Shown one piece after another: positions 1 to 64,000 of a DNA stretch of 64,000 bases. This DNA is from an uncultured Bacteroidota bacterium (GTDB lineage: Bacteria > Bacteroidota > Bacteroidia > 2-12-FULL-35-15): assembly GCA_903847205.1 (NCBI GenBank), contig CAINDA010000005.1, forward strand, positions 1-64,000. The letters run 5' to 3'. Under the pieces are notes generated by a model that had not been told where the DNA came from, searched no databases, and was given only the letters and a program-made list of their open reading frames with translations. Within the stretch, counting starts at the first letter, position 1. Each line of letters starts with the position of its first letter. The position numbers and the translations under genes were made by a program.

Positions 1-1
1 A

Positions 2-526
2 AGTTTCACCCAGTATATGCATACAATAGTACAGTATAAAAACCTTGTTAAACATGCTGTTGCGCAGCAGTCTTTGGGTGCCTTACCGGCAGTACCGGTA
101 TTAGGTACAGCACCTGAAGCAGTTGCAGAAGGTATATTTGACCGTGTTGGAAAATTAATAAAACGTATTAAAGCAAGCGCAAACTATAACGATAATATGG
201 GACAGCTGCTGGGTATTGTTGCCCCGGTTACTGTTATTGACACGGCGTTGCTTCAGCCGGTGTTAAAAGTAAAAATCGATGCAGGCCGTCCCCGCATTAA
301 AACGTTTAAAGGCAATGCAGAGGCACTTGATTTGTATGTGGATAGAAAAGATGGTGCAGGTTATGTGTTTCTATGCAGGCTTATCAAATTTAATTATATT
401 GATATTGCCAGCCTGCCTGCAAATACATTGTTTGCAGAATGGGATTACAAAGGTATGTATGTAATCGGCAATAATCCGGTAGGTTTGATGAGTGCAGTTG
501 TAAGCATTATTGTAAAGAAGCTGTAA
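2..526 (+). CDS. Hypothetical protein, 5' end outside window
   Basis: The reading frame is open to the left edge, so the ATG at 17 may be internal and the protein is probably partial. About 170 residues are visible. The C-terminal half (charged segment, then an aromatic stretch ending in VGLMSAVVSIIVKKL) resembles the end of short hypothetical proteins common in Bacteroidota, but I cannot assign a function. A strong terminator follows, so this is the last gene of its transcript. Confidence 0.6.
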   Translation, partial: SFTQYMHTIVQYKNLVKHAVAQQSLGALPAVPVLGTAPEAVAEGIFDRVGKLIKRIKASANYNDNMGQLLGIVAPVTVIDTALLQPVLKVKIDAGRPRIKTFKGNAEALDLYVDRKDGAGYVFLCRLIKFNYIDIASLPANTLFAEWDYKGMYVIGNNPVGLMSAVVSIIVKKL

Positions 527-548
527 GCAGAAAATGTATAATGATAAG

Positions 549-578
549 CCCTCCGGAGTGCAGCCCGGAGGGTTTTTT
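549..578 (+). terminator. Rho-independent terminator
   Basis: CCCTCCGG and CCCGGAGGG form a GC-rich stem around a 7-nt loop, followed by six T. It lies 23 bp after the stop of the first gene. Confidence 0.9.
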
Positions 579-728
579 ATTCATGCCGATTTTTTTTAGA
601 ATGAATTGCTGCTGTTGAATTATGCTGGATATAAATAAATGGAAAGCTGCTGCTGCTGATAATATAGAAATGGATTAAGATGCAAGATCAAACAACAATG
701 CCTGCAAAGTTTAGGCCTCTGCCAATGT

Positions 729-1481
729 TTATTTTTTTACAATCGCATTTTCTTCAGGGCTAACAGCGATAAATGAATTGTAGGGCTCGTAATAAAAATA
801 AACCAATTTCTCATTATTTGTAACCTCATAACTTTTTAAACTTTTGCCTTTAAATTTTTTTATGTACTCTTTAATACCTTCTAATTCACTGTTATCATTA
901 GGGTTTTTAAGCACCGCAATACTTTCCATTTTTTTCTGGAAAGCATCTTTCAAAGTTTGATTAGGGCTTATGGTATCAAACTGCCTGCTCTGATAGCCTA
1001 AATAAAACATTGAATAAGGCTTTAATTCCTTGTAAGAGCTTTCTGTTCCTAAAAACCAATTGGGCTTCATCTCGCTGTAAAAATGGCGGTAACTCCAAAA
1101 CAATTCTCCATGTTCATTATAAACTTCTTTTAAAACAAAACAGGTATCCCTGCGGATTGTAATAGTTGTTTTTATTTTCCTTTTTTTTCCATCGCCTTTC
1201 AAGTCGGCCTGAATTTCATTTTTCCATTTCAACGCTTTAGGTTTATCCGAAAAATCGTTAAGAAATTTTTGAAATTTTTTCAACCCGTTATTTAAATCCG
1301 CAGATTTTTTAACTGTGATGGATTTGTTTTGACCGGCGATGCTGAAAGAAACGGTAGTGTCGCTGTTTTTGCTGACGGCCGATGAATCAGACTTTACAGC
1401 TGCAGGCTCACCATTTTTTGATTTTGTATTACAGCCGATGAATATAATAATTAGTAATATAGCTGATACGAAGTGCTTCAT
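729..1481 (-). CDS. Hypothetical lipoprotein
   Basis: A 250-aa protein with a type II signal peptide: hydrophobic residues 5-15 and then the lipobox IFIGC, with acylated Cys at about residue 17. A Ser/Lys-rich linker follows, then a soluble domain with no motif I recognise. It should be anchored in the outer or inner membrane facing the periplasm. It is monocistronic, about 150 bp from the neighbouring SGNH gene. The function is unknown. Confidence 0.75.
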   Translation of the reverse strand: MKHFVSAILLIIIFIGCNTKSKNGEPAAVKSDSSAVSKNSDTTVSFSIAGQNKSITVKKSADLNNGLKKFQKFLNDFSDKPKALKWKNEIQADLKGDGKKRKIKTTITIRRDTCFVLKEVYNEHGELFWSYRHFYSEMKPNWFLGTESSYKELKPYSMFYLGYQSRQFDTISPNQTLKDAFQKKMESIAVLKNPNDNSELEGIKEYIKKFKGKSLKSYEVTNNEKLVYFYYEPYNSFIAVSPEENAIVKK

Positions 1482-1628
1482 TTTTTTATGGCTGTATGTT
1501 CAACGATTTAAAGAAAAACAATAGAATTTAAAAGCAAGTTTATTGCAATCAAAATCGAAATAAATGTACAAATAATTTGTTAACAGCAAAAAATAATCCT
1601 GCCTGAAAAATCCCAGGTAAACGCTGCA

Positions 1629-2945
1629 TTATTTCGAATTCACATATTTTTCGTAGCCATTCATCAATGCATTATAAAACAGATCGCCCTGTATTTGATA
1701 TCCTCTGCCGCTGAAGTGTACACGGTCTTTCGCTGAAAGTTTGGCGGCAAACCATTTTGCCATAGAGCCGTAACCGCCCATTATTTCATACAAATCCCAG
1801 TACGGTAAATTATGCTGCAGGCAGTAATTTATAATTGTTACTCTTGCCCGCTGCATATCAGGGTTTCTGACTCTTCCTTTGCGGGATTTCCGAAATGAAT
1901 CGGCTGGAGTTGTCAATAAAACAGCTGCATTTGGACATGCTTTTTTTATGCTCGTAATAAGTGAATCAATATGCCGGTAAAACAAAGCATCATCAAAACC
2001 GGCAGAGAATGCTTCGTTAGTGCCTAATGACACAATCACTAAATCAGCAGTCAGGTAAGATAACTGCTCCATAAAATATTTAGATTTTAAATAGTGCCTG
2101 TATTCAGCGCCATTAACCCCTATCATACTGTATAAAACTCCGGATGAATCGTTTTCGAGAAGCATACCGTAAATACGTGTAGTCTTTTGATTAGCACCCA
2201 CAGCTTTGTTTCTCAAAATAATCTGTGATATTGGTTTATCAAATTTAAGCTCAGAAATAAAAGAGCTCGATGCTGTATCCTTTGATTTAAAAACACCTTT
2301 CTCACAATTTACTTCATCGCAGATAGTTATGTCGTAATTTCGAAGCCCTTTTCCCTGGAACAAAGTAAACTTAGTAAAGCTGTAACCCAATCCCGGCTGG
2401 TCTTTTACTGCTAAATTAATTTCCGCCAGCGAATCGGATGTTTCAATAGTGAAACCGCTGATGCCGATGGGCAGTGGTTTTTCGTAAAACACATTTCGTT
2501 TTGAATCCCATACAGTATTGGTGCTGGTTTTATATGAAGGCGGTTCATTACTTTTTGCAACATGATAAGGGAAAATCAAACCTCTGCCTGCGTTGCCGAA
2601 TTTTAACTGCAATTCCTGGCGCACAGCACCAGACAAAAGATCAGCCTGAAGATGCGAATCGCCGATGTGAACAATATCTACGCGCCCTTTTTTTGTTTCC
2701 TTCAACCTGTATAATTTTTTGTAAAAAGAATGCAGAGAAGCGCTGTCATTTTCAATTTTATTCAGCTCTTCTTTAATAAAAGGATAGTGCTTGTATGAAT
2801 TGGAATCAATGGTCTGTGAAAAACATTCACCTGATATGTGCACAAAAATGAGTAATGCATACGTAAATAAAAAAAGAAAAGAGCCTTTCCTTAGGCTCTT
2901 TGGCAGGAAACAGGAATTGTATATGTTATCTTTATCTTGTATCAT
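1629..2945 (-). CDS. SGNH/GDSL-family hydrolase (secreted)
   Basis: A 438-aa protein with an N-terminal hydrophobic segment (residues about 22-37) that should export or anchor it. SGNH blocks are visible: block I HIGDSH with the catalytic Ser, a later LGTNEA block (block III-like Asn), and near the C-terminus D-x-V-H-F carrying the catalytic His. The family deacylates ester-linked groups, often O-acetyl groups on peptidoglycan or polysaccharide. The substrate cannot be read here. The next gene upstream (3025-4464) is a paralogue 79 bp away in the same direction, so the pair is probably one transcript. Confidence 0.8.
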   Translation of the reverse strand: MIQDKDNIYNSCFLPKSLRKGSFLFLFTYALLIFVHISGECFSQTIDSNSYKHYPFIKEELNKIENDSASLHSFYKKLYRLKETKKGRVDIVHIGDSHLQADLLSGAVRQELQLKFGNAGRGLIFPYHVAKSNEPPSYKTSTNTVWDSKRNVFYEKPLPIGISGFTIETSDSLAEINLAVKDQPGLGYSFTKFTLFQGKGLRNYDITICDEVNCEKGVFKSKDTASSSFISELKFDKPISQIILRNKAVGANQKTTRIYGMLLENDSSGVLYSMIGVNGAEYRHYLKSKYFMEQLSYLTADLVIVSLGTNEAFSAGFDDALFYRHIDSLITSIKKACPNAAVLLTTPADSFRKSRKGRVRNPDMQRARVTIINYCLQHNLPYWDLYEIMGGYGSMAKWFAAKLSAKDRVHFSGRGYQIQGDLFYNALMNGYEKYVNSK

Positions 2946-3024
2946 TTTAATTTTTTATTATACCTTCTCTGCTCTTTTGGCCCGCTGTAAATTTCATCAC
3001 CGCTCTGGCCAGGCCGATTTTGTA

Positions 3025-4464
3025 TTAAGGTGTAAGGCTTGCTTTTACAGGCTCAGGCAAAGGCTTACCTTCATTTTTTTTATTATAACTGCTGTATTCA
3101 TTCATTAATTTATTGAAAAGTAATTTGCCGACTTTGTGCGCTCCCTTAAAATTAAAATGGGTATAATCATTATTGGCAAGACTTGTATCGCCTTCAACCC
3201 ACTTAACCATCGATCCGTTTCCGCCCATGGCATCGTATAAACTCCAGAAAGCTGTTTTATTATTTTTTGCCATCCGCTTTTGTGTTTCCACTAAAATAGG
3301 CACGCTTGGATCTGTTTCATAAACTCCGGCTTTGCGGTAACTTTTATCTCCCACGCTGATGAGCAGAATGCTTGCGTTCGGAAAACTTGCCTGCATGTGC
3401 TTAATTACAGTATTCATTCCCCGCTCATACCATGAAAAGTCTGTAACCTTTGGATTTACAGCATTCAAACCGTATCCAAGAATAATTAAATCATAGCCCA
3501 TGTAAGTATCCGTACCTGAATAAACACTCTGAAGCACCTTAGTAATAGGCATTCCGGAGTTTCCTCGAAAAGAAAAATTATCAACAAATACACCGCTGTC
3601 GCTTTCCATACTGAAGCCGAAAATATCAATCGGTGACTTACATTGAAATGAAGCTTTGATACTTTGGCTGGCATTTGGAGAATTGATCTCCAGCTCATTT
3701 ACAGTTTTTTCTCCCTTCAGATTATAACGGGAACCGTTGATTAACACAGAATTTTCACCTTTACTTTTCCCGTACAGCAGCTTTGCTTCATAAAATTTAT
3801 TAATATGGTTTCTATTAACTGTGACATATTTTACCCAGCTTTCATTATTTGTTGCTGCAGTATCTTGCGGATTAATTGTATTAGGTACAAACCCGTATCC
3901 GGATATTCCTAATAAATGATCAGCTGGAAGTTTTTCAAGCAGATTGTATGTTTTCCAGCCGTTGTAAGTATGAATAACGCTTGCTCTGAAGCCGGCCACA
4001 ATTGAGGTAATCGGAACAAAGCCTACTCCGTAACCGCCGAAAGCATCCTGCATACAGTTTCTAAGATCCTGTGTAATTAAATCGCCTTCAATCATTGAAT
4101 CGCCGAAATAGGCAATCCGCGTTTTATGCTTTTGTTTTTTTGTAGCATTTAAAGACTGGAAAAAATAAGACAGAGCAGTGGAGGAGTCTGTTTTAAAATC
4201 GGAAATTTCAGGTGAGTTTTTTACTTCTGATGCGGACGCAATTTTGATACTGTCGGCAGTGCAGGCCGAATCATTAACAGAGGATTCAGTTAATGGAAGC
4301 GTTTTTATTTCATCTGCGGTTAATATATCAGACAGCGGCTGCACCTTTTTTGTTTCGAACCCAAAAATAGTTACCTGCGTATTTATCTGTGACAAAGCAA
4401 GCAGCACAAGGGTAATTACAAGTACCATTGTAAAAGGTTGTGAATGCCTGTTTTTTTCTTTCAT
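3025..4464 (-). CDS. SGNH/GDSL-family hydrolase (secreted, paralogue)
   Basis: A 479-aa protein with an N-terminal hydrophobic segment (residues about 12-30). Block I reads YFGDSM, and a C-terminal DYTHFNFKG carries the catalytic Asp and His. The conserved order GDS ... LILGYGLNA ... MGGNGSMVKW ... THF matches the adjacent gene at 1629-2945, which shows a tandem duplication. In the family such proteins act as O-acyl esterases or transferases in the periplasm. It starts a two-gene transcript. Confidence 0.8.
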   Translation of the reverse strand: MKEKNRHSQPFTMVLVITLVLLALSQINTQVTIFGFETKKVQPLSDILTADEIKTLPLTESSVNDSACTADSIKIASASEVKNSPEISDFKTDSSTALSYFFQSLNATKKQKHKTRIAYFGDSMIEGDLITQDLRNCMQDAFGGYGVGFVPITSIVAGFRASVIHTYNGWKTYNLLEKLPADHLLGISGYGFVPNTINPQDTAATNNESWVKYVTVNRNHINKFYEAKLLYGKSKGENSVLINGSRYNLKGEKTVNELEINSPNASQSIKASFQCKSPIDIFGFSMESDSGVFVDNFSFRGNSGMPITKVLQSVYSGTDTYMGYDLIILGYGLNAVNPKVTDFSWYERGMNTVIKHMQASFPNASILLISVGDKSYRKAGVYETDPSVPILVETQKRMAKNNKTAFWSLYDAMGGNGSMVKWVEGDTSLANNDYTHFNFKGAHKVGKLLFNKLMNEYSSYNKKNEGKPLPEPVKASLTP

Positions 4465-4630
4465 TGAAACTTAAACGAATTAAGGCTAAAGATACTAATT
4501 GAATACGAGAAGTATAGATTTTGGAAAATATTAAATGCGCCGGATTGATTTGCAAGCCTTGTTTTAAACGGCGCTTAAAAATTTTGTCCCAAAAAAGTAT
4601 TAGTTTTATACTGTGTAAAATTATATTTCC

Positions 4631-5065
4631 ATGAAATCAAGTAAACTTTTTTTTATAGGTGTCAGCTCTATTTTATTGTTTTCTGCCTGCCTCATATTTT
4701 CTTCCTGCCAAGGCAATGCTGATAAAACCGAGCCTGCTTCGATGCATTCAAAAACTGTGCTGGATAAACCTGCAGCACCTCCGCCATCAACTACACCCCG
4801 CCTTTCTTCAGAAAATTTAGAAGTGAAAACATTTGAAGTAAAAAACGCCGAAAGAAAATCCACGGGCTGGGGCTATGATATTTATTCGGGAAACAACAAA
4901 GTTATTCACCAGCCGATAATCCCTGCAATCCCCGGCAACAGACCTTTTAAAACAGAAGGCGATGCAATGAAAACCGGATTGCTTGCTCTCGGCAAAATGA
5001 AAATAGAAGGCTCTCTACCTACTCTATCTGTTAAAGAACTGGATAGTTTAGGTGTGACAAAATAA
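4631..5065 (+). CDS. DUF4907-like lipoprotein
   Basis: A 144-aa protein. A signal peptide ends in a lipobox-like FSSC (Cys about 26). A Pro/Ser-rich linker follows, then a compact domain with GWGYDIYSGNNKVIHQP and AIPGNRPFKTEGDA, which I recognise as the DUF4907 type. The function of that family is unknown. It is divergent from the SGNH pair, so the 165-bp gap (4465-4630) should carry promoters for both directions. Confidence 0.7.
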   Translation: MKSSKLFFIGVSSILLFSACLIFSSCQGNADKTEPASMHSKTVLDKPAAPPPSTTPRLSSENLEVKTFEVKNAERKSTGWGYDIYSGNNKVIHQPIIPAIPGNRPFKTEGDAMKTGLLALGKMKIEGSLPTLSVKELDSLGVTK

Positions 5066-5169
5066 AAAAGTTTCTGCTTTTTCAAAGCAGGCATGCGTCT
5101 TTTCAAAATTATCTTTTTTAAAATCGCACTCGTTATCCTTTATTGAAAGCATATTAATACATTTGACGT

Positions 5170-6171
5170 ATGCAATTTTTTTCTGCCGTATATTCTTCAC
5201 TATCCTCAAAAGCGTTACTACAGCTGGTTAAATCTTGCTATACTATTGAAGATGCTGCTGCCATTTCCTTTCTGAAACGCGGGTTTAACGATACTTATTT
5301 AATTACATCGGGACAAAAAAAAATTCAGGATAAAAACAACGGCATCAAATTTATTCTGCGTGTTTACAAATACAATTGGCGGAGTTTAGAAAGCATAATA
5401 GCAGAGCTTAAGTTATTAAATTATTTAAATGAAAATAAAATTTCTGTTTCGTTTCCAATAAAAGACAATCAGGAAAAATATATTCAAACTATTGATGCGC
5501 CTGAAGGCCCGCGGTATGCTGTTTTATTTTCTTTTGCAGAAGGTGAGCCTGTAAGAAAACTTACGCCGGAGCAATCATTTTTACTGGGAGCTGAAACAGG
5601 GCTGATTCACTCACTTACACGTGACAAATCATTTGGAGAAACTGCACACAACTACGATATTGAGACGCAGTTTAATATTACATTAAGTGTTCTAAAGCCA
5701 ATACTCACAAATCATCCCGAGCAGTATAATTATCTGCTGCAACTCAAAGATAATTTTATCAAAAAATTTAAAACTATTGATAAAAGTGAATTAAAAATGG
5801 GTGTCTGCCATGGAGATCTGCAGGCAGAAAATTTTCACCTCAGCTTAGAAAATAAATTTACTTTTTTTGATTTCGATTTTTTCGGAACCGGCTGTCTGGT
5901 TTACGATATAGGAGTTTTTATGTGGTACGACCATAAAAATAAAACAGAGGAAATACTCCAAGCCTTTTTAAAAGGATATCAGCTGCATGAAAAATTATCT
6001 GAAACAGAAATAAAATTAATCCCTTATTTCAGCACCCTGCGTGCCTTATTTCAAATGACTTTGTATTGCAAAATAAATGATGGTGCCCAGCTGCCATTAT
6101 GGCCGGCACAGCAGGCTGCAGACTTTATAAAAAAAGTAAATAAATGGGAACTGCAGCATAAACTATTTTAA
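5170..6171 (+). CDS. APH-family phosphotransferase
   Basis: A 333-aa protein with the protein-kinase-like fold of aminoglycoside/choline/homoserine phosphotransferases. The catalytic loop reads MGVCHGDLQAENFH (His-Gly-Asp with downstream Asn) and the metal-binding motif is FFDFDFFGTG. These motifs transfer ATP gamma-phosphate to a hydroxyl of a small molecule. The substrate is not readable; the family includes homoserine kinase type II and SrkA/YihE. It lies tail-to-tail with aroK (3 bp between stops). Confidence 0.8.
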   Translation: MQFFSAVYSSLSSKALLQLVKSCYTIEDAAAISFLKRGFNDTYLITSGQKKIQDKNNGIKFILRVYKYNWRSLESIIAELKLLNYLNENKISVSFPIKDNQEKYIQTIDAPEGPRYAVLFSFAEGEPVRKLTPEQSFLLGAETGLIHSLTRDKSFGETAHNYDIETQFNITLSVLKPILTNHPEQYNYLLQLKDNFIKKFKTIDKSELKMGVCHGDLQAENFHLSLENKFTFFDFDFFGTGCLVYDIGVFMWYDHKNKTEEILQAFLKGYQLHEKLSETEIKLIPYFSTLRALFQMTLYCKINDGAQLPLWPAQQAADFIKKVNKWELQHKLF

Positions 6172-6174
6172 ATC

Positions 6175-6690
6175 TTAGACACCCACCTGCTCCTGAACAA
6201 ACAAGGCAAGTTCATTCACATTTAAATCTTTCCCTTTTACGGTGTATTGCGCCAGATGGTAAATATCTTCTCGCTTTTCAAGTTGCCTGGTTACAAAAGT
6301 CCGCAATTCAACTTCTGTTTTATTTTCGATCAAAGGGCGTTTATCTTTTGCATTCATTAATCTATTTACAAGTGAGTCAACACTCATTTTCAGGTAAACG
6401 GTAACGCCGTTGTTATTCATCAGTTCCATATTGTTGTAATAGCAGGGAGTACCGCCTCCGCATGCAACAACAATGTTATCTTTTTCCATTATATTTTTTA
6501 AAGTATTGTGTTCCATCGCCCTAAACTCCTTTTCGCCCTTAGAAGCGAATATCTGCGGAATAGTCTGCTGGTATTCAGTTTCAATGAGTTTATCTAAATC
6601 AATAAAATCATACTTTAATTTTGCAGCAAGTTTTTCACCTACGGTAGATTTACCGCTGCCCATGTAGCCTGTTAAAAAGAATTTTGCCAT
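6175..6690 (-). CDS. aroK: Shikimate kinase
   Basis: A 171-aa protein of typical length for the family. The P-loop GYMGSGKSTVG lies at residues 8-18, DLDKLIE follows the shikimate-binding Asp, and GGGTPCY is the conserved glycine triplet that contacts shikimate. It phosphorylates shikimate at O3 in aromatic amino-acid synthesis, in the cytoplasm. The start overlaps the stop of the upstream gene (TAATG), which indicates translational coupling. Confidence 0.95.
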   Translation of the reverse strand: MAKFFLTGYMGSGKSTVGEKLAAKLKYDFIDLDKLIETEYQQTIPQIFASKGEKEFRAMEHNTLKNIMEKDNIVVACGGGTPCYYNNMELMNNNGVTVYLKMSVDSLVNRLMNAKDKRPLIENKTEVELRTFVTRQLEKREDIYHLAQYTVKGKDLNVNELALFVQEQVGV

Positions 6691-7148
6691 TAGTTTGGAA
6701 GTATTAGTATTGGTGAGTTATTAGTAAGTCTGCCATAATTTATGGAGATCAATTTATTTTTTTCGAAATAAAAATCAATATTTGCCTGATCAAAACTCAG
6801 TCTGTTTTCACCCCAGTCCTGGCGTTCCGTTTCATATAATGTGATGCCTTTGCTTTTAAATAATTCTATTATCTGTTTTTCTTTGAAATCAAAAATTTTT
6901 TGATTCCACAATACAGTATCGAAATTATCAATTTCAACGGAGTAAAATAATCGGCTGTTCTGTTCATCAAAAAACAGTGTAAAGCCCATTGTCCAATAAT
7001 GCCATACAGTTGTGGGAAATTCTTCGATGTCGTCAATCAATTGAGCTTCCTGAGTTTTGCCGAAAAATTTTTCTGCATCATTCATAGTAGCCCCGAACAA
7101 AAGGGGAGAGAGCCCTGCACCTGGTTTAATTTCCAAAGGAAAACACAT
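6690..7148 (-). CDS. Conserved hypothetical protein, coupled to aroK
   Basis: A 152-aa soluble protein without signal peptide. An N-terminal GAGLSPLLFGATMNDAEKFFG segment resembles the start of small proteins that begin with a 'G-x-x-x-FG-x-s-x-x-e' turn and helix, but I do not recognise a named family. It is cotranscribed with aroK through a TAATG overlap and may start the transcript, since the next upstream feature is tRNA-Lys on the other strand. Confidence 0.7.
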   Translation of the reverse strand: MCFPLEIKPGAGLSPLLFGATMNDAEKFFGKTQEAQLIDDIEEFPTTVWHYWTMGFTLFFDEQNSRLFYSVEIDNFDTVLWNQKIFDFKEKQIIELFKSKGITLYETERQDWGENRLSFDQANIDFYFEKNKLISINYGRLTNNSPILILPN

Positions 7149-7388
7149 TTGAGCAGAATATTAGTATACAATTATAATATTTTTTTACGACATATTAAAG
7201 TTCTGAAGGCAATAGTTCAGGCTTGGGCTAAAATCTAATTAAAAAAAACTCTCATTATAATCAACTGGAAATCAGCCGTGAATAATATATTTAGGATTAT
7301 TTTTAAAAAGGCTTTGGAAAAGCAAATATTGCATCTATATTTGCACTCCCAAAATAAGACATGGGACTATAATAACAAGTGTAGATTA

Positions 7389-7461
7389 GATTCCGTAGCT
7401 CAGCTGGTAGAGCATTACACTTTTAATGTAGGGGTCCTGGGTTCGAATCCCAGCGGGATCA
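7389..7461 (+). tRNA. tRNA-Lys (TTT)
   Basis: A 73-nt cloverleaf. The acceptor stem GATTCCG/CGGGATC has one G-T wobble, the D-arm is GCTC/GAGC, the anticodon stem TTACA/TGTAG holds the loop CTTTTAA (anticodon TTT), the T-arm is CTGGG TTCGAAT CCCAG, and the discriminator is A. CCA is not encoded. Its 3' end is the attachment site of the 27 kb island. The 24 bp from the T-arm onward are repeated at 34481, so the functional 3' half now comes from the element. Confidence 0.97.
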
Positions 7462-7462
7462 C
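7439..7462 (+). repeat. Attachment site, left copy (attL core)
   Basis: The 24-bp core from GGGTTCGAATCC to GGGATCAC is identical to 34481-34504. It is the 3' end of tRNA-Lys. Sequence diverges at once on both sides, as expected of a site-specific recombination core. Confidence 0.93.
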
Positions 7463-7503
7463 TTTCAAAGTGATTAATTAATTACAGTTAAACTGTTTAA
7501 CTT

Positions 7504-7529
7504 AAAAGGGCTGTTAATTCAGCCCTTTT
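7504..7529. terminator. Bidirectional terminator after tRNA-Lys
   Basis: AAAAGGGCTG and CAGCCCTTTT form a 10-bp stem with a TTAATT loop, T-rich on either strand. It separates tRNA-Lys from the integrase. A perfect 7+1+7 palindrome, GTTAAAC-T-GTTTAAC (7487-7501), lies just upstream within the attachment region. Confidence 0.8.
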
Positions 7530-7624
7530 CTGTTTCCTCTAAATCCGTCTGTTATCAAAGACTTTAATCAATCGGCTACACATTCGGCTGCACCAATACA
7601 ATTCGGCTGCCCATATCTTCGGGC

Positions 7625-8782
7625 ATGAAATATAAAATGAAAATACTATACTGGCTTCGTAAAAATAAGCTGAATGCAAGTAATGAAGCGGCCATTTATT
7701 GCCGGATAACTGTTAACGGCATACGTTCAAACGATTTCAGTACGAATGTCTTTACAAAACCTGAATCCTGGGACTGTAAAAAACAGCGTATCAAAGATGA
7801 TATGAAGCAAAGTACATTGCAAGCTATCCGGCAAAAACTTTCTGCTATCCATTTAGATTTAGAAATGAAAGACATTCCTGTTACTGCTGATTTGATAAAA
7901 AATATTTACACAAAAAAAGAAACCCTTATTTGTAAATATACAATGAATGAACTTTTTTCGGAATACATTGAAGCTCACAAAAAAAAACGCGCACCAGGTA
8001 CAATAAAAAATTACAATGTAAGATATAATTTACTTGTTGATTTTTTAGAGGCAGAAAGGAAAAGTAATATCACAGCGGAATTATTTAATGTCAATTATGC
8101 AAAACAATATTTCAACTGGCTGTGCAAAAAAGAATCTCACAATTACAGTGTCCGAGCTGTAGAGATATGCCGGTCCGTTTTGCAATATGCTTTTGAAAAT
8201 GATAAAATAAAACTAAACCCTTTGGCGGCTCTGAAGCTTAAAAAAAATGCACCCAAAAAAATTGTATGGCTGACGCCTGAAGAAATTAAATTAATGGAAG
8301 ATCAGATTTTCGCATCAGGATCATTACAAAAAACGGCAGACTTGTTTTTATTTCAATGTTATACTGGTTTAGATTACGGCGATTTAATGAGCGTTAAATT
8401 ATCTGACGTGCAAATGTTTCAAGGAGATAAATATATTATCAAGCACCGTTTAAAATCAGGCGAGGAATCAATAATACCATACACTGAAAAGATAGATAAG
8501 CTATGGAAAAAATATGAATATAAATTACCTCATTTCGAAAATCAAACTTACAATCGATTTTTAAAAGAGGTTGCATTAATTTTGGAAGTCAATAAGCTGC
8601 TGACTACCCATATAGGGCGAAAAACATTCACAATGAATAAGCTTAATCATGATGGATACAGTATGGAGGCAACGAGTAAAATGGCGGGACACAGCAGCGT
8701 AAAAACAACGGAAACGCACTATGCAAAAGTAAACCTCAGCTTAATTAAAATGGAAACAATAAGACTTAATGCTTTCAAATAA
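7625..8782 (+). CDS. Tyrosine recombinase / phage integrase
   Basis: A 385-aa protein. It has an N-terminal arm-binding domain (about 1-100), a SAM-like core-binding domain (about 105-200) and a catalytic domain (about 215-380). Catalytic residues visible are K277 (RLKSGE), H329-x-x-R332 (THIGRK), H356 (GHSS) and nucleophile Y366 (TETHY). The usual first Arg is replaced by Asp (D250 in CYTGLDYGDL), a departure also known from some Bacteroidota recombinases such as IntDOT. It sits 160 bp from attL, as expected for the enzyme that inserts the island. ATG 7625 is used, although a second ATG lies at 7637. Confidence 0.92.
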   Translation: MKYKMKILYWLRKNKLNASNEAAIYCRITVNGIRSNDFSTNVFTKPESWDCKKQRIKDDMKQSTLQAIRQKLSAIHLDLEMKDIPVTADLIKNIYTKKETLICKYTMNELFSEYIEAHKKKRAPGTIKNYNVRYNLLVDFLEAERKSNITAELFNVNYAKQYFNWLCKKESHNYSVRAVEICRSVLQYAFENDKIKLNPLAALKLKKNAPKKIVWLTPEEIKLMEDQIFASGSLQKTADLFLFQCYTGLDYGDLMSVKLSDVQMFQGDKYIIKHRLKSGEESIIPYTEKIDKLWKKYEYKLPHFENQTYNRFLKEVALILEVNKLLTTHIGRKTFTMNKLNHDGYSMEATSKMAGHSSVKTTETHYAKVNLSLIKMETIRLNAFK

Positions 8783-8816
8783 AAAGAGATCTCTTTTTTG
8801 TCCTGGACTGCAGAAA

Positions 8817-8847
8817 TAAAAAAGCCCCTGTTTACGGGGCTTTTCGT
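8817..8847. terminator. Bidirectional terminator between integrase and late phage operon
   Basis: AAAAGCCCC and GGGGCTTTT pair around a short loop, with A-tract and T-tract on opposite sides. It ends both the plus-strand integrase transcript and the minus-strand lysis operon that stops at 8887. Confidence 0.9.
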
Positions 8848-8886
8848 TCTTAAAAATAACAAACCTTACGGGGCTTTAAATTATTT

Positions 8887-9375
8887 TTAAATTTTTGCAG
8901 TCAATTTTAAGTACTTCCAGGCTATGAAAAAGATAATAGCAAGCAGAAAAATAAAAAACTGTACTATCAGAAATTTTAAATACCAATGCTCTATAAAAAC
9001 CTGTACAGGCGGAAGCACCTTTGTTGTGTGATCCTTCGTTATTGTCGTTTTCTTCAACACAGCTAATTCCTTATACAGTGAATCGCGTTCGGTTTCAAAA
9101 GTTAATCTGCCGTTCTTAATATCAACAACTGCCTTAATCCCGTCTAAGTTTTCTTCCTGATGATAGGATAGATCAGGGGACATTAAACCGGGGACAAACG
9201 CAGTATCATGCAAAACTATTTTAAACGGGATCGGCATTTTTAAAGTGTCCCAGCATTCAACTGTATTTGTTACAATCGAATCACTGGAAACAGCCGGGTA
9301 ATGGTCAGCACAATACCGCGCCGGGGAACAGCTCCACAGCGCGGTAATTGATAACACTATTAATATTTTTTTCAT
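8887..9375 (-). CDS. Probable single-protein spanin (u-spanin-like)
   Basis: A 162-aa protein with a lipoprotein signal at the N-terminus (lipobox ALWSC, Cys about 16) and a transmembrane helix at the C-terminus (about 132-155, FFIFLLAIIFFIAW). Between them is a periplasmic stretch with a helical segment (about 85-115). A protein tied to the outer membrane by lipid and to the inner membrane by a C-terminal helix is the defining layout of u-spanins, which fuse the two membranes in the last lysis step. It is the last gene of the late operon and overlaps the holin-like gene by TAATG. No sequence homology to a named spanin was tested. Confidence 0.7.
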   Translation of the reverse strand: MKKILIVLSITALWSCSPARYCADHYPAVSSDSIVTNTVECWDTLKMPIPFKIVLHDTAFVPGLMSPDLSYHQEENLDGIKAVVDIKNGRLTFETERDSLYKELAVLKKTTITKDHTTKVLPPVQVFIEHWYLKFLIVQFFIFLLAIIFFIAWKYLKLTAKI

Positions 9376-9650
9376 TAGTTTACTTTTTCTAAACCGTCCG
9401 CTTTTACAGGCTCTTTGCCGATAAATCCGAGGCTGTTTGACATTAAGCTGTGAATCAATGAAGCTAAACCGCCCAGCAGTCCTGAAACAAGCAGCGCCTT
9501 AATCATTTCCATGTTTGGCAGTTCCGGCGGTGTTTTGCTTAATGCTGTGTAAAGCCCTGTACATACGATTGTAAGTACTGCGTAGAAAAAAGACTTTACA
9601 AAGTCTAAAATATTTAATTTTCCTAATGCTGATAAAACTTGTGTTTTCAT
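9375..9650 (-). CDS. Holin-like membrane protein
   Basis: A 91-aa protein with two predicted transmembrane helices (about 19-38 and 49-70) and a charged C-terminus. Size, topology and position directly before the spanin-like gene fit a holin that permeabilises the inner membrane. The assignment rests on context, not on a signature motif. The start overlaps the preceding gene by 4 bp. Confidence 0.6.
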   Translation of the reverse strand: MKTQVLSALGKLNILDFVKSFFYAVLTIVCTGLYTALSKTPPELPNMEMIKALLVSGLLGGLASLIHSLMSNSLGFIGKEPVKADGLEKVN

Positions 9651-9853
9651 TTTTTTTCTTGGTTTTGGTTTTTATTAACTGTCCTTTTTTCTTTGATGTA
9701 ATCAATTATTTTTATCCATACCCATACAGCAGAGCCTGTAACTGCAATGAGCCCGATAATAGCATTAAGCTGTACTAATCCGATACTCAGGAGTACAATA
9801 AATAAAGGTTTAAAAGCGTGAAGCATAAAATATTTATTAATTGTGAAAGCCAT
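9647..9853 (-). CDS. Small two-helix membrane protein
   Basis: A 68-aa protein with two hydrophobic segments (about 15-30 and 31-50) and a Lys/Asn-rich tail. The ATG at 9853 overlaps the upstream gene by 17 bp; an internal ATG at 9826 would remove the overlap. In this lysis cassette it could be a second holin, an antiholin or a membrane partner. The role is not established. Confidence 0.5.
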   Translation of the reverse strand: MAFTINKYFMLHAFKPLFIVLLSIGLVQLNAIIGLIAVTGSAVWVWIKIIDYIKEKRTVNKNQNQEKK

Positions 9854-10187
9854 CTTCTACAGCTTTTGGTATATGTATTAAATTTCCTGTACTGTCTTTT
9901 AAATTCAGCAGGTAAAATAAATAACTGATTGAATTAAAATTATTCCACAACGTATCGAATGCCGCGCCCTCTTTCCTATATGAAAAGGTATTAATTGTAT
10001 TTCCTTTTTCGTCCAGCTGGATAAATGAAGCATAAGCGGAAAGCTTGCCTGTTCCCTGCTCTTTACTCATTCTAAACTCTGAAAAATCAACCGTTGAGCT
10101 TATAATCTGTTTTACTCCTACATCTAAGCCCTGCGCTTTTGCGCTTAATCCCGATAAAATCAGTATTAAAATAAAAAGTTTTTTCAT
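9837..10187 (-). CDS. Secreted hypothetical phage protein
   Basis: A 116-aa protein with a clear Sec signal peptide (about 1-18, ending SAKAQ). The remainder is a small soluble domain with no recognised motif. It is the third gene in a row, reading upstream, with an export signal at the distal end of the late operon. It could be a periplasmic lysis helper or a lysogenic-conversion protein. Confidence 0.55.
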   Translation of the reverse strand: MKKLFILILILSGLSAKAQGLDVGVKQIISSTVDFSEFRMSKEQGTGKLSAYASFIQLDEKGNTINTFSYRKEGAAFDTLWNNFNSISYLFYLLNLKDSTGNLIHIPKAVEDGFHN

Positions 10188-10191
10188 TGTT

Positions 10192-11652
10192 TTAATTGTT
10201 GGTTGTTTTTGCTGATAAATAATAAACTGTTGAACCGATTTTAAGCCTGATCGTCCGGTTCGGGCTGGTGGGACTTACTGTAAATACGCTGTCCGCTCCC
10301 CATGTAACTTGGCCGAGATTATCGAACTGCTCCCGTATAACGCCCTGCCCATCGGATAAAATAATATTATTTGAAAGGGACGAACTAAGACCGGAAATGG
10401 ACGCGCCGATTATTGTATTATAATTCCCCGTTGTAAGCCCTACCGCGGTATTGTAGCCTATTACGGTATTCCCTGCCCCGGTTGTGTTGTTTTGTAGTGT
10501 TTTATAACCTAATGTAGTGTTATTGCTCCCGGTTGAATTATTAAATAAAGTTTGATAACCTGCGACCGTGTTACCTGTGCCTGTATTACTTGCTATCGTT
10601 CCGCTGCCTGCGAACGCCTGATAACCTAATACAGTGTTGTCATTCGTAAATGGCGTAGCTGTGCTTGTATAAGACTGCATGGCTGCATACCCAATTGCAA
10701 CGCCGTTACTTCCGGCTACACAGTTACCTAATACATTGTAACCCAAAGCTGTATTATTTGCGCCTGTTGTTATATTTGGAATTGTTTGATAGCCTACGGC
10801 TGTGGTAAAACTTCCTGTTGTTATGCTGACTGCTCCGCCGTTTCCTATAACCGTATTTGATGCAACTGAGTTATGACCTTTTCCCACGATCACGCCGTTA
10901 ACGGTCAAATCACTATTAAAAGTTTTTGAGCCTGCGAAAGTCTGCGTCCCGGTGCTAACTGATCCGCCAAAGCTTGCGCTGGCATATTCTAAATTTAAAG
11001 TGCTGCCGGAAAGTGTCGCGCCGTTTGCATTGGGTGAAGCACCAAAGGCTGCTAAAGCTCCGATTGAACCCGCTGCGCCTGTAGCTCCGGTATTTCCATT
11101 GGTTCCATTGCTCCCTGCTGCGCCTGTAGCTCCGGCTATGGAAAAACTCCAACTGCTAAAACTTCCCGCCCCATTTATTAAATCAATATTTACATATAAA
11201 GCATTTCCAGTAAATGAAGTTATTACGCCCTCCATCCAGTCTGACGGGGTTGAGGATATGCACCTAATTCTGCCCCCGCTTATAAAAGAAAACTGTGAAT
11301 TGGGTTGGTTAGTAACAAATACTTGACTGCCTAAACTTATCGTGTTAAGCGAAGCAGCTGTAAGCCCGGAATATCCTAATCCTGCCGAACCTGTTGAACC
11401 TGTTGAACCTGTTGAACCTTTCGCACCTGTTGAACCTGTTGAACCTGTTGAACCTATTAAATGCCCGTCTTTAATTCCGCTGTATATTTTATACATATCG
11501 GAATTATTAAAATTATAGCTGTGAAATGCAGTATCTCCATAGATTCCTAAATAAATTTTGAAATTATCGGAGTTATGGAAATCAGAATAAGGCTGTGCTT
11601 TTGAGAGAGAAAAAAAAGACAGGAAAGCAAAAAATAAAATTATCTTTTTCAT
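10192..11652 (-). CDS. Collagen-like / YadA-head-like fibre protein
   Basis: A 486-aa protein. Residues 1-19 are a Sec signal peptide (ends SLSKAQ). Two near-copies of NNSD-x-(F/Y)KIY-x-GI follow (about 26-60), then a Gly-x-y tract rich in GST triplets (about 68-93) and a second Gly-rich patch (about 175-198). The C-terminal half (about 260-430) carries repeats such as NTALGYNVLG, NTVLGYQAF and NTTLGYKTL, typical of trimeric YadA-head beta-rolls. This is the build of a trimeric adhesive fibre or spike. It lies among the late genes, so a host-binding virion protein is the likely role, but the signal peptide is unusual for a virion component. Confidence 0.7.
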   Translation of the reverse strand: MKKIILFFAFLSFFSLSKAQPYSDFHNSDNFKIYLGIYGDTAFHSYNFNNSDMYKIYSGIKDGHLIGSTGSTGSTGAKGSTGSTGSTGSAGLGYSGLTAASLNTISLGSQVFVTNQPNSQFSFISGGRIRCISSTPSDWMEGVITSFTGNALYVNIDLINGAGSFSSWSFSIAGATGAAGSNGTNGNTGATGAAGSIGALAAFGASPNANGATLSGSTLNLEYASASFGGSVSTGTQTFAGSKTFNSDLTVNGVIVGKGHNSVASNTVIGNGGAVSITTGSFTTAVGYQTIPNITTGANNTALGYNVLGNCVAGSNGVAIGYAAMQSYTSTATPFTNDNTVLGYQAFAGSGTIASNTGTGNTVAGYQTLFNNSTGSNNTTLGYKTLQNNTTGAGNTVIGYNTAVGLTTGNYNTIIGASISGLSSSLSNNIILSDGQGVIREQFDNLGQVTWGADSVFTVSPTSPNRTIRLKIGSTVYYLSAKTTNN

Positions 11653-11670
11653 TATTGGAGGATAAAAAAA

Positions 11671-12285
11671 TTAAGGGTAAACTCTTATTTCGACTAAGGT
11701 TAAATTTAACAGCCCGTCTGTGGCTGTTCCGGCGTTTGTGAATGCGTGTAAACTCAAAGAGCTTGACGAAGTATATCCGGTGTCAAACTGTGTGTTGTGT
11801 GCCCTGGGTATAACATAAATAGTTGTTTTTGTTCCGTCGCCAAATAGCGCAGAACTGGAAAGGCCGTAAACTCCCGCGCTTCCATAAGAAAAGCTGACGC
11901 TACCTCCTAAAGTATTCTGCAATATATAAACCGCTGAAGGCGGGAAGGTGCTTGTCTGAGATACTAACGCAGTCCATACTTTGTAAGGCAGTCCGCCGGT
12001 TAATTCTCCCGCAGTTATTTTTTTATTCAATCCTGCAACGGTTTTTATTACCATCGTATCGTTAGATGCAACGCTGGCAGAATAGGCGGAAGGAAAAACA
12101 ACGGGCGCGCCGTCATCTTTAATATTCCAAAACGCGGCCCATGTTGCCGAATCTTTTTGAAAGCCTGGGACTAATCGTCCGCTCCATATTTTGCGCACAC
12201 TGTCGCGTGTAATATGCTGCGCTGAAGCAGTTGTAAATACTAAAGAACTGAGTAAAATGCTGAGAAATAAAATTATTTTTTTCAT
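11671..12285 (-). CDS. Secreted phage late protein
   Basis: A 204-aa protein with a Sec signal peptide (about 1-22, ending ASAQ). The rest is rich in Ser, Thr, Gly and beta-strand-forming residues, as in fibre-tip or appendage domains. There is no catalytic motif. It is 18 bp upstream of the fibre gene and cotranscribed with it, so a spike or fibre partner is plausible. Confidence 0.55.
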   Translation of the reverse strand: MKKIILFLSILLSSLVFTTASAQHITRDSVRKIWSGRLVPGFQKDSATWAAFWNIKDDGAPVVFPSAYSASVASNDTMVIKTVAGLNKKITAGELTGGLPYKVWTALVSQTSTFPPSAVYILQNTLGGSVSFSYGSAGVYGLSSSALFGDGTKTTIYVIPRAHNTQFDTGYTSSSSLSLHAFTNAGTATDGLLNLTLVEIRVYP

Positions 12286-12293
12286 AATTATTT

Positions 12294-12701
12294 TTATAAA
12301 TATTCGTCCATAAAATTTGTTTCAAAAAAATCAGCACCGCGCTTTTGCAGGCTGATAAAGCCCTGTTTTGTGCCGTTTGCAATTTGATCGGCAGCATACA
12401 AACGAAGGTTTGAGCCTGCATGACCGACATCTTTATTTTTAAAATCAACTGAAAGACCAGGGGACGGGCGGAAAATTATATTTTTATTCGAAAGCGTGTT
12501 TGTCAGTGTCCGTATAGTTTCTGCTGGGTTTCCGCTTGTCAGGTTTACAACACCTGCGTATTCCTTGCCGGACATATCAATCACTGTTTGCCCTGTAATA
12601 TCAATCGTAACTGCATTGACATTCTGCCCGGTTGTTATATTGCCGATTGATTTATTCAGTTCCGCTAAATCATTGTTTACAAATTTATATTCGTCAGGCA
12701 T
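12294..12701 (-). CDS. Hypothetical phage structural protein
   Basis: A 135-aa soluble protein without signal peptide or membrane helix, lying 8 bp upstream of the secreted late protein. The composition (Thr/Val/Asn with strand-like stretches, VTIDITGQTVIDM) suggests a beta-rich appendage or vertex protein. I do not recognise a family. Confidence 0.5.
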   Translation of the reverse strand: MPDEYKFVNNDLAELNKSIGNITTGQNVNAVTIDITGQTVIDMSGKEYAGVVNLTSGNPAETIRTLTNTLSNKNIIFRPSPGLSVDFKNKDVGHAGSNLRLYAADQIANGTKQGFISLQKRGADFFETNFMDEYL

Positions 12702-12734
12702 TTGTCTTTTTTATTAAAGCTGGAGTACAGCTGA

Positions 12735-13205
12735 TTATTTTCTCATTTTGATAAACATAAATACAGAAGCAATAACGATAATAACGACAACGCCGATAAT
12801 TACATACGTTGTTGTATTGCTTGCCGGGGCAGGTTTTGAAGCATCTGCTTTTATCTGCGCAGCCTGCAAATCTGCTTTTTGCTGTGCGTTTAATGAATCA
12901 TTTACAATGGCCTGCTGTGCATTTGTTGCAACCTGCTTCTGTGCCTGCAAAAGAGCTAATACGCCCGTTACAGGAGTATTAATATTTTTCAATTCGTCAG
13001 CATAGGCCATGCTGTTTGCCAAAGCTTTTACCCTTCCGGCTTCATTTAAGGCTGCTCCGACCGGATCACCTCCGGGCTTATTATTCGCAGTAATTACGGC
13101 GGCAGCATCGGCAATTACATTGGCGTTTTCTAATTGTATCTGCTGTGTTAAATAAGCTGCGCGGGCAATTACGGCCGCGATCTGCTGTTCTAATGAATTT
13201 GCCAT
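12735..13205 (-). CDS. Phage membrane protein with C-terminal helix
   Basis: A 156-aa protein. A long Ala/Gln-rich helical region (about 1-125, coiled-coil-like) is followed by a transmembrane helix (about 133-152, VIIGVVVIIVIASVFMF) and a short basic tail. It belongs to the run of small membrane proteins between muramidase and capsid genes, as expected for a virion with an inner lipid membrane. Confidence 0.6.
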   Translation of the reverse strand: MANSLEQQIAAVIARAAYLTQQIQLENANVIADAAAVITANNKPGGDPVGAALNEAGRVKALANSMAYADELKNINTPVTGVLALLQAQKQVATNAQQAIVNDSLNAQQKADLQAAQIKADASKPAPASNTTTYVIIGVVVIIVIASVFMFIKMRK

Positions 13206-13207
13206 TT

Positions 13208-13348
13208 TTAAATATTTTTATAAACAATTAATGCTAATACTATCCCAATAAAAATAGCGGCCCCGATATAGGCCGCTGTCTTTACATCAATTCCTATAAC
13301 CACTTTTAAATTGGCTCCGCTGGTGTCCGTTGTGGTTGTTGTTTCCAT
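13208..13348 (-). CDS. Small phage membrane protein (46 aa)
   Basis: A short ORF begins METTTTTDTSGANLKVV, has one transmembrane helix (about 24-42) and ends VYKNI. It fills the gap between the 156-aa membrane protein (2 bp) and the muramidase (2 bp) exactly, on the same strand, which supports it as real. It resembles its neighbours in having a Thr-rich tail next to a single membrane span. Confidence 0.65.
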   Translation of the reverse strand: METTTTTDTSGANLKVVIGIDVKTAAYIGAAIFIGIVLALIVYKNI

Positions 13349-13350
13349 GA

Positions 13351-13794
13351 TTAAACTAATCTGTCGTTGATAAACATTTGATAACCTGAAGCCAATTCAG
13401 GTGCGTTTGGATCAGAACCTGTTTCAATCTTTGTCATTGATCCTACAACGTTTCGCATAAAAGGCGAAGCAGCAGGATATGTAAAGTCAGCTTCTGTAAT
13501 CACTCTGTCAGGGCTTGCATTCACCATGTTTGCAACTGTTGCAATATAGCTTTCTGTATTGTTTCCGTCTGTCGGCGGTGCGTATCTGGTTATGATCTTA
13601 CGGATCGTATCAGAGCCGTATTTAGTAACGTAGTTGTAAATGATAATAGCCATTGCGCGGTATCCGTAATCAAGGCTGTCGAACTCTTTAAAAGAGCCGT
13701 CTGAGCTGATAAGCTTCTGACCTTCGAAAACATCAAGGCTGCTTCTGAGGTTGCCGGGGTTATTGACCTTTAAACCTCTTGCAGTTGATCCCAT
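13351..13794 (-). CDS. Virion-associated muramidase / P5-like structural protein
   Basis: A 147-aa protein beginning RGLKVNNPGNLR, the signature of small phage peptidoglycan-processing virion proteins. FKEFDSLDYGYRAMA and later RYAPPTDGNNTESYI follow, both conserved in that group. Such proteins open the peptidoglycan during entry and are often annotated 'structural protein P5'. There is no signal peptide, so it acts either from the virion or with holin help. It lies amid the small membrane proteins. Confidence 0.7.
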   Translation of the reverse strand: MGSTARGLKVNNPGNLRSSLDVFEGQKLISSDGSFKEFDSLDYGYRAMAIIIYNYVTKYGSDTIRKIITRYAPPTDGNNTESYIATVANMVNASPDRVITEADFTYPAASPFMRNVVGSMTKIETGSDPNAPELASGYQMFINDRLV

Positions 13795-13796
13795 GC

Positions 13797-13949
13797 TTAC
13801 GCTGCTGCTATCGTTTCCAGTGTCGCTGCCGGCGTCGTTACTGCCAGTGCTGCTGCTGTTTTTTTTTTATTCCAATAGTAATAACCAATTACGCCGCCGA
13901 TAACGACAACAACTACTATTACAAGGATGATTTTTGTGCTCTTTTTCAT
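13797..13949 (-). CDS. Small phage membrane protein (50 aa), paralogue of 13990-14223
   Basis: The protein begins MKKSTKIILVIVVVVVIGG and continues VIGYYYWNKKKT before an Ala-rich end. The N-terminal 30 residues align almost residue by residue with the next gene upstream (MKTSTKIIIAVAAVVIIGGLIGYYYWNK). This proves paralogy and that this short ORF is real. It has a single transmembrane helix with a Tyr/Trp belt. The stop is 2 bp before the muramidase ATG. Confidence 0.75.
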   Translation of the reverse strand: MKKSTKIILVIVVVVVIGGVIGYYYWNKKKTAAALAVTTPAATLETIAAA

Positions 13950-13989
13950 TTTATTTATTTGTTAATTGTTATTGATTTTTGAATTGTTT

Positions 13990-14223
13990 TTATTGTAAAA
14001 CTTTCTTAGGTGCCGGGTTTGCCGATTGTGTTAAAACTGTGTCCCCCGGAATAATAAAATGTGTCGGTGCCGGGAAATTCATTCCCGGATTAGGATTTAC
14101 CGGGGTTGCTGCAGGCTGTGCTGCGGCCGCGCTTTTGCTTTTGTTCCAGTAATAGTAACCTATAAGGCCGCCAATTATGACAACTGCAGCAACCGCAATA
14201 ATTATTTTTGTACTTGTTTTCAT
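13990..14223 (-). CDS. Small phage membrane protein (77 aa)
   Basis: One N-terminal transmembrane helix (about 7-25) ends in IGYYYWNKSK, followed by a Pro/Ala-rich extramembrane tail. It is a paralogue of the 50-aa protein at 13797-13949. Runs of such proteins are typical of membrane-containing tailless phages. The exact role is unknown. Confidence 0.7.
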   Translation of the reverse strand: MKTSTKIIIAVAAVVIIGGLIGYYYWNKSKSAAAAQPAATPVNPNPGMNFPAPTHFIIPGDTVLTQSANPAPKKVLQ

Positions 14224-14238
14224 TTTTTTGTCCCTGGT

Positions 14239-14673
14239 TTAAATTAAATTTAAGCGGCCCATTCTTTCAAGTATGCTTTTTGTTATGTCGCTGAAAGCAT
14301 AATCTTCATTTTCGATCCACTGTTTTAAAGTTTCTTTGCTGTCTGACTGGTGCGCAGCGTTGAACGTGTTGTAAACGTTTACAAAATCTGTGTCCGATAA
14401 CGAATCCAAATTTTTGTAAGGCTCCGAGTTGTGCCCTGACCAGTTAAAGCCTTTCATATCCTCAAACAACGCGCTTGCAATTGCTGTGATCTGTCCATTG
14501 CTTACAGCATTCGGGTTGTTTCCTGTCCCCTGGTCTGCGTTTGGATCATCTAAAGGAGGCTTCTGTATTGTAACAGTCTTTTTTCCTTTGAGGTAAAACC
14601 ATACGCCTACAGTTATAAGAATGACAACCACAATGGCAATAATTATTAATATCTGTTTTGCTGTCAGTTTCAT
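14239..14673 (-). CDS. Phage membrane protein with soluble domain
   Basis: A 144-aa protein with an N-terminal transmembrane helix (about 8-28), a Pro/Asp/Asn-rich linker, and a helical domain (about 60-140) with GFNWSGHNSEPY and AYNTFNAAHQ-like segments. This bitopic layout recurs in annotations of Bacteroidota phages, but the function is unknown. It overlaps neither neighbour (1 bp and 15 bp gaps). Confidence 0.65.
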   Translation of the reverse strand: MKLTAKQILIIIAIVVVILITVGVWFYLKGKKTVTIQKPPLDDPNADQGTGNNPNAVSNGQITAIASALFEDMKGFNWSGHNSEPYKNLDSLSDTDFVNVYNTFNAAHQSDSKETLKQWIENEDYAFSDITKSILERMGRLNLI

Positions 14674-14674
14674 T

Positions 14675-14869
14675 TTAGGCGAATAGTCCTGTTAACAATG
14701 TGCCGGCGCCGGAAGTTCCCAATAGAGCAGATACGCCGCTGGTGTCGTGTGTGGTTGTTGTGGTTGTTGTTGTGGCTGCAGGTTTACTCTTTGAGTAAAA
14801 ATACCAGCCTACGATCGCAAGGATCAAAACAATAACAACGATTAAAATTATTTTGCTTTTCTTAGTCAT
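14675..14869 (-). CDS. Small phage membrane protein (64 aa)
   Basis: A helix at about 6-25 (IILIVVIVLILAIVGWYFY) is followed by a run of eight Thr and a Gly/Leu-rich end. The N-terminus MTKKSKIIL resembles the other small membrane proteins of the cluster. It overlaps the next upstream gene by 1 bp (TAATG). Confidence 0.7.
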   Translation of the reverse strand: MTKKSKIILIVVIVLILAIVGWYFYSKSKPAATTTTTTTTHDTSGVSALLGTSGAGTLLTGLFA

Positions 14870-15219
14870 TATGCTGTCTGTGTTTCGGCTGGTGCAGGCG
14901 CTGCTGGTTTGGCAATGAAGCCGGAAGCATAGCAGTTTTGCAGTGCGGTTAATACTAAAGCTTTTTCGTTTTCGATATTGTCGAACAAAGCCAATAATTT
15001 TACCTGCTTTGTTAAGTCTGCCGACTTTAAAATGTATTCGGCTCCTTCAATGATAAGCTGATAAGCAATATCAGGGTGTCCCGTTGCTGCAGCCTGAGCC
15101 AAAGCGTACGCTTCAATCTTTGCTTTACTGAACATAAAAAATATGCGGTAAACAACAATTGAAACAAGGACAAAAACAATAAAGATTAATCCGATTATCA
15201 AATATTTTGATTTAGTCAT
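14869..15219 (-). CDS. Phage membrane protein (116 aa)
   Basis: The N-terminal transmembrane helix lies at about 7-28. A helical soluble domain follows, then a Pro/Ala-rich tail (KPAAPAPAETQTA). No motif is recognised. It is part of the tightly packed membrane-protein series. Confidence 0.65.
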   Translation of the reverse strand: MTKSKYLIIGLIFIVFVLVSIVVYRIFFMFSKAKIEAYALAQAAATGHPDIAYQLIIEGAEYILKSADLTKQVKLLALFDNIENEKALVLTALQNCYASGFIAKPAAPAPAETQTA

Positions 15220-15224
15220 TTTGA

Positions 15225-15422
15225 TTATTTTTTAAAAGTGAAATAAGCAGCCAATGCAAGAACGGCAACGATAACGACAACAATAACAATGGTTGTGGTT
15301 GAACTGCTTGCCGCAGGTGTGGAGCTGGTTGTTACGGTTTTATCCTGAGTGCCTCCGAGAAGCGGGTTAATTGAACCGCCTAAAAATCCGCCAATGTCTT
15401 TACCTATTGTTGATGCGTCCAT
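15225..15422 (-). CDS. Small phage membrane protein (65 aa), reversed layout
   Basis: A Gly/Ser/Thr-rich N-terminal half is followed by a C-terminal transmembrane helix (about 44-62, IVIVVVIVAVLALAAYF) and the tail TFKK. It is the first gene of the membrane-protein run, just downstream of the terminator that follows the candidate capsid gene. Confidence 0.7.
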   Translation of the reverse strand: MDASTIGKDIGGFLGGSINPLLGGTQDKTVTTSSTPAASSSTTTIVIVVVIVAVLALAAYFTFKK

Positions 15423-15440
15423 GATATTAATTGTGTGGTA

Positions 15441-15471
15441 AAAAATACGCAGCAGAATTGCTGCGTATTTT
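15441..15471 (-). terminator. Terminator after the candidate capsid gene
   Basis: AAATACGCAGCA and TGCTGCGTATTT form a perfect 12-bp stem with a GAAT loop and a T-tract when read on the minus strand. It lies 31 bp after the capsid-candidate stop. Confidence 0.85.
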
Positions 15472-15501
15472 ATGATTTATGATCTGTTTAATTCCGGCTG
15501 A

Positions 15502-16152
15502 TTAGTCAACCATTGGAGTTGTGTTAAACACAATCTGCACTTTTTCTTTTGCATCAAGGGTTACTTTCAACTGCATGATCCAGCTTAACAGCATCTGCAT
15601 TTTAACGGTTAACAGTCCGTCTTTATACTGTGTGTTTCTTTCGTTACCGCTCAAATCAATTTCCGCAGGGATATAAGATGAACCATAACCTTTGTAAAAG
15701 CGGGCTTCTAAAGCGCAGCTGTTTATTACTGCATCCGATTTATCGCCTGCTGCATCATATCCGGTAATGTTAAAACCGAATGTCAAAAGGCCATTGCCTT
15801 TGTTGATGCTTCCGATAAGCTTATTTAAAAGTTTACCTCCGAAACCGCATGAATCAACAACTGTAACGCCTCCGGGCAAAGCTCCGAAAGTATCATTGTT
15901 CAAAAATGCAACTTCAAGCGGGCCGCCGCCTACGTTTGTGTTTTCAATGGTGATAGTGATTTTTTTAGGAACACTTTTAAAATCCATAACCTCACCTGTG
16001 TTAATTGGAGTGATTGCAGTTTTACCCGCATCTGTATTGGTAAGGTCAGTTATTACCTGACGGTTCGCTAATGTTTTTGTGTTGGAATCCAAAGCTCCTG
16101 GAGCTAAGTTCATCGGCTTTGCTGACAGAGCCACTGCATTTGATGGTACCAT
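15502..16152 (-). CDS. Candidate major capsid protein
   Basis: A 216-aa soluble, beta-rich protein (KITITIENTNVGGGPLEVAF, LTFGFNITGYD). It lies between the packaging ATPase module and the membrane-protein cluster, the usual place of the capsid gene in tailless membrane phages. A terminator stands on each side, with an operator-like repeat array just upstream, so it is transcribed as its own unit. That is consistent with very high expression. The length is short for a double jelly-roll (PM2 P2 is about 270 aa), so a single jelly-roll or a smaller variant must be considered. This is inference from context, not homology. Confidence 0.55.
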   Translation of the reverse strand: MVPSNAVALSAKPMNLAPGALDSNTKTLANRQVITDLTNTDAGKTAITPINTGEVMDFKSVPKKITITIENTNVGGGPLEVAFLNNDTFGALPGGVTVVDSCGFGGKLLNKLIGSINKGNGLLTFGFNITGYDAAGDKSDAVINSCALEARFYKGYGSSYIPAEIDLSGNERNTQYKDGLLTVKMQMLLSWIMQLKVTLDAKEKVQIVFNTTPMVD

Positions 16153-16230
16153 TTTTTAAAATTTAGGTTTGTTTGATTTTTATGTTTGATTTCAGGCAGT
16201 AAAATTATATCAGTGAAAACGGCCATATCC

Positions 16231-16300
16231 AGCAAAGCACGCCAAAGACAGCTAAAGACGATTTAATCGGGTTAAAGAAGATTAAAGCAGATTTTGAGCA
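16231..16300. promoter_or_regulatory. 10-bp direct-repeat array upstream of capsid gene
   Basis: Seven consecutive 10-bp units with exact spacing: agcaaagcac, gccaaagaca, gctaaagacg, atttaatcgg, gttaaagaag, attaaagcag, attttgagca. AAAG recurs at positions 4-7 of five of them. One unit per helical turn suggests cooperative binding of a phage regulator on one DNA face. A related array occurs at 21181-21220. Confidence 0.6.
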
Positions 16301-16302
16301 AT

Positions 16303-16325
16303 AAAAAAGGCACTCATGGAGTGCC
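16303..16325 (-). terminator. Terminator overlapping the end of the 62-aa gene
   Basis: GGCACTC-ATG-GAGTGCC with a T-tract on the minus strand (A6 at 16303-16308). The TGA stop of the 62-aa gene lies inside the stem. It ends the early-late packaging operon before the capsid gene. Confidence 0.85.
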
Positions 16326-16502
16326 TAAATGTTCGAAAATTTTCCTTACCTGATCGGGTGTGTACTTTTTGCCGCGCTGCTTTCCTATATCCTCATCAAA
16401 GGGCTTTAACCACTCGTTAAAGGCTTTTGCACCGATGTTATAAAGAAAACAAAGCTGATATTTATTATATGCTTTTATAGGAACTTCTTTTTCTTCACTC
16501 AT
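16314..16502 (-). CDS. Small conserved phage protein, possible DNA-binding
   Basis: A 62-aa protein with a compact helix-turn-helix-like pattern (AYNKYQLCFLYNIGAKAFNEWLKPF, then YTPDQVRKIFEHLGTP). I have the impression that similar short proteins recur in Bacteroidota phages, but no function is known to me. It lies 1 bp after the packaging ATPase gene. Confidence 0.6.
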   Translation of the reverse strand: MSEEKEVPIKAYNKYQLCFLYNIGAKAFNEWLKPFDEDIGKQRGKKYTPDQVRKIFEHLGTP

Positions 16503-16503
16503 A

Positions 16504-17112
16504 TTAATTTTGTCCTGTTACAATAAGCTTGTGGTAATAAGGGTTTGCGCTTGCTTTTACTTCCTCATACAACTTCAGCGCGTCATCATAATAACCGCGC
16601 ATTTTAGTTTTCCTGCATTCAGGGTGATCCTTTGTTTTGAAGATTTCAATCAAATCAATTAAGCCAAAGAGTTTGGGAGGCGCGAAGCTAAAGCCGTGAA
16701 ACATAAATACCATATCAATATTTTTCTGCTTGCTGTCTATCATAAGCCTGCTCATGGGCTTTGGTACAAGGTTTTCCATGTGCTTGTAAGCATCTTCGAA
16801 AACAATAAACGTATTGTACATGCTGTCAAGCTGATTTATATATGTAGTTAAATCAGGCATTTCGTCCGGTTCAACCCAGCAGCGGTAAACGCCTTTATTC
16901 CATCCCTGCAGCTTTGCAATCGGAAGCCGGGCAATATCGCGGTACGAAGCATGATCGAGGGTGTCAACGATTAAAACCTTCATATCTTTTTTTAAATAAC
17001 CTCTTATAAACCCAGGAAGCCCGAAAGCAGGATTTCCCCGGAGATATTCAGTTTTGCCGGAACCGCGTTCGCCGAAAATAGCCGTAACCTTATTAAATTC
17101 AGGCTTTTCCAT
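16504..17112 (-). CDS. Genome-packaging ATPase (A32/FtsK-HerA-like)
   Basis: A 202-aa protein. Walker A GERGSGKT lies at residues 14-21 and Walker B FIVFED at 102-107, with hydrophobic strand plus acidic pair. A short C-terminal region includes MVFMFHGFS, a likely sensor strand. Small size, one ATPase domain and a position beside the capsid gene match packaging ATPases of tailless membrane phages (P9/A32 type) rather than a large terminase. It would pump DNA into preformed procapsids. Confidence 0.75.
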   Translation of the reverse strand: MEKPEFNKVTAIFGERGSGKTEYLRGNPAFGLPGFIRGYLKKDMKVLIVDTLDHASYRDIARLPIAKLQGWNKGVYRCWVEPDEMPDLTTYINQLDSMYNTFIVFEDAYKHMENLVPKPMSRLMIDSKQKNIDMVFMFHGFSFAPPKLFGLIDLIEIFKTKDHPECRKTKMRGYYDDALKLYEEVKASANPYYHKLIVTGQN

Positions 17113-17120
17113 TCTTTTTT

Positions 17121-17372
17121 TTATTTTTCGGGGTTTGCTGTGGGCTCGGGGCTTGCTGATATGTCGGGGTTAAATAATGAATCAAATTTTACGTTTTCTT
17201 TATGGCGGAAGTCCGCAAAACGTTCTTTGCATTCTAAAAATACCTGATGGCCCAATCTTACCACATCGGAAATGTTTCCTTTAATTTCAATGTGATAATT
17301 GATTTCGTTTTCAGTATTCAAGTTAAATGTAGATACGATTTCAGCAACAAATTTTTTACCTTGTGTTTTCAT
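17121..17372 (-). CDS. Hypothetical phage protein
   Basis: An 83-aa soluble protein with strand-helix character (NYHIEIKGNISDVVRLGHQVFLECKERF) and a Pro/Ala tail. It lies 8 bp upstream of the packaging ATPase in the same operon. No family recognised. Confidence 0.55.
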   Translation of the reverse strand: MKTQGKKFVAEIVSTFNLNTENEINYHIEIKGNISDVVRLGHQVFLECKERFADFRHKENVKFDSLFNPDISASPEPTANPEK

Positions 17373-17413
17373 GTTTTTTTTTGATTTATGTTTAATTTAA
17401 AATTGTGATTTCA

Positions 17414-18070
17414 TTAATCGAAAGAAATATCCAGTGCCCGGCTTCCGACACTTGTTAAAACGGAAATAACAACGGCCAATTCGGGCGGTATTTCAATATC
17501 TCTTTGTTTGCATAATCTAAAAAAAGCATCCTCCATTATTTCACGTTCATCTTTTTCGAAAGGCATTTTTTCTAATAGGATTTCCTTTTTCTTTACTAAC
17601 TTAAAATACTTTGATTGCAGGGCTTTGCCTGGCTCTGTTAAGTCTTTCGGATCGGCATCCTCAACACCGGGAAGCATTTCGTTTTCTTCCCTTGTAAACC
17701 GTTTTTTAAATTTTCGATTGACAGCCATTGTACACAGCCCTTCTGTTGCAAACTCAATAAAGAACGTCGCGTTTGCAGCGCTGTTGTGATAGGACTTATC
17801 GTCTAATTTTTTTTCCGTTTTTACAGAGGCCTGCGTTTCCTTTTCATTGGCAGCGGCTGTATTAGTTTTTGTGTCCTTTTTAGGTTCCGGCTCTGTGAAA
17901 TCATCCTCTGAAGCATCCCAAAAATCAGCAGTTATTTTTTTTTCTTCAGACGTGCCGGGGGTTTTAATTTCCGTCTGCTTTGCCATGCGCTGCAAAAGGT
18001 CGTCGTCTGCACTGTCTTTTGTTTCGGGTATAATTTGCGCTTCTTCTATTCCTGATGGGTCAAATGTCAT
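17414..18070 (-). CDS. Hypothetical phage protein, acidic linker plus helical domain
   Basis: A 218-aa protein. The first 90 residues are acidic and Lys/Glu/Thr-rich, probably disordered. The C-terminal half is helical (FFIEFATEGLCTMAVNRKFKKRF, REIMEDAFFRLCKQR). The ATG overlaps the stop of the upstream gene by 1 bp. The layout could suit a scaffold or adaptor, but there is no direct evidence. Confidence 0.5.
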   Translation of the reverse strand: MTFDPSGIEEAQIIPETKDSADDDLLQRMAKQTEIKTPGTSEEKKITADFWDASEDDFTEPEPKKDTKTNTAAANEKETQASVKTEKKLDDKSYHNSAANATFFIEFATEGLCTMAVNRKFKKRFTREENEMLPGVEDADPKDLTEPGKALQSKYFKLVKKKEILLEKMPFEKDEREIMEDAFFRLCKQRDIEIPPELAVVISVLTSVGSRALDISFD

Positions 18071-18414
18071 TAGGCTGCGTTTTTAACTTCGTTATTAATT
18101 TTTTCAAACAATGGTATAAGAGGTTTAAAGAATGCGAATTTTTCAGCAAGCTTTTCCTGCGCCCGGCTGCTGGCAATGGAGGCAATAATTAAGCGAAGTG
18201 TCGGCAACGCTCCTTTGATGCACTCCATGAAGTTGAACCCGCCTGATTGTACCTTCAATTCGCCTTTTTCAGCCATGCCGATAATTTCAAAAACTTGTAT
18301 AGAGGCATGATAAAGCTGTTTTCTTTCGGCTTTTAATTCCTCAATTTGATTCATAATGTTTTTTAATTCATCCCTGTTTACAGCTATTTCAGAGGGTTTA
18401 ATTTGGTTTGCCAT
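18070..18414 (-). CDS. Hypothetical phage protein, coiled-coil start
   Basis: A 114-aa helical protein with a likely coiled coil at about 14-40 (NIMNQIEELKAERKQLYH). It is coupled to the next gene by TAATG. No family recognised. Confidence 0.5.
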   Translation of the reverse strand: MANQIKPSEIAVNRDELKNIMNQIEELKAERKQLYHASIQVFEIIGMAEKGELKVQSGGFNFMECIKGALPTLRLIIASIASSRAQEKLAEKFAFFKPLIPLFEKINNEVKNAA

Positions 18415-18435
18415 TTTGTTTATTTTAAAATTAAT

Positions 18436-18966
18436 TTATCTGTAGATATGGTCGGGGTATTCGCGTTTGATTAACTGCCTGATCGCAAGCTTTGCTAATT
18501 CATTAGGATAGTCCGAAGGGTTTTCCAGCTTAACAAGCCCGTCCTTAACTGCGAAATTTCTGATTAAGCGCATTTGATAAACGAGAGTTTCGTCAGGCTG
18601 GCAAATGAAGTCAGGAAGCTTTACTTCCTTTTCAATGATTTTTTCAACTTCTTTCGGTTCCTGATTTTTCAGCGTTTCAAGTTGATCTGAAAGATCAGCC
18701 AACTTTGCTTCAGCCGTTGCAAGCTTTTCGTTTAGCTCTTTTATTAAAGCTGCGTTTTCAGCAAGCTTTGCGCTGGTTTCGTCAGTTTGCGAGGTTTTCT
18801 CTGCTGTTTTCACAGTTTCCGGCTCTGTTTTCACGGCTGTTTTCACGATCGAAACCCATTGAGTGAAAACCTGTGCAACGGGTATGTCTAAAAGGATTGC
18901 ACGATCTATTAAAAAACCTTTGTCATCAATAGGAACGTTCCTAATTGTCAGTGTTGTTGTTTCCAT
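18436..18966 (-). CDS. Hypothetical phage coiled-coil protein
   Basis: A 176-aa protein with a Thr/Glu-rich stretch (about 45-65) and a heptad-patterned coiled coil (about 68-105, LIKELNEKLATAEAKLADLS). A helical C-terminus ends REYPDHIYR. Its position early in the operon could suit a scaffolding role. No homologue recognised. Confidence 0.5.
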   Translation of the reverse strand: METTTLTIRNVPIDDKGFLIDRAILLDIPVAQVFTQWVSIVKTAVKTEPETVKTAEKTSQTDETSAKLAENAALIKELNEKLATAEAKLADLSDQLETLKNQEPKEVEKIIEKEVKLPDFICQPDETLVYQMRLIRNFAVKDGLVKLENPSDYPNELAKLAIRQLIKREYPDHIYR

Positions 18967-19121
18967 TATTTTTTGTGTTTTCCTTTTGTTGCATTGTATT
19001 TGCGGGAGTTTCCGGCTTTGGCGAAAACAAACGTTCTTTGATGTTTTCCCATGTGATCCAGCAGTCTGCTTATGTCCTCTGTGGTCTGCCCTATGATTAC
19101 ACTTGTTTCTCTTTTGTTCAT
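18966..19121 (-). CDS. Small basic phage protein
   Basis: I prefer the ATG at 19121 (MNKRETSVIIGQT, 51 aa). The longer frame starting at 19175 begins only seven bases after a 22-bp stem-loop. The protein is rich in Lys/Arg with a His-Gly segment and a C-terminal KGKHKK, so it may bind nucleic acid. It is the first gene after the stem-loop at 19182-19228 and is coupled to the next gene by TAATG. Confidence 0.45.
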   Translation of the reverse strand: MNKRETSVIIGQTTEDISRLLDHMGKHQRTFVFAKAGNSRKYNATKGKHKK

Positions 19122-19181
19122 GGGTGTTTGCAGTGCTGTTTTCTTAACTGTTTTCTTGATTGCAAAAAAAGGCATAAAAAA

Positions 19182-19228
19182 AACACAACTTGAATTAGTG
19201 CAATCTTTGCACTAATTCAAGTTGTGTT
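19182..19228. terminator. Perfect 22-bp stem-loop separating two phage operons
   Basis: AACACAACTTGAATTAGTGC and two more bases pair perfectly with the reverse complement after a 3-nt TCT loop. An A-tract lies on one side and T8 on the other, so it can terminate transcription in both directions. The length and perfection exceed an ordinary terminator. A role as operator or replication-associated structure is possible. Confidence 0.75.
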
Positions 19229-19268
19229 GATTTTTTTTGTATAAGGAAATTATTTCCCTGAAATCTTT

Positions 19269-19613
19269 CTAATTTTTTATAATGTTCAGCAGATTATTAT
19301 TTAATCTGAAGCCGGCATAAACCTGTTCACGGGTATTGAATAAAAATGAAGGCAGAACATAGCGGTTGAAATATTTGTACAGGCTCAATATTTCAGGCGT
19401 ATCCAGTTTTAATTTATGTTTCTTATGGCTGTTGCACCCATCAGCGAAGATATCGGCCAGCTTTTTATACAAACGTTTCATTACAGCCTGAATATGGCAG
19501 GCAATAAGAAATTCTTTTTCTTTATCTATTGTTACCGGAGCATCAGTAATACAGCCTTTCAAATATTCATACAGGCATTCGATTTCACGGTAATTCAGCT
19601 GGATTTTTATCAT
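19269..19613 (-). CDS. Hypothetical phage protein
   Basis: A 114-aa largely helical protein without signal or membrane span. Its start overlaps the preceding stop by TAATG. I considered and could not support a DGR accessory (Avd) role: the size fits, but the sequence does not look like a compact basic four-helix bundle. Confidence 0.5.
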   Translation of the reverse strand: MIKIQLNYREIECLYEYLKGCITDAPVTIDKEKEFLIACHIQAVMKRLYKKLADIFADGCNSHKKHKLKLDTPEILSLYKYFNRYVLPSFLFNTREQVYAGFRLNNNLLNIIKN

Positions 19614-20011
19614 TATTTCAATTTGTAATCATGAATATACAGAGGCAGGTAATTATCTTTAACTTTGTTTTCTTCCCACAGAAGAACTTTTTTAGAAATC
19701 GCTTCCGGCCGATTATCATAGATCACAGCCTTAACAACCTTTTTTAATTTTATATAATGCTTTAGTAATTCCGACAAGTTCACAACCATAATGCTCACGT
19801 ATGGGGTTTTTAAATCACCTCTGAATTTACAGGTGTTCCCATCTGTGAAATTTACACGCAGTGTGATCGGGCTCTGCCCTTGTGTTTTTGCTTCCTGCCC
19901 GAAAGGATGCGGGAGGCTGTTGCTCTGACGAAAATCAGCGATTTTAGGACACGAAAGCATTGCAAGCTCTCCATTCTCAATTATTTTCAGTTCGTTTGGC
20001 ATATCATTCAT
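19613..20011 (-). CDS. Hypothetical phage protein
   Basis: A 132-aa soluble protein. The strand-rich middle (SPITLRVNFTDGNTCKFRGDL) is followed by a basic C-terminal half. It is coupled to the following gene. An array of 8-bp repeats lies 46-77 bp upstream of its ATG, so this is a regulated transcript start. No family recognised. Confidence 0.5.
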   Translation of the reverse strand: MNDMPNELKIIENGELAMLSCPKIADFRQSNSLPHPFGQEAKTQGQSPITLRVNFTDGNTCKFRGDLKTPYVSIMVVNLSELLKHYIKLKKVVKAVIYDNRPEAISKKVLLWEENKVKDNYLPLYIHDYKLK

Positions 20012-20056
20012 TTTTCGTGTTTGCGCGGTTCTGTGTGTTCTGTATGTTTATGAACT

Positions 20057-20088
20057 ACAGAAGGACAGAAGTACAGTAGTACAGAACT
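20057..20088. promoter_or_regulatory. 8-bp tandem repeat array (operator or iteron candidate)
   Basis: Four contiguous units acagaagg, acagaagt, acagtagt, acagaact. Inverted copies of the same box (gttctgt, gttctgt) lie at 20035-20050. The array sits upstream of the gene at 19613-20011 and downstream of the winged-helix gene at 20180-21136. Repeat density of this kind is typical of repressor or replication-initiator binding sites. Confidence 0.6.
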
Positions 20089-20179
20089 TTAATTAGTGAT
20101 AAATTCCACTTATAGTGAATAGGAATTTTTAAACTGAGGGGCGGGAAAACCGCATTTTTGCTCATTTTTCGATTCATTG

Positions 20180-21136
20180 CTATTCAGTAAAGATTTGATT
20201 GTTTAATTCGATGCTGTCCGGGAGCCTCCAGATACGGGCATTGTTTTTCTTTGAATAAAAGGTTGTATAAACGCTTGGCTTGCTTCCTTTTTTCTTTTCT
20301 GAAGGATTGCTTATGCCGGTTATATTCGGCATTATAAGCGCTGCAATAACGCCTATTGAAAGAGATTCTCCTCGCTCTGATTTATCTGCTTTTACATGGT
20401 CGGCGTATCTGCAAACCGGGGCTACACGGTGTGTTACAATTGCAAGCCCTCTTTTTTCAAGCTGGCGTTTTAGGTATGCCACATTGCGGATACTATGAAA
20501 GTTATATCCTCTTTTAATACTCTTTGCAGAGCGGTTTACATCAGCATTGACAGAATGCAGTACATCATAATCAGCAGCCCCTAAAGAATACGTTTCACGC
20601 TGTATTGCATGTAGATTTTTCAGCGTAAAGTCTGCTGTTTTATTCTGCGCCATGCAATGAATATTGAATACGGATTCTATTTCAGGAGTTTTGTTTAATT
20701 TGCGCTGCGCTTCTTTTATTTGCAGTTGTTGGTTTTCGGCAATCTCAATTGCTTTTAAGATGTATTCGGCATTTTGTTTTTTATTTTCTGTGTCATAATT
20801 TATGGTGTGAAATTCAACTGCATCCAGTTCGTATAATTCGGCAATCTTTTCCCAGCTGGTTAAATGAATTGTTTTTTTTATTACTGTAACCATTTCCATT
20901 TTTTCAAGCAATTTTATACGAGTGTAAAAAGTTGCTTTACTGCATTTCGAAAATGTTTTTATTGCTTCGAGCTGTGAAGGGTAGTTTTTAATATGTCCGG
21001 CGGTTGTCATTGCTTTCAAACAAACAAAAAGATCAAAGGCTTTTAATTCCCGGTTGGTGACATAAGCAGTCCGCTTTTCACGGACACCTACCAGCAGCGG
21101 TGCAATTCCTTTGAGTATTTTTATTTGATGAATCAT
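20180..21136 (-). CDS. Winged-helix phage protein, possible replication initiator or regulator
   Basis: A 318-aa protein. Residues about 60-110 form a winged-helix pattern (QLEAIKTFSKCSKATFYTRIKLLEKMEMVTVIKKTIHLTSWE). A helical linker follows (about 125-150), then a C-terminal region of mixed character (GYNFHSIRNVAYLKRQLEKRG). It is flanked on both sides by short direct-repeat arrays (20057-20088 and 21181-21220), which it could bind. The function is not proven. Confidence 0.6.
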   Translation of the reverse strand: MIHQIKILKGIAPLLVGVREKRTAYVTNRELKAFDLFVCLKAMTTAGHIKNYPSQLEAIKTFSKCSKATFYTRIKLLEKMEMVTVIKKTIHLTSWEKIAELYELDAVEFHTINYDTENKKQNAEYILKAIEIAENQQLQIKEAQRKLNKTPEIESVFNIHCMAQNKTADFTLKNLHAIQRETYSLGAADYDVLHSVNADVNRSAKSIKRGYNFHSIRNVAYLKRQLEKRGLAIVTHRVAPVCRYADHVKADKSERGESLSIGVIAALIMPNITGISNPSEKKKGSKPSVYTTFYSKKNNARIWRLPDSIELNNQIFTE

Positions 21137-21180
21137 TCTTGCTTTTTGCGAATTAACGAATACTTAAATTGCTTATGCCG

Positions 21181-21220
21181 GTTTAATCGGCTCAAAGCGG
21201 TCTAAAGCTGTTTAAAGCTG
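21181..21220. promoter_or_regulatory. 10-bp direct-repeat array upstream of the winged-helix gene
   Basis: Four units gtttaatcgg, ctcaaagcgg, tctaaagctg, tttaaagctg in exact 10-bp phase. The TTTAATCGG unit and the TAAAG core also occur in the array at 16231-16300 before the capsid gene, so one regulator probably reads both. Confidence 0.6.
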
Positions 21221-21393
21221 TTTATAATTGATAATATGCGGTCATAAATTATTTTGCTGGGCTGCTTTCCGTCTAAATAATTATAGAATGCGCGTTTGGA
21301 TATTTGACATTCGGATAAAATTTTTTGCTTTAACTGCCTTTTTTTCTGTGTGTCAAAATCATGATAAGTGTTTGAAATATTTTGCTGTGTCAT
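21202..21393 (-). CDS. Small helix-turn-helix protein
   Basis: A 63-aa protein with a Cro-like HTH pattern: QKILSECQISKRAFYNYLDGKQPSKIIYDRILSII, in which ISKRAFYNYLDG is the recognition helix region. It is a likely phage repressor/Cro-type regulator. The end of the gene overlaps the 10-bp repeat array, which suggests autoregulation or control of the next gene. Confidence 0.65.
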   Translation of the reverse strand: MTQQNISNTYHDFDTQKKRQLKQKILSECQISKRAFYNYLDGKQPSKIIYDRILSIINSFKQL

Positions 21394-21395
21394 AA

Positions 21396-21701
21396 CTAAG
21401 TAAAAATTAACCGTTTGTTTTCTTTGATTATTTTAGTTTCAAATGGAAACTCTTCTTTAGGAACCTGCTGAATTTGATCCATCAATGCACCTGAGCCGGT
21501 AAAAACAACATGATAAGCAGTGCCGGAAGTTATCTGCAAATGCAGACATTTGCCGGTTCCTTTTCCTTTGTCAAATTTTGAATCAACAATTCTGAAATCA
21601 TGTACAGCAATCGCGCTATTTAAAATAGTGTCCATTTCTATTTTTGTTCCCACAAAAGCTTTTGATGCTGTTTCTATTCCGAAATCTTTAAACTTTTTCA
21701 T
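21396..21701 (-). CDS. Hypothetical protein overlapping the DGR reverse transcriptase gene
   Basis: A 101-aa soluble protein (KGKGTGKCLHLQI, YHVVFTGSGALMDQIQQVP). Its start overlaps the end of the RT gene by 14 bp. The position next to RT is where an accessory variability protein might stand, but the strand-rich sequence does not look like the helical Avd bundle. A small nucleic-acid-binding fold is possible. Function unknown. Confidence 0.5.
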   Translation of the reverse strand: MKKFKDFGIETASKAFVGTKIEMDTILNSAIAVHDFRIVDSKFDKGKGTGKCLHLQITSGTAYHVVFTGSGALMDQIQQVPKEEFPFETKIIKENKRLIFT

Positions 21702-22647
21702 GCTGTTTTTTATTTTGAAGATTTATGCAGTTGCCGTGAACCATCCAGCCATGATAAGAAGCAATAGACTGTGCATTCGGATTTTTAGAGATCATGCGGA
21801 AATAATTCTTTTTTATTCCTTTGCGGAGCCTGGTATATTTATGACGGAATACATACCCTAAAAAATCAATGCCGCGGGATTCAACCGGGAATACCTGATA
21901 ATTATTCTTTACTGTTAATTGTAATTCCTGCTGCAGGTAATCAGTAATGTCAGCAAGCATCTTATGCAGATAAGGTTTGTTATCGGATAGTATTACCATA
22001 TCGTCAGCATAACGGAAATAATATTTAACTCCTTTAATTTCTTTTATCCAGTGATCGAAATAGGTGAGATAAAAATTTGCAAAATACTGGCTTAGATAAT
22101 TTCCAATCGGCAAACCTTCAGCACTGTCTATGATTTCATCTATCAATAACAGCAAGTCACTGTCTTTAATTTTTTTCCTGAGAAGGGATTTTAAAATATC
22201 ATGATTTACATTTGGATAAAACTTCTTAATGTCCAATTTAAGACAATAGCGCGTTCCCTGCGTATCAATTAATGCTTTGCGAACCGATCGCATTGCTGCG
22301 TGTATTCCTTTACCTTTTATACAGCTGTAAGTGTCAGCGGTGAAAGATGCAGTAAACATTTTTTCTAATACATTCATAATTGCATGATGAACAATGCGGT
22401 CAGGAAAATATGGAAGGCAGAAAATTTCCCTGGGCTTTGGATCAAGTATATTAAATGTTTTGTACGCAGAGGTTTTGTATGTTTTAGTTTTAAGCATTTC
22501 ATGCAAGGCTTCAATTTTGCTTTCTGAATTTTTATCGAACAGCTGTACGCCGTATTGTTTGCTTTTGCCCTTCCTCGCTTTCTTATCTGCAAGATTCAGG
22601 TTTTCAATACTGATAATTTTTTCGTACAAATTATTTTTTCTTTTCAT
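21688..22647 (-). CDS. Reverse transcriptase of a diversity-generating retroelement
   Basis: A 319-aa protein. RT motifs in order: LKLDIKKFYPNV (catalytic Asp about 139), GLPIGNYLSQYFANFYL (182-187 GNYLSQ, the DGR hallmark in place of the QGxxxSP of other RTs) and FRYADDMVIL (YADD 213-216). The C-terminal thumb contains GIDFLGYVF. It copies the template RNA with adenine-specific errors and the cDNA replaces the variable repeat of a target gene. The template repeat lies directly upstream (22752-22830) and three targets beyond it, all on the same strand. Confidence 0.96.
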   Translation of the reverse strand: MKRKNNLYEKIISIENLNLADKKARKGKSKQYGVQLFDKNSESKIEALHEMLKTKTYKTSAYKTFNILDPKPREIFCLPYFPDRIVHHAIMNVLEKMFTASFTADTYSCIKGKGIHAAMRSVRKALIDTQGTRYCLKLDIKKFYPNVNHDILKSLLRKKIKDSDLLLLIDEIIDSAEGLPIGNYLSQYFANFYLTYFDHWIKEIKGVKYYFRYADDMVILSDNKPYLHKMLADITDYLQQELQLTVKNNYQVFPVESRGIDFLGYVFRHKYTRLRKGIKKNYFRMISKNPNAQSIASYHGWMVHGNCINLQNKKQHEKV

Positions 22648-22751
22648 TTGCCTTTGCTTTCCAGGTCGTTTTCATTTTCATTACTAACGCCCTTTGTTTT
22701 GATTTTTATTTTTTGCCATGCTGGCAGGGTTTACACTGTTAATCATTTTCC

Positions 22752-22830
22752 CAGCTAAGGTGGGAGCTGCAGTTCGTATTCGTGTTCCAGTTGTCGTAAT
22801 TCGAGTTCGAGAAGCTGACGCCTGACGCAC
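22752..22830 (-). ncRNA. DGR template repeat (TR)
   Basis: Read on the minus strand the repeat runs GGC GTC AGC TTC TCG and then AAC TCG AAT TAC GAC AAC TGG AAC ACG AAT ACG AAC TGC. It has six AAC/AAT codons (N at six positions), the classic adenine-rich design. It aligns to 22938-23011, 23327-23397 and 23703-23773. Mismatches fall almost only at template A. Flanking 8-bp inverted repeats TACACTGT (22732-22739) and ACAGTGTA (22843-22850) could fold the TR RNA into a closed loop. It is not an ORF of its own, since it ends in a stop after a few codons. Confidence 0.94.
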
Positions 22831-22862
22831 AAGACAGCTCTTACAGTGTACAACCTTATCGG

Positions 22863-23240
22863 CTACATCAAATAATATTCAATGTATAATTCTTTGAATT
22901 GTTCTATTGCATATAAAACAAGCTCTCTCGATTTAAAGCAAAGGCGGGAGCCGCAGTACGCATACGCGCACCAGTAGTCGAACCTCGAGCGCGAGAAGCC
23001 GACGCCCGACGGCTTTTCTTTAGTTGCTTCAATTTCAAACAAAGGCTGATATTTATATTCGCTGCTGTCATTCCAGTTTGGCGTCCAGCCTTCATTCAAT
23101 GCCTCAGTTATTGTTATCAGCTTATAATGTGCTGTTAATGCTTTTCTGTGTTTCTCCGGCATTGCTGAAACATCGGGCAGTATATCAGGATTAATATTTA
23201 ATGCCTTACAGGCATCTTCGTAAGTTTTAATTTTTTTCAT
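22863..23240 (-). CDS. DGR target protein 1
   Basis: A 125-aa protein. The N-terminal conserved part (KTYEDACKALNINPDILPDV, then EALNEGWTPNWNDSSEYKY) is followed by the variable region SGVGFSRSRFDYWCAYAYCGS and the constant RLCFKSRELVLYAIEQF. Compared with the template, the six Asn codons became R, R, Y, C, Y and Y. One change in VR1 (third base of AAT to G) is not at an adenine. The protein probably presents a variable binding surface, and the whole fold is shared with two tandem paralogues. Confidence 0.93.
   Translation of the reverse strand: MKKIKTYEDACKALNINPDILPDVSAMPEKHRKALTAHYKLITITEALNEGWTPNWNDSSEYKYQPLFEIEATKEKPSGVGFSRSRFDYWCAYAYCGSRLCFKSRELVLYAIEQFKELYIEYYLM
22938..23011 (-). repeat. 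DGR variable repeat 1 (VR1)
   Basis: Aligns without gaps to the template at an offset of 184 bp. Changes sit at template A positions in the AAC/AAT codons plus AGC to GGC and CAC to CGC, with one exception (T to G). Confidence 0.92.
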
Positions 23241-23248
23241 TTCGCTTT

Positions 23249-23614
23249 TTATTTAATTATAAAAATTTGATTGTAGATTTCAATAAACTGAGTTCCGGCA
23301 TACGTTGCTAATTCAGAAGACTTAAAGCAAAGGCGGGAGCCGCAGCGCGTAAACGCGCACCAGCCGTCGTAACCCGAGTCCGAGAAGCCGACGCCCGGTT
23401 TATAGTTAAAAAACCAAGGGTAATATTTTGTTTCAGCGCTATTTGTCCAATCCGGCTCCCAGCCTTTGTTTAATGCCTCTGTAATTATCATCAGCTTGTA
23501 ATTGGCAATCATTGCCTTTCTGTACTTCTCCGGCATTGCTGAAACATCGGGCAATGTGCCGGGTTTAATTTTTAATGCTTTACAGGCATCATCGAAAGTT
23601 TTAATTTTTTTCAT
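23249..23614 (-). CDS. DGR target protein 2
   Basis: A 121-aa paralogue of target 1 (KTFDDACKALKIKPGTLPDV, EALNKGWEPDWTNSAETKYYPWF). The variable region reads GVGFSDSGYDGWCAFTRCGS, followed by RLCFKSSELATYAGTQFIEIY. The six template Asn became D, G, G, C, F and R, all through changes at adenines. There is no signal peptide. It lies 8 bp from target 1. Confidence 0.93.
   Translation of the reverse strand: MKKIKTFDDACKALKIKPGTLPDVSAMPEKYRKAMIANYKLMIITEALNKGWEPDWTNSAETKYYPWFFNYKPGVGFSDSGYDGWCAFTRCGSRLCFKSSELATYAGTQFIEIYNQIFIIK
23327..23397 (-). repeat. DGR variable repeat 2 (VR2)
   Basis: Aligns gap-free to the template at an offset of 573 bp. AAC to GAC, AAT to GGT, AAC to GGC, AAC to TGC, AAT to TTT and AAC to CGC are all adenine-templated. 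The GAC and TAC codons between them are unchanged. Confidence 0.93.
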
Positions 23615-23624
23615 TTCGCTTTTT

Positions 23625-24110
23625 TTATTTAATTATTAAAAATTGATTGTAGATTTCAATAAACTGAGTTCCGGCATACATTGCTAATTCAGAAGATTTA
23701 AAGCAAAGGCGGGAGCCGCAGCTCGCATACGTGCGCCAGCAGTCGTAACCCGAGCGCGAGAAGCCGACGCCCGGTTTGTAATTATTAAACCAAGGGTAAT
23801 ATTTTGTTTCACTGCTATCTGTCCAATCCGGCTCCCAGCCCTCATTTAATGCACGCGCAATTATTATTAACTTCATATATGCATGCGCCGAAAGCATATC
23901 AGCATCTGTGCCTTTATATGCTAATAAAAAAGAATAGTCGGGAGCTACTTCAAGTTTATTGCAGGCATCTTCAAAGGTTTTGATGCGATCTGTTATTTTT
24001 TGTGATAGAACTTCTTTGCCGAATAAATTTTCAAGCAGTTCTTTTCCTTTTTTGTCCGCCTCTTTATGGGCTTTAAAGACATTGGTTTTAGTGATGTTCA
24101 GGGTTTCCAT
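23625..24110 (-). CDS. DGR target protein 3 (N-terminally extended)
   Basis: A 161-aa paralogue with about 40 extra N-terminal residues (METLNITKTNVFKAHKEADKK). The conserved body is RIKTFEDACNKLEVAPDYSFL, then ARALNEGWEPDWTDSSETKYY. The variable region is GVGFSRSGYDCWRTYASCGS, followed by RLCFKSSELAMYAGTQFIEIY. The six template Asn became R, G, C, R, Y and S. The extension may add a distinct partner or localisation. Confidence 0.93.
   Translation of the reverse strand: METLNITKTNVFKAHKEADKKGKELLENLFGKEVLSQKITDRIKTFEDACNKLEVAPDYSFLLAYKGTDADMLSAHAYMKLIIIARALNEGWEPDWTDSSETKYYPWFNNYKPGVGFSRSGYDCWRTYASCGSRLCFKSSELAMYAGTQFIEIYNQFLIIK
23703..23773 (-). repeat. DGR variable repeat 3 (VR3)
   Basis: Gap-free alignment to the template at an offset of 949 bp. 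Every difference from the template in the core lies at an A. VR2 and VR3 share the flanking CCG codon before GGC, whereas VR1 has TCG. Confidence 0.93.
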
Positions 24111-24114
24111 TTTT

Positions 24115-24366
24115 TTATTTTGTTTTAGTTGTTTTTAATGGTTTGCAGTCCGGGTGCTTTTTATATCTGTTAAATGTGTGAGGAAGCTGTTTGCGTTTTG
24201 TATATAAAATCCTGTAAATCCAAGCCTTTTGCAATTCCGACAATTCAACTTCAGGTGTATCTTTTGATGCGTGGTATAAATCTCTTACGAACCGTTTTGA
24301 CCATGTTGCCGGTGCATACCTGCACGCTCCAAGTTTTTCGATAATGAAAAGTTCGTCTGCTGACAT
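24115..24366 (-). CDS. Small conserved phage protein
   Basis: An 83-aa basic protein with a conserved-looking start, ELFIIEKLGACRYAPATWSKRFVRDLY, then LQKAWIYRILYTKRKQLP. This pattern is familiar from Bacteroidota phages near replication genes, but I know no function. It is coupled by a 1-bp overlap to the upstream gene. Confidence 0.55.
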   Translation of the reverse strand: MSADELFIIEKLGACRYAPATWSKRFVRDLYHASKDTPEVELSELQKAWIYRILYTKRKQLPHTFNRYKKHPDCKPLKTTKTK

Positions 24367-24566
24367 TATAATAAAATTGCTTTTTTACATTCTGCAATCT
24401 GCTCTTTCACTTCATTTATTTTGTCTTTGTATGCTGATTTTAAATTTTCACGCATCGGATCAGTTGAACGGACTTCATGTAACTTTTCCATTAAGTGAGA
24501 ATGAAATAAGGTTAAGCCATGTTCTATGTTCATCAATTGAGAAGTGTTTTGATTTAGTGTTTTCAT
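24366..24566 (-). CDS. Small helical phage protein
   Basis: A 66-aa protein, nearly all helical, with a possible coiled coil (AYKDKINEVKEQIAECKKAI). TAATG-type coupling at both ends. Too short for an Avd bundle. Function unknown. Confidence 0.5.
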   Translation of the reverse strand: MKTLNQNTSQLMNIEHGLTLFHSHLMEKLHEVRSTDPMRENLKSAYKDKINEVKEQIAECKKAILL

Positions 24567-24751
24567 TAGGATGGAATTTCTTTTTTTAATCTTTCGATTG
24601 TCTGCTCATTAAGTTTGCAAATCATTTTATGAAGTAATATTTGATTTTCCTGCAGCTCTATTATTTCAGCATCTTTATTTCTCTTGAATGAATTCCAGGC
24701 AACCTGAAGCACTATTATTGCTAATAATATTATTCTTTCCATTTGTCCCAT
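24566..24751 (-). CDS. Small membrane/coiled-coil protein, first gene of the leftward operon
   Basis: A 61-aa protein with one N-terminal hydrophobic helix (about 5-16, ERIILLAIIVLQVAW) followed by a coiled coil (IIELQENQILLHKMICKLNEQ). The membrane-anchored coiled-coil layout resembles small phage accessory proteins. It is the first gene of the leftward transcript and reads away from the WYL remnant at 24808. Confidence 0.5.
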   Translation of the reverse strand: MGQMERIILLAIIVLQVAWNSFKRNKDAEIIELQENQILLHKMICKLNEQTIERLKKEIPS

Positions 24752-24807
24752 TAGTTTGGGATTTCAATTTGTGTAACCTGTGTATTTGTAAAAGCAAACA
24801 TTTTTAA

Positions 24808-25251
24808 AATCTCAGCCGTATAAAGGAATACCGCAACCGGTGGTATTTAATAGGTTATCATCCTGAACACAAAGCCGTACGCACGTTTGGAATCGACAGG
24901 ATTGACAATCTCAAAACAGAGAAAGAAAAATATGTGATGGTTGACAATTTTGATCCCATCACTTTTTTTAAACATTCCTTCGGGATTTCAATCACCTATA
25001 ACAAGCCGGAAGAAGTGGTGTTGTCCTTTTCGCCTTTGGAAGGCAAGTACATCAAAAATCAAAGCATTCATACTACTCAAAAAATTTTAACTGATAACAA
25101 TAAAGAAGTACGCATCAGCATTAATGTAATGGTTTCGTATGAATTACAAATGCAGCTATTGAGTTATGGTGATCAGGTGAAAGTTATAAAACCGGCTTCA
25201 CTGGCGAAAACGGTGAAGAGCATGCTTCAAAAGGCTTTGGATAGGTATTAG
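24808..25251 (+). pseudogene. Truncated WYL-domain transcriptional regulator
   Basis: Only the C-terminal about 148 residues remain. The frame is open from 24808 just after a stop and reads EYRNRWYLIGYHPEHKAVRTFGIDRI (core WYL motif), then the WCX extension ending VKSMLQKALDRY. The N-terminal helix-turn-helix and the first part of the WYL fold are missing. A GTG at 24934 could start a shorter frame, but without a DNA-binding domain. The break lies next to the start of the phage operon, so it probably marks an insertion or recombination junction. Confidence 0.8.
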
Positions 25252-25290
25252 TTTTTAGCTGCAAAATTTCCTAATAAACATAAATACAAA

Positions 25291-25920
25291 ATGGAGAAAA
25301 ATGTATCCAGAAACGAAATGACACAAAAATTAAATCATTTGAGGATACCTTACTGTTTCAATAATCAGAAATATTCAGAAGAAAAACTAAAGTTTATAAT
25401 AGTAGGGGATAACCCAGGCGAAATGGAATATAAAGAAAATAAATTTTTCTTTGGTCCTTCTGGTCAAAAATTACGCGGATATTTCCACGACTTTGATTTA
25501 TGTGACAATTTTGAAACAGAGTGCATTATTTTTAACAAGACATTTATTCACACTCATAGGACAAAAGGATTAGAATCAATAAAAGAAAAAACAGGAGAAC
25601 ACCTTTTTAATATTATTTTAGAAAATTGTGCTATTGAAATAGCGTTTATTTGCACTAAACTTAGCCTCCCTATCTTAATCTTTGGAAAAAGTCAGCTTGG
25701 AGTAAAACTTCTTTTTGATGCTTTTTGGCGTAAATTAAATTCGGAGATTGATAATAAAGAAAATATTCTTGTTTTTAATCATCCTTCATTTTTAAATTTC
25801 GAAAAAGAATGGACAAAATATAAAAAAGAATTATCCTATCGAAATAACCTCGATTTGCTAAAACAAATCGGAAAAATTAACACTCAGAAAATAAATTACA
25901 AATATTCGAAATTTGCGTGA
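25291..25920 (+). CDS. Uracil-DNA-glycosylase superfamily protein
   Basis: A 209-aa protein. Motif A is IIVGDNPGEMEYKENKFFFGP followed by SGQKLRG, matching the G-x-x-PG-x-x-E ... GPSG-x-x-L signature of UDG families 4 and 5. Motif B is VFNHPSFLN with the His-Pro-Ser loop. I see no four-cysteine iron-sulfur cluster pattern. The family removes damaged or modified bases. It lies 39 bp after the WYL remnant and tail-to-tail with the retron RT. It could be a repair or an anti-phage enzyme. Confidence 0.7.
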   Translation: MEKNVSRNEMTQKLNHLRIPYCFNNQKYSEEKLKFIIVGDNPGEMEYKENKFFFGPSGQKLRGYFHDFDLCDNFETECIIFNKTFIHTHRTKGLESIKEKTGEHLFNIILENCAIEIAFICTKLSLPILIFGKSQLGVKLLFDAFWRKLNSEIDNKENILVFNHPSFLNFEKEWTKYKKELSYRNNLDLLKQIGKINTQKINYKYSKFA

Positions 25921-25990
25921 TCCAGAAGAAGTAGCTGTTGTCCTTTCGTCACGGGAAACCACTATGTGTAGAAAAAGTTGCTCTTGCCTT

Positions 25991-27028
25991 TTATATTTTT
26001 GTTCTATACTTAGATGGCAATGCCGGCTGGTACAAACTTAATTCATATCGTAATTTAGTGTAAATTGAATCTTCTTTACCGCGTACTTGCCCAATAAAAA
26101 TGATCTTTCCTCTCAGACTTAATAAAAATGTATCGATGAGTTGCTCATCAGCTTCTTTTACTTTATAATGTTTAATCGCGGCTTTTTCTAAACCATTCCA
26201 TTTCGCATCATTTAAAATAGCCCGGATTTTACGGATATAACGCCTGTCAACATTTGGTTTTTGGTTTACTTTAATTCCTGTAACGATTTGCCGGCTGAAT
26301 TTACTCTGCATTCTAAACTTACGTTCGTTGATCAGAAATCCGTTTTCTGCAGCTGAATTTTTTATGGCCGCAATTGCTTCTTCAGAAATCAGGAGCTCAG
26401 ATGAAAAAGTTAAATCATCAGCATAGCGGGTATAATCCAAATTGTACCTCCCTGCAATTGCAATAAGTTGTTCATCTAACCTAAGGCAGTATAAATTTGA
26501 AACAACCGGTGAGGTTGGGGCGCCCATGGGTAAACGTTTATTCCAGCAGCATATCAGAGCAAGACAGGTGGCAAGGTCCTCATTAAAATTGAAAGGAGAA
26601 GTTAGAAAAAGTGCTTTTACCTGGTTAGCGGAAATGGCATGAAAGAAATCTTTTAAATCAATATTAAGAACGTAATTTTTTCCAGTATGACTGGATGCAT
26701 TGCTAAGTATGGTGCGTGGATGCGTTTCATCTTTTAAGGATTTAACAAAGCCATAAGCTGATGAAGGTTTTATTTTACAATAAACAGCCTGCAAATAGGT
26801 GTTTAAATTTTTTTGAATAAATATTAAATTTTCTTTCGGAGCTTCAATTGTCCTAAAACCGCCTTTTGCCTTCGGAATTTTAAATGTCCGGTAGCTCGCT
26901 TTTTCAATAGTGCGTTTGAAACTTGAAAACTCATAATCGAAAAGCCGCGACAATTCAAATGCATTTTTCAAACTCAGAAATTGAATTGCGTTAGAATTTA
27001 TGGTATAAATATCCGGTTTTGGATTCAT
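25991..27028 (-). CDS. Retron-type reverse transcriptase
   Basis: A 345-aa protein of normal retron-RT length. Signatures in order: SNASSH (110-114, the retron NAxxH motif), LNIDLKDFF (catalytic Asp 124), LPMGAPTSPVVSNL (166-179), TRYADDLTF (YADD 202-205) and QIVTGIKV (VTG 249-251, retron-specific). It makes msDNA from the adjacent msr-msd RNA, priming from a branch guanosine. The RNA gene (27038-27206) ends 10 bp before the ATG. I see no effector domain fused to it. Confidence 0.95.
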   Translation of the reverse strand: MNPKPDIYTINSNAIQFLSLKNAFELSRLFDYEFSSFKRTIEKASYRTFKIPKAKGGFRTIEAPKENLIFIQKNLNTYLQAVYCKIKPSSAYGFVKSLKDETHPRTILSNASSHTGKNYVLNIDLKDFFHAISANQVKALFLTSPFNFNEDLATCLALICCWNKRLPMGAPTSPVVSNLYCLRLDEQLIAIAGRYNLDYTRYADDLTFSSELLISEEAIAAIKNSAAENGFLINERKFRMQSKFSRQIVTGIKVNQKPNVDRRYIRKIRAILNDAKWNGLEKAAIKHYKVKEADEQLIDTFLLSLRGKIIFIGQVRGKEDSIYTKLRYELSLYQPALPSKYRTKI

Positions 27029-27037
27029 GTTAAAAAA

Positions 27038-27206
27038 AAGGGAAGAACCGTTAATGATTATCTAAAAAAATTTTGATAGTTAAATGATTTTTCTTTTCGA
27101 AAAATTATTTAACTATCACTCAAAGCCACATTGTGACAATGGCTGCAGGTACACAGCCTATTAGCGTTAAGCCCGCTCATAATCTCTTTTAACGGTTCAA
27201 TCCCTT
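27038..27206 (-). ncRNA. Retron msr-msd RNA
   Basis: The a1 repeat (27189-27206) and a2 repeat (27038-27054) are inverted copies: AAGGGA-TT-GAACCGTTAA against AAGGGA-A-GAACCGTTAA. The msr part (about 27119-27188) has small hairpins, including GGCTG/CAGCC and an AGCCA...TGGCT stem. The msd part holds a 45-nt hairpin (27074-27118): a 20-bp stem starting TGATAGTTAAAT, one G-T wobble, loop TTTTC. Order msr, msd, RT on one strand is canonical. The exact RNA ends and the branch G are not determined. Confidence 0.9.
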
Positions 27207-27293
27207 ATATTTAAATTTTAAAATTCATTCTGACAATAGCCGGCCTTCCTCAATATCATTCATTTGGGAAAAACATTTAATCTAACTTATATA

Positions 27294-28379
27294 CTATTCA
27301 AATTCTTCTTTTCTAACGTTTTTAAACATTTCCAATGTATCTGAGTTAATGGCTCCGTCAGTTTGTTCTAAATCAGTAAAAGTAGAAAACTGTCCAATAA
27401 ATTTCACTTTAGCTGAATCAACAGCGCCTCCGCGATTTTTGGCAATAATAATTTCTGCAATACCTGCCGTAGAATTTCCTTCACAATCTTCGGTAATATT
27501 ATAATATTCCGGACGGTGCAATAATAGAACCTTATCTGAATCCTGCTCAATAGCACCAGATTCACGCAAATCCGACAGCTGTGGTCTTTTATCGCCGCCA
27601 CGCATTTCAACAGCCCTGCTTAATTGCGAACTCACCAAAACCGCAATATTGTATTTTCTGGCTAAAGCTTTTAATTCACGGCAAACTTTTGCAACTTCCT
27701 GTTCCCTGTTCAGTCTGCTTCTGGTTTGAACCAATTGTAAGTAGTCCACCATAATCATTTTTACACCTTTTTCTTTTACCAAAAAATAAGTCTGAGATAT
27801 AATATCATCGATCGTGAAACAATCATCTTCGATTGAGATATTGGCATCTGCTAATATTTTTGTTTTTTCCAAAATCTCATTAATCTCATGAGATTCCAGT
27901 GGCTTTGAAACAAGATTGCTATAAGAAAATTCAGATAAAGTGTTAAGTAATCTCAGCATGACATATTGGGCGGAATTTTCAATAGAAAAATATGCAATGG
28001 GTGTATTTTCATTTCTAATAGAATTAGCCATTATAGAAATAAGTAAGGCCGTTTTCCCCATTGCAGGTCTGGCGCCTAAAATAATTAATTCACCCAAGGG
28101 TAATCCTCCTGCTAATGTTCTATCCAATTTAGTCAAGCCTGTTGGAATGCATTCGAATAAATTATTGTTTCCGGTCTTATTTGATACCGCCAGAATTGTT
28201 TCTGAATAAAGTTCTTTAAAAGAAAGTTTATTCGTTTCATTCCTGAATTCATTATTCATGCCCAGCAATTTACTAGTCCATTTGTTTAGTAAGTCCTTCT
28301 CCGAAAGGCCTTCAAATTGAACATCTCTCGCAATTTGAATTGCAAATTCGGAGAGTATTTTTCTTATATTTTCTTCCAT
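27294..28379 (-). CDS. DnaB-type helicase core without the N-terminal domain
   Basis: A 361-aa protein. Walker A GARPAMGKT lies at 102-110 and Walker B MIMVDYLQLV at about 205-214. SSQLSRAVEMRGGDKRPQLSDLRESGAIEQDSD is the conserved motif 3/4 region of DnaB, and IIAKNRGG contains the arginine-finger region. Normal DnaB has about 450-500 aa; here the N-terminal collar domain is replaced by about 70 unrelated residues. It lies directly before the retron RNA on the same strand (87 bp), so it may share a transcript. It could be a phage replicative helicase or a retron-associated protein. Confidence 0.85.
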   Translation of the reverse strand: MEENIRKILSEFAIQIARDVQFEGLSEKDLLNKWTSKLLGMNNEFRNETNKLSFKELYSETILAVSNKTGNNNLFECIPTGLTKLDRTLAGGLPLGELIILGARPAMGKTALLISIMANSIRNENTPIAYFSIENSAQYVMLRLLNTLSEFSYSNLVSKPLESHEINEILEKTKILADANISIEDDCFTIDDIISQTYFLVKEKGVKMIMVDYLQLVQTRSRLNREQEVAKVCRELKALARKYNIAVLVSSQLSRAVEMRGGDKRPQLSDLRESGAIEQDSDKVLLLHRPEYYNITEDCEGNSTAGIAEIIIAKNRGGAVDSAKVKFIGQFSTFTDLEQTDGAINSDTLEMFKNVRKEEFE

Positions 28380-28746
28380 TATAATTTTATTTATGACAAA
28401 GGGAATGATAATAATATTTCGATTTATTGTTGTTCATAAATTGTTTTTGGCTGATATACACAGCTTTAAAAATTTTTGAACAATTGTTTTTTTAGTGCAT
28501 ATTTGACAATTTACGACTTCACTTTTCAAATCTCTCATAAACTTAGTTAACATTGCAGCTTTCCAAAAGAAAAAGACCTAAAAGCCCTGTTAACACTATT
28601 AATCAGATCTAAACCGATTAACGATGCAAAACAAATAAATTACAACGCAGTGTATTTGCGTTGAAAAATTAATAAACAAAATTGAAACAAAATATTTCTT
28701 CAAAATAGCTGCAGTACGGCTCTAAAAGAATAATACTAGGCATCAA
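28380..28746. other. Intergenic region before the helicase gene
   Basis: 367 bp without an ORF, very AT-rich. The only structure I see is a 7-bp stem CAACGCA/TGCGTTG with a 7-nt loop (28643-28663). Promoters for the minus-strand helicase-retron transcript should lie in its left part. Confidence 0.6.
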
Positions 28747-29391
28747 TCATTTTGTTTTTTCAATTACAGAATTGTATTTAGTTTTATTATTCAAAAAATA
28801 AAGCCATCCCCAGCCTTGTGTAACCTGCAATAATGGCTGTTTCTCAAATTGTTTTTCATAAAATATAAACCAATCCTTTGAAAATTTTATCAGGTCTGCA
28901 CAGATTTCGTAAAACTCCATTGTTTCGCAATAATTCAGCACATTATTAAATATCTTCTCAAACACTGGCGGAGTCAAGCTTCTGTAGTCAGTATTTTTCA
29001 AAAGATATAAATCCTTTCCAGCATTTTCTGATTTCTCGTCATCATACTTCTCTGGAAATAAAGCCAGCCAGTTTGTTTTGTTAGAGATCATAAAGTCTTT
29101 GCTGCCATTTTTAAAAAACAAAGAGTTGGCATAAGTTTTAGAAGAAACACCTTTTGAATATACCAAGCTGTCTGCCGGAATATCTTGAATAATATAATTT
29201 AAGCCTTTAAAATAAACCATTCGGACATCAAGAATATAGAAGGAATGCCCGACTGAACACTTTTCAATTGATATTATCAATTTTTTAGATGAGCAAATAT
29301 GTATGTCAGTCGTAAAGATCACTTCCTTGGCATCTTCTGGGAGCTTAAAAGAATTTGATAGTTCAATTACTTTTGGAGATTTTCTTTTCAT
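28747..29391 (-). CDS. Unknown island protein
   Basis: A 214-aa soluble protein. The N-terminal part is beta-rich (KLIISIEKCSVGHSFYILDVRMVYF). The C-terminal part is helical, with aromatic residues (VFEKIFNNVLNYCETMEFYEICADLI, GWGWLYFLNNKT). No catalytic motif or family recognised. It lies between the retron/helicase group and the excisionase-like gene, with its own 5' gap. It is a possible accessory or effector gene of the island. Confidence 0.5.
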   Translation of the reverse strand: MKRKSPKVIELSNSFKLPEDAKEVIFTTDIHICSSKKLIISIEKCSVGHSFYILDVRMVYFKGLNYIIQDIPADSLVYSKGVSSKTYANSLFFKNGSKDFMISNKTNWLALFPEKYDDEKSENAGKDLYLLKNTDYRSLTPPVFEKIFNNVLNYCETMEFYEICADLIKFSKDWFIFYEKQFEKQPLLQVTQGWGWLYFLNNKTKYNSVIEKTK

Positions 29392-29517
29392 TTTCAGAAT
29401 TATTTTGATTTATGATACAAAATAAATCGAGTAGAGAGGAACCTATTTGCGTAGTGCCGAAATAATAAAAAATAGTGTTATTTAGGGAATTGGGGATCTA
29501 CTCAAAGAGGTACTTAC

Positions 29518-29823
29518 TTAAGGAGAACGAACGACTTTTTCATTCTTAAATGTTATTTTTCTAAAGGCTGCATAAAACTGCTCCAGCTCTACGAAAGAGC
29601 GGCCCCCGAACTTATATAGGTCGTAACGTCCTTGCCTCAAATATTTGTAGAATGAAGGTTTTGAGCAGATTTTTTGCTCAAAAAGATTAAGTATTGGATA
29701 GTATCTGAATTCCTGATTTATAGAATGCACCTCCTGAGGTTTCTCTTGGCTTGAAGGAGAAGACAGTTTATTTTCAATTTTCTCAAGTCGATCTATTATT
29801 AAATCAAATGGATTCTGCGACAT
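29518..29823 (-). CDS. Excisionase-like helix-turn-helix protein
   Basis: I prefer ATG 29823 (MSQNPFDLIIDRLEKIENKL, 101 aa), which gives the usual start of Bacteroidota element-encoded HTH proteins. The longer frame begins with about 21 atypical residues. A coiled-coil-like N-terminus is followed by a MerR/Xis-type HTH (SKPSFYKYLRQGRYDLYKFGGRSFVELEQFY). It probably helps the nearby integrase (32980-34242) with excision. Confidence 0.65.
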   Translation of the reverse strand: MSQNPFDLIIDRLEKIENKLSSPSSQEKPQEVHSINQEFRYYPILNLFEQKICSKPSFYKYLRQGRYDLYKFGGRSFVELEQFYAAFRKITFKNEKVVRSP

Positions 29824-29909
29824 AGCTAATAGTTTTATTTTGCTAGCGCAAGTACGAAAGAAAACTTTTTGCAGGTTTTGCAGCAAAAATTCTGCAAAAA
29901 ACGGGAAGG

Positions 29910-30875
29910 TTATTTATTAGTTAAATCGAGTAGTTGTTTTTTCATCAACTGAATTTTTTTTTCTTTGGATTGACTGTTATCATTGCATTTTCGCATCTGG
30001 TATGTAAAAGCTTGATAGGTAAATGAAACTTGAAAAGAAATTTTTAAAGAAGCATATAAATCCGTCATTTTAATTTTGGTATGTTCAATTTTATTACCAA
30101 GAGCAAAAATTAGCACTGCAATATATTCGGGACCAGAATTTTTACAACCATCAATTAAATTTTGTATTTTTTTTATATCAATGTTTATTAAATAATCTCC
30201 AAATGTTTTCTCTTTTGACAAATTATTGCCGAAGTCTTTTATTTTCTTTTCATCAAAACTGCTTGTCATCCTTGTCTTTTGTTCAGAAGCCCCTTCAGAT
30301 TTATCATTCAAATACTTGTCCAGTGTCGCATTAACATTGTCAAATATGTTTTGATATGTTTTTGATTCAACTTCATTTTTACCATATTTTTTATAATGCT
30401 CAAGCGCTTTTGAATAATTTATTTTATAATCTCTTAACTTTATCAATAATTCCTTTTTAGCAAGAGTTTTCTCATCAATTTGTAAGTTCTGTTGAAATTC
30501 TTGATAGGATTTACAATATTCAATCGATGAGTTAAATATTTTTTCGTAAGATTCTTGTTCATGGCTTTTTTGCTCTGCCTTTTTAGTTTGACTTGATTTG
30601 AATTCATCAAGAAAATCAAGATACTCTATCATCGCCTGCGCGAATATTTCTCTTGGTTTTATATCTTCATTCTGATAAGGGTAGTTCGGGCTATTAATAA
30701 AACTATAAACTCTTTCCTGCCCATTTATAATAATATTTTTATAGTACTCACGGTACATAATTAAATCTTTCCCGGAGTAATATAAATTTGTGCCAACAAT
30801 TTCATAATGCTTATCAAGCTCAATGAGCTCATTTCCTATAAGTATGGACCTATATTTTAATTGTTCTGATTTCAA
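29910..30875 (-). CDS. Unknown mobile-element protein, coiled-coil rich
   Basis: A 321-aa protein. The N-terminal domain (about 1-90) has many Tyr. A long charged helical region (about 90-200) and a C-terminal helical domain (YIAVLIFALGNKIEHTKIKMTDLYASL) follow. It resembles genes often found beside excisionase in Bacteroidota conjugative or mobilisable elements (RteC-like neighbourhood), but I cannot name it. It overlaps the 82-aa gene upstream by ATGA. Confidence 0.5.
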   Translation of the reverse strand: MKSEQLKYRSILIGNELIELDKHYEIVGTNLYYSGKDLIMYREYYKNIIINGQERVYSFINSPNYPYQNEDIKPREIFAQAMIEYLDFLDEFKSSQTKKAEQKSHEQESYEKIFNSSIEYCKSYQEFQQNLQIDEKTLAKKELLIKLRDYKINYSKALEHYKKYGKNEVESKTYQNIFDNVNATLDKYLNDKSEGASEQKTRMTSSFDEKKIKDFGNNLSKEKTFGDYLINIDIKKIQNLIDGCKNSGPEYIAVLIFALGNKIEHTKIKMTDLYASLKISFQVSFTYQAFTYQMRKCNDNSQSKEKKIQLMKKQLLDLTNK

Positions 30876-31120
30876 ATAAGCAACCTTTGTTTTGAATTTC
30901 GCGACCTGCTGATGAACTCATCTAAAAAACGTTTCAGGTAAAAATCCCTTTCCTTTTTGAAAATTTCTTTTTGCTTTTTCTGAATTTTAGCAATATCGAT
31001 TATATTAAATTCATTCAATGATACAGGTATTATTGGCTGCATACCTATAGGAAAGATTGCACTGCAGGTATCCAAACGAACTTTCCCGGAATACCAATCG
31101 GTGAATGTGTATTTTTTCAT
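30872..31120 (-). CDS. Small hypothetical protein coupled to 29910-30875
   Basis: An 82-aa protein beginning MKKYTFTDWYSGKVRLDTCSA, with a basic helical C-terminus rich in Lys/Arg (KKQKEIFKKERDFYLKRFLDEF). Coupled by a 4-bp overlap. No family recognised. Confidence 0.5.
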   Translation of the reverse strand: MKKYTFTDWYSGKVRLDTCSAIFPIGMQPIIPVSLNEFNIIDIAKIQKKQKEIFKKERDFYLKRFLDEFISRSRNSKQRLLI

Positions 31121-31209
31121 GCATATAGTTTTTTTAATAATACATACTTAATTGAAATAGGTTACACTTCTTTAAAGCCAAAAGTTGGGATATTATTGGT
31201 AGTTTTCAT

Positions 31210-32001
31210 TTACAATTTTTCCAGTAATTCTTTTTTTATAAACTCGTAAGCCTTTTGATTGTCATATTCAATCCCTGGTCTCAAAATCACATGAATATCT
31301 TCAGTGAAATCCCTATCTCTCATCTTTTCTTCCATGTTCAAAATAAATTCTTTTTGTGAAGGAGGATTTTCTACCGAAAATTTCATATACTCATGGTAAC
31401 ACAGCAATAATTTTTTTGTGTCTATTTTATGGTGTTGATATGCCCAATAAAGATCGAACAAATCACGTCCTTTGCTACGTTGGTAAAGTGCCCTTAACTT
31501 TGTTCCTAATAGTTCTTCGATTTTATACGTTGTAATATTACACTCTCCTTTATTCCATCCTGAGGTAACTTTGAATTCCATTTTTTTAAAGTCAAGCACA
31601 GTAAAATGCTCTCGGCAATTGGTTTCTACTTTTAATCGCAAACTAATAACTGGAGCGATTTCTGAATCAAACCGGTACCGCAATGTTATCATCTGGTCAC
31701 CTTTATCAAAACTGGCTTTCCCTGGAATAAACTTTAATACACTTCTTAAATGGTCTAATATTTCTCCAATCGGACCAGCCTTAATTTGAACTAAATCAAT
31801 GTCTTCAGAGTATCGCGCTTGTGGTTTTAAATATAGCTTGTGTAAAGCCGTACCCCCACGAAAAGCTAATCTTTCTGCTAGAAATTCATTGCTAAATATT
31901 TCAACCAAGGCACGTTCAATAACTAAATCCTGCTCCACCTGGGCATCATCCGGCCAGGGAGCAAACTCCTTCCATTCTTCTATGTATCGTCTTGAAATCA
32001 T
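31210..32001 (-). CDS. AbiEii-type nucleotidyltransferase toxin
   Basis: A 263-aa protein. FRGGTALHKLYL followed by RYSEDIDLVQIK is the nucleotidyltransferase motif (Gly-Gly and Asp-x-Asp) of AbiEii toxins. KIEELLGTKLRALYQRSKGRDLFDLYW is the conserved downstream block with the Lys and Arg/Asp pair. AbiEii arrests growth during phage infection by nucleotide transfer to tRNA or similar targets. Its ATG overlaps the antitoxin stop (ATGA), the normal AbiE operon arrangement. Confidence 0.92.
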   Translation of the reverse strand: MISRRYIEEWKEFAPWPDDAQVEQDLVIERALVEIFSNEFLAERLAFRGGTALHKLYLKPQARYSEDIDLVQIKAGPIGEILDHLRSVLKFIPGKASFDKGDQMITLRYRFDSEIAPVISLRLKVETNCREHFTVLDFKKMEFKVTSGWNKGECNITTYKIEELLGTKLRALYQRSKGRDLFDLYWAYQHHKIDTKKLLLCYHEYMKFSVENPPSQKEFILNMEEKMRDRDFTEDIHVILRPGIEYDNQKAYEFIKKELLEKL

Positions 32002-32807
32002 AAATCACTCTCCACTTTCATGTTTTTAATTATTTTCCATTTTTCATCTACTTTACCTTCTTTATTTTTATCTATTGATAAAAGAATAGTTGAATATTTC
32101 CGGTCATTTAAAATTTTTAATAGTGGTTCAGATAATTTAGAATTACCTAATTCTTTATCCAGCAAATATCCCAATCGTTGAATAGATGCCGTTTGAGGGT
32201 ATTTTTTTGCTATTTTAACCAGCGGAGCAATTTTCATTTCTTCTGCCAGTTCTTGCAGTATGCTGGTAATTTTATTTACACCGAAACTATCCTGATAGTA
32301 GAATAAATCTAATGCTGTTAATTCCGGTGATGATACATTTATATATCCGGCTTCTGTTTTTTTCTGAATAATGTCATTGTCAGACCAATCTTTTTTTACG
32401 TAAAAATTAATTTTTAATTTTTTATTTTTAATGTCACGCATGGCTGGCTTTTCAGTTATTATAAAATATTCCATTGGTTGTTGGTGTGCCGCTCCATGCA
32501 AAGCCGCTGCGGAAATCAATCCTACATAATAACGCCTGCCTAATGATTTCATCATATCGTCTATAAACAAATGCACCGGAATCATTCCCCTATTGGAATA
32601 TTCTGGGGAAATGATCGCGTAAAATCCTTTTCTGATTTGTGCTACCCGTTTTTTAGATTTCAAACGGTAAATACTTTGATTAAGTGCCTTGTCTGAAATA
32701 TCAAACTGAGCTTTTGCTTCTGTCCACGTAAACGAATACCTACCCTTAGAACGTACTTTATTCAAGTACTCTTCCAGATAATTGTTTGAATTTATAGCCT
32801 GTTTCAT
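31998..32807 (-). CDS. AbiEi-type antitoxin
   Basis: I prefer ATG 32807 (MKQAINSNNYLEEYLNKVRS, about 269 aa). The longer frame from 32855 runs back through the operator repeat. An N-terminal winged-helix (FTWTEAKAQFDISDKALNQSIYRLKSKKRVAQIRKGFYAI) is followed by the AbiEi body (YYVGLISAAALHGAAHQQPMEYFI, ISSPELTALDLFYYQ-like). It represses its own operon and counters the toxin, as in type IV systems. The upstream repeats at 32819-32910 fit such autoregulation. Confidence 0.9.
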   Translation of the reverse strand: MKQAINSNNYLEEYLNKVRSKGRYSFTWTEAKAQFDISDKALNQSIYRLKSKKRVAQIRKGFYAIISPEYSNRGMIPVHLFIDDMMKSLGRRYYVGLISAAALHGAAHQQPMEYFIITEKPAMRDIKNKKLKINFYVKKDWSDNDIIQKKTEAGYINVSSPELTALDLFYYQDSFGVNKITSILQELAEEMKIAPLVKIAKKYPQTASIQRLGYLLDKELGNSKLSEPLLKILNDRKYSTILLSIDKNKEGKVDEKWKIIKNMKVESDL

Positions 32808-32818
32808 GATTATTTTAC

Positions 32819-32910
32819 GTTTGCGTTCTACTACATATTTCGTAGTACAAAGCAAATATATAAATTTTTTTATATAATATTATGTTTGCGTTCTGCTACA
32901 TATTTCATAG
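32819..32910. promoter_or_regulatory. Two 27-bp direct repeats upstream of the AbiE operon
   Basis: GTTTGCGTTCTACTACATAT (plus seven bases) at 32819-32845 and a copy at 32884-32910 differ at two positions. Each contains CTAC...GTAG or a similar inverted half-site. The second copy is closed by AACGCAAAC (32914-32922), which pairs with its GTTTGCGTT. This is the likely operator for AbiEi. Confidence 0.75.
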
Positions 32911-32979
32911 TTAAACGCAAACGAAATAAAAGGACTTCTAGATTACGTTTTTGGCTTTTCCCTCACTGAATCGTTGAAC

Positions 32980-34242
32980 CTATTTAACCTTTTTCTTTCC
33001 GCTTTTAAACATCCCTTCAAATGCCTTATCTATATCATCATCATCCACCTTCACATACTCCCTGAACTGATCGTATTTCTTGTGTCCGGTAACCCTCATA
33101 ATTAATTCGGGATTAATACCACTGTTCAATGCAAGTGTACAAAATGTTCTGCGCCCCGTATGACTGCTGATCAGATTGTACCTAAAGTCAGAATGTTTAA
33201 TTTTTTTCTTTCCGGAGAGTGTTACCCATGAATGCTCTCTGTTAAATTTTGCCTGCACACAAATTTCTTTCAGGTAATCATTAAAATTTTGATTTGATAT
33301 AGTTGGTAAGCCATCTGGATACTTCTTAAAAATATATGCCAGGTGTTTTTTTAATTTCGGATGAATCGGAATAGATACTTGTTCATTTGTTTTATCCTGG
33401 TATATTTGGATATTTGTTGCTGAAATATGCTTTGGGTCTAAAAGTTTCGGCATATCTGAAAAGCGTTGACCGGTCATAATTTCCAATGCAAATAAATCTC
33501 TTACTTTGTCAAGCCTAGGGTTACCTGAAAGTTTTAGGTTTAATAATGTTTCTACTTCATATTCTTTTAAAGCAATTTTATAAGGTTCAATTTCATCAAG
33601 ATATTTTAGTTCTTCGAAATCAATTTTGTTTTTTAAGAACCCTTTTTTATCAGCAAATTTTAAAAACTGTTTAAACTTTTTAAGATTAGAATTGATGGTG
33701 CCATTACCATACTGCTTCTTCTCCACAAAATATTTATCCCTAATACTATTCCAGGTATCTTCGTTTACATTACCCAAAGTAATATCTCCCAAAGTGGTTT
33801 CATATTCTATGATGTGATTTTGAATGGTTGTAAAATGCTTTCTTGTTCCTTCACTCCATTGGCTTTCATTTGCTGCAATAAATTTTGCAAAGGCAACATC
33901 AAAGGTAATCCGTGGTTCTGAATTCGCTTTGCCTGATTTTAAATAAAAGGCATCTCTTATTTGTATCAAAGAAGGCTTATTTGCACCTTCTGTTAAGCTC
34001 ATCTCAATACGGATAAGTGAATCTCTGATCTCAGTTAATTTGCTTCTATATTCAAAATAAAATTCTGTATTTTTTTTTACTAATTCCTTTGTTCCTTTCT
34101 TTTTTCTAATATTACAATAGGAAGTAATGAAACTTTCTCCAGTGGCAAAACGTAATCTATTTTCTTTATTACTAATAGATACATACACTTGGCTTTGAGA
34201 AAGTGCATCAGGTGTAAGAAGATAGAATGAAACTGAAATCAT
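32980..34242 (-). CDS. Tyrosine recombinase / integrase
   Basis: A 420-aa protein. Catalytic residues: Arg in TGQRFSDM, Lys in IYQDKTNEQ, SHTGRRTF (His-x-x-Arg), GHKKYDQFREY with His and nucleophile Tyr. An N-terminal Bacteroidota-type arm-binding domain and a SAM-like domain (about 110-215) precede it. Unlike the left integrase it has the complete catalytic set. Its start is 140 bp from the inverted repeat and 239 bp from attR, so it is an equal candidate for integration into tRNA-Lys. Confidence 0.93.
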   Translation of the reverse strand: MISVSFYLLTPDALSQSQVYVSISNKENRLRFATGESFITSYCNIRKKKGTKELVKKNTEFYFEYRSKLTEIRDSLIRIEMSLTEGANKPSLIQIRDAFYLKSGKANSEPRITFDVAFAKFIAANESQWSEGTRKHFTTIQNHIIEYETTLGDITLGNVNEDTWNSIRDKYFVEKKQYGNGTINSNLKKFKQFLKFADKKGFLKNKIDFEELKYLDEIEPYKIALKEYEVETLLNLKLSGNPRLDKVRDLFALEIMTGQRFSDMPKLLDPKHISATNIQIYQDKTNEQVSIPIHPKLKKHLAYIFKKYPDGLPTISNQNFNDYLKEICVQAKFNREHSWVTLSGKKKIKHSDFRYNLISSHTGRRTFCTLALNSGINPELIMRVTGHKKYDQFREYVKVDDDDIDKAFEGMFKSGKKKVK

Positions 34243-34382
34243 TTTTTAAAAGGATCACAAAAGGATTCGAACCTAAATTGTTTAAAATGCAATGCTGACA
34301 AGTGTTTTAATTTTTTAATTTTATTGAAAAAAAATATTTTGATACAAATATACACATTGACAATAACATTGACAAAAAAAGC

Positions 34383-34479
34383 TTACTTTGACTAACTTTA
34401 TTTAACTTTAAAATACAGACAAATTTATAACTAATTGATTATCAATACTAATTAAGTTAAATAGAGTTAGCCAAAGTAA
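34383..34479. repeat. 26-bp inverted repeat next to attR
   Basis: TTACTTTGACTAACTTTATT plus six bases (34383-34408) is repeated in inverse orientation at 34454-34479 with two mismatches, ending one base before the att core. It could be integrase arm sites or an element-end structure. The whole stretch 34243-34643 has no ORF and holds this repeat, attR and a terminator. Confidence 0.8.
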
Positions 34480-34480
34480 A

Positions 34481-34504
34481 GGGTTCGAATCCCAGCGGGA
34501 TCAC
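34481..34504 (+). repeat. Attachment site, right copy (attR core)
   Basis: 24 bp identical to the tRNA-Lys 3' end at 7439-7462. The bases to its left are not tRNA sequence, so only the 3' fragment was duplicated. What follows on the right is the original tRNA terminator. Confidence 0.93.
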
Positions 34505-34508
34505 CCGG

Positions 34509-34546
34509 TGGGACAGTTGCGAAAAATCGCAAACTGTCCCATTTTT
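34509..34546 (+). terminator. Original tRNA-Lys terminator
   Basis: TGGGACAGTT-GCGA-AAAA-TCGC-A-AACTGTCCCA with a T-tract. It lies 4 bp after attR, where the terminator of the uninterrupted tRNA-Lys gene should be. Confidence 0.9.
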
Positions 34547-34643
34547 ATTTCGGCTGTGTTCCCCGCAAATTGAGAAAATTTCCCAGGAAGACAATGTATT
34601 TTTTATAACTTTATTGCTTCAAAGTATTTCTAAATAAAACACT

Positions 34644-37600
34644 ATGAAAAAAATTTACTCACTAGTAATAGTGCTCACTGTTTTTTGGGGATTGAACACT
34701 AAAGCCCAATGGATGCAGACTGCAGGACCCATTGGCGGAGATATATCCAGTTTCACCACCGACGGAACCAGCTTATATGTTGGAACGTATTCTATCAACT
34801 CTAATTCAGGAGGGTCAGCCAGCGGAGTATATTATTCTGCCAATTCAGGAGCAAGCTGGACACAGGTAAACAATGGTTTGACTAATCTTTATGTTGATGC
34901 TCTTACCATGTCGGGGACAACTGTTTTTGCCGGAAGTACAAGCGGACTATTTTCATCCGTAAATAATGGAACAAACTGGACAAATCTGAGTAATGGAATC
35001 CCTGCCGGGCAAAGTATTGTATCATTAGCAGCCAACGGTTCTACCATTATTGCCGGAACCAATGGAAATGGAATTTACCGTTCCTTAGACGGAGGAGTAA
35101 CTTGGGCAGCCAGCAATACCGGATTACCTGCATCACAACAAATAACAAGTTTGGCAATTAGCGGCACCAACATTTTTGCCGGTACAGGAGTAAATGGAGT
35201 TTACCTATCTGTAAATAATGGTGCAAACTGGACAGCAGTTAATACAGGTTTAATAGGATACTCAAGTAACCCCGTGTATGCATTAGCAATTAAAGGCAGT
35301 AATCTTTTTGCAAGTATCAATGGCAATGGGGTATTTTTATCAACAAATAATGGAACTAGCTGGGCCGCTGTTGATACTGGGTTACCAAGTGGAAGTTCTT
35401 CTTTCGTTTATTCATTTTTAGTAAATGGAACAGACATTTTTGCCGGTACTGAAGGGAACGGAGTTTATAAATCTACTAATAACGGAACCAGCTGGACAGC
35501 AGTAAATACAGGTATTGCAAATTCACAGGTTTATGCGATGACTATTATGGGTGCCGGTATTTTTGCCGGAATGCAGGGTGGCGGCGTTTATACAACAACC
35601 AATAATGGAGTAAGCTGGGCAACATCAAATATGGGTTTAATATCTACCAAAATTCATGCCTTAGCATTTAACTTTTCGGAACTTTTCGCCGGTGCTTATG
35701 GGACAGGAATGGAATTAACAAGTAATGGTGGAATATCATGGTCACTACTCACAAATCCAACAACTTATGACAATTTTACTTCGTTTGCCGTTGGAAGCAG
35801 TAATATATTTGCCTCCACGTATGGTGAAGGGATAATTTTGTCAACTAATAATGGATTAACATGGACAGCTGTAAACACCGGGTTGACTGATGAATATATA
35901 AGTTCATTAGCTATAAGCGGAACTAATACTTTTGCAGGTAACGCCGAGGCAGGCGTTTATTTATCTACTAATAATGGAACTTCCTGGACACTCGTTAACA
36001 CGGGTTTAACGAATCTTCATGTGCATGCTTTAGCAGTTAATGGCACAAACATTTTTGCGGGAACCGATGGAGGTGTATTTTTGTCCACCAATAATGGAAC
36101 CAGTTGGACGGCAGTGAATACCGGTTTAACAAATTTATATGTTTATTCATTCCTGGTAAATGGCAGCGATCTTTTTGCAGGGACAGGAGGTGGTGTATTT
36201 TTGTCAACGAATAACGGAACTACATGGACACCTGTAAACACAGGTATACCGACGAATGTTAGCTACACTTCATTTGCAATAAGCGGCAGTAATATTTTTG
36301 CAGCAGGCGGTAATTATGTGTATTTAACCACTAATAATGGAACTTCTTGGTCAAATGTTACAGGTAACTTACCTGGTAATATAAATTATAATACTATTGC
36401 CATTAATGGAAATACAATTTACACTGGAAGTGATGGAGAAGGAGTTTGGAAAAGACAAATACCTGAAATTATTTGCAGTTTAAATCCTCCAGTAATGTCG
36501 AGTGCTGCATCTGTTGCAATTTGCAGTGGAGCAACTGTAAATATTCCTTTAACAAATAGCGGAGCAGCATCTACCTTTAGCTGGCTTGCATCCGATAATC
36601 CTCAAACTACGGGAGAAAGTACAATATTACAATCAACAAATACGTTGAGTAATACGATTAATAATAGTTCAAACACATCACCAACAACTGTTACCTATAC
36701 AGTTACTGCGACAGCTAATTCAGGAGGATGTTCAAGCACTCCTCAAACGGTTACGGTTACAGTAAACCCAACTCCTGTTATGACAAGCAATACCACAATG
36801 ACTATTTGCAGTGGTCAATCGGCAGGGCTTGCATTTACAAGCAGCGCAGCTTCATCGTTTAGCTGGATCGCAACAGATAACCCAAATACAACAGGAGAAA
36901 GTACCACTCCGAAATCAACCAATACATTAAACGATGTTATAACGAATAATTCATTTGTACCACAAACTGTAACTTATGTTGTAACACCTGCATCTTCAGG
37001 CGGAAGCTGCACAGGAACACCACAAACAGTAATAGTTACAGTTAATCCAACACCAGCAATGACCAGTGCTTCAAGTGCAACAATATGCAGCGGTGGAACT
37101 GTGAATATTAATTTAACAAGTAGTGTACAGTCTAATTTTACATGGATTGCAACGGACAACATAAATACTACCGGGGAAAGTACTTTGTTACAATCACCGG
37201 CTACGCTAAGTAATACAATAGTAAATAATAGTACAACTGCGAAACAGGTAATATATACTGTAACTCCTACGGCTGTTGTTGGCGGTTGTCCGGGAACTCA
37301 AACAGTTACAATAACTGTGAATCCCGCTCCCAATATGACAAGCAGTCCGGCTGCATCTATTTGCAGCGGAGGGACAGCAACTATAAACCTTGCAAGCGAT
37401 ATTGCATCCACGTATAGTTGGAATGCCACATCAGATAATCCAAACACAACAGGTGAAAGTATCAATCCCCAATCATCAACCTCATTAAGTAATACAATCA
37501 CCAACAATTCTACTATTGCACAAATTGTTTATTATTCTGTAAGCCCAATGTCTTCATCCGGAGGCTGTACCGGTGCAACCCAATCTGTTGCGGTAACTGT

Positions 37601-40600
37601 AAATCCTTTACCTGTAATGACAAGTTCAGGCAGTGCTACAATATGCAGCGGCGGAACCGCCAGTATTCCTTTAAGTGCAAACATTGCTTCCGCATTTTCA
37701 TGGATTGCTGCGGATAATGTAAATACAACCGGAGAAAGTTTAAGCTCTCAATCAACAAGCACCTTGAGTAATACTATTACAAACACTACAAATGCTGCAC
37801 AAAATGTTATTTATACAATTGTTCCTACTGCTACAACATTGGGAAGTTGTGCAGGAACATCGCAAACAGTTTCTGTTACAATAAATCCTAAACCATTAAT
37901 GACCAGTGCTTCAACTGCAACCATATGCAGTGGCGGCACAGTGAATATTCCATTAACTAGCAGCGCTGCATCTTCTTATACATGGGTAGCAGCCGATAAT
38001 GTTAATACAACTGGAGAAAGCATTACCCTGCAATCTACAGGTACTTTAAGTAATATTATTTCAAACAATTCAACGGTTTCACAAAATGTTGTTTACACTG
38101 TAATTCCTACTTCAACAACTGGAGGCTGTGTTGGAACTTCACAAACGATAACTGTAACAGTTAATCCCTCACCAACAATGACCAATGCCTCAACCGTAGC
38201 TATTTGCAGCAGTGGAATAGTTAGTCTGTCTTTAACAAGCAATGTGACTTCTTCTTTTACCTGGATAGCAGCCGACAATCCAAATACAACAGGAGAAAGC
38301 ATTACATCACAATCTACAAGTACATTGAACAATACAATTGCCAATAATTCAACGCTTGCTCAGAATGTAATTTATACCGTTACTCCAACTTCAACTGCCG
38401 GCAGTTGTGCTGGGGCATCTCAAACAATTGCAGTGGTTGTAAACCCTATGCCAACGTTGACCAGTTCAAACTCTTCAATAATTTGCAGCGGCGGAACAGT
38501 TAATATTCCTCTGTCAAGCAGTGTAACATCTTCTTTCAGTTGGATTGCTGCTGATAACGTTAATACAACCGGTGAAAGCATTACATCACAATCTACTGGA
38601 ACATTGAATAATACTATTCTAAATAATTCGATCGTATCACAAAATGTTGTTTATACTATTACTCCAACAGCCACATTGGGAGGTTGTGCAGGCGTTACGC
38701 AAACAGTTACAGTTACAGTAAATCCGAGTCCTGTAATGACCAGCGCATCAACTGCAACTATTTGCAGCAGCGGAAATGTCAGCGTTTCCTTAACAAGCAA
38801 TTTAGCCTCTTCATTTTCATGGGCTGCAGTTGACAATATAAATACAACAGGAGAAAGCACGGCTTCTCAATCGAATGGAACCTTAAGTAATACAATAACC
38901 AACAATTCTTCCGTTGTACAAAATGTTGTTTATTCGGTTACTCCAACATCTTCAGCAGGAAGTTGTGCCGGGACTTTACAAACGGTTATAGTGTCTGTAA
39001 ATCCTGCACCTGCAATGACCAATAGTACCACAGCAACAATTTGCAGTGGAGGAACAGTAAGTATTCCTCTTACAAGTAATGTGGCTTCGTCTTTCAGCTG
39101 GATAGCAGCCGACAACCCAAATACAACAGGAGAAAGCATCGCATCACAATCTACAAGTACATTAAACAATACTATTACAAATAATTCTTCTTTGGCTCAA
39201 AATGTATTTTATTCTGTTACTCCAAATTCAACTGTCGGGAGTTGTGCTGGCGCGACTCAAACAGTTGCAGTGCTTGTAAACCCCGTGCCAACAATGACAA
39301 GTTCAAACGCTGCAACAATTTGCAGCGCCGGAGTGGTTAACATTCCTTTTTCAAGCAGTGTAACATCTTCCTTCAGTTGGATTGCTGCTGATAATATTAA
39401 TACAACCGGCGAAAGCCTAACTTCACAATCTACAGTAACATTGAACAATACGATTACAAATAATTCAATTGTATCCCAAAATGTTATTTACACTGTTACT
39501 CCAACCGCAACATTTGGAGGCTGCAGTGGAACGGACCAAACAATAACGATAACAGTAAATCCAACTCCAGCAATGATCAACATTGCATCTGCAACAATAT
39601 GCAGTAACGGAGCCGTTAGTATTCCTCTTACAAGTAATATAATGTCCTCCTATTCGTGGGTTGCCGCTGATAATATAAATACAATCGGAGAAAGCACTAC
39701 TTCTCAATCAAGCGGGACTTTGAGTAATACTATTACAAACAATTCTTCTGTTGCACAAAATGTGATTTATTCAGTAATTCCATCTTCATCTTCAGGGAGC
39801 TGTGCCGGGACAGCCCAAACAATAACTGTAACTATAAATCCTGCACCAACAATGACGAATACAACATCGGCAACTATTTGCAGCGGCGGCAGTGTTAATA
39901 TTCCTCTTACAAGTAATGCAGCTTCTTCCTTTACTTGGATAGCAGCCGACAATCCTAATACAATAGGAGAGAGTATCACTTCGCAATTAACCGGAACAAT
40001 AAACAATACGATTATCAACAATTCAACTTCGGCTCAGAATGTAATTTATACTATTACTCCTACTTCAACAACGGGCAGTTGCGCAGGTGCATCTCAAACA
40101 GTTACAGTGGTTGTAAATCCTGTTCCCTCAATGAACAGTTCTGCCGCCGCATCAATTTGCAGCGGAGGAACTGTTAATATATTTTTTTCAAGCAGCGTTG
40201 CATCTTCCTATAACTGGATTGCGTCTGATAATTTGAATACAACAGGTGAAAACATCACTTCTCAATCAACCGGGGAATTGAATAATACGATAATAAATAA
40301 TTCTATTGTGTCTCAAAATGTTATTTACACTGTTTCTCCGACTGCAACATTGGGAGGTTGTGTAGGAACAGTCCAAACAGTTACTGTAACTGTAAATCCT
40401 TTGCCGACAATGACGAGCATTTCAACTGCAACAATATGCAGCGGTACAACGGTTACCGTACCACTGACAAGTGATGTCACTTCTTCCTATTCATGGAGCG
40501 CGATCAACAATGTAAATACGACTGGAGAAAGCATTTCTTCACAATCAACTGGTACGCTAAACAATACTATTACAAATAATTCTTCTGTTGTACAAAATGT

Positions 40601-42557
40601 TGTTTATACTATTACACCTACATCAACAGCTGGAAACTGTGCTGGAACAGACCAAACGGTAATTGTAACTGTAAATCCATCACCATTAATAATCAATAAT
40701 TTAAATGCATCTATCTGTAGTGGAGGAACAGTAAGCATTTCATTGATAAGTAATATTAATTCAACTTTTAGCTGGATTGCGACAGACAACCTGCACACAA
40801 CTGGAGAAAGTTTAATTGCTCAAACGAGGGATACATTACTTAATACCATAGTTAATAGTTCGGCTAATGTCCAAAATGTAGTTTATACAATTACTCCAAC
40901 ATCAATAGCAGGGGGCTGCGCAGGCGGGCAACAAACAATTTCTGTATTGGTTAATCCATTAGATAATGCTAATTTCAGCTACTCTTCCGCCACTTTTTGT
41001 CAATCAGGGAATGACCCAAGTGCGCTGATAACAGGCTTATTTGGAGGTGCATTCTCATCAACTCCCGGTTTGGTTTTCTTAAATACAAACAATGGTTTAG
41101 TTAATTTAAGTGCATCTGCTTTAGGTGCGCATATTATAACTTACACAACAAACAGCACCTGTTCCAATTCACACACATTTAACTTAACAATTACTACAGC
41201 ACCTTCAGCATCGTTTAGTTACACCGGATCACCTTATTGCAGGAATGTAATTAATCCTTTACCAATTTTTGGCACCGGATCCAGTGCAGGAGTGTTTAGC
41301 GCAAACCCTTCCGGCTTAGCATTTGTAAGTACCGTAACTGGTGAGATAAATCTTGCAGGAAGTATTCCGGGAACATATACAATAACCAACACTATTGCTG
41401 CATCGGGTGATTGCGCAAGCGACATTGCAGCTTTTGCTATAACCATCAATCCTTTACCTGTTGTGAGTTTTAATGGTTTAGCTGCAAGTTATTATTACAA
41501 TGATGCATCAGTCAGTCTCATTGGCATTCCGTCAGGTGGCACTTTCTCCGGGACAGGTACTAATGGTAATTTATTTAGTCCGGTCACAGCAGGAGGGGGA
41601 ACGTTTTCTATAAGTTATTCTTACACAGATGGAAATGGATGTTCCAATACTTCACCGAGTCAATCAACTATTGTTTTATCAAAACCCGCACCACCGGATA
41701 TTTGTGAGGTAACAGTAGACGATTCTTCTCATTACAATATTATTTATTGGGATAAAACAAATTATACAAATGTTGATTCTTTTATTGTTTATCGCGAAAT
41801 ATCAAACAATAATTATCAGCGTGTTGGAGCTGTTACATATACCGCATTAAGCGAATTTATTGATACTGCCAGATATCTGTATTTTCCAAACACAGGAAAT
41901 CCTAATGCTGGAACTTATCGGTATAAATTACAAATAAAGGATTTATTGGGCCACTATAGTCCATTAAGTCCTTTCCATAATACCATTTATATAAATCAAA
42001 ATTTCGGGACATTTACCTGGAATTATTATGAGATAGAAGGACAAACTGTGCCTTTGCCTTCCAGTACGCTTATAACTTATGATTTATATAGGGATGATAA
42101 CAGCAATGGCAACTGGCATATAGTAAATAGTATTGCTGGTTCACAACTCACTCAATCGGATATTGGTTGGACCGCAGCGCTGCAAAACACAGCCAGTTGG
42201 AGAGTTGAAACAAACTGGAACATTACTTGCAACCCTACCCGATCATTGGTTAATAGTTCTCACTCCAACATTCGTCATCCGGGAATAATTATTACTACTG
42301 GAATGAATCAATCTGAACTTGATAATGCTATTTCTATTTATCCTAACCCTGCTAATGATATGGTTTTTGTTCAATTGGGAATTGGGGCGAAGAATACAGA
42401 TATCAGGATTTTCAATGTAGTTGGTGAACTTGTTTATCAATCCGAAATTTTTCACCAACAAACAACAATTGATGTGTCTTCTTTTGCAAAAGGAGTTTAT
42501 AGCATTGAAGTTAAAAATAAGGACGCAAGGGTAGTTAAGAAATTAGTAGTACAATAA
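34644..42557 (+). CDS. Giant T9SS-secreted repeat protein (beta-propeller plus Ig/PKD-like repeats)
   Basis: A 2,637-aa protein. Signal peptide about 1-21. Residues about 25-605 hold about 13 propeller blades with Asp-box-like turns (S-T-N-N-G-T-S-W). About 615-2105 hold 16 repeats of about 93 aa, each starting MTSxSxATICSGGTV and ending VTVTVNPxP. Further beta domains follow (about 2110-2400), then a fibronectin-like region. A type A sorting domain closes it (about 2555-2637: IYPNPANDMVFVQLG, FNVVGELVY, LVVQ). It is exported by T9SS and probably held on the cell surface, with adhesion the likely role. Repeats are high-identity at the protein level but differ at synonymous sites. Confidence 0.9.
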   Translation: MKKIYSLVIVLTVFWGLNTKAQWMQTAGPIGGDISSFTTDGTSLYVGTYSINSNSGGSASGVYYSANSGASWTQVNNGLTNLYVDALTMSGTTVFAGSTSGLFSSVNNGTNWTNLSNGIPAGQSIVSLAANGSTIIAGTNGNGIYRSLDGGVTWAASNTGLPASQQITSLAISGTNIFAGTGVNGVYLSVNNGANWTAVNTGLIGYSSNPVYALAIKGSNLFASINGNGVFLSTNNGTSWAAVDTGLPSGSSSFVYSFLVNGTDIFAGTEGNGVYKSTNNGTSWTAVNTGIANSQVYAMTIMGAGIFAGMQGGGVYTTTNNGVSWATSNMGLISTKIHALAFNFSELFAGAYGTGMELTSNGGISWSLLTNPTTYDNFTSFAVGSSNIFASTYGEGIILSTNNGLTWTAVNTGLTDEYISSLAISGTNTFAGNAEAGVYLSTNNGTSWTLVNTGLTNLHVHALAVNGTNIFAGTDGGVFLSTNNGTSWTAVNTGLTNLYVYSFLVNGSDLFAGTGGGVFLSTNNGTTWTPVNTGIPTNVSYTSFAISGSNIFAAGGNYVYLTTNNGTSWSNVTGNLPGNINYNTIAINGNTIYTGSDGEGVWKRQIPEIICSLNPPVMSSAASVAICSGATVNIPLTNSGAASTFSWLASDNPQTTGESTILQSTNTLSNTINNSSNTSPTTVTYTVTATANSGGCSSTPQTVTVTVNPTPVMTSNTTMTICSGQSAGLAFTSSAASSFSWIATDNPNTTGESTTPKSTNTLNDVITNNSFVPQTVTYVVTPASSGGSCTGTPQTVIVTVNPTPAMTSASSATICSGGTVNINLTSSVQSNFTWIATDNINTTGESTLLQSPATLSNTIVNNSTTAKQVIYTVTPTAVVGGCPGTQTVTITVNPAPNMTSSPAASICSGGTATINLASDIASTYSWNATSDNPNTTGESINPQSSTSLSNTITNNSTIAQIVYYSVSPMSSSGGCTGATQSVAVTVNPLPVMTSSGSATICSGGTASIPLSANIASAFSWIAADNVNTTGESLSSQSTSTLSNTITNTTNAAQNVIYTIVPTATTLGSCAGTSQTVSVTINPKPLMTSASTATICSGGTVNIPLTSSAASSYTWVAADNVNTTGESITLQSTGTLSNIISNNSTVSQNVVYTVIPTSTTGGCVGTSQTITVTVNPSPTMTNASTVAICSSGIVSLSLTSNVTSSFTWIAADNPNTTGESITSQSTSTLNNTIANNSTLAQNVIYTVTPTSTAGSCAGASQTIAVVVNPMPTLTSSNSSIICSGGTVNIPLSSSVTSSFSWIAADNVNTTGESITSQSTGTLNNTILNNSIVSQNVVYTITPTATLGGCAGVTQTVTVTVNPSPVMTSASTATICSSGNVSVSLTSNLASSFSWAAVDNINTTGESTASQSNGTLSNTITNNSSVVQNVVYSVTPTSSAGSCAGTLQTVIVSVNPAPAMTNSTTATICSGGTVSIPLTSNVASSFSWIAADNPNTTGESIASQSTSTLNNTITNNSSLAQNVFYSVTPNSTVGSCAGATQTVAVLVNPVPTMTSSNAATICSAGVVNIPFSSSVTSSFSWIAADNINTTGESLTSQSTVTLNNTITNNSIVSQNVIYTVTPTATFGGCSGTDQTITITVNPTPAMINIASATICSNGAVSIPLTSNIMSSYSWVAADNINTIGESTTSQSSGTLSNTITNNSSVAQNVIYSVIPSSSSGSCAGTAQTITVTINPAPTMTNTTSATICSGGSVNIPLTSNAASSFTWIAADNPNTIGESITSQLTGTINNTIINNSTSAQNVIYTITPTSTTGSCAGASQTVTVVVNPVPSMNSSAAASICSGGTVNIFFSSSVASSYNWIASDNLNTTGENITSQSTGELNNTIINNSIVSQNVIYTVSPTATLGGCVGTVQTVTVTVNPLPTMTSISTATICSGTTVTVPLTSDVTSSYSWSAINNVNTTGESISSQSTGTLNNTITNNSSVVQNVVYTITPTSTAGNCAGTDQTVIVTVNPSPLIINNLNASICSGGTVSISLISNINSTFSWIATDNLHTTGESLIAQTRDTLLNTIVNSSANVQNVVYTITPTSIAGGCAGGQQTISVLVNPLDNANFSYSSATFCQSGNDPSALITGLFGGAFSSTPGLVFLNTNNGLVNLSASALGAHIITYTTNSTCSNSHTFNLTITTAPSASFSYTGSPYCRNVINPLPIFGTGSSAGVFSANPSGLAFVSTVTGEINLAGSIPGTYTITNTIAASGDCASDIAAFAITINPLPVVSFNGLAASYYYNDASVSLIGIPSGGTFSGTGTNGNLFSPVTAGGGTFSISYSYTDGNGCSNTSPSQSTIVLSKPAPPDICEVTVDDSSHYNIIYWDKTNYTNVDSFIVYREISNNNYQRVGAVTYTALSEFIDTARYLYFPNTGNPNAGTYRYKLQIKDLLGHYSPLSPFHNTIYINQNFGTFTWNYYEIEGQTVPLPSSTLITYDLYRDDNSNGNWHIVNSIAGSQLTQSDIGWTAALQNTASWRVETNWNITCNPTRSLVNSSHSNIRHPGIIITTGMNQSELDNAISIYPNPANDMVFVQLGIGAKNTDIRIFNVVGELVYQSEIFHQQTTIDVSSFAKGVYSIEVKNKDARVVKKLVVQ
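36487..40950 (+). repeat. 16 tandem coding repeats of about 279 bp
   Basis: Each unit encodes about 93 aa with the ATICSGG motif, SFSWIAADNxNTTGES, LNNTITNNS and QTVTVTVNP. Alternation of two subtypes (VASSFSWIAADNPNTTGES and VTSSFSWIAADNVNTTGES) suggests some duplication happened in pairs. Copy number may vary by recombination. Confidence 0.85.
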
Positions 42558-42578
42558 AGAAATTGTAAATATGAATTT

Positions 42579-42618
42579 TAAAAAAGTCCTGAACCAAACA
42601 TTGGTTCAGGACTTTTTT
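42579..42618 (+). terminator. Terminator after the giant surface protein
   Basis: AAAAAGTCCTGAACCAA and its reverse complement form a perfect 17-bp stem with an ACA loop and a T-tract. Confidence 0.92.
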
Positions 42619-42778
42619 TAGAACTGTAAGTGCGGCTTAATCAAAATTATCGAAGACTATGACCGAGCTAAAAAATATTTTATTATGCGATTATAAAGTC
42701 AATAAATAAAAAACACTTTCATCAATAATAATTTTAAATTTGTTTTACAATAAAGCTTTGCTGTTTATTACAATTTCA

Positions 42779-45700
42779 ATGAAGAAACATTTAATTAAAT
42801 ATTTATTTCTATTTCTTCTGGGCTCTCACCTTTCCTATGCATATTGCCAATTAAATAATTTTAAAAATTTTGGAACAAAAGAAGGATTAGCCGGTTCCAA
42901 TGTTAACGGGATCTTCCAAGATAGCCGTGGTTATTTATGGTTTGGTACACAAACCGGCCTTAGTCGTTTTGACGGAAAAATATTTAAAAATTTATCGAGT
43001 AACGAGGGCCTAATATCTAATGAAGTAACCTGTATCAACGAAGATAAACAAGGAAATATTTGGATTGGTACGACTCGAGGTGTTTCTAAATATGATGGAA
43101 TGAAGTTTACTAATTACACAACAGAACAAGGTCTCGCAGATAATAACATTCACTTCATTTATATTGATGATTTAAACTTCATTTGGTTTGCAACAGATAC
43201 GGGAGGTGTGGTTAAATATGATGGTAAAGAATTTAAAAAAATCACAAAAGAAGATGGACTTTTGAGCAATATGATTTTTGCTATAACAAAAGATAATAAA
43301 GATAATTACTGGTTTGCCACATATAATGGGATTTCAAAATATGACGGTAAAAAAATTATTAATTTTTCTCAAAATGAAGAAGTTAGCAATAAGGCTTTTT
43401 ATTCCATTTTAATTGACACAAAAGGAAATTTATGGTTCGGAGGAGTTGTTCGAAATGGTATTGTAAAATATGACGGGGCGAAATTTGAAAAAATAAATTT
43501 GCCAAATAAATTGTCAAAAGAGGATAATATATTCAGTTTAGTAGAAGACTCAAAACAAAATATCTGGTTGGCTACTGATCAGGAGGGGGCATTAAAATAT
43601 GATGGTAAGGATTTTACATTGTTTAATGAAAATAATGGATTGTCTTCAAATCAAGTTTATTCAATTATAGGCGATTATGAAGGAAATATATGGATCGGAA
43701 CAAACAATGGCGGAGCAGATTTATATAATAACGAATCGTTTGTTACCTATACTGATAAACAAGGATTGTCTAGCAACAAAATAGGTGGAATTTATAGTGA
43801 TGAAACGAATTCGATGTTAATAGGAACGCAAGGCTTTGGTTTAAATATTTTAAATGATAACAAAACAATTACTCAAATAAATGAATTAAAAAACACCAGC
43901 ATCATTTCAATAAATCAAAATAAAGAAGGGGATATCTATGCAGGAGTGGTAAATGATGGCGTATATGTATTAAAAAAAGGAGGTAATAAATTTTCAATCA
44001 AAACACATATCAATCATAACACAAAGGATAAAAAAAACAATATAGTGGAACCTTTGAAAATAGTATTCGATAAAAAAGGAAATACATGGATCGGTGATTT
44101 TGGTTCAGGACTATTTTGTATAAACAAAAACAATGAAATAAAAAACTACAACACTCTTAACGGTTTTGCCTCAAATAGTATATTTACCTTATTTGAAGAT
44201 TCGAATGACAATTTATGGATTGGGACATCGGATGCAGGAGTGATAGTATTTAATGGAGAAACATTTATTTCATATTCCGAAAAAGACGGACTTGCAGATA
44301 AATCTGTTTGGTCTATAACTGAAAATGATAATCATATTTTGTTTTTCGGAACCAAGGAAAAAGGTATTTGTTGTTACAATCCTTCTTCGATCAAAACAGG
44401 TTCTCAAAAATTCAAAACAATTTCTACAACTGACGGACTGTGTTCGAATTTTATTGAGGCTTTGGTGTGGGACAATGTTGCTAAATGTCTATGGGCAGGA
44501 ACCGAAAAAGGAATTAATAAAATAAAACTTACTTCTGGTTTAGACGTTCAATCAATTCGTTATTTTGGGGAACAAGAGGGTTTTAAAGGCGGAGAAGTAA
44601 ATATTATTGAAATTTCCAAAACCAATCCAGATATTATCTGGTTCGGGACAAACAATGGTTTATGCTGTTACAACCGTAAATTTGATTTTCAAAATACCAC
44701 TGCTCCGAAACTAATATTAACGGAAATTCTGCTTGCATATAAAGCCGTTGATTGGAAAAAATATTCCGATTCTGTAGATACCAAAAACAATTTACCGGAA
44801 AATTTAATTCTTTCACATTCAGACAATCACCTCACTTTACATTTTAAGGCGCTCACAACCGATAAAATAATGTATTCTTTCATTTTGGAAGGCCAGGATA
44901 CTGCCTGGTCTCCCCTTTCAACCAGTACCGAAGCAAATTTTTCAAACATTGCTTCCGGAAAAACTTACACATTTAAAGTAAAAGCAATAAATAGCAATGG
45001 CGTCTTGAACATCAATCCGGTATCGTTTACTTTTACTATATTATCGCCTTGGTGGCAAACGCTTTGGTTTTATGCCATTGCAATTCTTGTAATGGTAATT
45101 TTTGTTTATTCGTTTATAAATTATAGAACTTCTAAAATTGCTAAAGAGAAAAAAGTACTGGAGGAAACAGTGAACGAGCGAACCAAAGAGCTTTCAGAAT
45201 CAAACAAAAATATAAGGGATAGCATAACCTATTCAAAAAGAATTCAGAATGCTATTTTACCTTCTTCAAAGATGATAAAAGAGCACCTTCCGAATTCTTT
45301 TGTTCTTTATAAACCCAAAGATATTGTTGCTGGGGATTTTTACTGGCTGGAACCGGTTGATGATCTGATTTTATTTGCTGCGTGCGATTGTACAGGACAT
45401 GGTGTCCCCGGTGCAATGGTGAGTGTGGTTTGTAACAATGCGCTTTATAGCGCTATACGTGATTTTGGGCTGCGAAAACCTGATGAAATATTAACTAAAA
45501 CAGCGGAATTGGTAATTGAAAATTTCGCTAAAAGTGAGGAAGAAATTAACGACGGAATGGACGTTTCCTTTTGCTGCTATAATTCGAAAACAAAAGTGTT
45601 GACCTGGGCTGGGGCTAACAATCCTTTATGGTTAATTAAAAACGGAACTCTGATCGAAGTTAAACCAGACAAACGGCCTATTGCACGCAGCGATATCAGC

Positions 45701-45952
45701 CATTCATTTAATTGTCATGAATTTTCATTACAAGCTGGAGACAAAATTTATATTTTTTCCGATGGTTACGTTGATCAATTTGGTGGGGAGAACAATAAGA
45801 AATTGACAAAAAAACGATTTAGAGAATTAATTTTGTCCATCCAGAATTTATCAATGAGTAATCAGAAGGCAGCACTGGATAAATTCATTACAGATTATAG
45901 GAAAGATATTGAACAGACAGATGATATTTTAATTATGGGGATTATGATTTAA
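42779..45952 (+). CDS. Reg_prop / Y_Y_Y sensor with PP2C (SpoIIE) phosphatase output
   Basis: I prefer ATG 42779 (MKKHLIKYLFLFLLGSHLSYA, 1,057 aa), which starts exactly at a signal peptide. About 12 Reg_prop blades (DSRGYLWFGTQTGLSRFDG type) form a double propeller. A Y_Y_Y domain follows (FEGQDTAWSPLSTSTEANFSNI region), then a membrane helix (WFYAIAILVMVIFVYSFI), a coiled coil (ERTKELSESNKNIRDSIT) and a C-terminal SpoIIE/PP2C domain (DIVAGDFYWLEP, DCTGHGVPGAMVS, DGMDVSF, FSDGYVDQFGG, DDILIMG). It senses periplasmic ligands and should dephosphorylate a cytoplasmic Ser/Thr target such as an anti-sigma antagonist. No histidine-kinase domain is present. Confidence 0.9.
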   Translation: MKKHLIKYLFLFLLGSHLSYAYCQLNNFKNFGTKEGLAGSNVNGIFQDSRGYLWFGTQTGLSRFDGKIFKNLSSNEGLISNEVTCINEDKQGNIWIGTTRGVSKYDGMKFTNYTTEQGLADNNIHFIYIDDLNFIWFATDTGGVVKYDGKEFKKITKEDGLLSNMIFAITKDNKDNYWFATYNGISKYDGKKIINFSQNEEVSNKAFYSILIDTKGNLWFGGVVRNGIVKYDGAKFEKINLPNKLSKEDNIFSLVEDSKQNIWLATDQEGALKYDGKDFTLFNENNGLSSNQVYSIIGDYEGNIWIGTNNGGADLYNNESFVTYTDKQGLSSNKIGGIYSDETNSMLIGTQGFGLNILNDNKTITQINELKNTSIISINQNKEGDIYAGVVNDGVYVLKKGGNKFSIKTHINHNTKDKKNNIVEPLKIVFDKKGNTWIGDFGSGLFCINKNNEIKNYNTLNGFASNSIFTLFEDSNDNLWIGTSDAGVIVFNGETFISYSEKDGLADKSVWSITENDNHILFFGTKEKGICCYNPSSIKTGSQKFKTISTTDGLCSNFIEALVWDNVAKCLWAGTEKGINKIKLTSGLDVQSIRYFGEQEGFKGGEVNIIEISKTNPDIIWFGTNNGLCCYNRKFDFQNTTAPKLILTEILLAYKAVDWKKYSDSVDTKNNLPENLILSHSDNHLTLHFKALTTDKIMYSFILEGQDTAWSPLSTSTEANFSNIASGKTYTFKVKAINSNGVLNINPVSFTFTILSPWWQTLWFYAIAILVMVIFVYSFINYRTSKIAKEKKVLEETVNERTKELSESNKNIRDSITYSKRIQNAILPSSKMIKEHLPNSFVLYKPKDIVAGDFYWLEPVDDLILFAACDCTGHGVPGAMVSVVCNNALYSAIRDFGLRKPDEILTKTAELVIENFAKSEEEINDGMDVSFCCYNSKTKVLTWAGANNPLWLIKNGTLIEVKPDKRPIARSDISHSFNCHEFSLQAGDKIYIFSDGYVDQFGGENNKKLTKKRFRELILSIQNLSMSNQKAALDKFITDYRKDIEQTDDILIMGIMI

Positions 45953-46030
45953 CAAAATCGAAAGGAATTCTTATTTGCTCTCGGGTGTTTGCAGAACCGT
46001 TAAAACAATTATTGTCATTCAATACTATGG

Positions 46031-46069
46031 ATTACACAGATTTTTATTTCTGCCCAAAATCTGTATAAT
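46031..46069. repeat. REP-like palindrome
   Basis: ATTACACAGATTTT and AAAATCTGTATAAT pair (13 of 14) around TATTTCTGCCC. The segment TTTTTATTTCTGCCC (46041-46055) occurs again inverted at 46262-46276, so a 236-bp unit is bounded by inverted arms. Confidence 0.7.
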
Positions 46070-46129
46070 CTGTTGCCAGCATTTTTCCTGTAGAGTAGAT
46101 TTAGAAGTTAGGCAGCACTAAAATGATTA

Positions 46130-46175
46130 TTAACCGAACACCTTCGCCATCTCATCAGTTTTAAGTGTGTCAACT
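46130..46175 (-). pseudogene. C-terminal remnant of the small ORF family found at 58733
   Basis: Read on the minus strand it encodes VDTLKTDEMAKVFG and a stop, matching VDILKADEISKVFG and stop at 58733-58882. About 82% DNA identity extends over about 56 bp. Upstream in this copy the frame is broken by stops. Confidence 0.65.
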
Positions 46176-46901
46176 ACTAAGGAGAAAAAATTTTGCTGAG
46201 GTGTTTTCTAAACCTCTACAATATTCATTTTTATTGAACACTTTGGATTATGCAAATTTTAGGGCAGAAATAAAAAACTATATGTCATTAAAATGATAAA
46301 GAATTAACTGACAAAAACACGCCTATTGATTGGGCTGGTAATGGATTAATTGTTTGTGCGCTAATGTATTTTATATAATTTGAAAATATTATTTTAAATT
46401 CTCTTTTAGGTTAGATTACATAGATCGACAAGACATAAAGCGGTTTTCAAAACCACCTAAATCAAAATCAATCAAATATTTAATTACCACTTTTAATTAA
46501 TTATCTCAGTTTTAAAACCGCTACTCTTTGGTCTTTTTAAAAAAGTAAAATCTTACATAATTTTTTGAATCATTATAAAAACTTGTAATCCAATTTTTTC
46601 TTTCCTCAAGCTATTTATTATCGAATTAATAGTGGTTGCCAGCTCTAATGAAAATATGAACAACCACTCAAACGACTAAAATTTTCTAACCAGCAAAAGT
46701 TCTTTCGAAAATTCACCTTTTGAGACTAACTTTATTGTTGTATTCTCCTTTATTTTTGGTGAAATTTTAAGTTAGTAATCGTAGTAACATTTTTCTCAAC
46801 AGAAATTTAAACAGTTACTTAGTAATGAAAAATTTTGATATGCTGAATCCGAATTAGTATCAATAAAACCCCCTCTTTGATTACCAACCACTTACGCATC
46901 A

Positions 46902-46920
46902 TAGTGTAATTATTACACTA
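46902..46920. promoter_or_regulatory. NrtR-type operator 1
   Basis: The perfect 19-bp palindrome TAGTGTAAT-T-ATTACACTA lies just upstream of the -33 box of the NAD operon promoter. Confidence 0.85.
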
Positions 46921-46926
46921 AAAGCC

Positions 46927-46972
46927 TTGCAGAAATGAAATTTCGCATTATCTTTGTGTAATAATTACACTA
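46927..46972 (+). promoter_or_regulatory. Bacteroidota promoter plus NrtR-type operator 2
   Basis: TTG (46927-46929), 19 bp, TATCTTTG (46949-46956) fit the TTG-N19-TAnnTTTG consensus. GTGTAAT-A-ATTACAC with TA flank (46954-46972) is a second copy of the operator, overlapping the -7 box and start point, 8 bp before the regulator ATG. Binding would block polymerase directly. Two sites with one promoter allow cooperative repression. Confidence 0.85.
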
Positions 46973-46980
46973 ACAAACAA

Positions 46981-47682
46981 ATGAAAACGCTCACAAAATA
47001 CCATTACGATTATCCACGGCCGGCATTAACAACAGATTGCGTTATATTTGGTTTTGACGGTGGAGAATTGAAATTGTTATTAATTGAAAGAGAAAAAAAG
47101 CCTTTTAAAAACCGTTGGGCTCTGCCTGGTGGATTTGTTTTTATAGAAGAAGCTACAGAAGATTGTGCGAAACGAATTCTTTTGGAAAAGGCTGGAATTA
47201 AAAATGTATTTATTGAACAGCTATATACATTCAGTGATGTGAAAAGAGACCCTCGTGAAAGAATTATTTCAGTTTCCTATTTTGCTTTGGTTAATAAACA
47301 TCAGTATGAATTGATTGCAGGGCGTGATACTATAAAAGCTGAATGGTTTGAATTATCAAAACTTCCAAAACTCGCATTTGATCATCGGAAAATTGTAAAA
47401 ACGGCTATTCAACGCTTAAGGGGAAAGGTATCTTACCAGCCAATTGGATTTGAGCTGTTAAGTGAGAAGTTTACTTTGACCCAATTGCAGGCACTTTATG
47501 AATCAATTCTTGAAATAGATATCGATAAAAGAAATTTCAGAAAGAAAATATTAGGAATGGGACTTTTACAGCCTTTGGAAGAAAAAGAAAAGAACGTAGC
47601 GCACAAGGCTGCACGTTACTATAGCTTTGATAAAAAAGCATACAAGGAACTAACACAAAAAGGATTTCACTTTGAACTATAA
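46981..47682 (+). CDS. nrtR: NrtR-type Nudix transcriptional regulator of NAD metabolism
   Basis: I prefer ATG 46981 (MKTLTKYHYDYPRPALTTDC, 233 aa). The longer frame begins inside the operator. N-terminal Nudix-like domain: FKNRWALPGGFVFIEEATEDCAKRILLEKAGI (a degenerate Nudix box with the catalytic REUXEE altered, LLEKAG). The C-terminal winged-helix is FTLTQLQALYESILEIDIDKRNFRKKILGMGLL. The family binds ADP-ribose through the Nudix fold and leaves DNA when it accumulates. It is first in the operon and preceded by two matching palindromes, so it controls itself and the NAD genes. Confidence 0.9.
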   Translation: MKTLTKYHYDYPRPALTTDCVIFGFDGGELKLLLIEREKKPFKNRWALPGGFVFIEEATEDCAKRILLEKAGIKNVFIEQLYTFSDVKRDPRERIISVSYFALVNKHQYELIAGRDTIKAEWFELSKLPKLAFDHRKIVKTAIQRLRGKVSYQPIGFELLSEKFTLTQLQALYESILEIDIDKRNFRKKILGMGLLQPLEEKEKNVAHKAARYYSFDKKAYKELTQKGFHFEL

Positions 47683-47693
47683 AACCTACGAAA

Positions 47694-48515
47694 ATGAAAA
47701 CAATAAATCTATTTGCATCAAATGAATCAGTTGAACTAAAAAAGTTTGCCGGTGGCGAATGCCATGTTAAGTTTCTAACTGAATTTTCGGAAAATGATAA
47801 AGTAAGAATCAACACCCGTTTAAATTCTTCTGATGACGTAATGAATCTATGCCTGGCAGTTGATGCATTGCGTAATATGTCGGTGAACTATATCGAGGTA
47901 TTTGTTCCTTACATTCCGTATGCACGACAGGATAGAGTAATGGTACCCGGAGAACCATTGTCAATAAAAGTGTTCGCTGGTATTATCAATAATTTGAATT
48001 TGAATAAGGTGATTGTTTTTGATGCGCACAGTGATGTTTCGGTGGCCTTGCTTAACAACTGTCAGAACATTGCGAATTACGAAATGGTAAAACATTTTTT
48101 AACCGGACTGAACATTTCTGATTATATACTTGTATCACCCGATTTAGGAGCTTATAAAAAAGTAGATAAGCTGGCTCAAAAAGTAAACTATAAAGGTCAG
48201 ATTGCAACAGGTATAAAAGTGCGTGATTTAGCTACAGGACAGATCATAAAAAGTGACGTAAATACAGATGATTTAAAAGGTAAAGCCTGTATTGTGGTAG
48301 ATGACATTTGTGATGGCGGCAGAACATTCATAGAACTGGCAGCAGCGTTAAAAGATAAAAATGCCGGTGATTTATATTTCATCGCATCTCATGGCATATT
48401 CAGCTATAATGCACTTGACAGATTAAAAGAAGCAGGATATAAAAATGTTTGCAGCTCTAATTCAATTTCAAACAAGGAAGAAACTGAATTTTATAAACAG
48501 TTTAATTTATGCTAA
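47694..48515 (+). CDS. Ribose-phosphate pyrophosphokinase-like protein
   Basis: A 273-aa protein, clearly shorter than housekeeping PRPP synthetases (about 310-320 aa). PRPP synthetase motifs: FAGGECHVKF, PYIPYARQDRVMVPGEPLSIKVF, VIVFDAHSD and the pyrophosphate loop IVVDDICDGGRTF. It would supply PRPP for the NAMPT in the same operon. Short PRPP-synthetase-like enzymes of this kind can also act on ADP-ribose in NAD-reconstituting pathways, so the substrate needs a test. It lies 11 bp after nrtR. Confidence 0.85.
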   Translation: MKTINLFASNESVELKKFAGGECHVKFLTEFSENDKVRINTRLNSSDDVMNLCLAVDALRNMSVNYIEVFVPYIPYARQDRVMVPGEPLSIKVFAGIINNLNLNKVIVFDAHSDVSVALLNNCQNIANYEMVKHFLTGLNISDYILVSPDLGAYKKVDKLAQKVNYKGQIATGIKVRDLATGQIIKSDVNTDDLKGKACIVVDDICDGGRTFIELAAALKDKNAGDLYFIASHGIFSYNALDRLKEAGYKNVCSSNSISNKEETEFYKQFNLC

Positions 48516-48516
48516 A

Positions 48517-49050
48517 ATGAAATATCATATCGATTGGCTGCAACAACAAACAGATGCTGCATATTTATTCTTCTGGGGACATCAACCAAATAAAGATGGT
48601 ACAATTACTAAAACGTGCCTGAGTCAATGGTGGCCTTCTGGTTTCAAAGATGATAGAGTCACCTATAAAACAGCCGAACACTATATGATGGCATGCAAAG
48701 CAAAACTGTCTAATGATATGGATGCATTTAAAAAAATTATTGATTGCACTTCTCCTAAAGATGTAAAGGCATTAGGCAGAGAAATTAAAAATTTTGACTC
48801 AGACGTTTGGGAGATCCATAAATACCAAATCGTTAAAAAAGGGAATCTTTTAAAATTCTCTCAAAACGAATCATTAAAACAATTTTTAATTCAAACTAAA
48901 AACAAAATATTAACTGAGGCAAGTCCAGTGGATGCTATATGGGGCATTGGATTAGCTGAAGACAGTTCAAAAGCGAAAAATCCAAAGGAATGGAGGGGCC
49001 TAAATCTATTAGGATTTGCTTTGATGGAAGTAAGAGATGAAATAAAATAA
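48517..49050 (+). CDS. NADAR-domain protein (YbiA-like)
   Basis: I prefer ATG 48517 (MKYHIDWLQQQTDAAYLFF), one base after the prs-like stop; the longer frame overlaps that gene by 71 bp. The 177-aa protein shows the NADAR pattern: FFWGH, SQWWPSGFKDDRVTYKTAEHYMMACKAKL, then KFSQNESLKQFLIQTKNKILTEASPVDAIWGIGL and RGLNLLGFALMEVRD. The family removes N-glycosidic ADP-ribose or riboflavin-pathway intermediates; some members reverse ADP-ribosylation of guanine. Its place in an NAD operon supports an ADP-ribose-related role. Confidence 0.85.
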   Translation: MKYHIDWLQQQTDAAYLFFWGHQPNKDGTITKTCLSQWWPSGFKDDRVTYKTAEHYMMACKAKLSNDMDAFKKIIDCTSPKDVKALGREIKNFDSDVWEIHKYQIVKKGNLLKFSQNESLKQFLIQTKNKILTEASPVDAIWGIGLAEDSSKAKNPKEWRGLNLLGFALMEVRDEIK

Positions 49051-49059
49051 ATTATTAAG

Positions 49060-49596
49060 ATGAAAGATTTAAAACACATAAGTAAATTTTTAAGTCTGGT
49101 TTTGCGACATAAACCGGAAGAGATTGAAGTTGCAATGGATGCGCAGGGTTGGGTGAATGTAGACGAATTAATTGGAAAATGTAATCAAAGTAATAACAAA
49201 CTTGATTTTGAAATGCTTGAAGAAGTTGTTGTAACAAGTGATAAACAGCGATTTGCATTTAATGACGATTATACCAAAATAAGAGCCAATCAGGGTCACA
49301 CAGTTAATGTTGATTTACAATTTGAACCAACAGAACCAATTGAGTTTCTTTATCATGGTACCGCTGAAAAATTTATCAACGAAATAAAATCCAATGGATT
49401 GCAAAAGATACAGCGACTTCATGTTCACTTAAGTAAAGATCTGGAAACGGCTGTTAAAGTTGGAACCAGAAGAGGGAAGCCGGTTATATTAAAAATACGT
49501 GCTGCTGAAATGCATCTTGCCGGTTATTCTTTTTATTTATCACAAAATGGAGTTTGGTTATGTAATGAAGTTCCGGCTAAATATATAGAGTTCTAA
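49060..49596 (+). CDS. kptA: RNA 2'-phosphotransferase (Tpt1/KptA)
   Basis: A 178-aa protein. ISKFLSLVLRHKPEEI is the conserved start with the Arg-His pair. GWVNVDELI and FLYHGTAEKFINEI (His-Gly-Thr NAD-binding) follow, then HVHLSKDLETAVKVGTRRGKPVILKI and YSFYLSQNGVWLCNEVPAKYI. It transfers an RNA 2'-phosphate to NAD+, releasing nicotinamide and ADP-ribose 1''-2'' cyclic phosphate. Nicotinamide release explains the company of NAMPT. Confidence 0.93.
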   Translation: MKDLKHISKFLSLVLRHKPEEIEVAMDAQGWVNVDELIGKCNQSNNKLDFEMLEEVVVTSDKQRFAFNDDYTKIRANQGHTVNVDLQFEPTEPIEFLYHGTAEKFINEIKSNGLQKIQRLHVHLSKDLETAVKVGTRRGKPVILKIRAAEMHLAGYSFYLSQNGVWLCNEVPAKYIEF

Positions 49597-49598
49597 AA

Positions 49599-50336
49599 AT
49601 GAAAAATAGAAAATTAGTTATAGGAGATATTCATGGCGCCTACCTGGCATTAAAACAGGTATTAGAGCGTGTTGGTTTAAAAGAGAATGATGAGCTTATT
49701 TTTCTTGGAGATTATGTAGATGGCTGGAGTCAGACAAAAGAAGTAATTGATTATCTGTTGGAATTAAACAAATCACATTCATGCATTTTTATCAGAGGTA
49801 ACCATGATACTTGGTGCGAAGAATGGCTTCAAAAAGGAAAAATAAATGAGGTGTGGTTATTTAGTGGTGGCACATCTACCGCAAATAGCTATAGCAATAT
49901 AGATGATGAAGTTAAACAAAAGCACATCGAGTTCTTTAACAGGTTGATAAATTATCATGTAGATGAAAAAAATAATTTATTCATTCATGCCGGATATTCC
50001 TCTATGCATGGGCCAGCAAAGGAAACTTATACTTCCAATTATAATTGGGATAGGACACTTTGGGAAATGGCTCTAGCTATGGATAAGAATATTCAAAAAG
50101 ATTCAAAAATATATCCCAAAAGATTAAAATTGTTTAACGAACTATTTATTGGACACACACCTACTACTGATTATGATAGTGATGTACCAATGAATGCAGT
50201 TAACATATGGAATGTTGATACTGGAGCTGCATTCCACGGTAAGCTAACAGTATTGGATACTGACACAAAAGAGTTTTGGCAAAGCGATGTTGTCCAAAAA
50301 TTCTATCCAAATGAAAAAGGAAGAAATAAAGATTAA
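49599..50336 (+). CDS. PP2A/ApaH-like metallophosphoesterase
   Basis: A 245-aa protein. Metal-binding motifs: VIGDIHGAYLAL (Asp-x-His), FLGDYVDGWS (Gly-Asp-x-x-Asp-Gly), IRGNHDTW (Gly-Asn-His-Asp), FIHAGYS and FIGHTPTTD (His). It is a phosphatase of the serine/threonine or diadenosine-tetraphosphate type in sequence. In this operon an ADP-ribose-phosphate or nucleotide substrate is plausible, but that is inference. It lies 2 bp after kptA. Confidence 0.85.
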   Translation: MKNRKLVIGDIHGAYLALKQVLERVGLKENDELIFLGDYVDGWSQTKEVIDYLLELNKSHSCIFIRGNHDTWCEEWLQKGKINEVWLFSGGTSTANSYSNIDDEVKQKHIEFFNRLINYHVDEKNNLFIHAGYSSMHGPAKETYTSNYNWDRTLWEMALAMDKNIQKDSKIYPKRLKLFNELFIGHTPTTDYDSDVPMNAVNIWNVDTGAAFHGKLTVLDTDTKEFWQSDVVQKFYPNEKGRNKD

Positions 50337-50365
50337 AACGGTTAATAATCAAAAAACAAAAAACT

Positions 50366-51865
50366 ATGAAAATGAATCCCTTAATGCTGATCGACTTTTA
50401 TAAAGCAGATCACCGCAGACAGTACCCTGAAGGAACAGAAATGGTGTATTCCAATTTCACTCCGCGCAAATCACGGTTGGCCGAAAATGACAAACTTGTA
50501 TTTTTTGGTTTACAGTATTTTGTGAAAGAATATTTAGTAAAACAATGGAATGAAGGTTTCTTTGAGATGCCAAAAGAAAAAGTAATGGCGGACTATAAAC
50601 GCCGGATGGATAATGCCCTTGGGAAAGACAGTATTCCAATTGAGCATATTGCCGAATTGCATGATTTAGGCTATCTGCCATTAGTGGTAAAGGGTTTGCC
50701 TGAAGGAACTATTGTAACACCAAAAATTCCGGTTGTTACCGTTTATAACACACAGCCCAAATTCTTTTGGCTGACAAATTATTTAGAGTCATTGATGTCA
50801 GCTATTTTATGGAAGCCTGCAACCAGTGCTACTACTGCTTTTCAGTACCGGAAAACATTTAATGAATATGCAAGAAAAACAGTAAGTGATACCGATATTG
50901 ATTTTGTTTATTGGCAGGGGCATGACTTCAGTTTCCGCGGTATGAGCGGTATTGAAGATGCCTGCATCAGTGCAGCTGGACATTTGCTGTCATTCTATGG
51001 AACTGATACGGTACCTGCAATAGACTTTCACGAATTGTATTACAATGCAGATTCTGATAAAGAGCTTATAGGCGGGAGCGTTCCTGCAACAGAACACTCT
51101 GTAATGTGCATGGGCACAAAAGATGATGAGATTGCAACTTTTGAAAGACTGATTGTTGAATTATATCCAGCAGGAATTGTTTCTATTGTTTCCGACACCT
51201 GGGATTTTTGGAAAGTAATCACTGAATTTTTACCTGAACTAAAATCAAAAATTTTAGCACGCAATGGTAAAGTTGTTATCCGTCCTGACAGCGGCGACCC
51301 GGTAAAAATTATTATCGGAGATAAAGATGCTGCTCCCGGAAGTCCTGAATACAAAGGTGCTATAGAGTGTATGTGGGAAGTGTTTGGCGGCACTACTACT
51401 GAAAAAGGTTACAAATTATTAGATTCTCACATTGGTTTAATTTACGGCGACAGCATTACATTACAGCGTCAGAAAGAAATTTTAAACGGATTAAAAGAAA
51501 AAGGTTTTGCTTCTTTCAATGTGGTATTAGGTATCGGATCTTATACCTACGAATATGTAACCCGCGACACATACGGTTTTGCAATGAAGGCTACATACGG
51601 AGAAGTAAACGGTGAAGCCCGCAATATTTTTAAAGATCCTAAAACAGATGACGGCACAAAAAAATCTGCAAAAGGATTATTAGCAGTTCATGAAGTAAAC
51701 GGAGAATTAAAACTGAAAGACGAATGTTCATGGGAAGAAGAAAAGAAAGGTCTGCTAAAAGTAGTTTTTGAAAATGGTAAAATAATGAATGAACAATCAC
51801 TTGCTGAAATCAGAAGCCGGATTAATAAGCAGTTGGAAATTGAGGCGTTGGTTTTGAACGATTAA
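50366..51865 (+). CDS. nampt: Nicotinamide phosphoribosyltransferase
   Basis: A 499-aa protein of full family length. Conserved segments: IDFYKADHRRQYPEGTEMVYSNF, HDFSFRGMSG, FYGTDTVPA (Asp contacting nicotinamide), ATEHSVM, VVIRPDSGDPVKI and IYGDSITLQR. It condenses nicotinamide with PRPP to NMN, the committed salvage step. The PRPP-synthetase-like gene in the same operon would provide its co-substrate, and NadR downstream turns NMN into NAD. Confidence 0.93.
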   Translation: MKMNPLMLIDFYKADHRRQYPEGTEMVYSNFTPRKSRLAENDKLVFFGLQYFVKEYLVKQWNEGFFEMPKEKVMADYKRRMDNALGKDSIPIEHIAELHDLGYLPLVVKGLPEGTIVTPKIPVVTVYNTQPKFFWLTNYLESLMSAILWKPATSATTAFQYRKTFNEYARKTVSDTDIDFVYWQGHDFSFRGMSGIEDACISAAGHLLSFYGTDTVPAIDFHELYYNADSDKELIGGSVPATEHSVMCMGTKDDEIATFERLIVELYPAGIVSIVSDTWDFWKVITEFLPELKSKILARNGKVVIRPDSGDPVKIIIGDKDAAPGSPEYKGAIECMWEVFGGTTTEKGYKLLDSHIGLIYGDSITLQRQKEILNGLKEKGFASFNVVLGIGSYTYEYVTRDTYGFAMKATYGEVNGEARNIFKDPKTDDGTKKSAKGLLAVHEVNGELKLKDECSWEEEKKGLLKVVFENGKIMNEQSLAEIRSRINKQLEIEALVLND

Positions 51866-51913
51866 GACTAAAAGGCTCTAAAAGATAACAATATCATTGC
51901 TTTTAGAGCTTAT

Positions 51914-51946
51914 AAACCTGACAGGTTTTAAAAACCTGTCAGGTTT
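51914..51946. repeat. Palindrome between nampt and the receptor gene
   Basis: AAACCTGACAGGTTTT followed by AAAAACCTGTCAGGTTT, an almost perfect 16-bp stem. The half AAACCTGTCAGGTTT is itself palindromic, typical of dispersed repeats in Bacteroidota. It could attenuate transcription into the receptor gene. Confidence 0.75.
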
Positions 51947-51971
51947 AAATCTGCTTGAAATAAAATGAAAT

Positions 51972-54047
51972 ATGAATAATAAATTATTTTTAGTTTATCT
52001 ACTAACTTTTCTTTTTAGTATCCATCAAATTGGTGTTGCTGCCAATTTAATTATTTCAAGTAATGACACAATCAAAATTAAGAATGACACTGTAAAAAAA
52101 ATGCAGTTAGAAGAAGTATCAATCAGCGCGGTTAGAGCGGATAGAAAACTTCCTGTTACAGAAACTTTACTTACTAAAGAGAACATCGATGAAAATTATA
52201 CCGGGCAGGAAATGCCGGTGATCTTAGCTAAAACACCTTCTGTTACCTGGTCTTCGGACGGCGGCAATTACACGGGATATTCTTATTTAAGATTAAGAGG
52301 CATTGATCAGACACGAATTAATTTCACTTTAAATGGAGTACCCTTAAACGAGCCCGAAGATGAAGGCGCTTACTTTTCGAACTATCCCGATTTTTTAAAT
52401 AGTATCCGCTCCATACAGGTGCAGCGCGGTGCAGGGGTAAGCAGCAATGGCAGTGCATCTTTTGCAGGTTCTGTTAATATGGAGTCTCCATCATTAAGTG
52501 ATTCTGCTTATACGGAATTGAACAGCAGCTATGGCTCGTATCATACATATCGCATAAGTCCTGAATTTAATTCAGGGTTATTGAAAAACAACTGGTCGTT
52601 TTACGGGCGCTATTCCAATGCAGGTTCCGACGGCTTCAGGGAACACTCAGGAACCGAAGGCCAGTCTTTCTTTTTCAGCGGAGGATATTTAGGTAAAAGG
52701 GGTGTTTTCAAATTTACAAGCTTTACAGGTTATTCTAAAAGTCAAATGGCTTATTTGGCAATTGCTGACAGCGCTCTCAAAAAAAATTATCGAGCTAATT
52801 TTTTAACCAATGACGAAAAAGATGAATTTAAACAAAGTCTTGCCATGGTTCAGTACATGGCTCCTTTAGGCAAACATTCTTTTTTAAGTTCAACGATTTA
52901 TTATAATTATCTGGAAGGTGGTTACAGTATTTTATTCCCGCCTGATCTCTATAATTTTTCAGTGAAGTCTGATTTTTACGGAGCCATCATCAATTATCAA
53001 TATCAAAATAAAGCGTTAAAAATTAATGCAGGACTTCATGCCAATGATTATGTGCGTTATCATTACTCTTCGATTCTGCCAAATGAAAGTGCTTTGTTAT
53101 ATAAGAATTCCGGGCATAAAAATGAAGCAGCCACTTTTCTGAAGTTATCTTACGATGTCAAAAAATTTACATTGTTTATGGATATGCAATACCGATATGC
53201 GAAGTTCAGTTATCTGCCGGATAAAAATACTCCTCTTCAAATTCAATCTGTCGATTGGCTGTTTTTTAATCCTAAAGGAGGAATTTCTTATTTATTAAAT
53301 GACAAACATATTATCTATGCTTCAATAGGCAGAACATGCAGAGAACCAGCTCGAAATGACATGTTCGCTGGTTATGACAACATTGATTCATCCAACTATT
53401 CTGAGGTGGGGAAATTGAACCGTATAAAACCGGAGTCCGTAATCGATATAGAAGCAGGTATAAAACTTTTATATCAAAAATTAAAACTGGACATCAATAT
53501 CTATGATATGGAATTTGAAAATGAAATCGCAACAATTGGTCAGCTGAGCTACATTGGACTGCCATTAAGAAAAAATGTCGCATCCAGCTACAGGCGGGGA
53601 ATAGAATTAAACTTGACTACAGAGCCAATCAAAAAATTATTTTTAAGTACTCAGGCTAATTTGAGCACAAACAGAATAAAAATTTACACAACAGATTATG
53701 ATTCGGTTACCTACTCAAATGTGCAGCCTTTGCTAACGCCGTCCTTTATCCTAAACCAATCAGTATCTTATGCATTTACGAAATGGATGAAAGCAGAAGC
53801 CGGAGCAAGGTATTTAAGCCTGTCCTATCTCGACAACAGTAATAATAAAAATTACACAGCCCCTTCATCCTTGATATTTAATGCTTCTGTCTGTTTTACT
53901 TTCCTGAAATACCACAGCATCAATTTTATGGTTAATAATTTAACCGATCAAAAATATTACACATCCGGTTATGTGCAAAACGCCCAGCCTTATTACTTTG
54001 CAATGGCAACTCGGTATTATTTTGTAACACTTAAACTCCGCTTCTAA
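51972..54047 (+). CDS. TonB-dependent outer-membrane receptor
   Basis: A 691-aa protein. Signal peptide about 1-23. A plug domain follows (LEEVSISAVRADRKLPVTETLLTKENI, NYTGQEMPVILAKTPSVTW, YLRLRGIDQTRINFTLNGVPLNEPEDEG, VQRGAGVSSNGSASFAGSVN), then a 22-strand barrel ending in an aromatic residue (YYFVTLKLRF). Its position in front of pnuC (TAATG overlap) suggests it takes up a pyridine nucleoside or nucleotide across the outer membrane. Confidence 0.9.
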   Translation: MNNKLFLVYLLTFLFSIHQIGVAANLIISSNDTIKIKNDTVKKMQLEEVSISAVRADRKLPVTETLLTKENIDENYTGQEMPVILAKTPSVTWSSDGGNYTGYSYLRLRGIDQTRINFTLNGVPLNEPEDEGAYFSNYPDFLNSIRSIQVQRGAGVSSNGSASFAGSVNMESPSLSDSAYTELNSSYGSYHTYRISPEFNSGLLKNNWSFYGRYSNAGSDGFREHSGTEGQSFFFSGGYLGKRGVFKFTSFTGYSKSQMAYLAIADSALKKNYRANFLTNDEKDEFKQSLAMVQYMAPLGKHSFLSSTIYYNYLEGGYSILFPPDLYNFSVKSDFYGAIINYQYQNKALKINAGLHANDYVRYHYSSILPNESALLYKNSGHKNEAATFLKLSYDVKKFTLFMDMQYRYAKFSYLPDKNTPLQIQSVDWLFFNPKGGISYLLNDKHIIYASIGRTCREPARNDMFAGYDNIDSSNYSEVGKLNRIKPESVIDIEAGIKLLYQKLKLDINIYDMEFENEIATIGQLSYIGLPLRKNVASSYRRGIELNLTTEPIKKLFLSTQANLSTNRIKIYTTDYDSVTYSNVQPLLTPSFILNQSVSYAFTKWMKAEAGARYLSLSYLDNSNNKNYTAPSSLIFNASVCFTFLKYHSINFMVNNLTDQKYYTSGYVQNAQPYYFAMATRYYFVTLKLRF

Positions 54048-54619
54048 TGTCGCTATTAGAAGTAACAGCAGTGATTTTTAGTTTAGCATGCGTTTGGCTT
54101 GCAGTGAAAAAGCATATACTAAATTGGCCGATAGGAATAATCGGTGTTACTGCCTACATGCTGCTTTTTTACAAACAAAAATTGTATGCCGACATGCTGC
54201 TGCAAGTGGTTTTTATTGCCCAGGGAATATATGGCTGGTATAACTGGCTGCAAAGAAAAGAAAATACCGAAGAACAAAAAGTAATGTATTTGAATTTCAA
54301 AGAAAGAGCTGTATATGCTACTTTAATTTTATTTATTGCTGCTGTATGGGCCTATGCCTTACAAAATTACACCAACGCTGCTTCACCTTACATAGATGCC
54401 TTTGCAGCAACAATCAGCTTAGCTGCCAATTGGCTGCTGGCAAAAAAGAATATTGAGAATTGGGTTTTATGGATTTTAGCAGATATTATTTACATAGGTT
54501 TATTTTGGTATAAAGAGCTGTATCTCTCAAGCGGGATATATGCGGTATTTTTAATTTTATCAATAAAAGGACTGATAGATTGGAACAAAAAAAGCGCTAT
54601 AAAAAAGGTTTTGTATTAG
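54047..54619 (+). CDS. pnuC: Nicotinamide riboside transporter PnuC
   Basis: A 190-aa membrane protein with about seven helices. PnuC marks: KKHILNWPIGIIGVTAYMLLFY, YADMLLQVVFIAQGIYGWYNW (signature Q-x-x-Y-G-W-Y-x-W) and NWLLAKKNIENWVLWILADI. It moves nicotinamide riboside across the inner membrane, and NadR phosphorylates it inside. Coupled to the receptor (TAATG) and overlapping nadR by 40 bp. Confidence 0.95.
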   Translation: MSLLEVTAVIFSLACVWLAVKKHILNWPIGIIGVTAYMLLFYKQKLYADMLLQVVFIAQGIYGWYNWLQRKENTEEQKVMYLNFKERAVYATLILFIAAVWAYALQNYTNAASPYIDAFAATISLAANWLLAKKNIENWVLWILADIIYIGLFWYKELYLSSGIYAVFLILSIKGLIDWNKKSAIKKVLY

Positions 54620-55560
54620 GGAAATTTCTGCCTCCGCATAAAGGTCATATTTACCTCGTTGAAGCTGCTATGAAGCAGACCGATGACTTAACCGTATTGG
54701 TCTGCACAACCAGCAGAGAGCCAATTCCAGGAGCACATCGTTATCAATGGATGAAAGAACTGCTGCCTCACGCGCGCGTTATTCATGTTACCGATGAAGT
54801 ACCCTCCTACCCTCACGAGCATCCTGATTTTTGGAATATATGGACATCACTTTTGAAACGCGAAATAGATCCGCAGACGGAAGTGTTTTTTTCTTCTGAA
54901 GAATATGGCAATGAGGTTGCTGAACGGTTAGGCATAAAACATATTTTAATTGATATGGAACGGAAAGCTTTTTCCGTTTCAGGTACTGCTATTCGCAATA
55001 ATCCGTTAGCTAATTGGAATTTCATTCCAGAAAATGTTAAACCCTATTTTGTTAAACGCATTGTTTTAACCGGCCCTGAATCCACTGGAAAAACAACTAT
55101 GGCGGGGCTATTAGCAGCCTATTATAAAACAGTCTGGGCAGCAGAATTCGGAAGAGAATATTTTGTTAGTCAGGGCGGGAAATTAGTAATTGATGATATT
55201 CAGAAAATAGCTGAAGGCCAGTTAAAACAGGAAGATGAGGCAGTATTAAAAGCAAATAAATTTTTGTTCTGCGATACAGATTTAATCGTGACTCAAATTT
55301 GGAGTGAAATTTATTTCAATGAATGTCCTCCAGCAGTTATCGATAAAAGCTATGAACGAAAATATGATCTCTACCTTTTAATGGACATTGACATTCCCTG
55401 GGAAGATGATGGCACCAGGGAATTTCCGCATTTACGCCAATGGCATTTTAATAGGATTAAAGATGAGCTGGATAAAAGGGGACTGAATTATGGAATTATA
55501 TCAGGGTCTTATGCGGAAAGGCAGCAGGCTGTAATAAGTCTTCTAAAAAAATATGGCTGA
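54580..55560 (+). CDS. nadR: Bifunctional NMN adenylyltransferase / ribosylnicotinamide kinase
   Basis: A 326-aa protein. The N-terminal nucleotidyltransferase has GKFLPPHKGHIYLVEAA (H-x-G-H signature) and FSVSGTAIRNNP. The C-terminal P-loop kinase has TGPESTGKTTMAGLLA, FCDTDLIVTQIWSE and REFPHLRQ. The start appears to be TTG 54580 (MEQKKRYKKGFVLG), overlapping pnuC by 40 bp, because no ATG precedes the essential first strand. The HTH of enterobacterial NadR is absent, which fits regulation by NrtR instead. It joins both routes (NR and NMN) to NAD. Confidence 0.93.
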   Translation: MEQKKRYKKGFVLGKFLPPHKGHIYLVEAAMKQTDDLTVLVCTTSREPIPGAHRYQWMKELLPHARVIHVTDEVPSYPHEHPDFWNIWTSLLKREIDPQTEVFFSSEEYGNEVAERLGIKHILIDMERKAFSVSGTAIRNNPLANWNFIPENVKPYFVKRIVLTGPESTGKTTMAGLLAAYYKTVWAAEFGREYFVSQGGKLVIDDIQKIAEGQLKQEDEAVLKANKFLFCDTDLIVTQIWSEIYFNECPPAVIDKSYERKYDLYLLMDIDIPWEDDGTREFPHLRQWHFNRIKDELDKRGLNYGIISGSYAERQQAVISLLKKYG

Positions 55561-55729
55561 AATCCGTTTCAAATTTTCAAAACAATTTTTTCTTTATCTG
55601 AATACAAATGCAATAGATTCGGGTATAATGGCATAAACGATTCGACCCTTTGTAAAGAGTGTGAGAGCTATTTTAATTTAAAATAAAAAAATATTTAATC
55701 AATTTGACTACTCTCGTATCTTATGATTC

Positions 55730-55981
55730 TCATACTATATCGTTCATTTGTTGATAATTTTTTAATGCGTTTTTAAAACGAGATTGTATTGTTCCGACCA
55801 ATCTCTTTGGAGCCAGTACTTGTATTTGTTCACCAAAACCCATTATCTCACGTCCAAGTTCAAAATTTAAAACTACCTGAATACTAAAAATCATTCCTTC
55901 TGCGTCTTCCTTTAAAATTGTTTGAGATGAATGGATAGGTTTTGTTTTAACATAAGGTGCGTTCGCTTTGTCTATTTTCAT
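55730..55981 (-). pseudogene. WYL/WCX C-terminal fragment
   Basis: 83 aa matching only the last part of WYL regulators (KPIHSSQTILKEDAEG, FGEQIQVLAPKRLVGTIQSRFKNALKNY). It aligns with the WYL remnant at 24808-25251. The DNA-binding and most of the WYL domain are absent. Its ATG overlaps the stop of a 71-aa frame upstream. Confidence 0.7.
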
Positions 55982-56196
55982 TACAGCTCATGAAAGAATA
56001 TAATGATTTTTTCAGCTCCTCTTCTCGTCCGGATAACAATCGTATATTCAGGTTTATCAGCTTGACTAAATGGAGGGAGGTATTCGGGATGTAAACGGTC
56101 CACTCGCTCTTTTAAAATGGCCGGCATGCGCAAATCATTTTGAAGGTGTTGTAATAAACTCGAGCCAGATTGAGGATCAAAAATTTTTCTACTCAC
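55981..56196 (-). CDS. Short hypothetical protein or gene remnant
   Basis: 71 aa (SRKIFDPQSGSSLLQHLQNDLRMPAILKERV, ending EKIIIFFHEL). Coupled by TAATG to the WCX fragment. It may be part of the same decayed regulator region or a small gene. Not recognised. Confidence 0.35.
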   Translation of the reverse strand: MSRKIFDPQSGSSLLQHLQNDLRMPAILKERVDRLHPEYLPPFSQADKPEYTIVIRTRRGAEKIIIFFHEL

Positions 56197-56243
56197 AAGT
56201 GAAGTATTGTTAAATTACTTAATTCCTGTCTCTATTGAAAAAA

Positions 56244-57443
56244 TTAAACGATTGATTTATAGAGTAAAGAAAAACTTTTACCAACTTCTTCATAGCTATA
56301 TTTTAAAGCATTTTCTCTAATTAATAATGGGTTGTATTTGTAGGTATCATTAATAAATTTTAAAATAGTTTCAAATAAGACACTCACATCAACTAAAGGA
56401 ATTGTAATGCCATTCTCGTGATTTACGATTTCTTTAATCCCTCCAACATTCGAGGAAATAACTGGGACACCACTCATAAAAGATTCCAGCAGGGCACAAG
56501 GCTGATTATCATAAATACTGAACATTACCATGAAATCACATTGCGAAATTATTTTGGCAATTTCTTCTTTAGGCAAATATCCATGAAAGAAAACAATGTT
56601 ATTAAGCAGGCCTAATTCTTTAGTATATTCTTTTTGTTTTTCAAGATCAATCCCTTTTCCAACAACATGGAATTCAAAATCGTTTCTTAACTCTGAAACC
56701 ATCTTCAATACATCAATTATTTTTTTGAAATTCTTTGTTTGATTATCTAAATGAGAAATATGTATCAATTGTTTTTTAGTTCTCTTTTCTTTTTCACGGA
56801 TATAAAAAATGTTTTTATTAATAGCATTTGAAATCACAACATAATTTGCATTTCTATTAATAAGCTGCATGTTAGATTTTAAAAATTCAGAAACTGCAGT
56901 AATAGCAGCTGCTTGAGAAAGGACAAATGAGATACACTTTTTTCTGGCCGCAGTCATTTTGTATTCTACAGCCGGGTCATAGCCAGAAAAGTGTTCACTA
57001 ATAATAAATGGAACCCTGCGAAACCATTTAAGAAAAATTGCGAGAACTGAAGTTCTCATTAATACATGAACATGAGTTATGTCAGGTGTTCCCCACTCCT
57101 TTGAAATTTTACGGTATCCATGAAACTGCGCAGAAAGAAAACGTATTCCAGTAAATAATTTGTTTAAGATATTAAAAGGAGTGTTAATACTTTTGAAATA
57201 AATAACCATCTCTTTATATCCATTTTCACTGCTAATTGATATTGTTCTACCTTTTTTTAAATCAGGATGAGAGTGAACAAAAAGCACATATACATCTTGA
57301 AATATATTTATTGCTTTCGCATGGTCAACTATAAAAACACCATCTAAAATATCTGCGTGATTAGGATACCACTTAGGAAGCATTAAAATTTTAAGTGGTT
57401 TATTGCCTTTCACATTTATAGTCTTAATGTCTTGTGGAAGCAT
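56244..57443 (-). CDS. GT4-type glycosyltransferase
   Basis: A 399-aa protein. N-terminal Rossmann domain (KILMLPKWYPNHADILDGVF, THVHVLMRTSVLA). C-terminal GT-B domain with FHGYLPKEEIAKIISQCDFMVMFSIYDNQPCALLESFMSGVPVISSNVGGIKEIV, in which the E-x7-E motif binds the nucleotide sugar. It transfers a sugar in polysaccharide or glycan assembly, in the cytoplasm. Its start overlaps the amidotransferase gene by 20 bp. Confidence 0.88.
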   Translation of the reverse strand: MLPQDIKTINVKGNKPLKILMLPKWYPNHADILDGVFIVDHAKAINIFQDVYVLFVHSHPDLKKGRTISISSENGYKEMVIYFKSINTPFNILNKLFTGIRFLSAQFHGYRKISKEWGTPDITHVHVLMRTSVLAIFLKWFRRVPFIISEHFSGYDPAVEYKMTAARKKCISFVLSQAAAITAVSEFLKSNMQLINRNANYVVISNAINKNIFYIREKEKRTKKQLIHISHLDNQTKNFKKIIDVLKMVSELRNDFEFHVVGKGIDLEKQKEYTKELGLLNNIVFFHGYLPKEEIAKIISQCDFMVMFSIYDNQPCALLESFMSGVPVISSNVGGIKEIVNHENGITIPLVDVSVLFETILKFINDTYKYNPLLIRENALKYSYEEVGKSFSLLYKSIV

Positions 57444-58551
57444 TCAACAAGCCTTTAAAGGGAATCAATTTTCTTAATACAGTATAAATATTTTTCATTG
57501 AAGTATCTGTTTTAAATTCATTAACAGTTCTTTTTTTCTGAGTCATATACATATCCAAATCAGCTTCTGTCAATCGAAATTTATCAAGGATATGTTTTTT
57601 ATCCTGTTCAAAATTATAAGGATAGATAGGTTTTTGCATTTCTATCAATGCGTTTTCCCGGCTCATTAAACCGGATAAAATTAAATTACTATAGTGGGCT
57701 TTTCGTTTATCTATGTTGAATCGCGCAGGGAGAATAAAACACTGATAAAAACGTGTCCAGATAGATTCGCCATGTTTTACTTTTACAGGAAGCCACCCAT
57801 AAGTATCCTTTAAATTTTCAGCGGCCTCCAGCTTGTTGTATTTTAAGGTATTCAGAATAAAAACAACCTCAATCTTTTTTATATTGTAGTACGAAAATTT
57901 TTTTTTAAAATTAAGAATAGGTAGTGTCTTTAATTTTAAACCGCTTCCAAATTTTTTATAAATGTCCATTATATTCCTTGCATCAAGCTTATCGCAAACC
58001 CAAGCTTTTGGCATAAGAGATTCCGTTTTTAAATTATGTCCGGTAATAATAAATGGCACATTTTTCTTATCGGCTACTTCATATAAAGAAGCAAAAAAAG
58101 TATGATCTGTAGGCACATCTATATCAATAACACCTGCATTCAAATAGGCCAATTGCAAAGCTCTGAATTCTTCCCAGTCAGCGTAATACGTGTAGAGATC
58201 AATTCCAATAGTTTCTACGAGTGATTTTACATTGTGTATCGCTTCTTCCGTATTCCATCCTCCATCAAAATGTACAGCTAATACTCGGAGTCCCGCACTT
58301 TTTAACTTATGAACCATATAGGAACTATCTATTCCTCCGCTTATAGCTGCGATGCAGTCATAGGGATGCCCCTTTCCTAGTTTTTTTATTTTTTCGATTA
58401 TTCTGTTGTACTCCTCTTCAGAATATTTTTCATTATTTTCTATCAGTTTTTCGTACTCAAGGCAGTGATTACAAACGCCGTCATTTCTGAATACTATTTC
58501 AGGATCAGTAGTATCCATTATACACCGAGTGCAGATTTGATAATTTATCAT
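57424..58551 (-). CDS. N-acetyl sugar amidotransferase (PseA/WbpG-like)
   Basis: A 375-aa protein. Zinc-type Cys pairs CTRCIMDTTDPEI and CNHCLEYEK are followed by the PP-loop AISGGIDSSYMVHKL and GHNLKTESLMPKAW. This matches enzymes that introduce an amidino group into bacillosamine- or pseudaminic-type sugars of surface polysaccharides. It is paired with the glycosyltransferase downstream, pointing to an O-antigen or capsule modification. Confidence 0.88.
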   Translation of the reverse strand: MINYQICTRCIMDTTDPEIVFRNDGVCNHCLEYEKLIENNEKYSEEEYNRIIEKIKKLGKGHPYDCIAAISGGIDSSYMVHKLKSAGLRVLAVHFDGGWNTEEAIHNVKSLVETIGIDLYTYYADWEEFRALQLAYLNAGVIDIDVPTDHTFFASLYEVADKKNVPFIITGHNLKTESLMPKAWVCDKLDARNIMDIYKKFGSGLKLKTLPILNFKKKFSYYNIKKIEVVFILNTLKYNKLEAAENLKDTYGWLPVKVKHGESIWTRFYQCFILPARFNIDKRKAHYSNLILSGLMSRENALIEMQKPIYPYNFEQDKKHILDKFRLTEADLDMYMTQKKRTVNEFKTDTSMKNIYTVLRKLIPFKGLLNASTRH

Positions 58552-58732
58552 ATTTTAAAATTGATAAAAACAATTAAGTTCTTTAGAAAAATTACACGTC
58601 TTTTTTTAAATTATTAGAAAGAAGACTATTAATAAATCTTAAGCCCAGCTTGAAGGGCTTCTTTTGATACAAACTGCAAATAAGAACGCAATAATTGTTA
58701 TAAAATTGTACAGCCTTATAATAAAATAATTA

Positions 58733-58882
58733 TTAGCCGAACACCTTCGAAATCTCATCCGCTTTAAGTATATCAACTGCTTTATAATATCTTTTGGCTG
58801 TTTTAAAATCTTTATTTCCAGTAATTGACATAGCAGTAAGCACTGATAGTAAGTGCAAAAGCGGTTTATTATCTGAATGCAT
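58733..58882 (-). CDS. Small ORF of a repeated family (49 aa)
   Basis: Begins MHSDNKPLLHLLSVLTAMSI, then TGNKDFKTAKRYYKAVDILK, and ends ADEISKVFG. A degenerate copy of its last third occurs at 46130-46175. The intact frame and a second copy suggest a small gene or the tail of a larger dispersed gene. Function unknown. Confidence 0.45.
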   Translation of the reverse strand: MHSDNKPLLHLLSVLTAMSITGNKDFKTAKRYYKAVDILKADEISKVFG

Positions 58883-59327
58883 TTTTTACTTTTTAAAATC
58901 CCAATATTGCATACGGATTTATTAAACAAAACGCAGTTCGCTTTTGGTTAATACCAAAAACCATATTCATCAAGTAATCAAGAATCGAAAAATAAATTAA
59001 TCAACAATTTTCTTTTGAATAAAAAAACGCGTTACATCTGTATCAGTTCATAGAAATTTAGTGAGTCCTAATGGGGTTAATTGGAGGGGTATCACCAACT
59101 ATACAGGAGGAAAATCACAAAGCTTATAAAAACCAATTGAATTGTGAGCACCCCGCTAGAAGCCACACTACCAGAGGGATCACAGAGTGATTACAAAAAA
59201 AACCTGAAAGCAATGCTTTCAGGTTTTTTTGTAACCGCTCGGATTTAAGGGAACGTTTTGGGTTAATTGAAATCAAAATCTTTTCTCATTATACCTTCAA
59301 TCAATTAATTCTGTCTTAAAATAAACA
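58883..59327. other. Intergenic region with a possible small RNA
   Basis: There is no credible ORF. The plus strand from about 59040 has many short complementary segments and leads into a strong terminator (59195-59230), although no gene precedes it on that strand. This points to a stand-alone RNA, but I cannot match it to a known family. Confidence 0.4.
59195..59230. terminator. Bidirectional terminator
   Basis: AAAAAACCTGAAAGCA and TGCTTTCAGGTTTTTTT pair. It works on both strands, ending whatever is transcribed from 59040 rightward and possibly the ppiB transcript leftward. Confidence 0.88.
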
Positions 59328-59771
59328 CTACCCTTTTGTTTCGTTAATAGTGATTTTTTCAATAACATCGCCTTGTCTGATTTGATCAATGATTTCGAGG
59401 CCTTCAACCACTTTTCCAAAGCAGGTGTGAGCTCTGTCGAGATGTGCAGTCTGTGCACGGCTTATAACAATAAAAAACTGAGAACCTCCTGTATCGCGTC
59501 CTGCATGTGCCATTGAAAGAACGCCTTTGTCATGAAATTGATTTCCTCCGCTTAACTCACACTTGATTTTATATCCAGGACCGCCAGTGCCTGTGCCATT
59601 AGGACAGCCGCCTTGCAAAACAAATCCTGGAATTACCCGGTGAAAAGTTAAACCATTATAGAATCCCTTGTTTGCAAGATCACAAAAGTTTTTTACTGTT
59701 CCCGGAGCATCTTGTTCAAAAAATTCCACCTTCATTGTTCCTTTTGCTGTTTTTATTTCCGCTGTTTTCAT
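59328..59771 (-). CDS. ppiB: Cyclophilin-type peptidyl-prolyl isomerase
   Basis: A 147-aa cytoplasmic cyclophilin (no signal peptide). Active-site blocks: [41 protein letters not shown] and [15 protein letters not shown]. The catalytic Arg (FHRV) and QGG and SQFFI motifs are intact. It accelerates proline isomerisation in protein folding. Confidence 0.95.
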
Positions 59772-59937
59772 TCTATTTTATTTTTATGTTTTAAGTTTTT
59801 ATTATGTTTCAATTTATCAGTAAAGATAGTATTCAATTTTAGAGCTTGTTCAAATTTTATAAAAATCTACAATAATATAATTGCATACCAAAAACTTTAT
59901 TGTTTAAACTTATTCTCGTTTTCAGAGAACTGAAAAT

Positions 59938-61023
59938 TTATACTGTAAGTCCAAACTGCAAATTCTGTATAGCTTTCCCATTGACTAAAACTTCAATAAT
60001 ATGTTTTCCCGAATAGTGTTTTCTAGTTGTGAAATTTTGAAAGCGGTGCTTTTTAATAACACGAACTGTTTCATAAGGTTTCAATTCAAGCTCTTTTAAC
60101 TTAAAAACTTTAGGACACAGCTCACCTGATTTTTTGAAATAATGTACTGCAAAATCAATTACTAATTTCTGCGGTTTCGATTTTTCGGAAATAATATCAA
60201 ACTCAAACTGCAGGGTTTCTCCCAGTTTTAATTTTGATTTATTCAGTTTAAAATTATCAATACGTACTTTAACATTTTTTTCGAAATCAAAAAGTGAAAG
60301 TGTCTGCACATTTCCCTTTTTGATAAGCGTGCGGCTGGCATGCTTTATTACCCACTGTGTATCTACATTGCTTTTGTCCCATGAATTTAAAAGCTGCAGC
60401 ATCCATTCTGTGTTGTCTTTCGAAATATCATTCAAATGATTCGCAACAGATTTTTTAACATACAGTTCGCTGTCAGTTTTTAATTTTTCAAGTATTGATT
60501 GAGTAAAGCGGGGATTTTTAATTACTTCATCCAGCTTAAACGACCATGGCAGGCGCGGTCTGCTGCCTTCTGACGCAAGGCGTCTTATATGGTAATTTTT
60601 ATCCTCAGCCCATTTGTTCATCACTTTTATTGTTTTATTAAAATCGCGTTTTAAAAATTCGCGGACAGCAAATTCTGAAGAGCCGAACTGTGTAAAATAT
60701 TTTAATGCTTCCATGGAAAGCTCAAAATTATCATAACCGTATAAGCCGACAAAATCAGGGAACACAAGAGATGTGTAATTTGGTTTCAAATTTGAAATTG
60801 TTTTAGTAAGGATGCTGACAGATTTTTTATAATCAGCAGGCAGGTGCTTTTTTAAAACAATAGAAGTATTGCGCATCCGCTGATTCAATGACAGCTCTGC
60901 TATATCCTTTGTAACCTCTTTAAAAAAATTTCCGGGATGAAAATTTTTGTCTGCCTTATTAAATTCAATTGCTAAAAGCTCGTAGAATTTGGTATTAAAC
61001 ATTTCTTTTAATGCATCTGCCAT
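59938..61023 (-). CDS. AlkC-type DNA alkylation-repair protein with Ig-like tail
   Basis: A 361-aa protein. HEAT-like repeats occupy about 1-235 (LSLNQRMRNTSIVLKKHLP, YHIRRLASEGSRPRLPWS, LYVKKSVANHLNDISKDNTEWML, ASRTLIKKGN), including the catalytic-site motif SEGSRPRLPW of AlkC enzymes. Residues about 245-361 form an Ig-like beta-domain (VRIDNFKLNKSKLKLGETLQFEFDI). The family excises 3-methyl-cytosine or 3-methyl-adenine. The Ig domain probably helps to hold DNA. Confidence 0.88.
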   Translation of the reverse strand: MADALKEMFNTKFYELLAIEFNKADKNFHPGNFFKEVTKDIAELSLNQRMRNTSIVLKKHLPADYKKSVSILTKTISNLKPNYTSLVFPDFVGLYGYDNFELSMEALKYFTQFGSSEFAVREFLKRDFNKTIKVMNKWAEDKNYHIRRLASEGSRPRLPWSFKLDEVIKNPRFTQSILEKLKTDSELYVKKSVANHLNDISKDNTEWMLQLLNSWDKSNVDTQWVIKHASRTLIKKGNVQTLSLFDFEKNVKVRIDNFKLNKSKLKLGETLQFEFDIISEKSKPQKLVIDFAVHYFKKSGELCPKVFKLKELELKPYETVRVIKKHRFQNFTTRKHYSGKHIIEVLVNGKAIQNLQFGLTV

Positions 61024-61176
61024 AAAAAAACTGCTGCGTTTTTGATTTGGGTATTGTCAATTTATAATTCAATATCCCGAAGATAAGGAACTAAATTTAT
61101 TTCCCAGCAAAGTCCTCTCTAAATGAAGACTTCGGGATACCAAAATCTAAAATCAGGATTGATGTTTTTTTTAAAA

Positions 61177-62430
61177 TCAGGAATTGTAAAGCTCCACAAT
61201 AGTTATCTCAGGTGGGATTCCTACTCTTCCTGGGTAACCCAAAAAGCCAAGGCCGCGGTTAACATACAGATATTGGTTCTGCTGATTATATAAGCCCGCC
61301 CATTGTTTATAGGCGTATTGAGAGGGACTCCATCTAAAGCCTGGGATTTCTATGCCGAACTGCCCGCCATGCGTATGACCGCTGAAAGTCACATCAATAT
61401 CTTTATACTCTTCTTTTACCTGCAGATCCCAATGTGACGGGTCATGTGAAAGCAGCAATTTAACTGGATATTTATCAGTTCCTGCATGGGCCTTTTTTAA
61501 ATCGCCGTATTTTGGGAAATGGAAATTTCCTCCCCAATTTTCAATCCCAATGATTGCAATTTCGTCATCTTTCCTTTTTAATGCCACGTGTTCATTCATC
61601 AATAATTTCCAGCCTAATGCAGCATGAACATTTTTTAAGTCTTCTAAATTTTTAATCTTTGCTTCCGGACTGTCCCAGGTTATATAATCGCCGTAATCGT
61701 GGTTGCCGAGTGTGCTGAAAACACCCATCGGTGCTTTTATTTTACTTAATACTTCAATGAACATTTCTGTCTCAGACGCTGCGTTATTCACCAAATCGCC
61801 GGTAAAAAATATGATATCAGCATTTTGATTTTGAATAATTTTCACAGCTTCTTCCAAATGAGTTGTTGAAACAAAACTTCCAGAATGAATGTCTGAAATC
61901 TGCAGTATTTTCAAGCCATTGAAAGAGGGAGGCAGATTTGGAAGAATGATTTTTGAAGTATGAACTTTATAATCAAAAGCCCCCCTCACCATACCGTAAA
62001 TAAAACCGGCAAAAGGTAAGGCTGTCATTCCTAAAGCAATTTGATTTAAAAATTTCAAACGTGATATACTGTGAATTTTTTCACCGGAAATTTCTGCGGA
62101 AGTTGTGAAATAACTCCCAATCCATCTAAACAAGCGGACAATATCATCAGCAGCAATAAACAGCGACCCGATTATTTTTGATATAACAATCATCACTGCC
62201 ATAGACAGCAGATATACACGCATGTATTTCGGCCATTCGGCTAATGGAACAATAAATGCTATTAAAAAAAGGAGAAAAGTAAAAACTGTAAGTCCCCAGT
62301 AAATATAGAATACAATGGTTCTTCTATATGCTGATGTACCTTTTAGGACAGTTACAAATGCCTGGTAAAAATACCAATCAATAAGTAACAATATTAAGCC
62401 GACAATTAAAATGCGGAAACTAATTGACAT
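61177..62430 (-). CDS. Membrane metallophosphoesterase (YkuE-like)
   Basis: A 417-aa protein. About four N-terminal membrane helices (about 5-125) are followed by a calcineurin-like domain: ILQISDIHSGSF, FFTGDLVNN, TLGNHDYGDY, LLSHDP and FSGHTHGGQFG. All metal ligands are present. The catalytic domain should lie outside the cytoplasm or at the membrane surface. The substrate is unknown; relatives act on lipids or UDP-diacylglucosamine-type molecules. Confidence 0.9.
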   Translation of the reverse strand: MSISFRILIVGLILLLIDWYFYQAFVTVLKGTSAYRRTIVFYIYWGLTVFTFLLFLIAFIVPLAEWPKYMRVYLLSMAVMIVISKIIGSLFIAADDIVRLFRWIGSYFTTSAEISGEKIHSISRLKFLNQIALGMTALPFAGFIYGMVRGAFDYKVHTSKIILPNLPPSFNGLKILQISDIHSGSFVSTTHLEEAVKIIQNQNADIIFFTGDLVNNAASETEMFIEVLSKIKAPMGVFSTLGNHDYGDYITWDSPEAKIKNLEDLKNVHAALGWKLLMNEHVALKRKDDEIAIIGIENWGGNFHFPKYGDLKKAHAGTDKYPVKLLLSHDPSHWDLQVKEEYKDIDVTFSGHTHGGQFGIEIPGFRWSPSQYAYKQWAGLYNQQNQYLYVNRGLGFLGYPGRVGIPPEITIVELYNS

Positions 62431-62497
62431 TCAAATAAGTTTTAAATTGAACACAAAACTACGGAAACTATTTTTGTCTAGCAAGTTTCCTTCTCAA

Positions 62498-63913
62498 TTA
62501 TTTTTTAGACAGAGGCCGCTCCAAACTAATGTTTTCATCGCCGGCCTGATAAGGCAGATAAGTAACAATAAATTGAAACATTTCATCCTGAGTACGCATA
62601 CTTCCTCCCCGTTCTGCAATTAAACGCGGCGGACTGAAAGGATTATTCGGATTGCTGCGTGTGTTGTCAAACACACCTTCTGCGTGAATAATGCTGCCTC
62701 TAGGGATCTTCAACATTTTTTTAAATCCATAAAAATACTGCCAGCGAAAATCCCATTTTTTAATCCGTATCAGCGGAATAGTCTTTCCCTGGGGCGTTAC
62801 GGCGTAAGCCAAAAAACTTTTGCCGAGCAGATGCATGTGAGGATTTATAGTTAATATCGATATATCGGAAGGCAGTGTATATTCCGAATGAAAGGTCATT
62901 ATTGTATCGGGCGGAATTACCAGGTCAGGGATAATCGGAGAAACACCGAAGGTACCCAGCTGAAACTCTTGCAGGGGGCGCTTAGGAGCCTGTTTTGCAA
63001 AAAAAACATTGAATGAAGTTTGGTCAGCTGTATCAATTCTTGACGGCCCGTAATGAATATCTTTCAAGAAAACTGCCCCTTTGCGGGTCATCTTAAAACC
63101 TCCAATTCCATCTGGATAAATGGGAGGTGTAACGCCGGGCAGATAATTGCTTACCGATTTTGTAAGCGCAGGAAAAGTTACACCGTCATCGTTTGCAAGT
63201 CCAAGATCTTTATATGCCTTTAATTTGTCGGTATAATTTTCTAAATCAACAAAAGTATTTCCTTTGAATACATCCTTTTTTTTATCAAAATCGTAACTCA
63301 ATAATTGAGCATTAACATGGTGCACCAGCTTGCGGTTTCCGGGAACAATTTCTATAACTCTTACAAAAGTATCTTTGGGAATTTCGTAAGGTACGCGCAT
63401 TAATAAAAATAAATCTTTTCCATTACCCTTTATTTTGAAGGGTTCTCTGAGCTTGATTACTAAATCAGGTTTCCCAACCTGCGAACCTACAGTAAATTCG
63501 GGCGGTTTAGGAGCTTTAGATGTATCGCCCATTTCACAGCCGTTATCGGCCCATGCGGCAACCATTGCAATCTCATCAGCGCTCAGGACTTTTTCATCAA
63601 TAAAATGCGAATAGGAGGCATCTGCAGGCCATGGAGGCATGTACCCTGACTGCGTTACATATTTGAGCAGCTGTGCATGTGCAGCGGCATCCTGATAAGT
63701 AAGCAGCCTGAATGATCCTGCTTCTCCGCGGCGGTGGCATGAAGTACAGTTTTTATAAATGATGGGAGCAATATGTTCAGAGAAGGTGATTTTATCAGGG
63801 ATTTGATTCTGGCAGCCGGAGACCAGCCAAACAGCAAGACCCGCTGATACAAATATCTTTTTCTGTAAAAGCTTCGGTACAATAAAAAACGATAAAACTT
63901 TATACTGAGGCAT
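62498..63913 (-). CDS. c-type cytochrome lipoprotein with copper-monooxygenase-like domain
   Basis: A 471-aa protein. Lipobox LVSGC (Cys about 34) after a long N-terminal segment. Haem-binding CTSCH (about 57) has a distal Met in GYMPPWPAD. The C-terminal part carries NPHMHLLGKSF, a His-x-His-x-x-G copper-type motif of the DBH/PHM-like fold. Such proteins occur with redox enzymes in the periplasm of Bacteroidota, but the substrate is unknown. The longer N-terminus (MPQYKVLSFFIVPKLLQKKI) is unusual; the frame contains no later Met before the hydrophobic core. Confidence 0.85.
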   Translation of the reverse strand: MPQYKVLSFFIVPKLLQKKIFVSAGLAVWLVSGCQNQIPDKITFSEHIAPIIYKNCTSCHRRGEAGSFRLLTYQDAAAHAQLLKYVTQSGYMPPWPADASYSHFIDEKVLSADEIAMVAAWADNGCEMGDTSKAPKPPEFTVGSQVGKPDLVIKLREPFKIKGNGKDLFLLMRVPYEIPKDTFVRVIEIVPGNRKLVHHVNAQLLSYDFDKKKDVFKGNTFVDLENYTDKLKAYKDLGLANDDGVTFPALTKSVSNYLPGVTPPIYPDGIGGFKMTRKGAVFLKDIHYGPSRIDTADQTSFNVFFAKQAPKRPLQEFQLGTFGVSPIIPDLVIPPDTIMTFHSEYTLPSDISILTINPHMHLLGKSFLAYAVTPQGKTIPLIRIKKWDFRWQYFYGFKKMLKIPRGSIIHAEGVFDNTRSNPNNPFSPPRLIAERGGSMRTQDEMFQFIVTYLPYQAGDENISLERPLSKK

Positions 63914-64000
63914 GGATTGAGATCAGACTGCAACTAGCAAAACAACTGAAATTGAAAAGTAAAGAAACAAAAAAATATTCTTTTCTTTTCAGCTGTCTTA

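Follow-up and report, generated by a model that had tools for sequence, protein, structure and literature searches.

The question raised by this locus is whether three small tandem paralogous genes, a fourth copy of part of their sequence and an adjoining reverse transcriptase (RT) gene constitute a diversity-generating retroelement (DGR) in which one template serves three targets, and whether such an arrangement is out of the ordinary. The window analysed here is a stretch of 64,000 nt from an uncultured Bacteroidota bacterium. We consider it highly probable (approximately 0.92) that the cassette is a DGR carried by an integrated virus-like element, in which A-mutated cDNA templated by the template repeat (TR) and a spacer RNA enters the variable repeats (VRs) of the three targets. 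In the proposed mechanism, the TR and the structured RNA after it would serve as the template for the RT, misincorporation would occur opposite template A, and retrohoming of the mutated cDNA would exchange the VR in any one of the targets.

All parts of the cassette lie on the minus strand, in the order target 3, target 2, target 1, TR, RT and a 101-aa ORF:

23625..24110, minus strand: target 3 (161 aa, long type), which opens the array; ORF with a match to phrog_11581 (1.2e-38), VR in its C-terminal third
23702..23775, minus strand: VR3 (TR/VR alignment and blind scan)
23249..23614, minus strand: target 2 (121 aa), by windowed identity a chimera of targets 1 and 3
23326..23399, minus strand: VR2 (TR/VR alignment and blind scan)
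22863..23240, minus strand: target 1 (short type, 125 aa); ORF
22937..23010, minus strand: VR1 (TR/VR alignment and blind scan)
22753..22826, minus strand: TR core, 74 nt (TR/VR alignment and blind scan)
22651..22760, minus strand: structured spacer RNA (covariation over 76 loci)
21688..22647, minus strand: DGR reverse transcriptase, 319 aa (PF00078, phrog_1423, motifs YADD and IGNYLSQ)
21396..21701, minus strand: candidate accessory protein, 101 aa, with a 14-nt overlap with the 3' end of the RT gene (phrog_19665, locus conservation)

The VRs lie inside the target ORFs, close to the C terminus, and the RT next to the TR is intact and of the DGR type. The original prediction of a DGR in which one template serves three tandem paralogous targets was recovered, and the targets share a strand. 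In the 74-nt core alignment, VR1, VR2 and VR3 differed from the TR at 16, 17 and 16, respectively, of the 21 template A's, and at 1, 2 and 2 of the 53 non-A positions (Fisher p of 5e-11, 4e-11 and 4e-10 for the bias). The non-A mismatch of VR1 was a single internal T-to-G, and those of VR2 and VR3 were the two outermost 5' bases. As predicted, the codon table showed all six AAY template codons changed in each of the three VRs, and the core differed almost only at template A, with the TCG, GAC and TGG codons constant; a TGC codon was also constant across the TR and all VRs. The prediction had named a count of A against non-A mismatches on the four aligned repeats as a check, and this count placed the mismatches at A (p<1e-9). 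Judged from these alignments, the TR/VR mismatches are A-specific in all three VRs. A blind scan of the 13-kb region, in which position was not assumed and at least six mismatches at one template base with at most one elsewhere were demanded in 50 nt, returned exactly the three TR/VR pairs for A; the other three bases gave none, nor did any pair appear in 8 shuffles. A search of the 5.49-Mb assembly detected no further TR/VR copy or other target.

Four A-containing template codons, AGC, AGC, CAC and AGC, were replaced by the identical GGC, GGC, CGC and TGC in all three VRs. One fixed base at four TR-A sites in every VR needs either selection or a narrower converted tract, and since these codons are changed alike, the freely variable part would amount to approximately the central 12–13 codons. 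Across loci (191 TR–VR pairs), the A was changed in nearly every case at codon 0 (AGY; 180/181) and at CAC (197/200). The VRs read GGY at codon 0 and CGC at CAC, which matches the invariant or near-invariant Gly-Ser-Arg of the target proteins. The AGY and CAC sites were probably copied and then selected, because the non-A positions beside them match almost perfectly. Deterministic editing at the A's with fixed replacements was considered and set aside, the retention of invariant Gly/Arg residues by selection being simpler. Fixed synonymous differences (TCA/TCG and CTA/CTT) were confined to the outer margins of the copied tract.

Windowed identity indicated that target 2 resembles target 1 in its start and N-terminal half and target 3 from there on, through the C-terminal half and the VR into the downstream spacer; the switch point lies near conserved GW codons. 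By this measure, target 2 is a crossover chimera of targets 1 and 3. A single unequal crossover between two copies of a T3–T1 array would have yielded T3–T2–T1, expanding the array from two targets to three; the nearest relative in the genus (locus L096, RT 78% identical) has two. T2 and T3 hardly differ in the flanks of the VR, yet VR2 and VR3 differ at 8 of the 21 TR-A sites and at none of the 53 others (p=1.4e-5). Because VR2 and VR3 differ only at TR-A sites despite these near-identical flanks, the DGR has acted after the duplication that made target 2. On the RT tree, parsimony gave 14 changes for the three-target state (shuffles: mean 16.4, minimum 13), and three-target arrays are suggested to have arisen repeatedly. 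In another locus of the same genus (L097, RT 77%), the TR carries nine changes relative to the L096 TR, every one of them at an A (p=2e-6), and its two VRs fit the L096-type TR (13–14 A changes, 0–1 non-A changes) better than their own TR. Apparently, mutated cDNA copied from the L097 TR has overwritten that TR.

These comparisons bear on the competing reading that survives best, namely, that the DGR is no longer active and that its VRs, products of past activity, have become fixed. The case of L097, in which a TR of this group has been ruined, speaks for it. In the window, however, the RT frame is intact, the TR is still A-rich, the non-A identity between TR and VRs has been kept, and VR2 and VR3 changed only at TR-A sites after the duplication of T2; we accordingly regard inactivity as unlikely.

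The reading in which the cassette is a DGR was then placed among its homologues. RT searches gave 80 virus loci, 80 genome loci and 7 other genomes among the nearest 147; removal of duplicates and restriction to loci with an RT at least 60% identical and a detectable TR gave 107 loci, all of the same layout, with the TR approximately 200 to 90 nt before the RT. Target counts were restricted to the 84 loci with at least 2.5 kb upstream: two targets were present in 63 (75%), three in 17 (20%) and one in 4, these counts being lower bounds, since the scan covered 5 kb upstream and 3 kb downstream and demanded few non-A mismatches. Pooled over loci, the mismatch rate was 70% at A sites and 0.3% at non-A sites, the latter biased low by the scan rule. 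The first target was usually of the long type (median 154–159 aa) and the last usually of the short type (126–134 aa).

A second alternative, that the targets are ordinary paralogues and the ‘TR’ a decayed fourth copy, with differences produced by drift and gene conversion, draws some support from target 2, a recombination chimera which implies that recombination occurs. Drift, however, would not confine differences to one template base (p<1e-9), no other base yields such pairs, and the same layout stands beside an RT in 107 loci; this origin of the repeats is refuted by the A-specific pattern and retains hardly any credibility.

The RT matched PF00078 (RVT_1, 1.1e-19) and PHROG 1423 (phrog_1423, 5e-123), with the YADD and IGNYLSQ motifs present and the frame intact. 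Its closest counterparts in annotated phages are the RTs of crAss-like phages (~55% identical), one of which adjoins a tail gene whose annotation notes similarity to a tropism determinant. On the strength of these matches, we assign it to the phage DGR family. The weakest alternative, in which the repeats are coincidental and the RT is that of a group II intron, a retron or a DRT, has in its favour that the NCBIfam group II and Drt3a models score on the RT, but these scores fall far below the cut-offs, and the phrog_1423 match, the identity to crAss-like phage RTs, one of them beside a tropism-determinant-like tail gene, and above all the A-specific TR/VR pattern refute it. Compared with the crAss-like phage DGRs (for example, Blohavirus cr53_1, NC_055889), where the gene before the RT in cr53_1 encodes one large tail protein, the window has small targets; it also has an ORF of ~100 aa, a relative of which was not found in those DGRs.

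The original prediction had set three targets on one template against the single target of the first DGR systems described. Three targets are nevertheless not unusual: 17 of the 84 homologous loci have three, and multi-target DGRs are well documented. Several VRs occur in 28.6% of 948 DGRs (PMC6642488), and DGRs with up to eight targets are on record (PMC10743442). Those of Treponema denticola, Stenotrophomonas and Leptolyngbya (NC_019683; one TR, three VRs) likewise combine one template with several targets (PMC6642488, PMC10743442); compared with them, the present case has small tandem paralogues and belongs to a phage-borne clade in which two targets are the rule. A three-target DGR as such is thus ordinary. 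The features that look new are those of the clade: the absence of a detected Avd, a conserved ORF, a covarying RNA and small targets without a recognized fold.

The spacer between TR and RT has a common structure in 76 divergent loci, comprising two hairpins, UGCC/GGCA and a longer one around GGGCGUU/AACGACC, and a long-range helix that links the 3' end of the TR (CCUAUGC) to GCAAAGG just before the RT start. In the window, the hairpins correspond to 22714–22726 and 22663–22693, and the long-range helix pairs 22754–22760 with 22651–22657, with mismatches, one pair being A-A (22756–22655). Over the 76 loci, 92.6% of cells in the 18 pairs were paired, compared with 78.3% in shuffled and at most 43.5% in slid alignments, and the covariation score was 0.453 against 0.175 shuffled. 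In the long helix, 87% were paired, with double changes at 2 of 6 pairs; in a swap test, the native partners formed a stronger helix than exchanged ones did (0/60; 6/300 among variants). Covariation thus gives strong support for the two predicted hairpins, and support for the predicted long-range helix is moderate. An Rfam search detected only a tRNA and no entry for the spacer RNA. In BPP-1, a structured RNA likewise lies between TR and RT, and this spacer recruits the RT complex and primes cDNA (PMC12875486). By analogy, the spacer RNA here may have a similar role, and cDNA would be primed from it as in BPP-1.

The gene avd is the usual accessory gene of DGRs. The original prediction had called the DGR complete, which needs qualifying in that avd was not found near the cassette. 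The Avd models (PF22296, PF05635) gave no match on the contig of the window, and of 18 related virus records 17 were likewise negative; the single match, in the remaining record, is distant from the DGR there. Directly after the RT, about 126 loci have a relative of the 101-aa ORF, the 14-nt overlap with the RT end being the most frequent arrangement, and an archaeal virus record also contains one. Sequence searches of Pfam and the PDB gave nothing significant for this ORF. Its structural model (pLDDT 89) is barrel-like, a predicted beta-barrel; the best fold rows were RuvB-like (DII) OB domains and SSBs at Z 5–6.3, below the caution level of 8, and Foldseek returned nothing with E<0.001. An OB-like fold is therefore only suggestive. 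The conserved ~100-aa ORF, which is unrelated to Avd, appears to take the place of Avd, and its product would do the job of Avd. A 2018 NAR survey of DGRs reportedly describes further accessory genes. The BPP-1 DGR (mtd, avd, TR, brt) shares with the window the A-specific TR-to-VR transfer and an RT downstream of the TR; it differs in that the window has no detected avd and a different conserved ORF after the RT, and three small targets instead of one tail-tip protein.

The targets matched no Pfam or NCBIfam family and belong to PHROG 11581, to which PHROG assigns no function. The model of target 3 had a pLDDT of 85 overall, with a confident helical N-terminal part and ~50 in the VR, and resembled uncharacterized proteins of crAss-like and other phages. 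No match to its fold was found in the PDB, and Foldseek and VIA gave nothing above noise; a C-type lectin fold, likewise without a PDB match, may or may not be present in the VR, which was modelled at only ~50 pLDDT. The three VRs may form three variable surfaces, and the targets would be binding proteins of the virus.

The cassette lies within a provirus integrated at tRNA-Lys, a 27-kb region (7439–34504) with the following landmarks:

7439..7462, plus strand: putative att site at the tRNA-Lys 3' end, formed by the first of two directly repeated 24-nt copies
34481..34504, plus strand: putative second att site, formed by the other 24-nt copy
7625..8782, plus strand: tyrosine integrase of the host element (PF00589 and arm domain; phrog_1)
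16504..17112, minus strand: probable packaging-type P-loop ATPase (weak phrog_2666 match; relatives in related proviruses)

No terminase, portal or tail assembly genes were found in this element. Matches to virion structural and tail-fibre families were obtained for a collagen-like repeat protein (10192–11652), and to virion lysozyme-type families for one small protein. A capsid candidate (15502–16152) had no detectable relative, hhalign performing no better than with shuffles, and neither it nor the ATPase was found in IMG/VR or annotated phages. Two relatives of the ATPase in related proviruses matched Pox_A32, below its cut-off. Checked against tailless membrane phages (double-jelly-roll), the element showed a weak fit of the A32-type ATPase, no terminase or portal, and the collagen-like gene with its tail-fibre matches. 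The likeliest reading is that the host element is possibly a tailless phage.

Proviruses with this small P-loop ATPase (window 15502–17112; L197, L198 and L199) occurred in 8 of 345 related genomes. L197 and L198 share the integrase, the P-loop ATPase and small ORFs with the element of the window, and two small ORFs adjoining the DGR are 62–73% identical to adjacent ORFs of L198. Both carry a Rep_trans protein, and L197 also a glucosaminidase; no DGR was seen in either. The cassette itself has its closest likeness in a Bacteroidota phage and prophage DGR clade (L016–L168), with a common RT family, TR position, 2–3 tandem small targets, spacer RNA and accessory ORF. Several of these relatives sit on terminase-bearing contigs, whereas the element of the window has a largely unrelated gene set; because of these terminase-bearing relatives, the cassette seems to move between element types.

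A retron (25991–27240, minus strand) adjoins the DGR element between the two att-like repeats. Its RT (345 aa) matched PADLOC retron RT models at 1e-99. Before it lies an RNA that folds strongly (z −7), contains a long hairpin and has ends complementary to each other. The region from 24.8 kb on contains a truncated-looking ORF (24934–25251), the retron, a DnaB-like helicase and an AbiEii protein, and is perhaps cargo or a second element.

We tentatively propose, at somewhat less than even odds, that a widespread Bacteroidota virus DGR clade operates without Avd, using the conserved spacer RNA and a ~100-aa, possibly OB-fold, RNA- or ssDNA-binding protein whose gene overlaps the RT gene at its end, and that its cassette has here moved into a tailless virus-like provirus. 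If this is true, hypermutation would act outside a tail apparatus. The targets of the clade are tiny proteins (about 120–160 aa) without a recognized fold, and the target 2 chimera and the apparently overwritten TR of L097 provide natural records of array growth and template loss. A clade in which Avd, an essential helper, has apparently been replaced would offer a way to study what mutagenic reverse transcription requires of its accessory protein.
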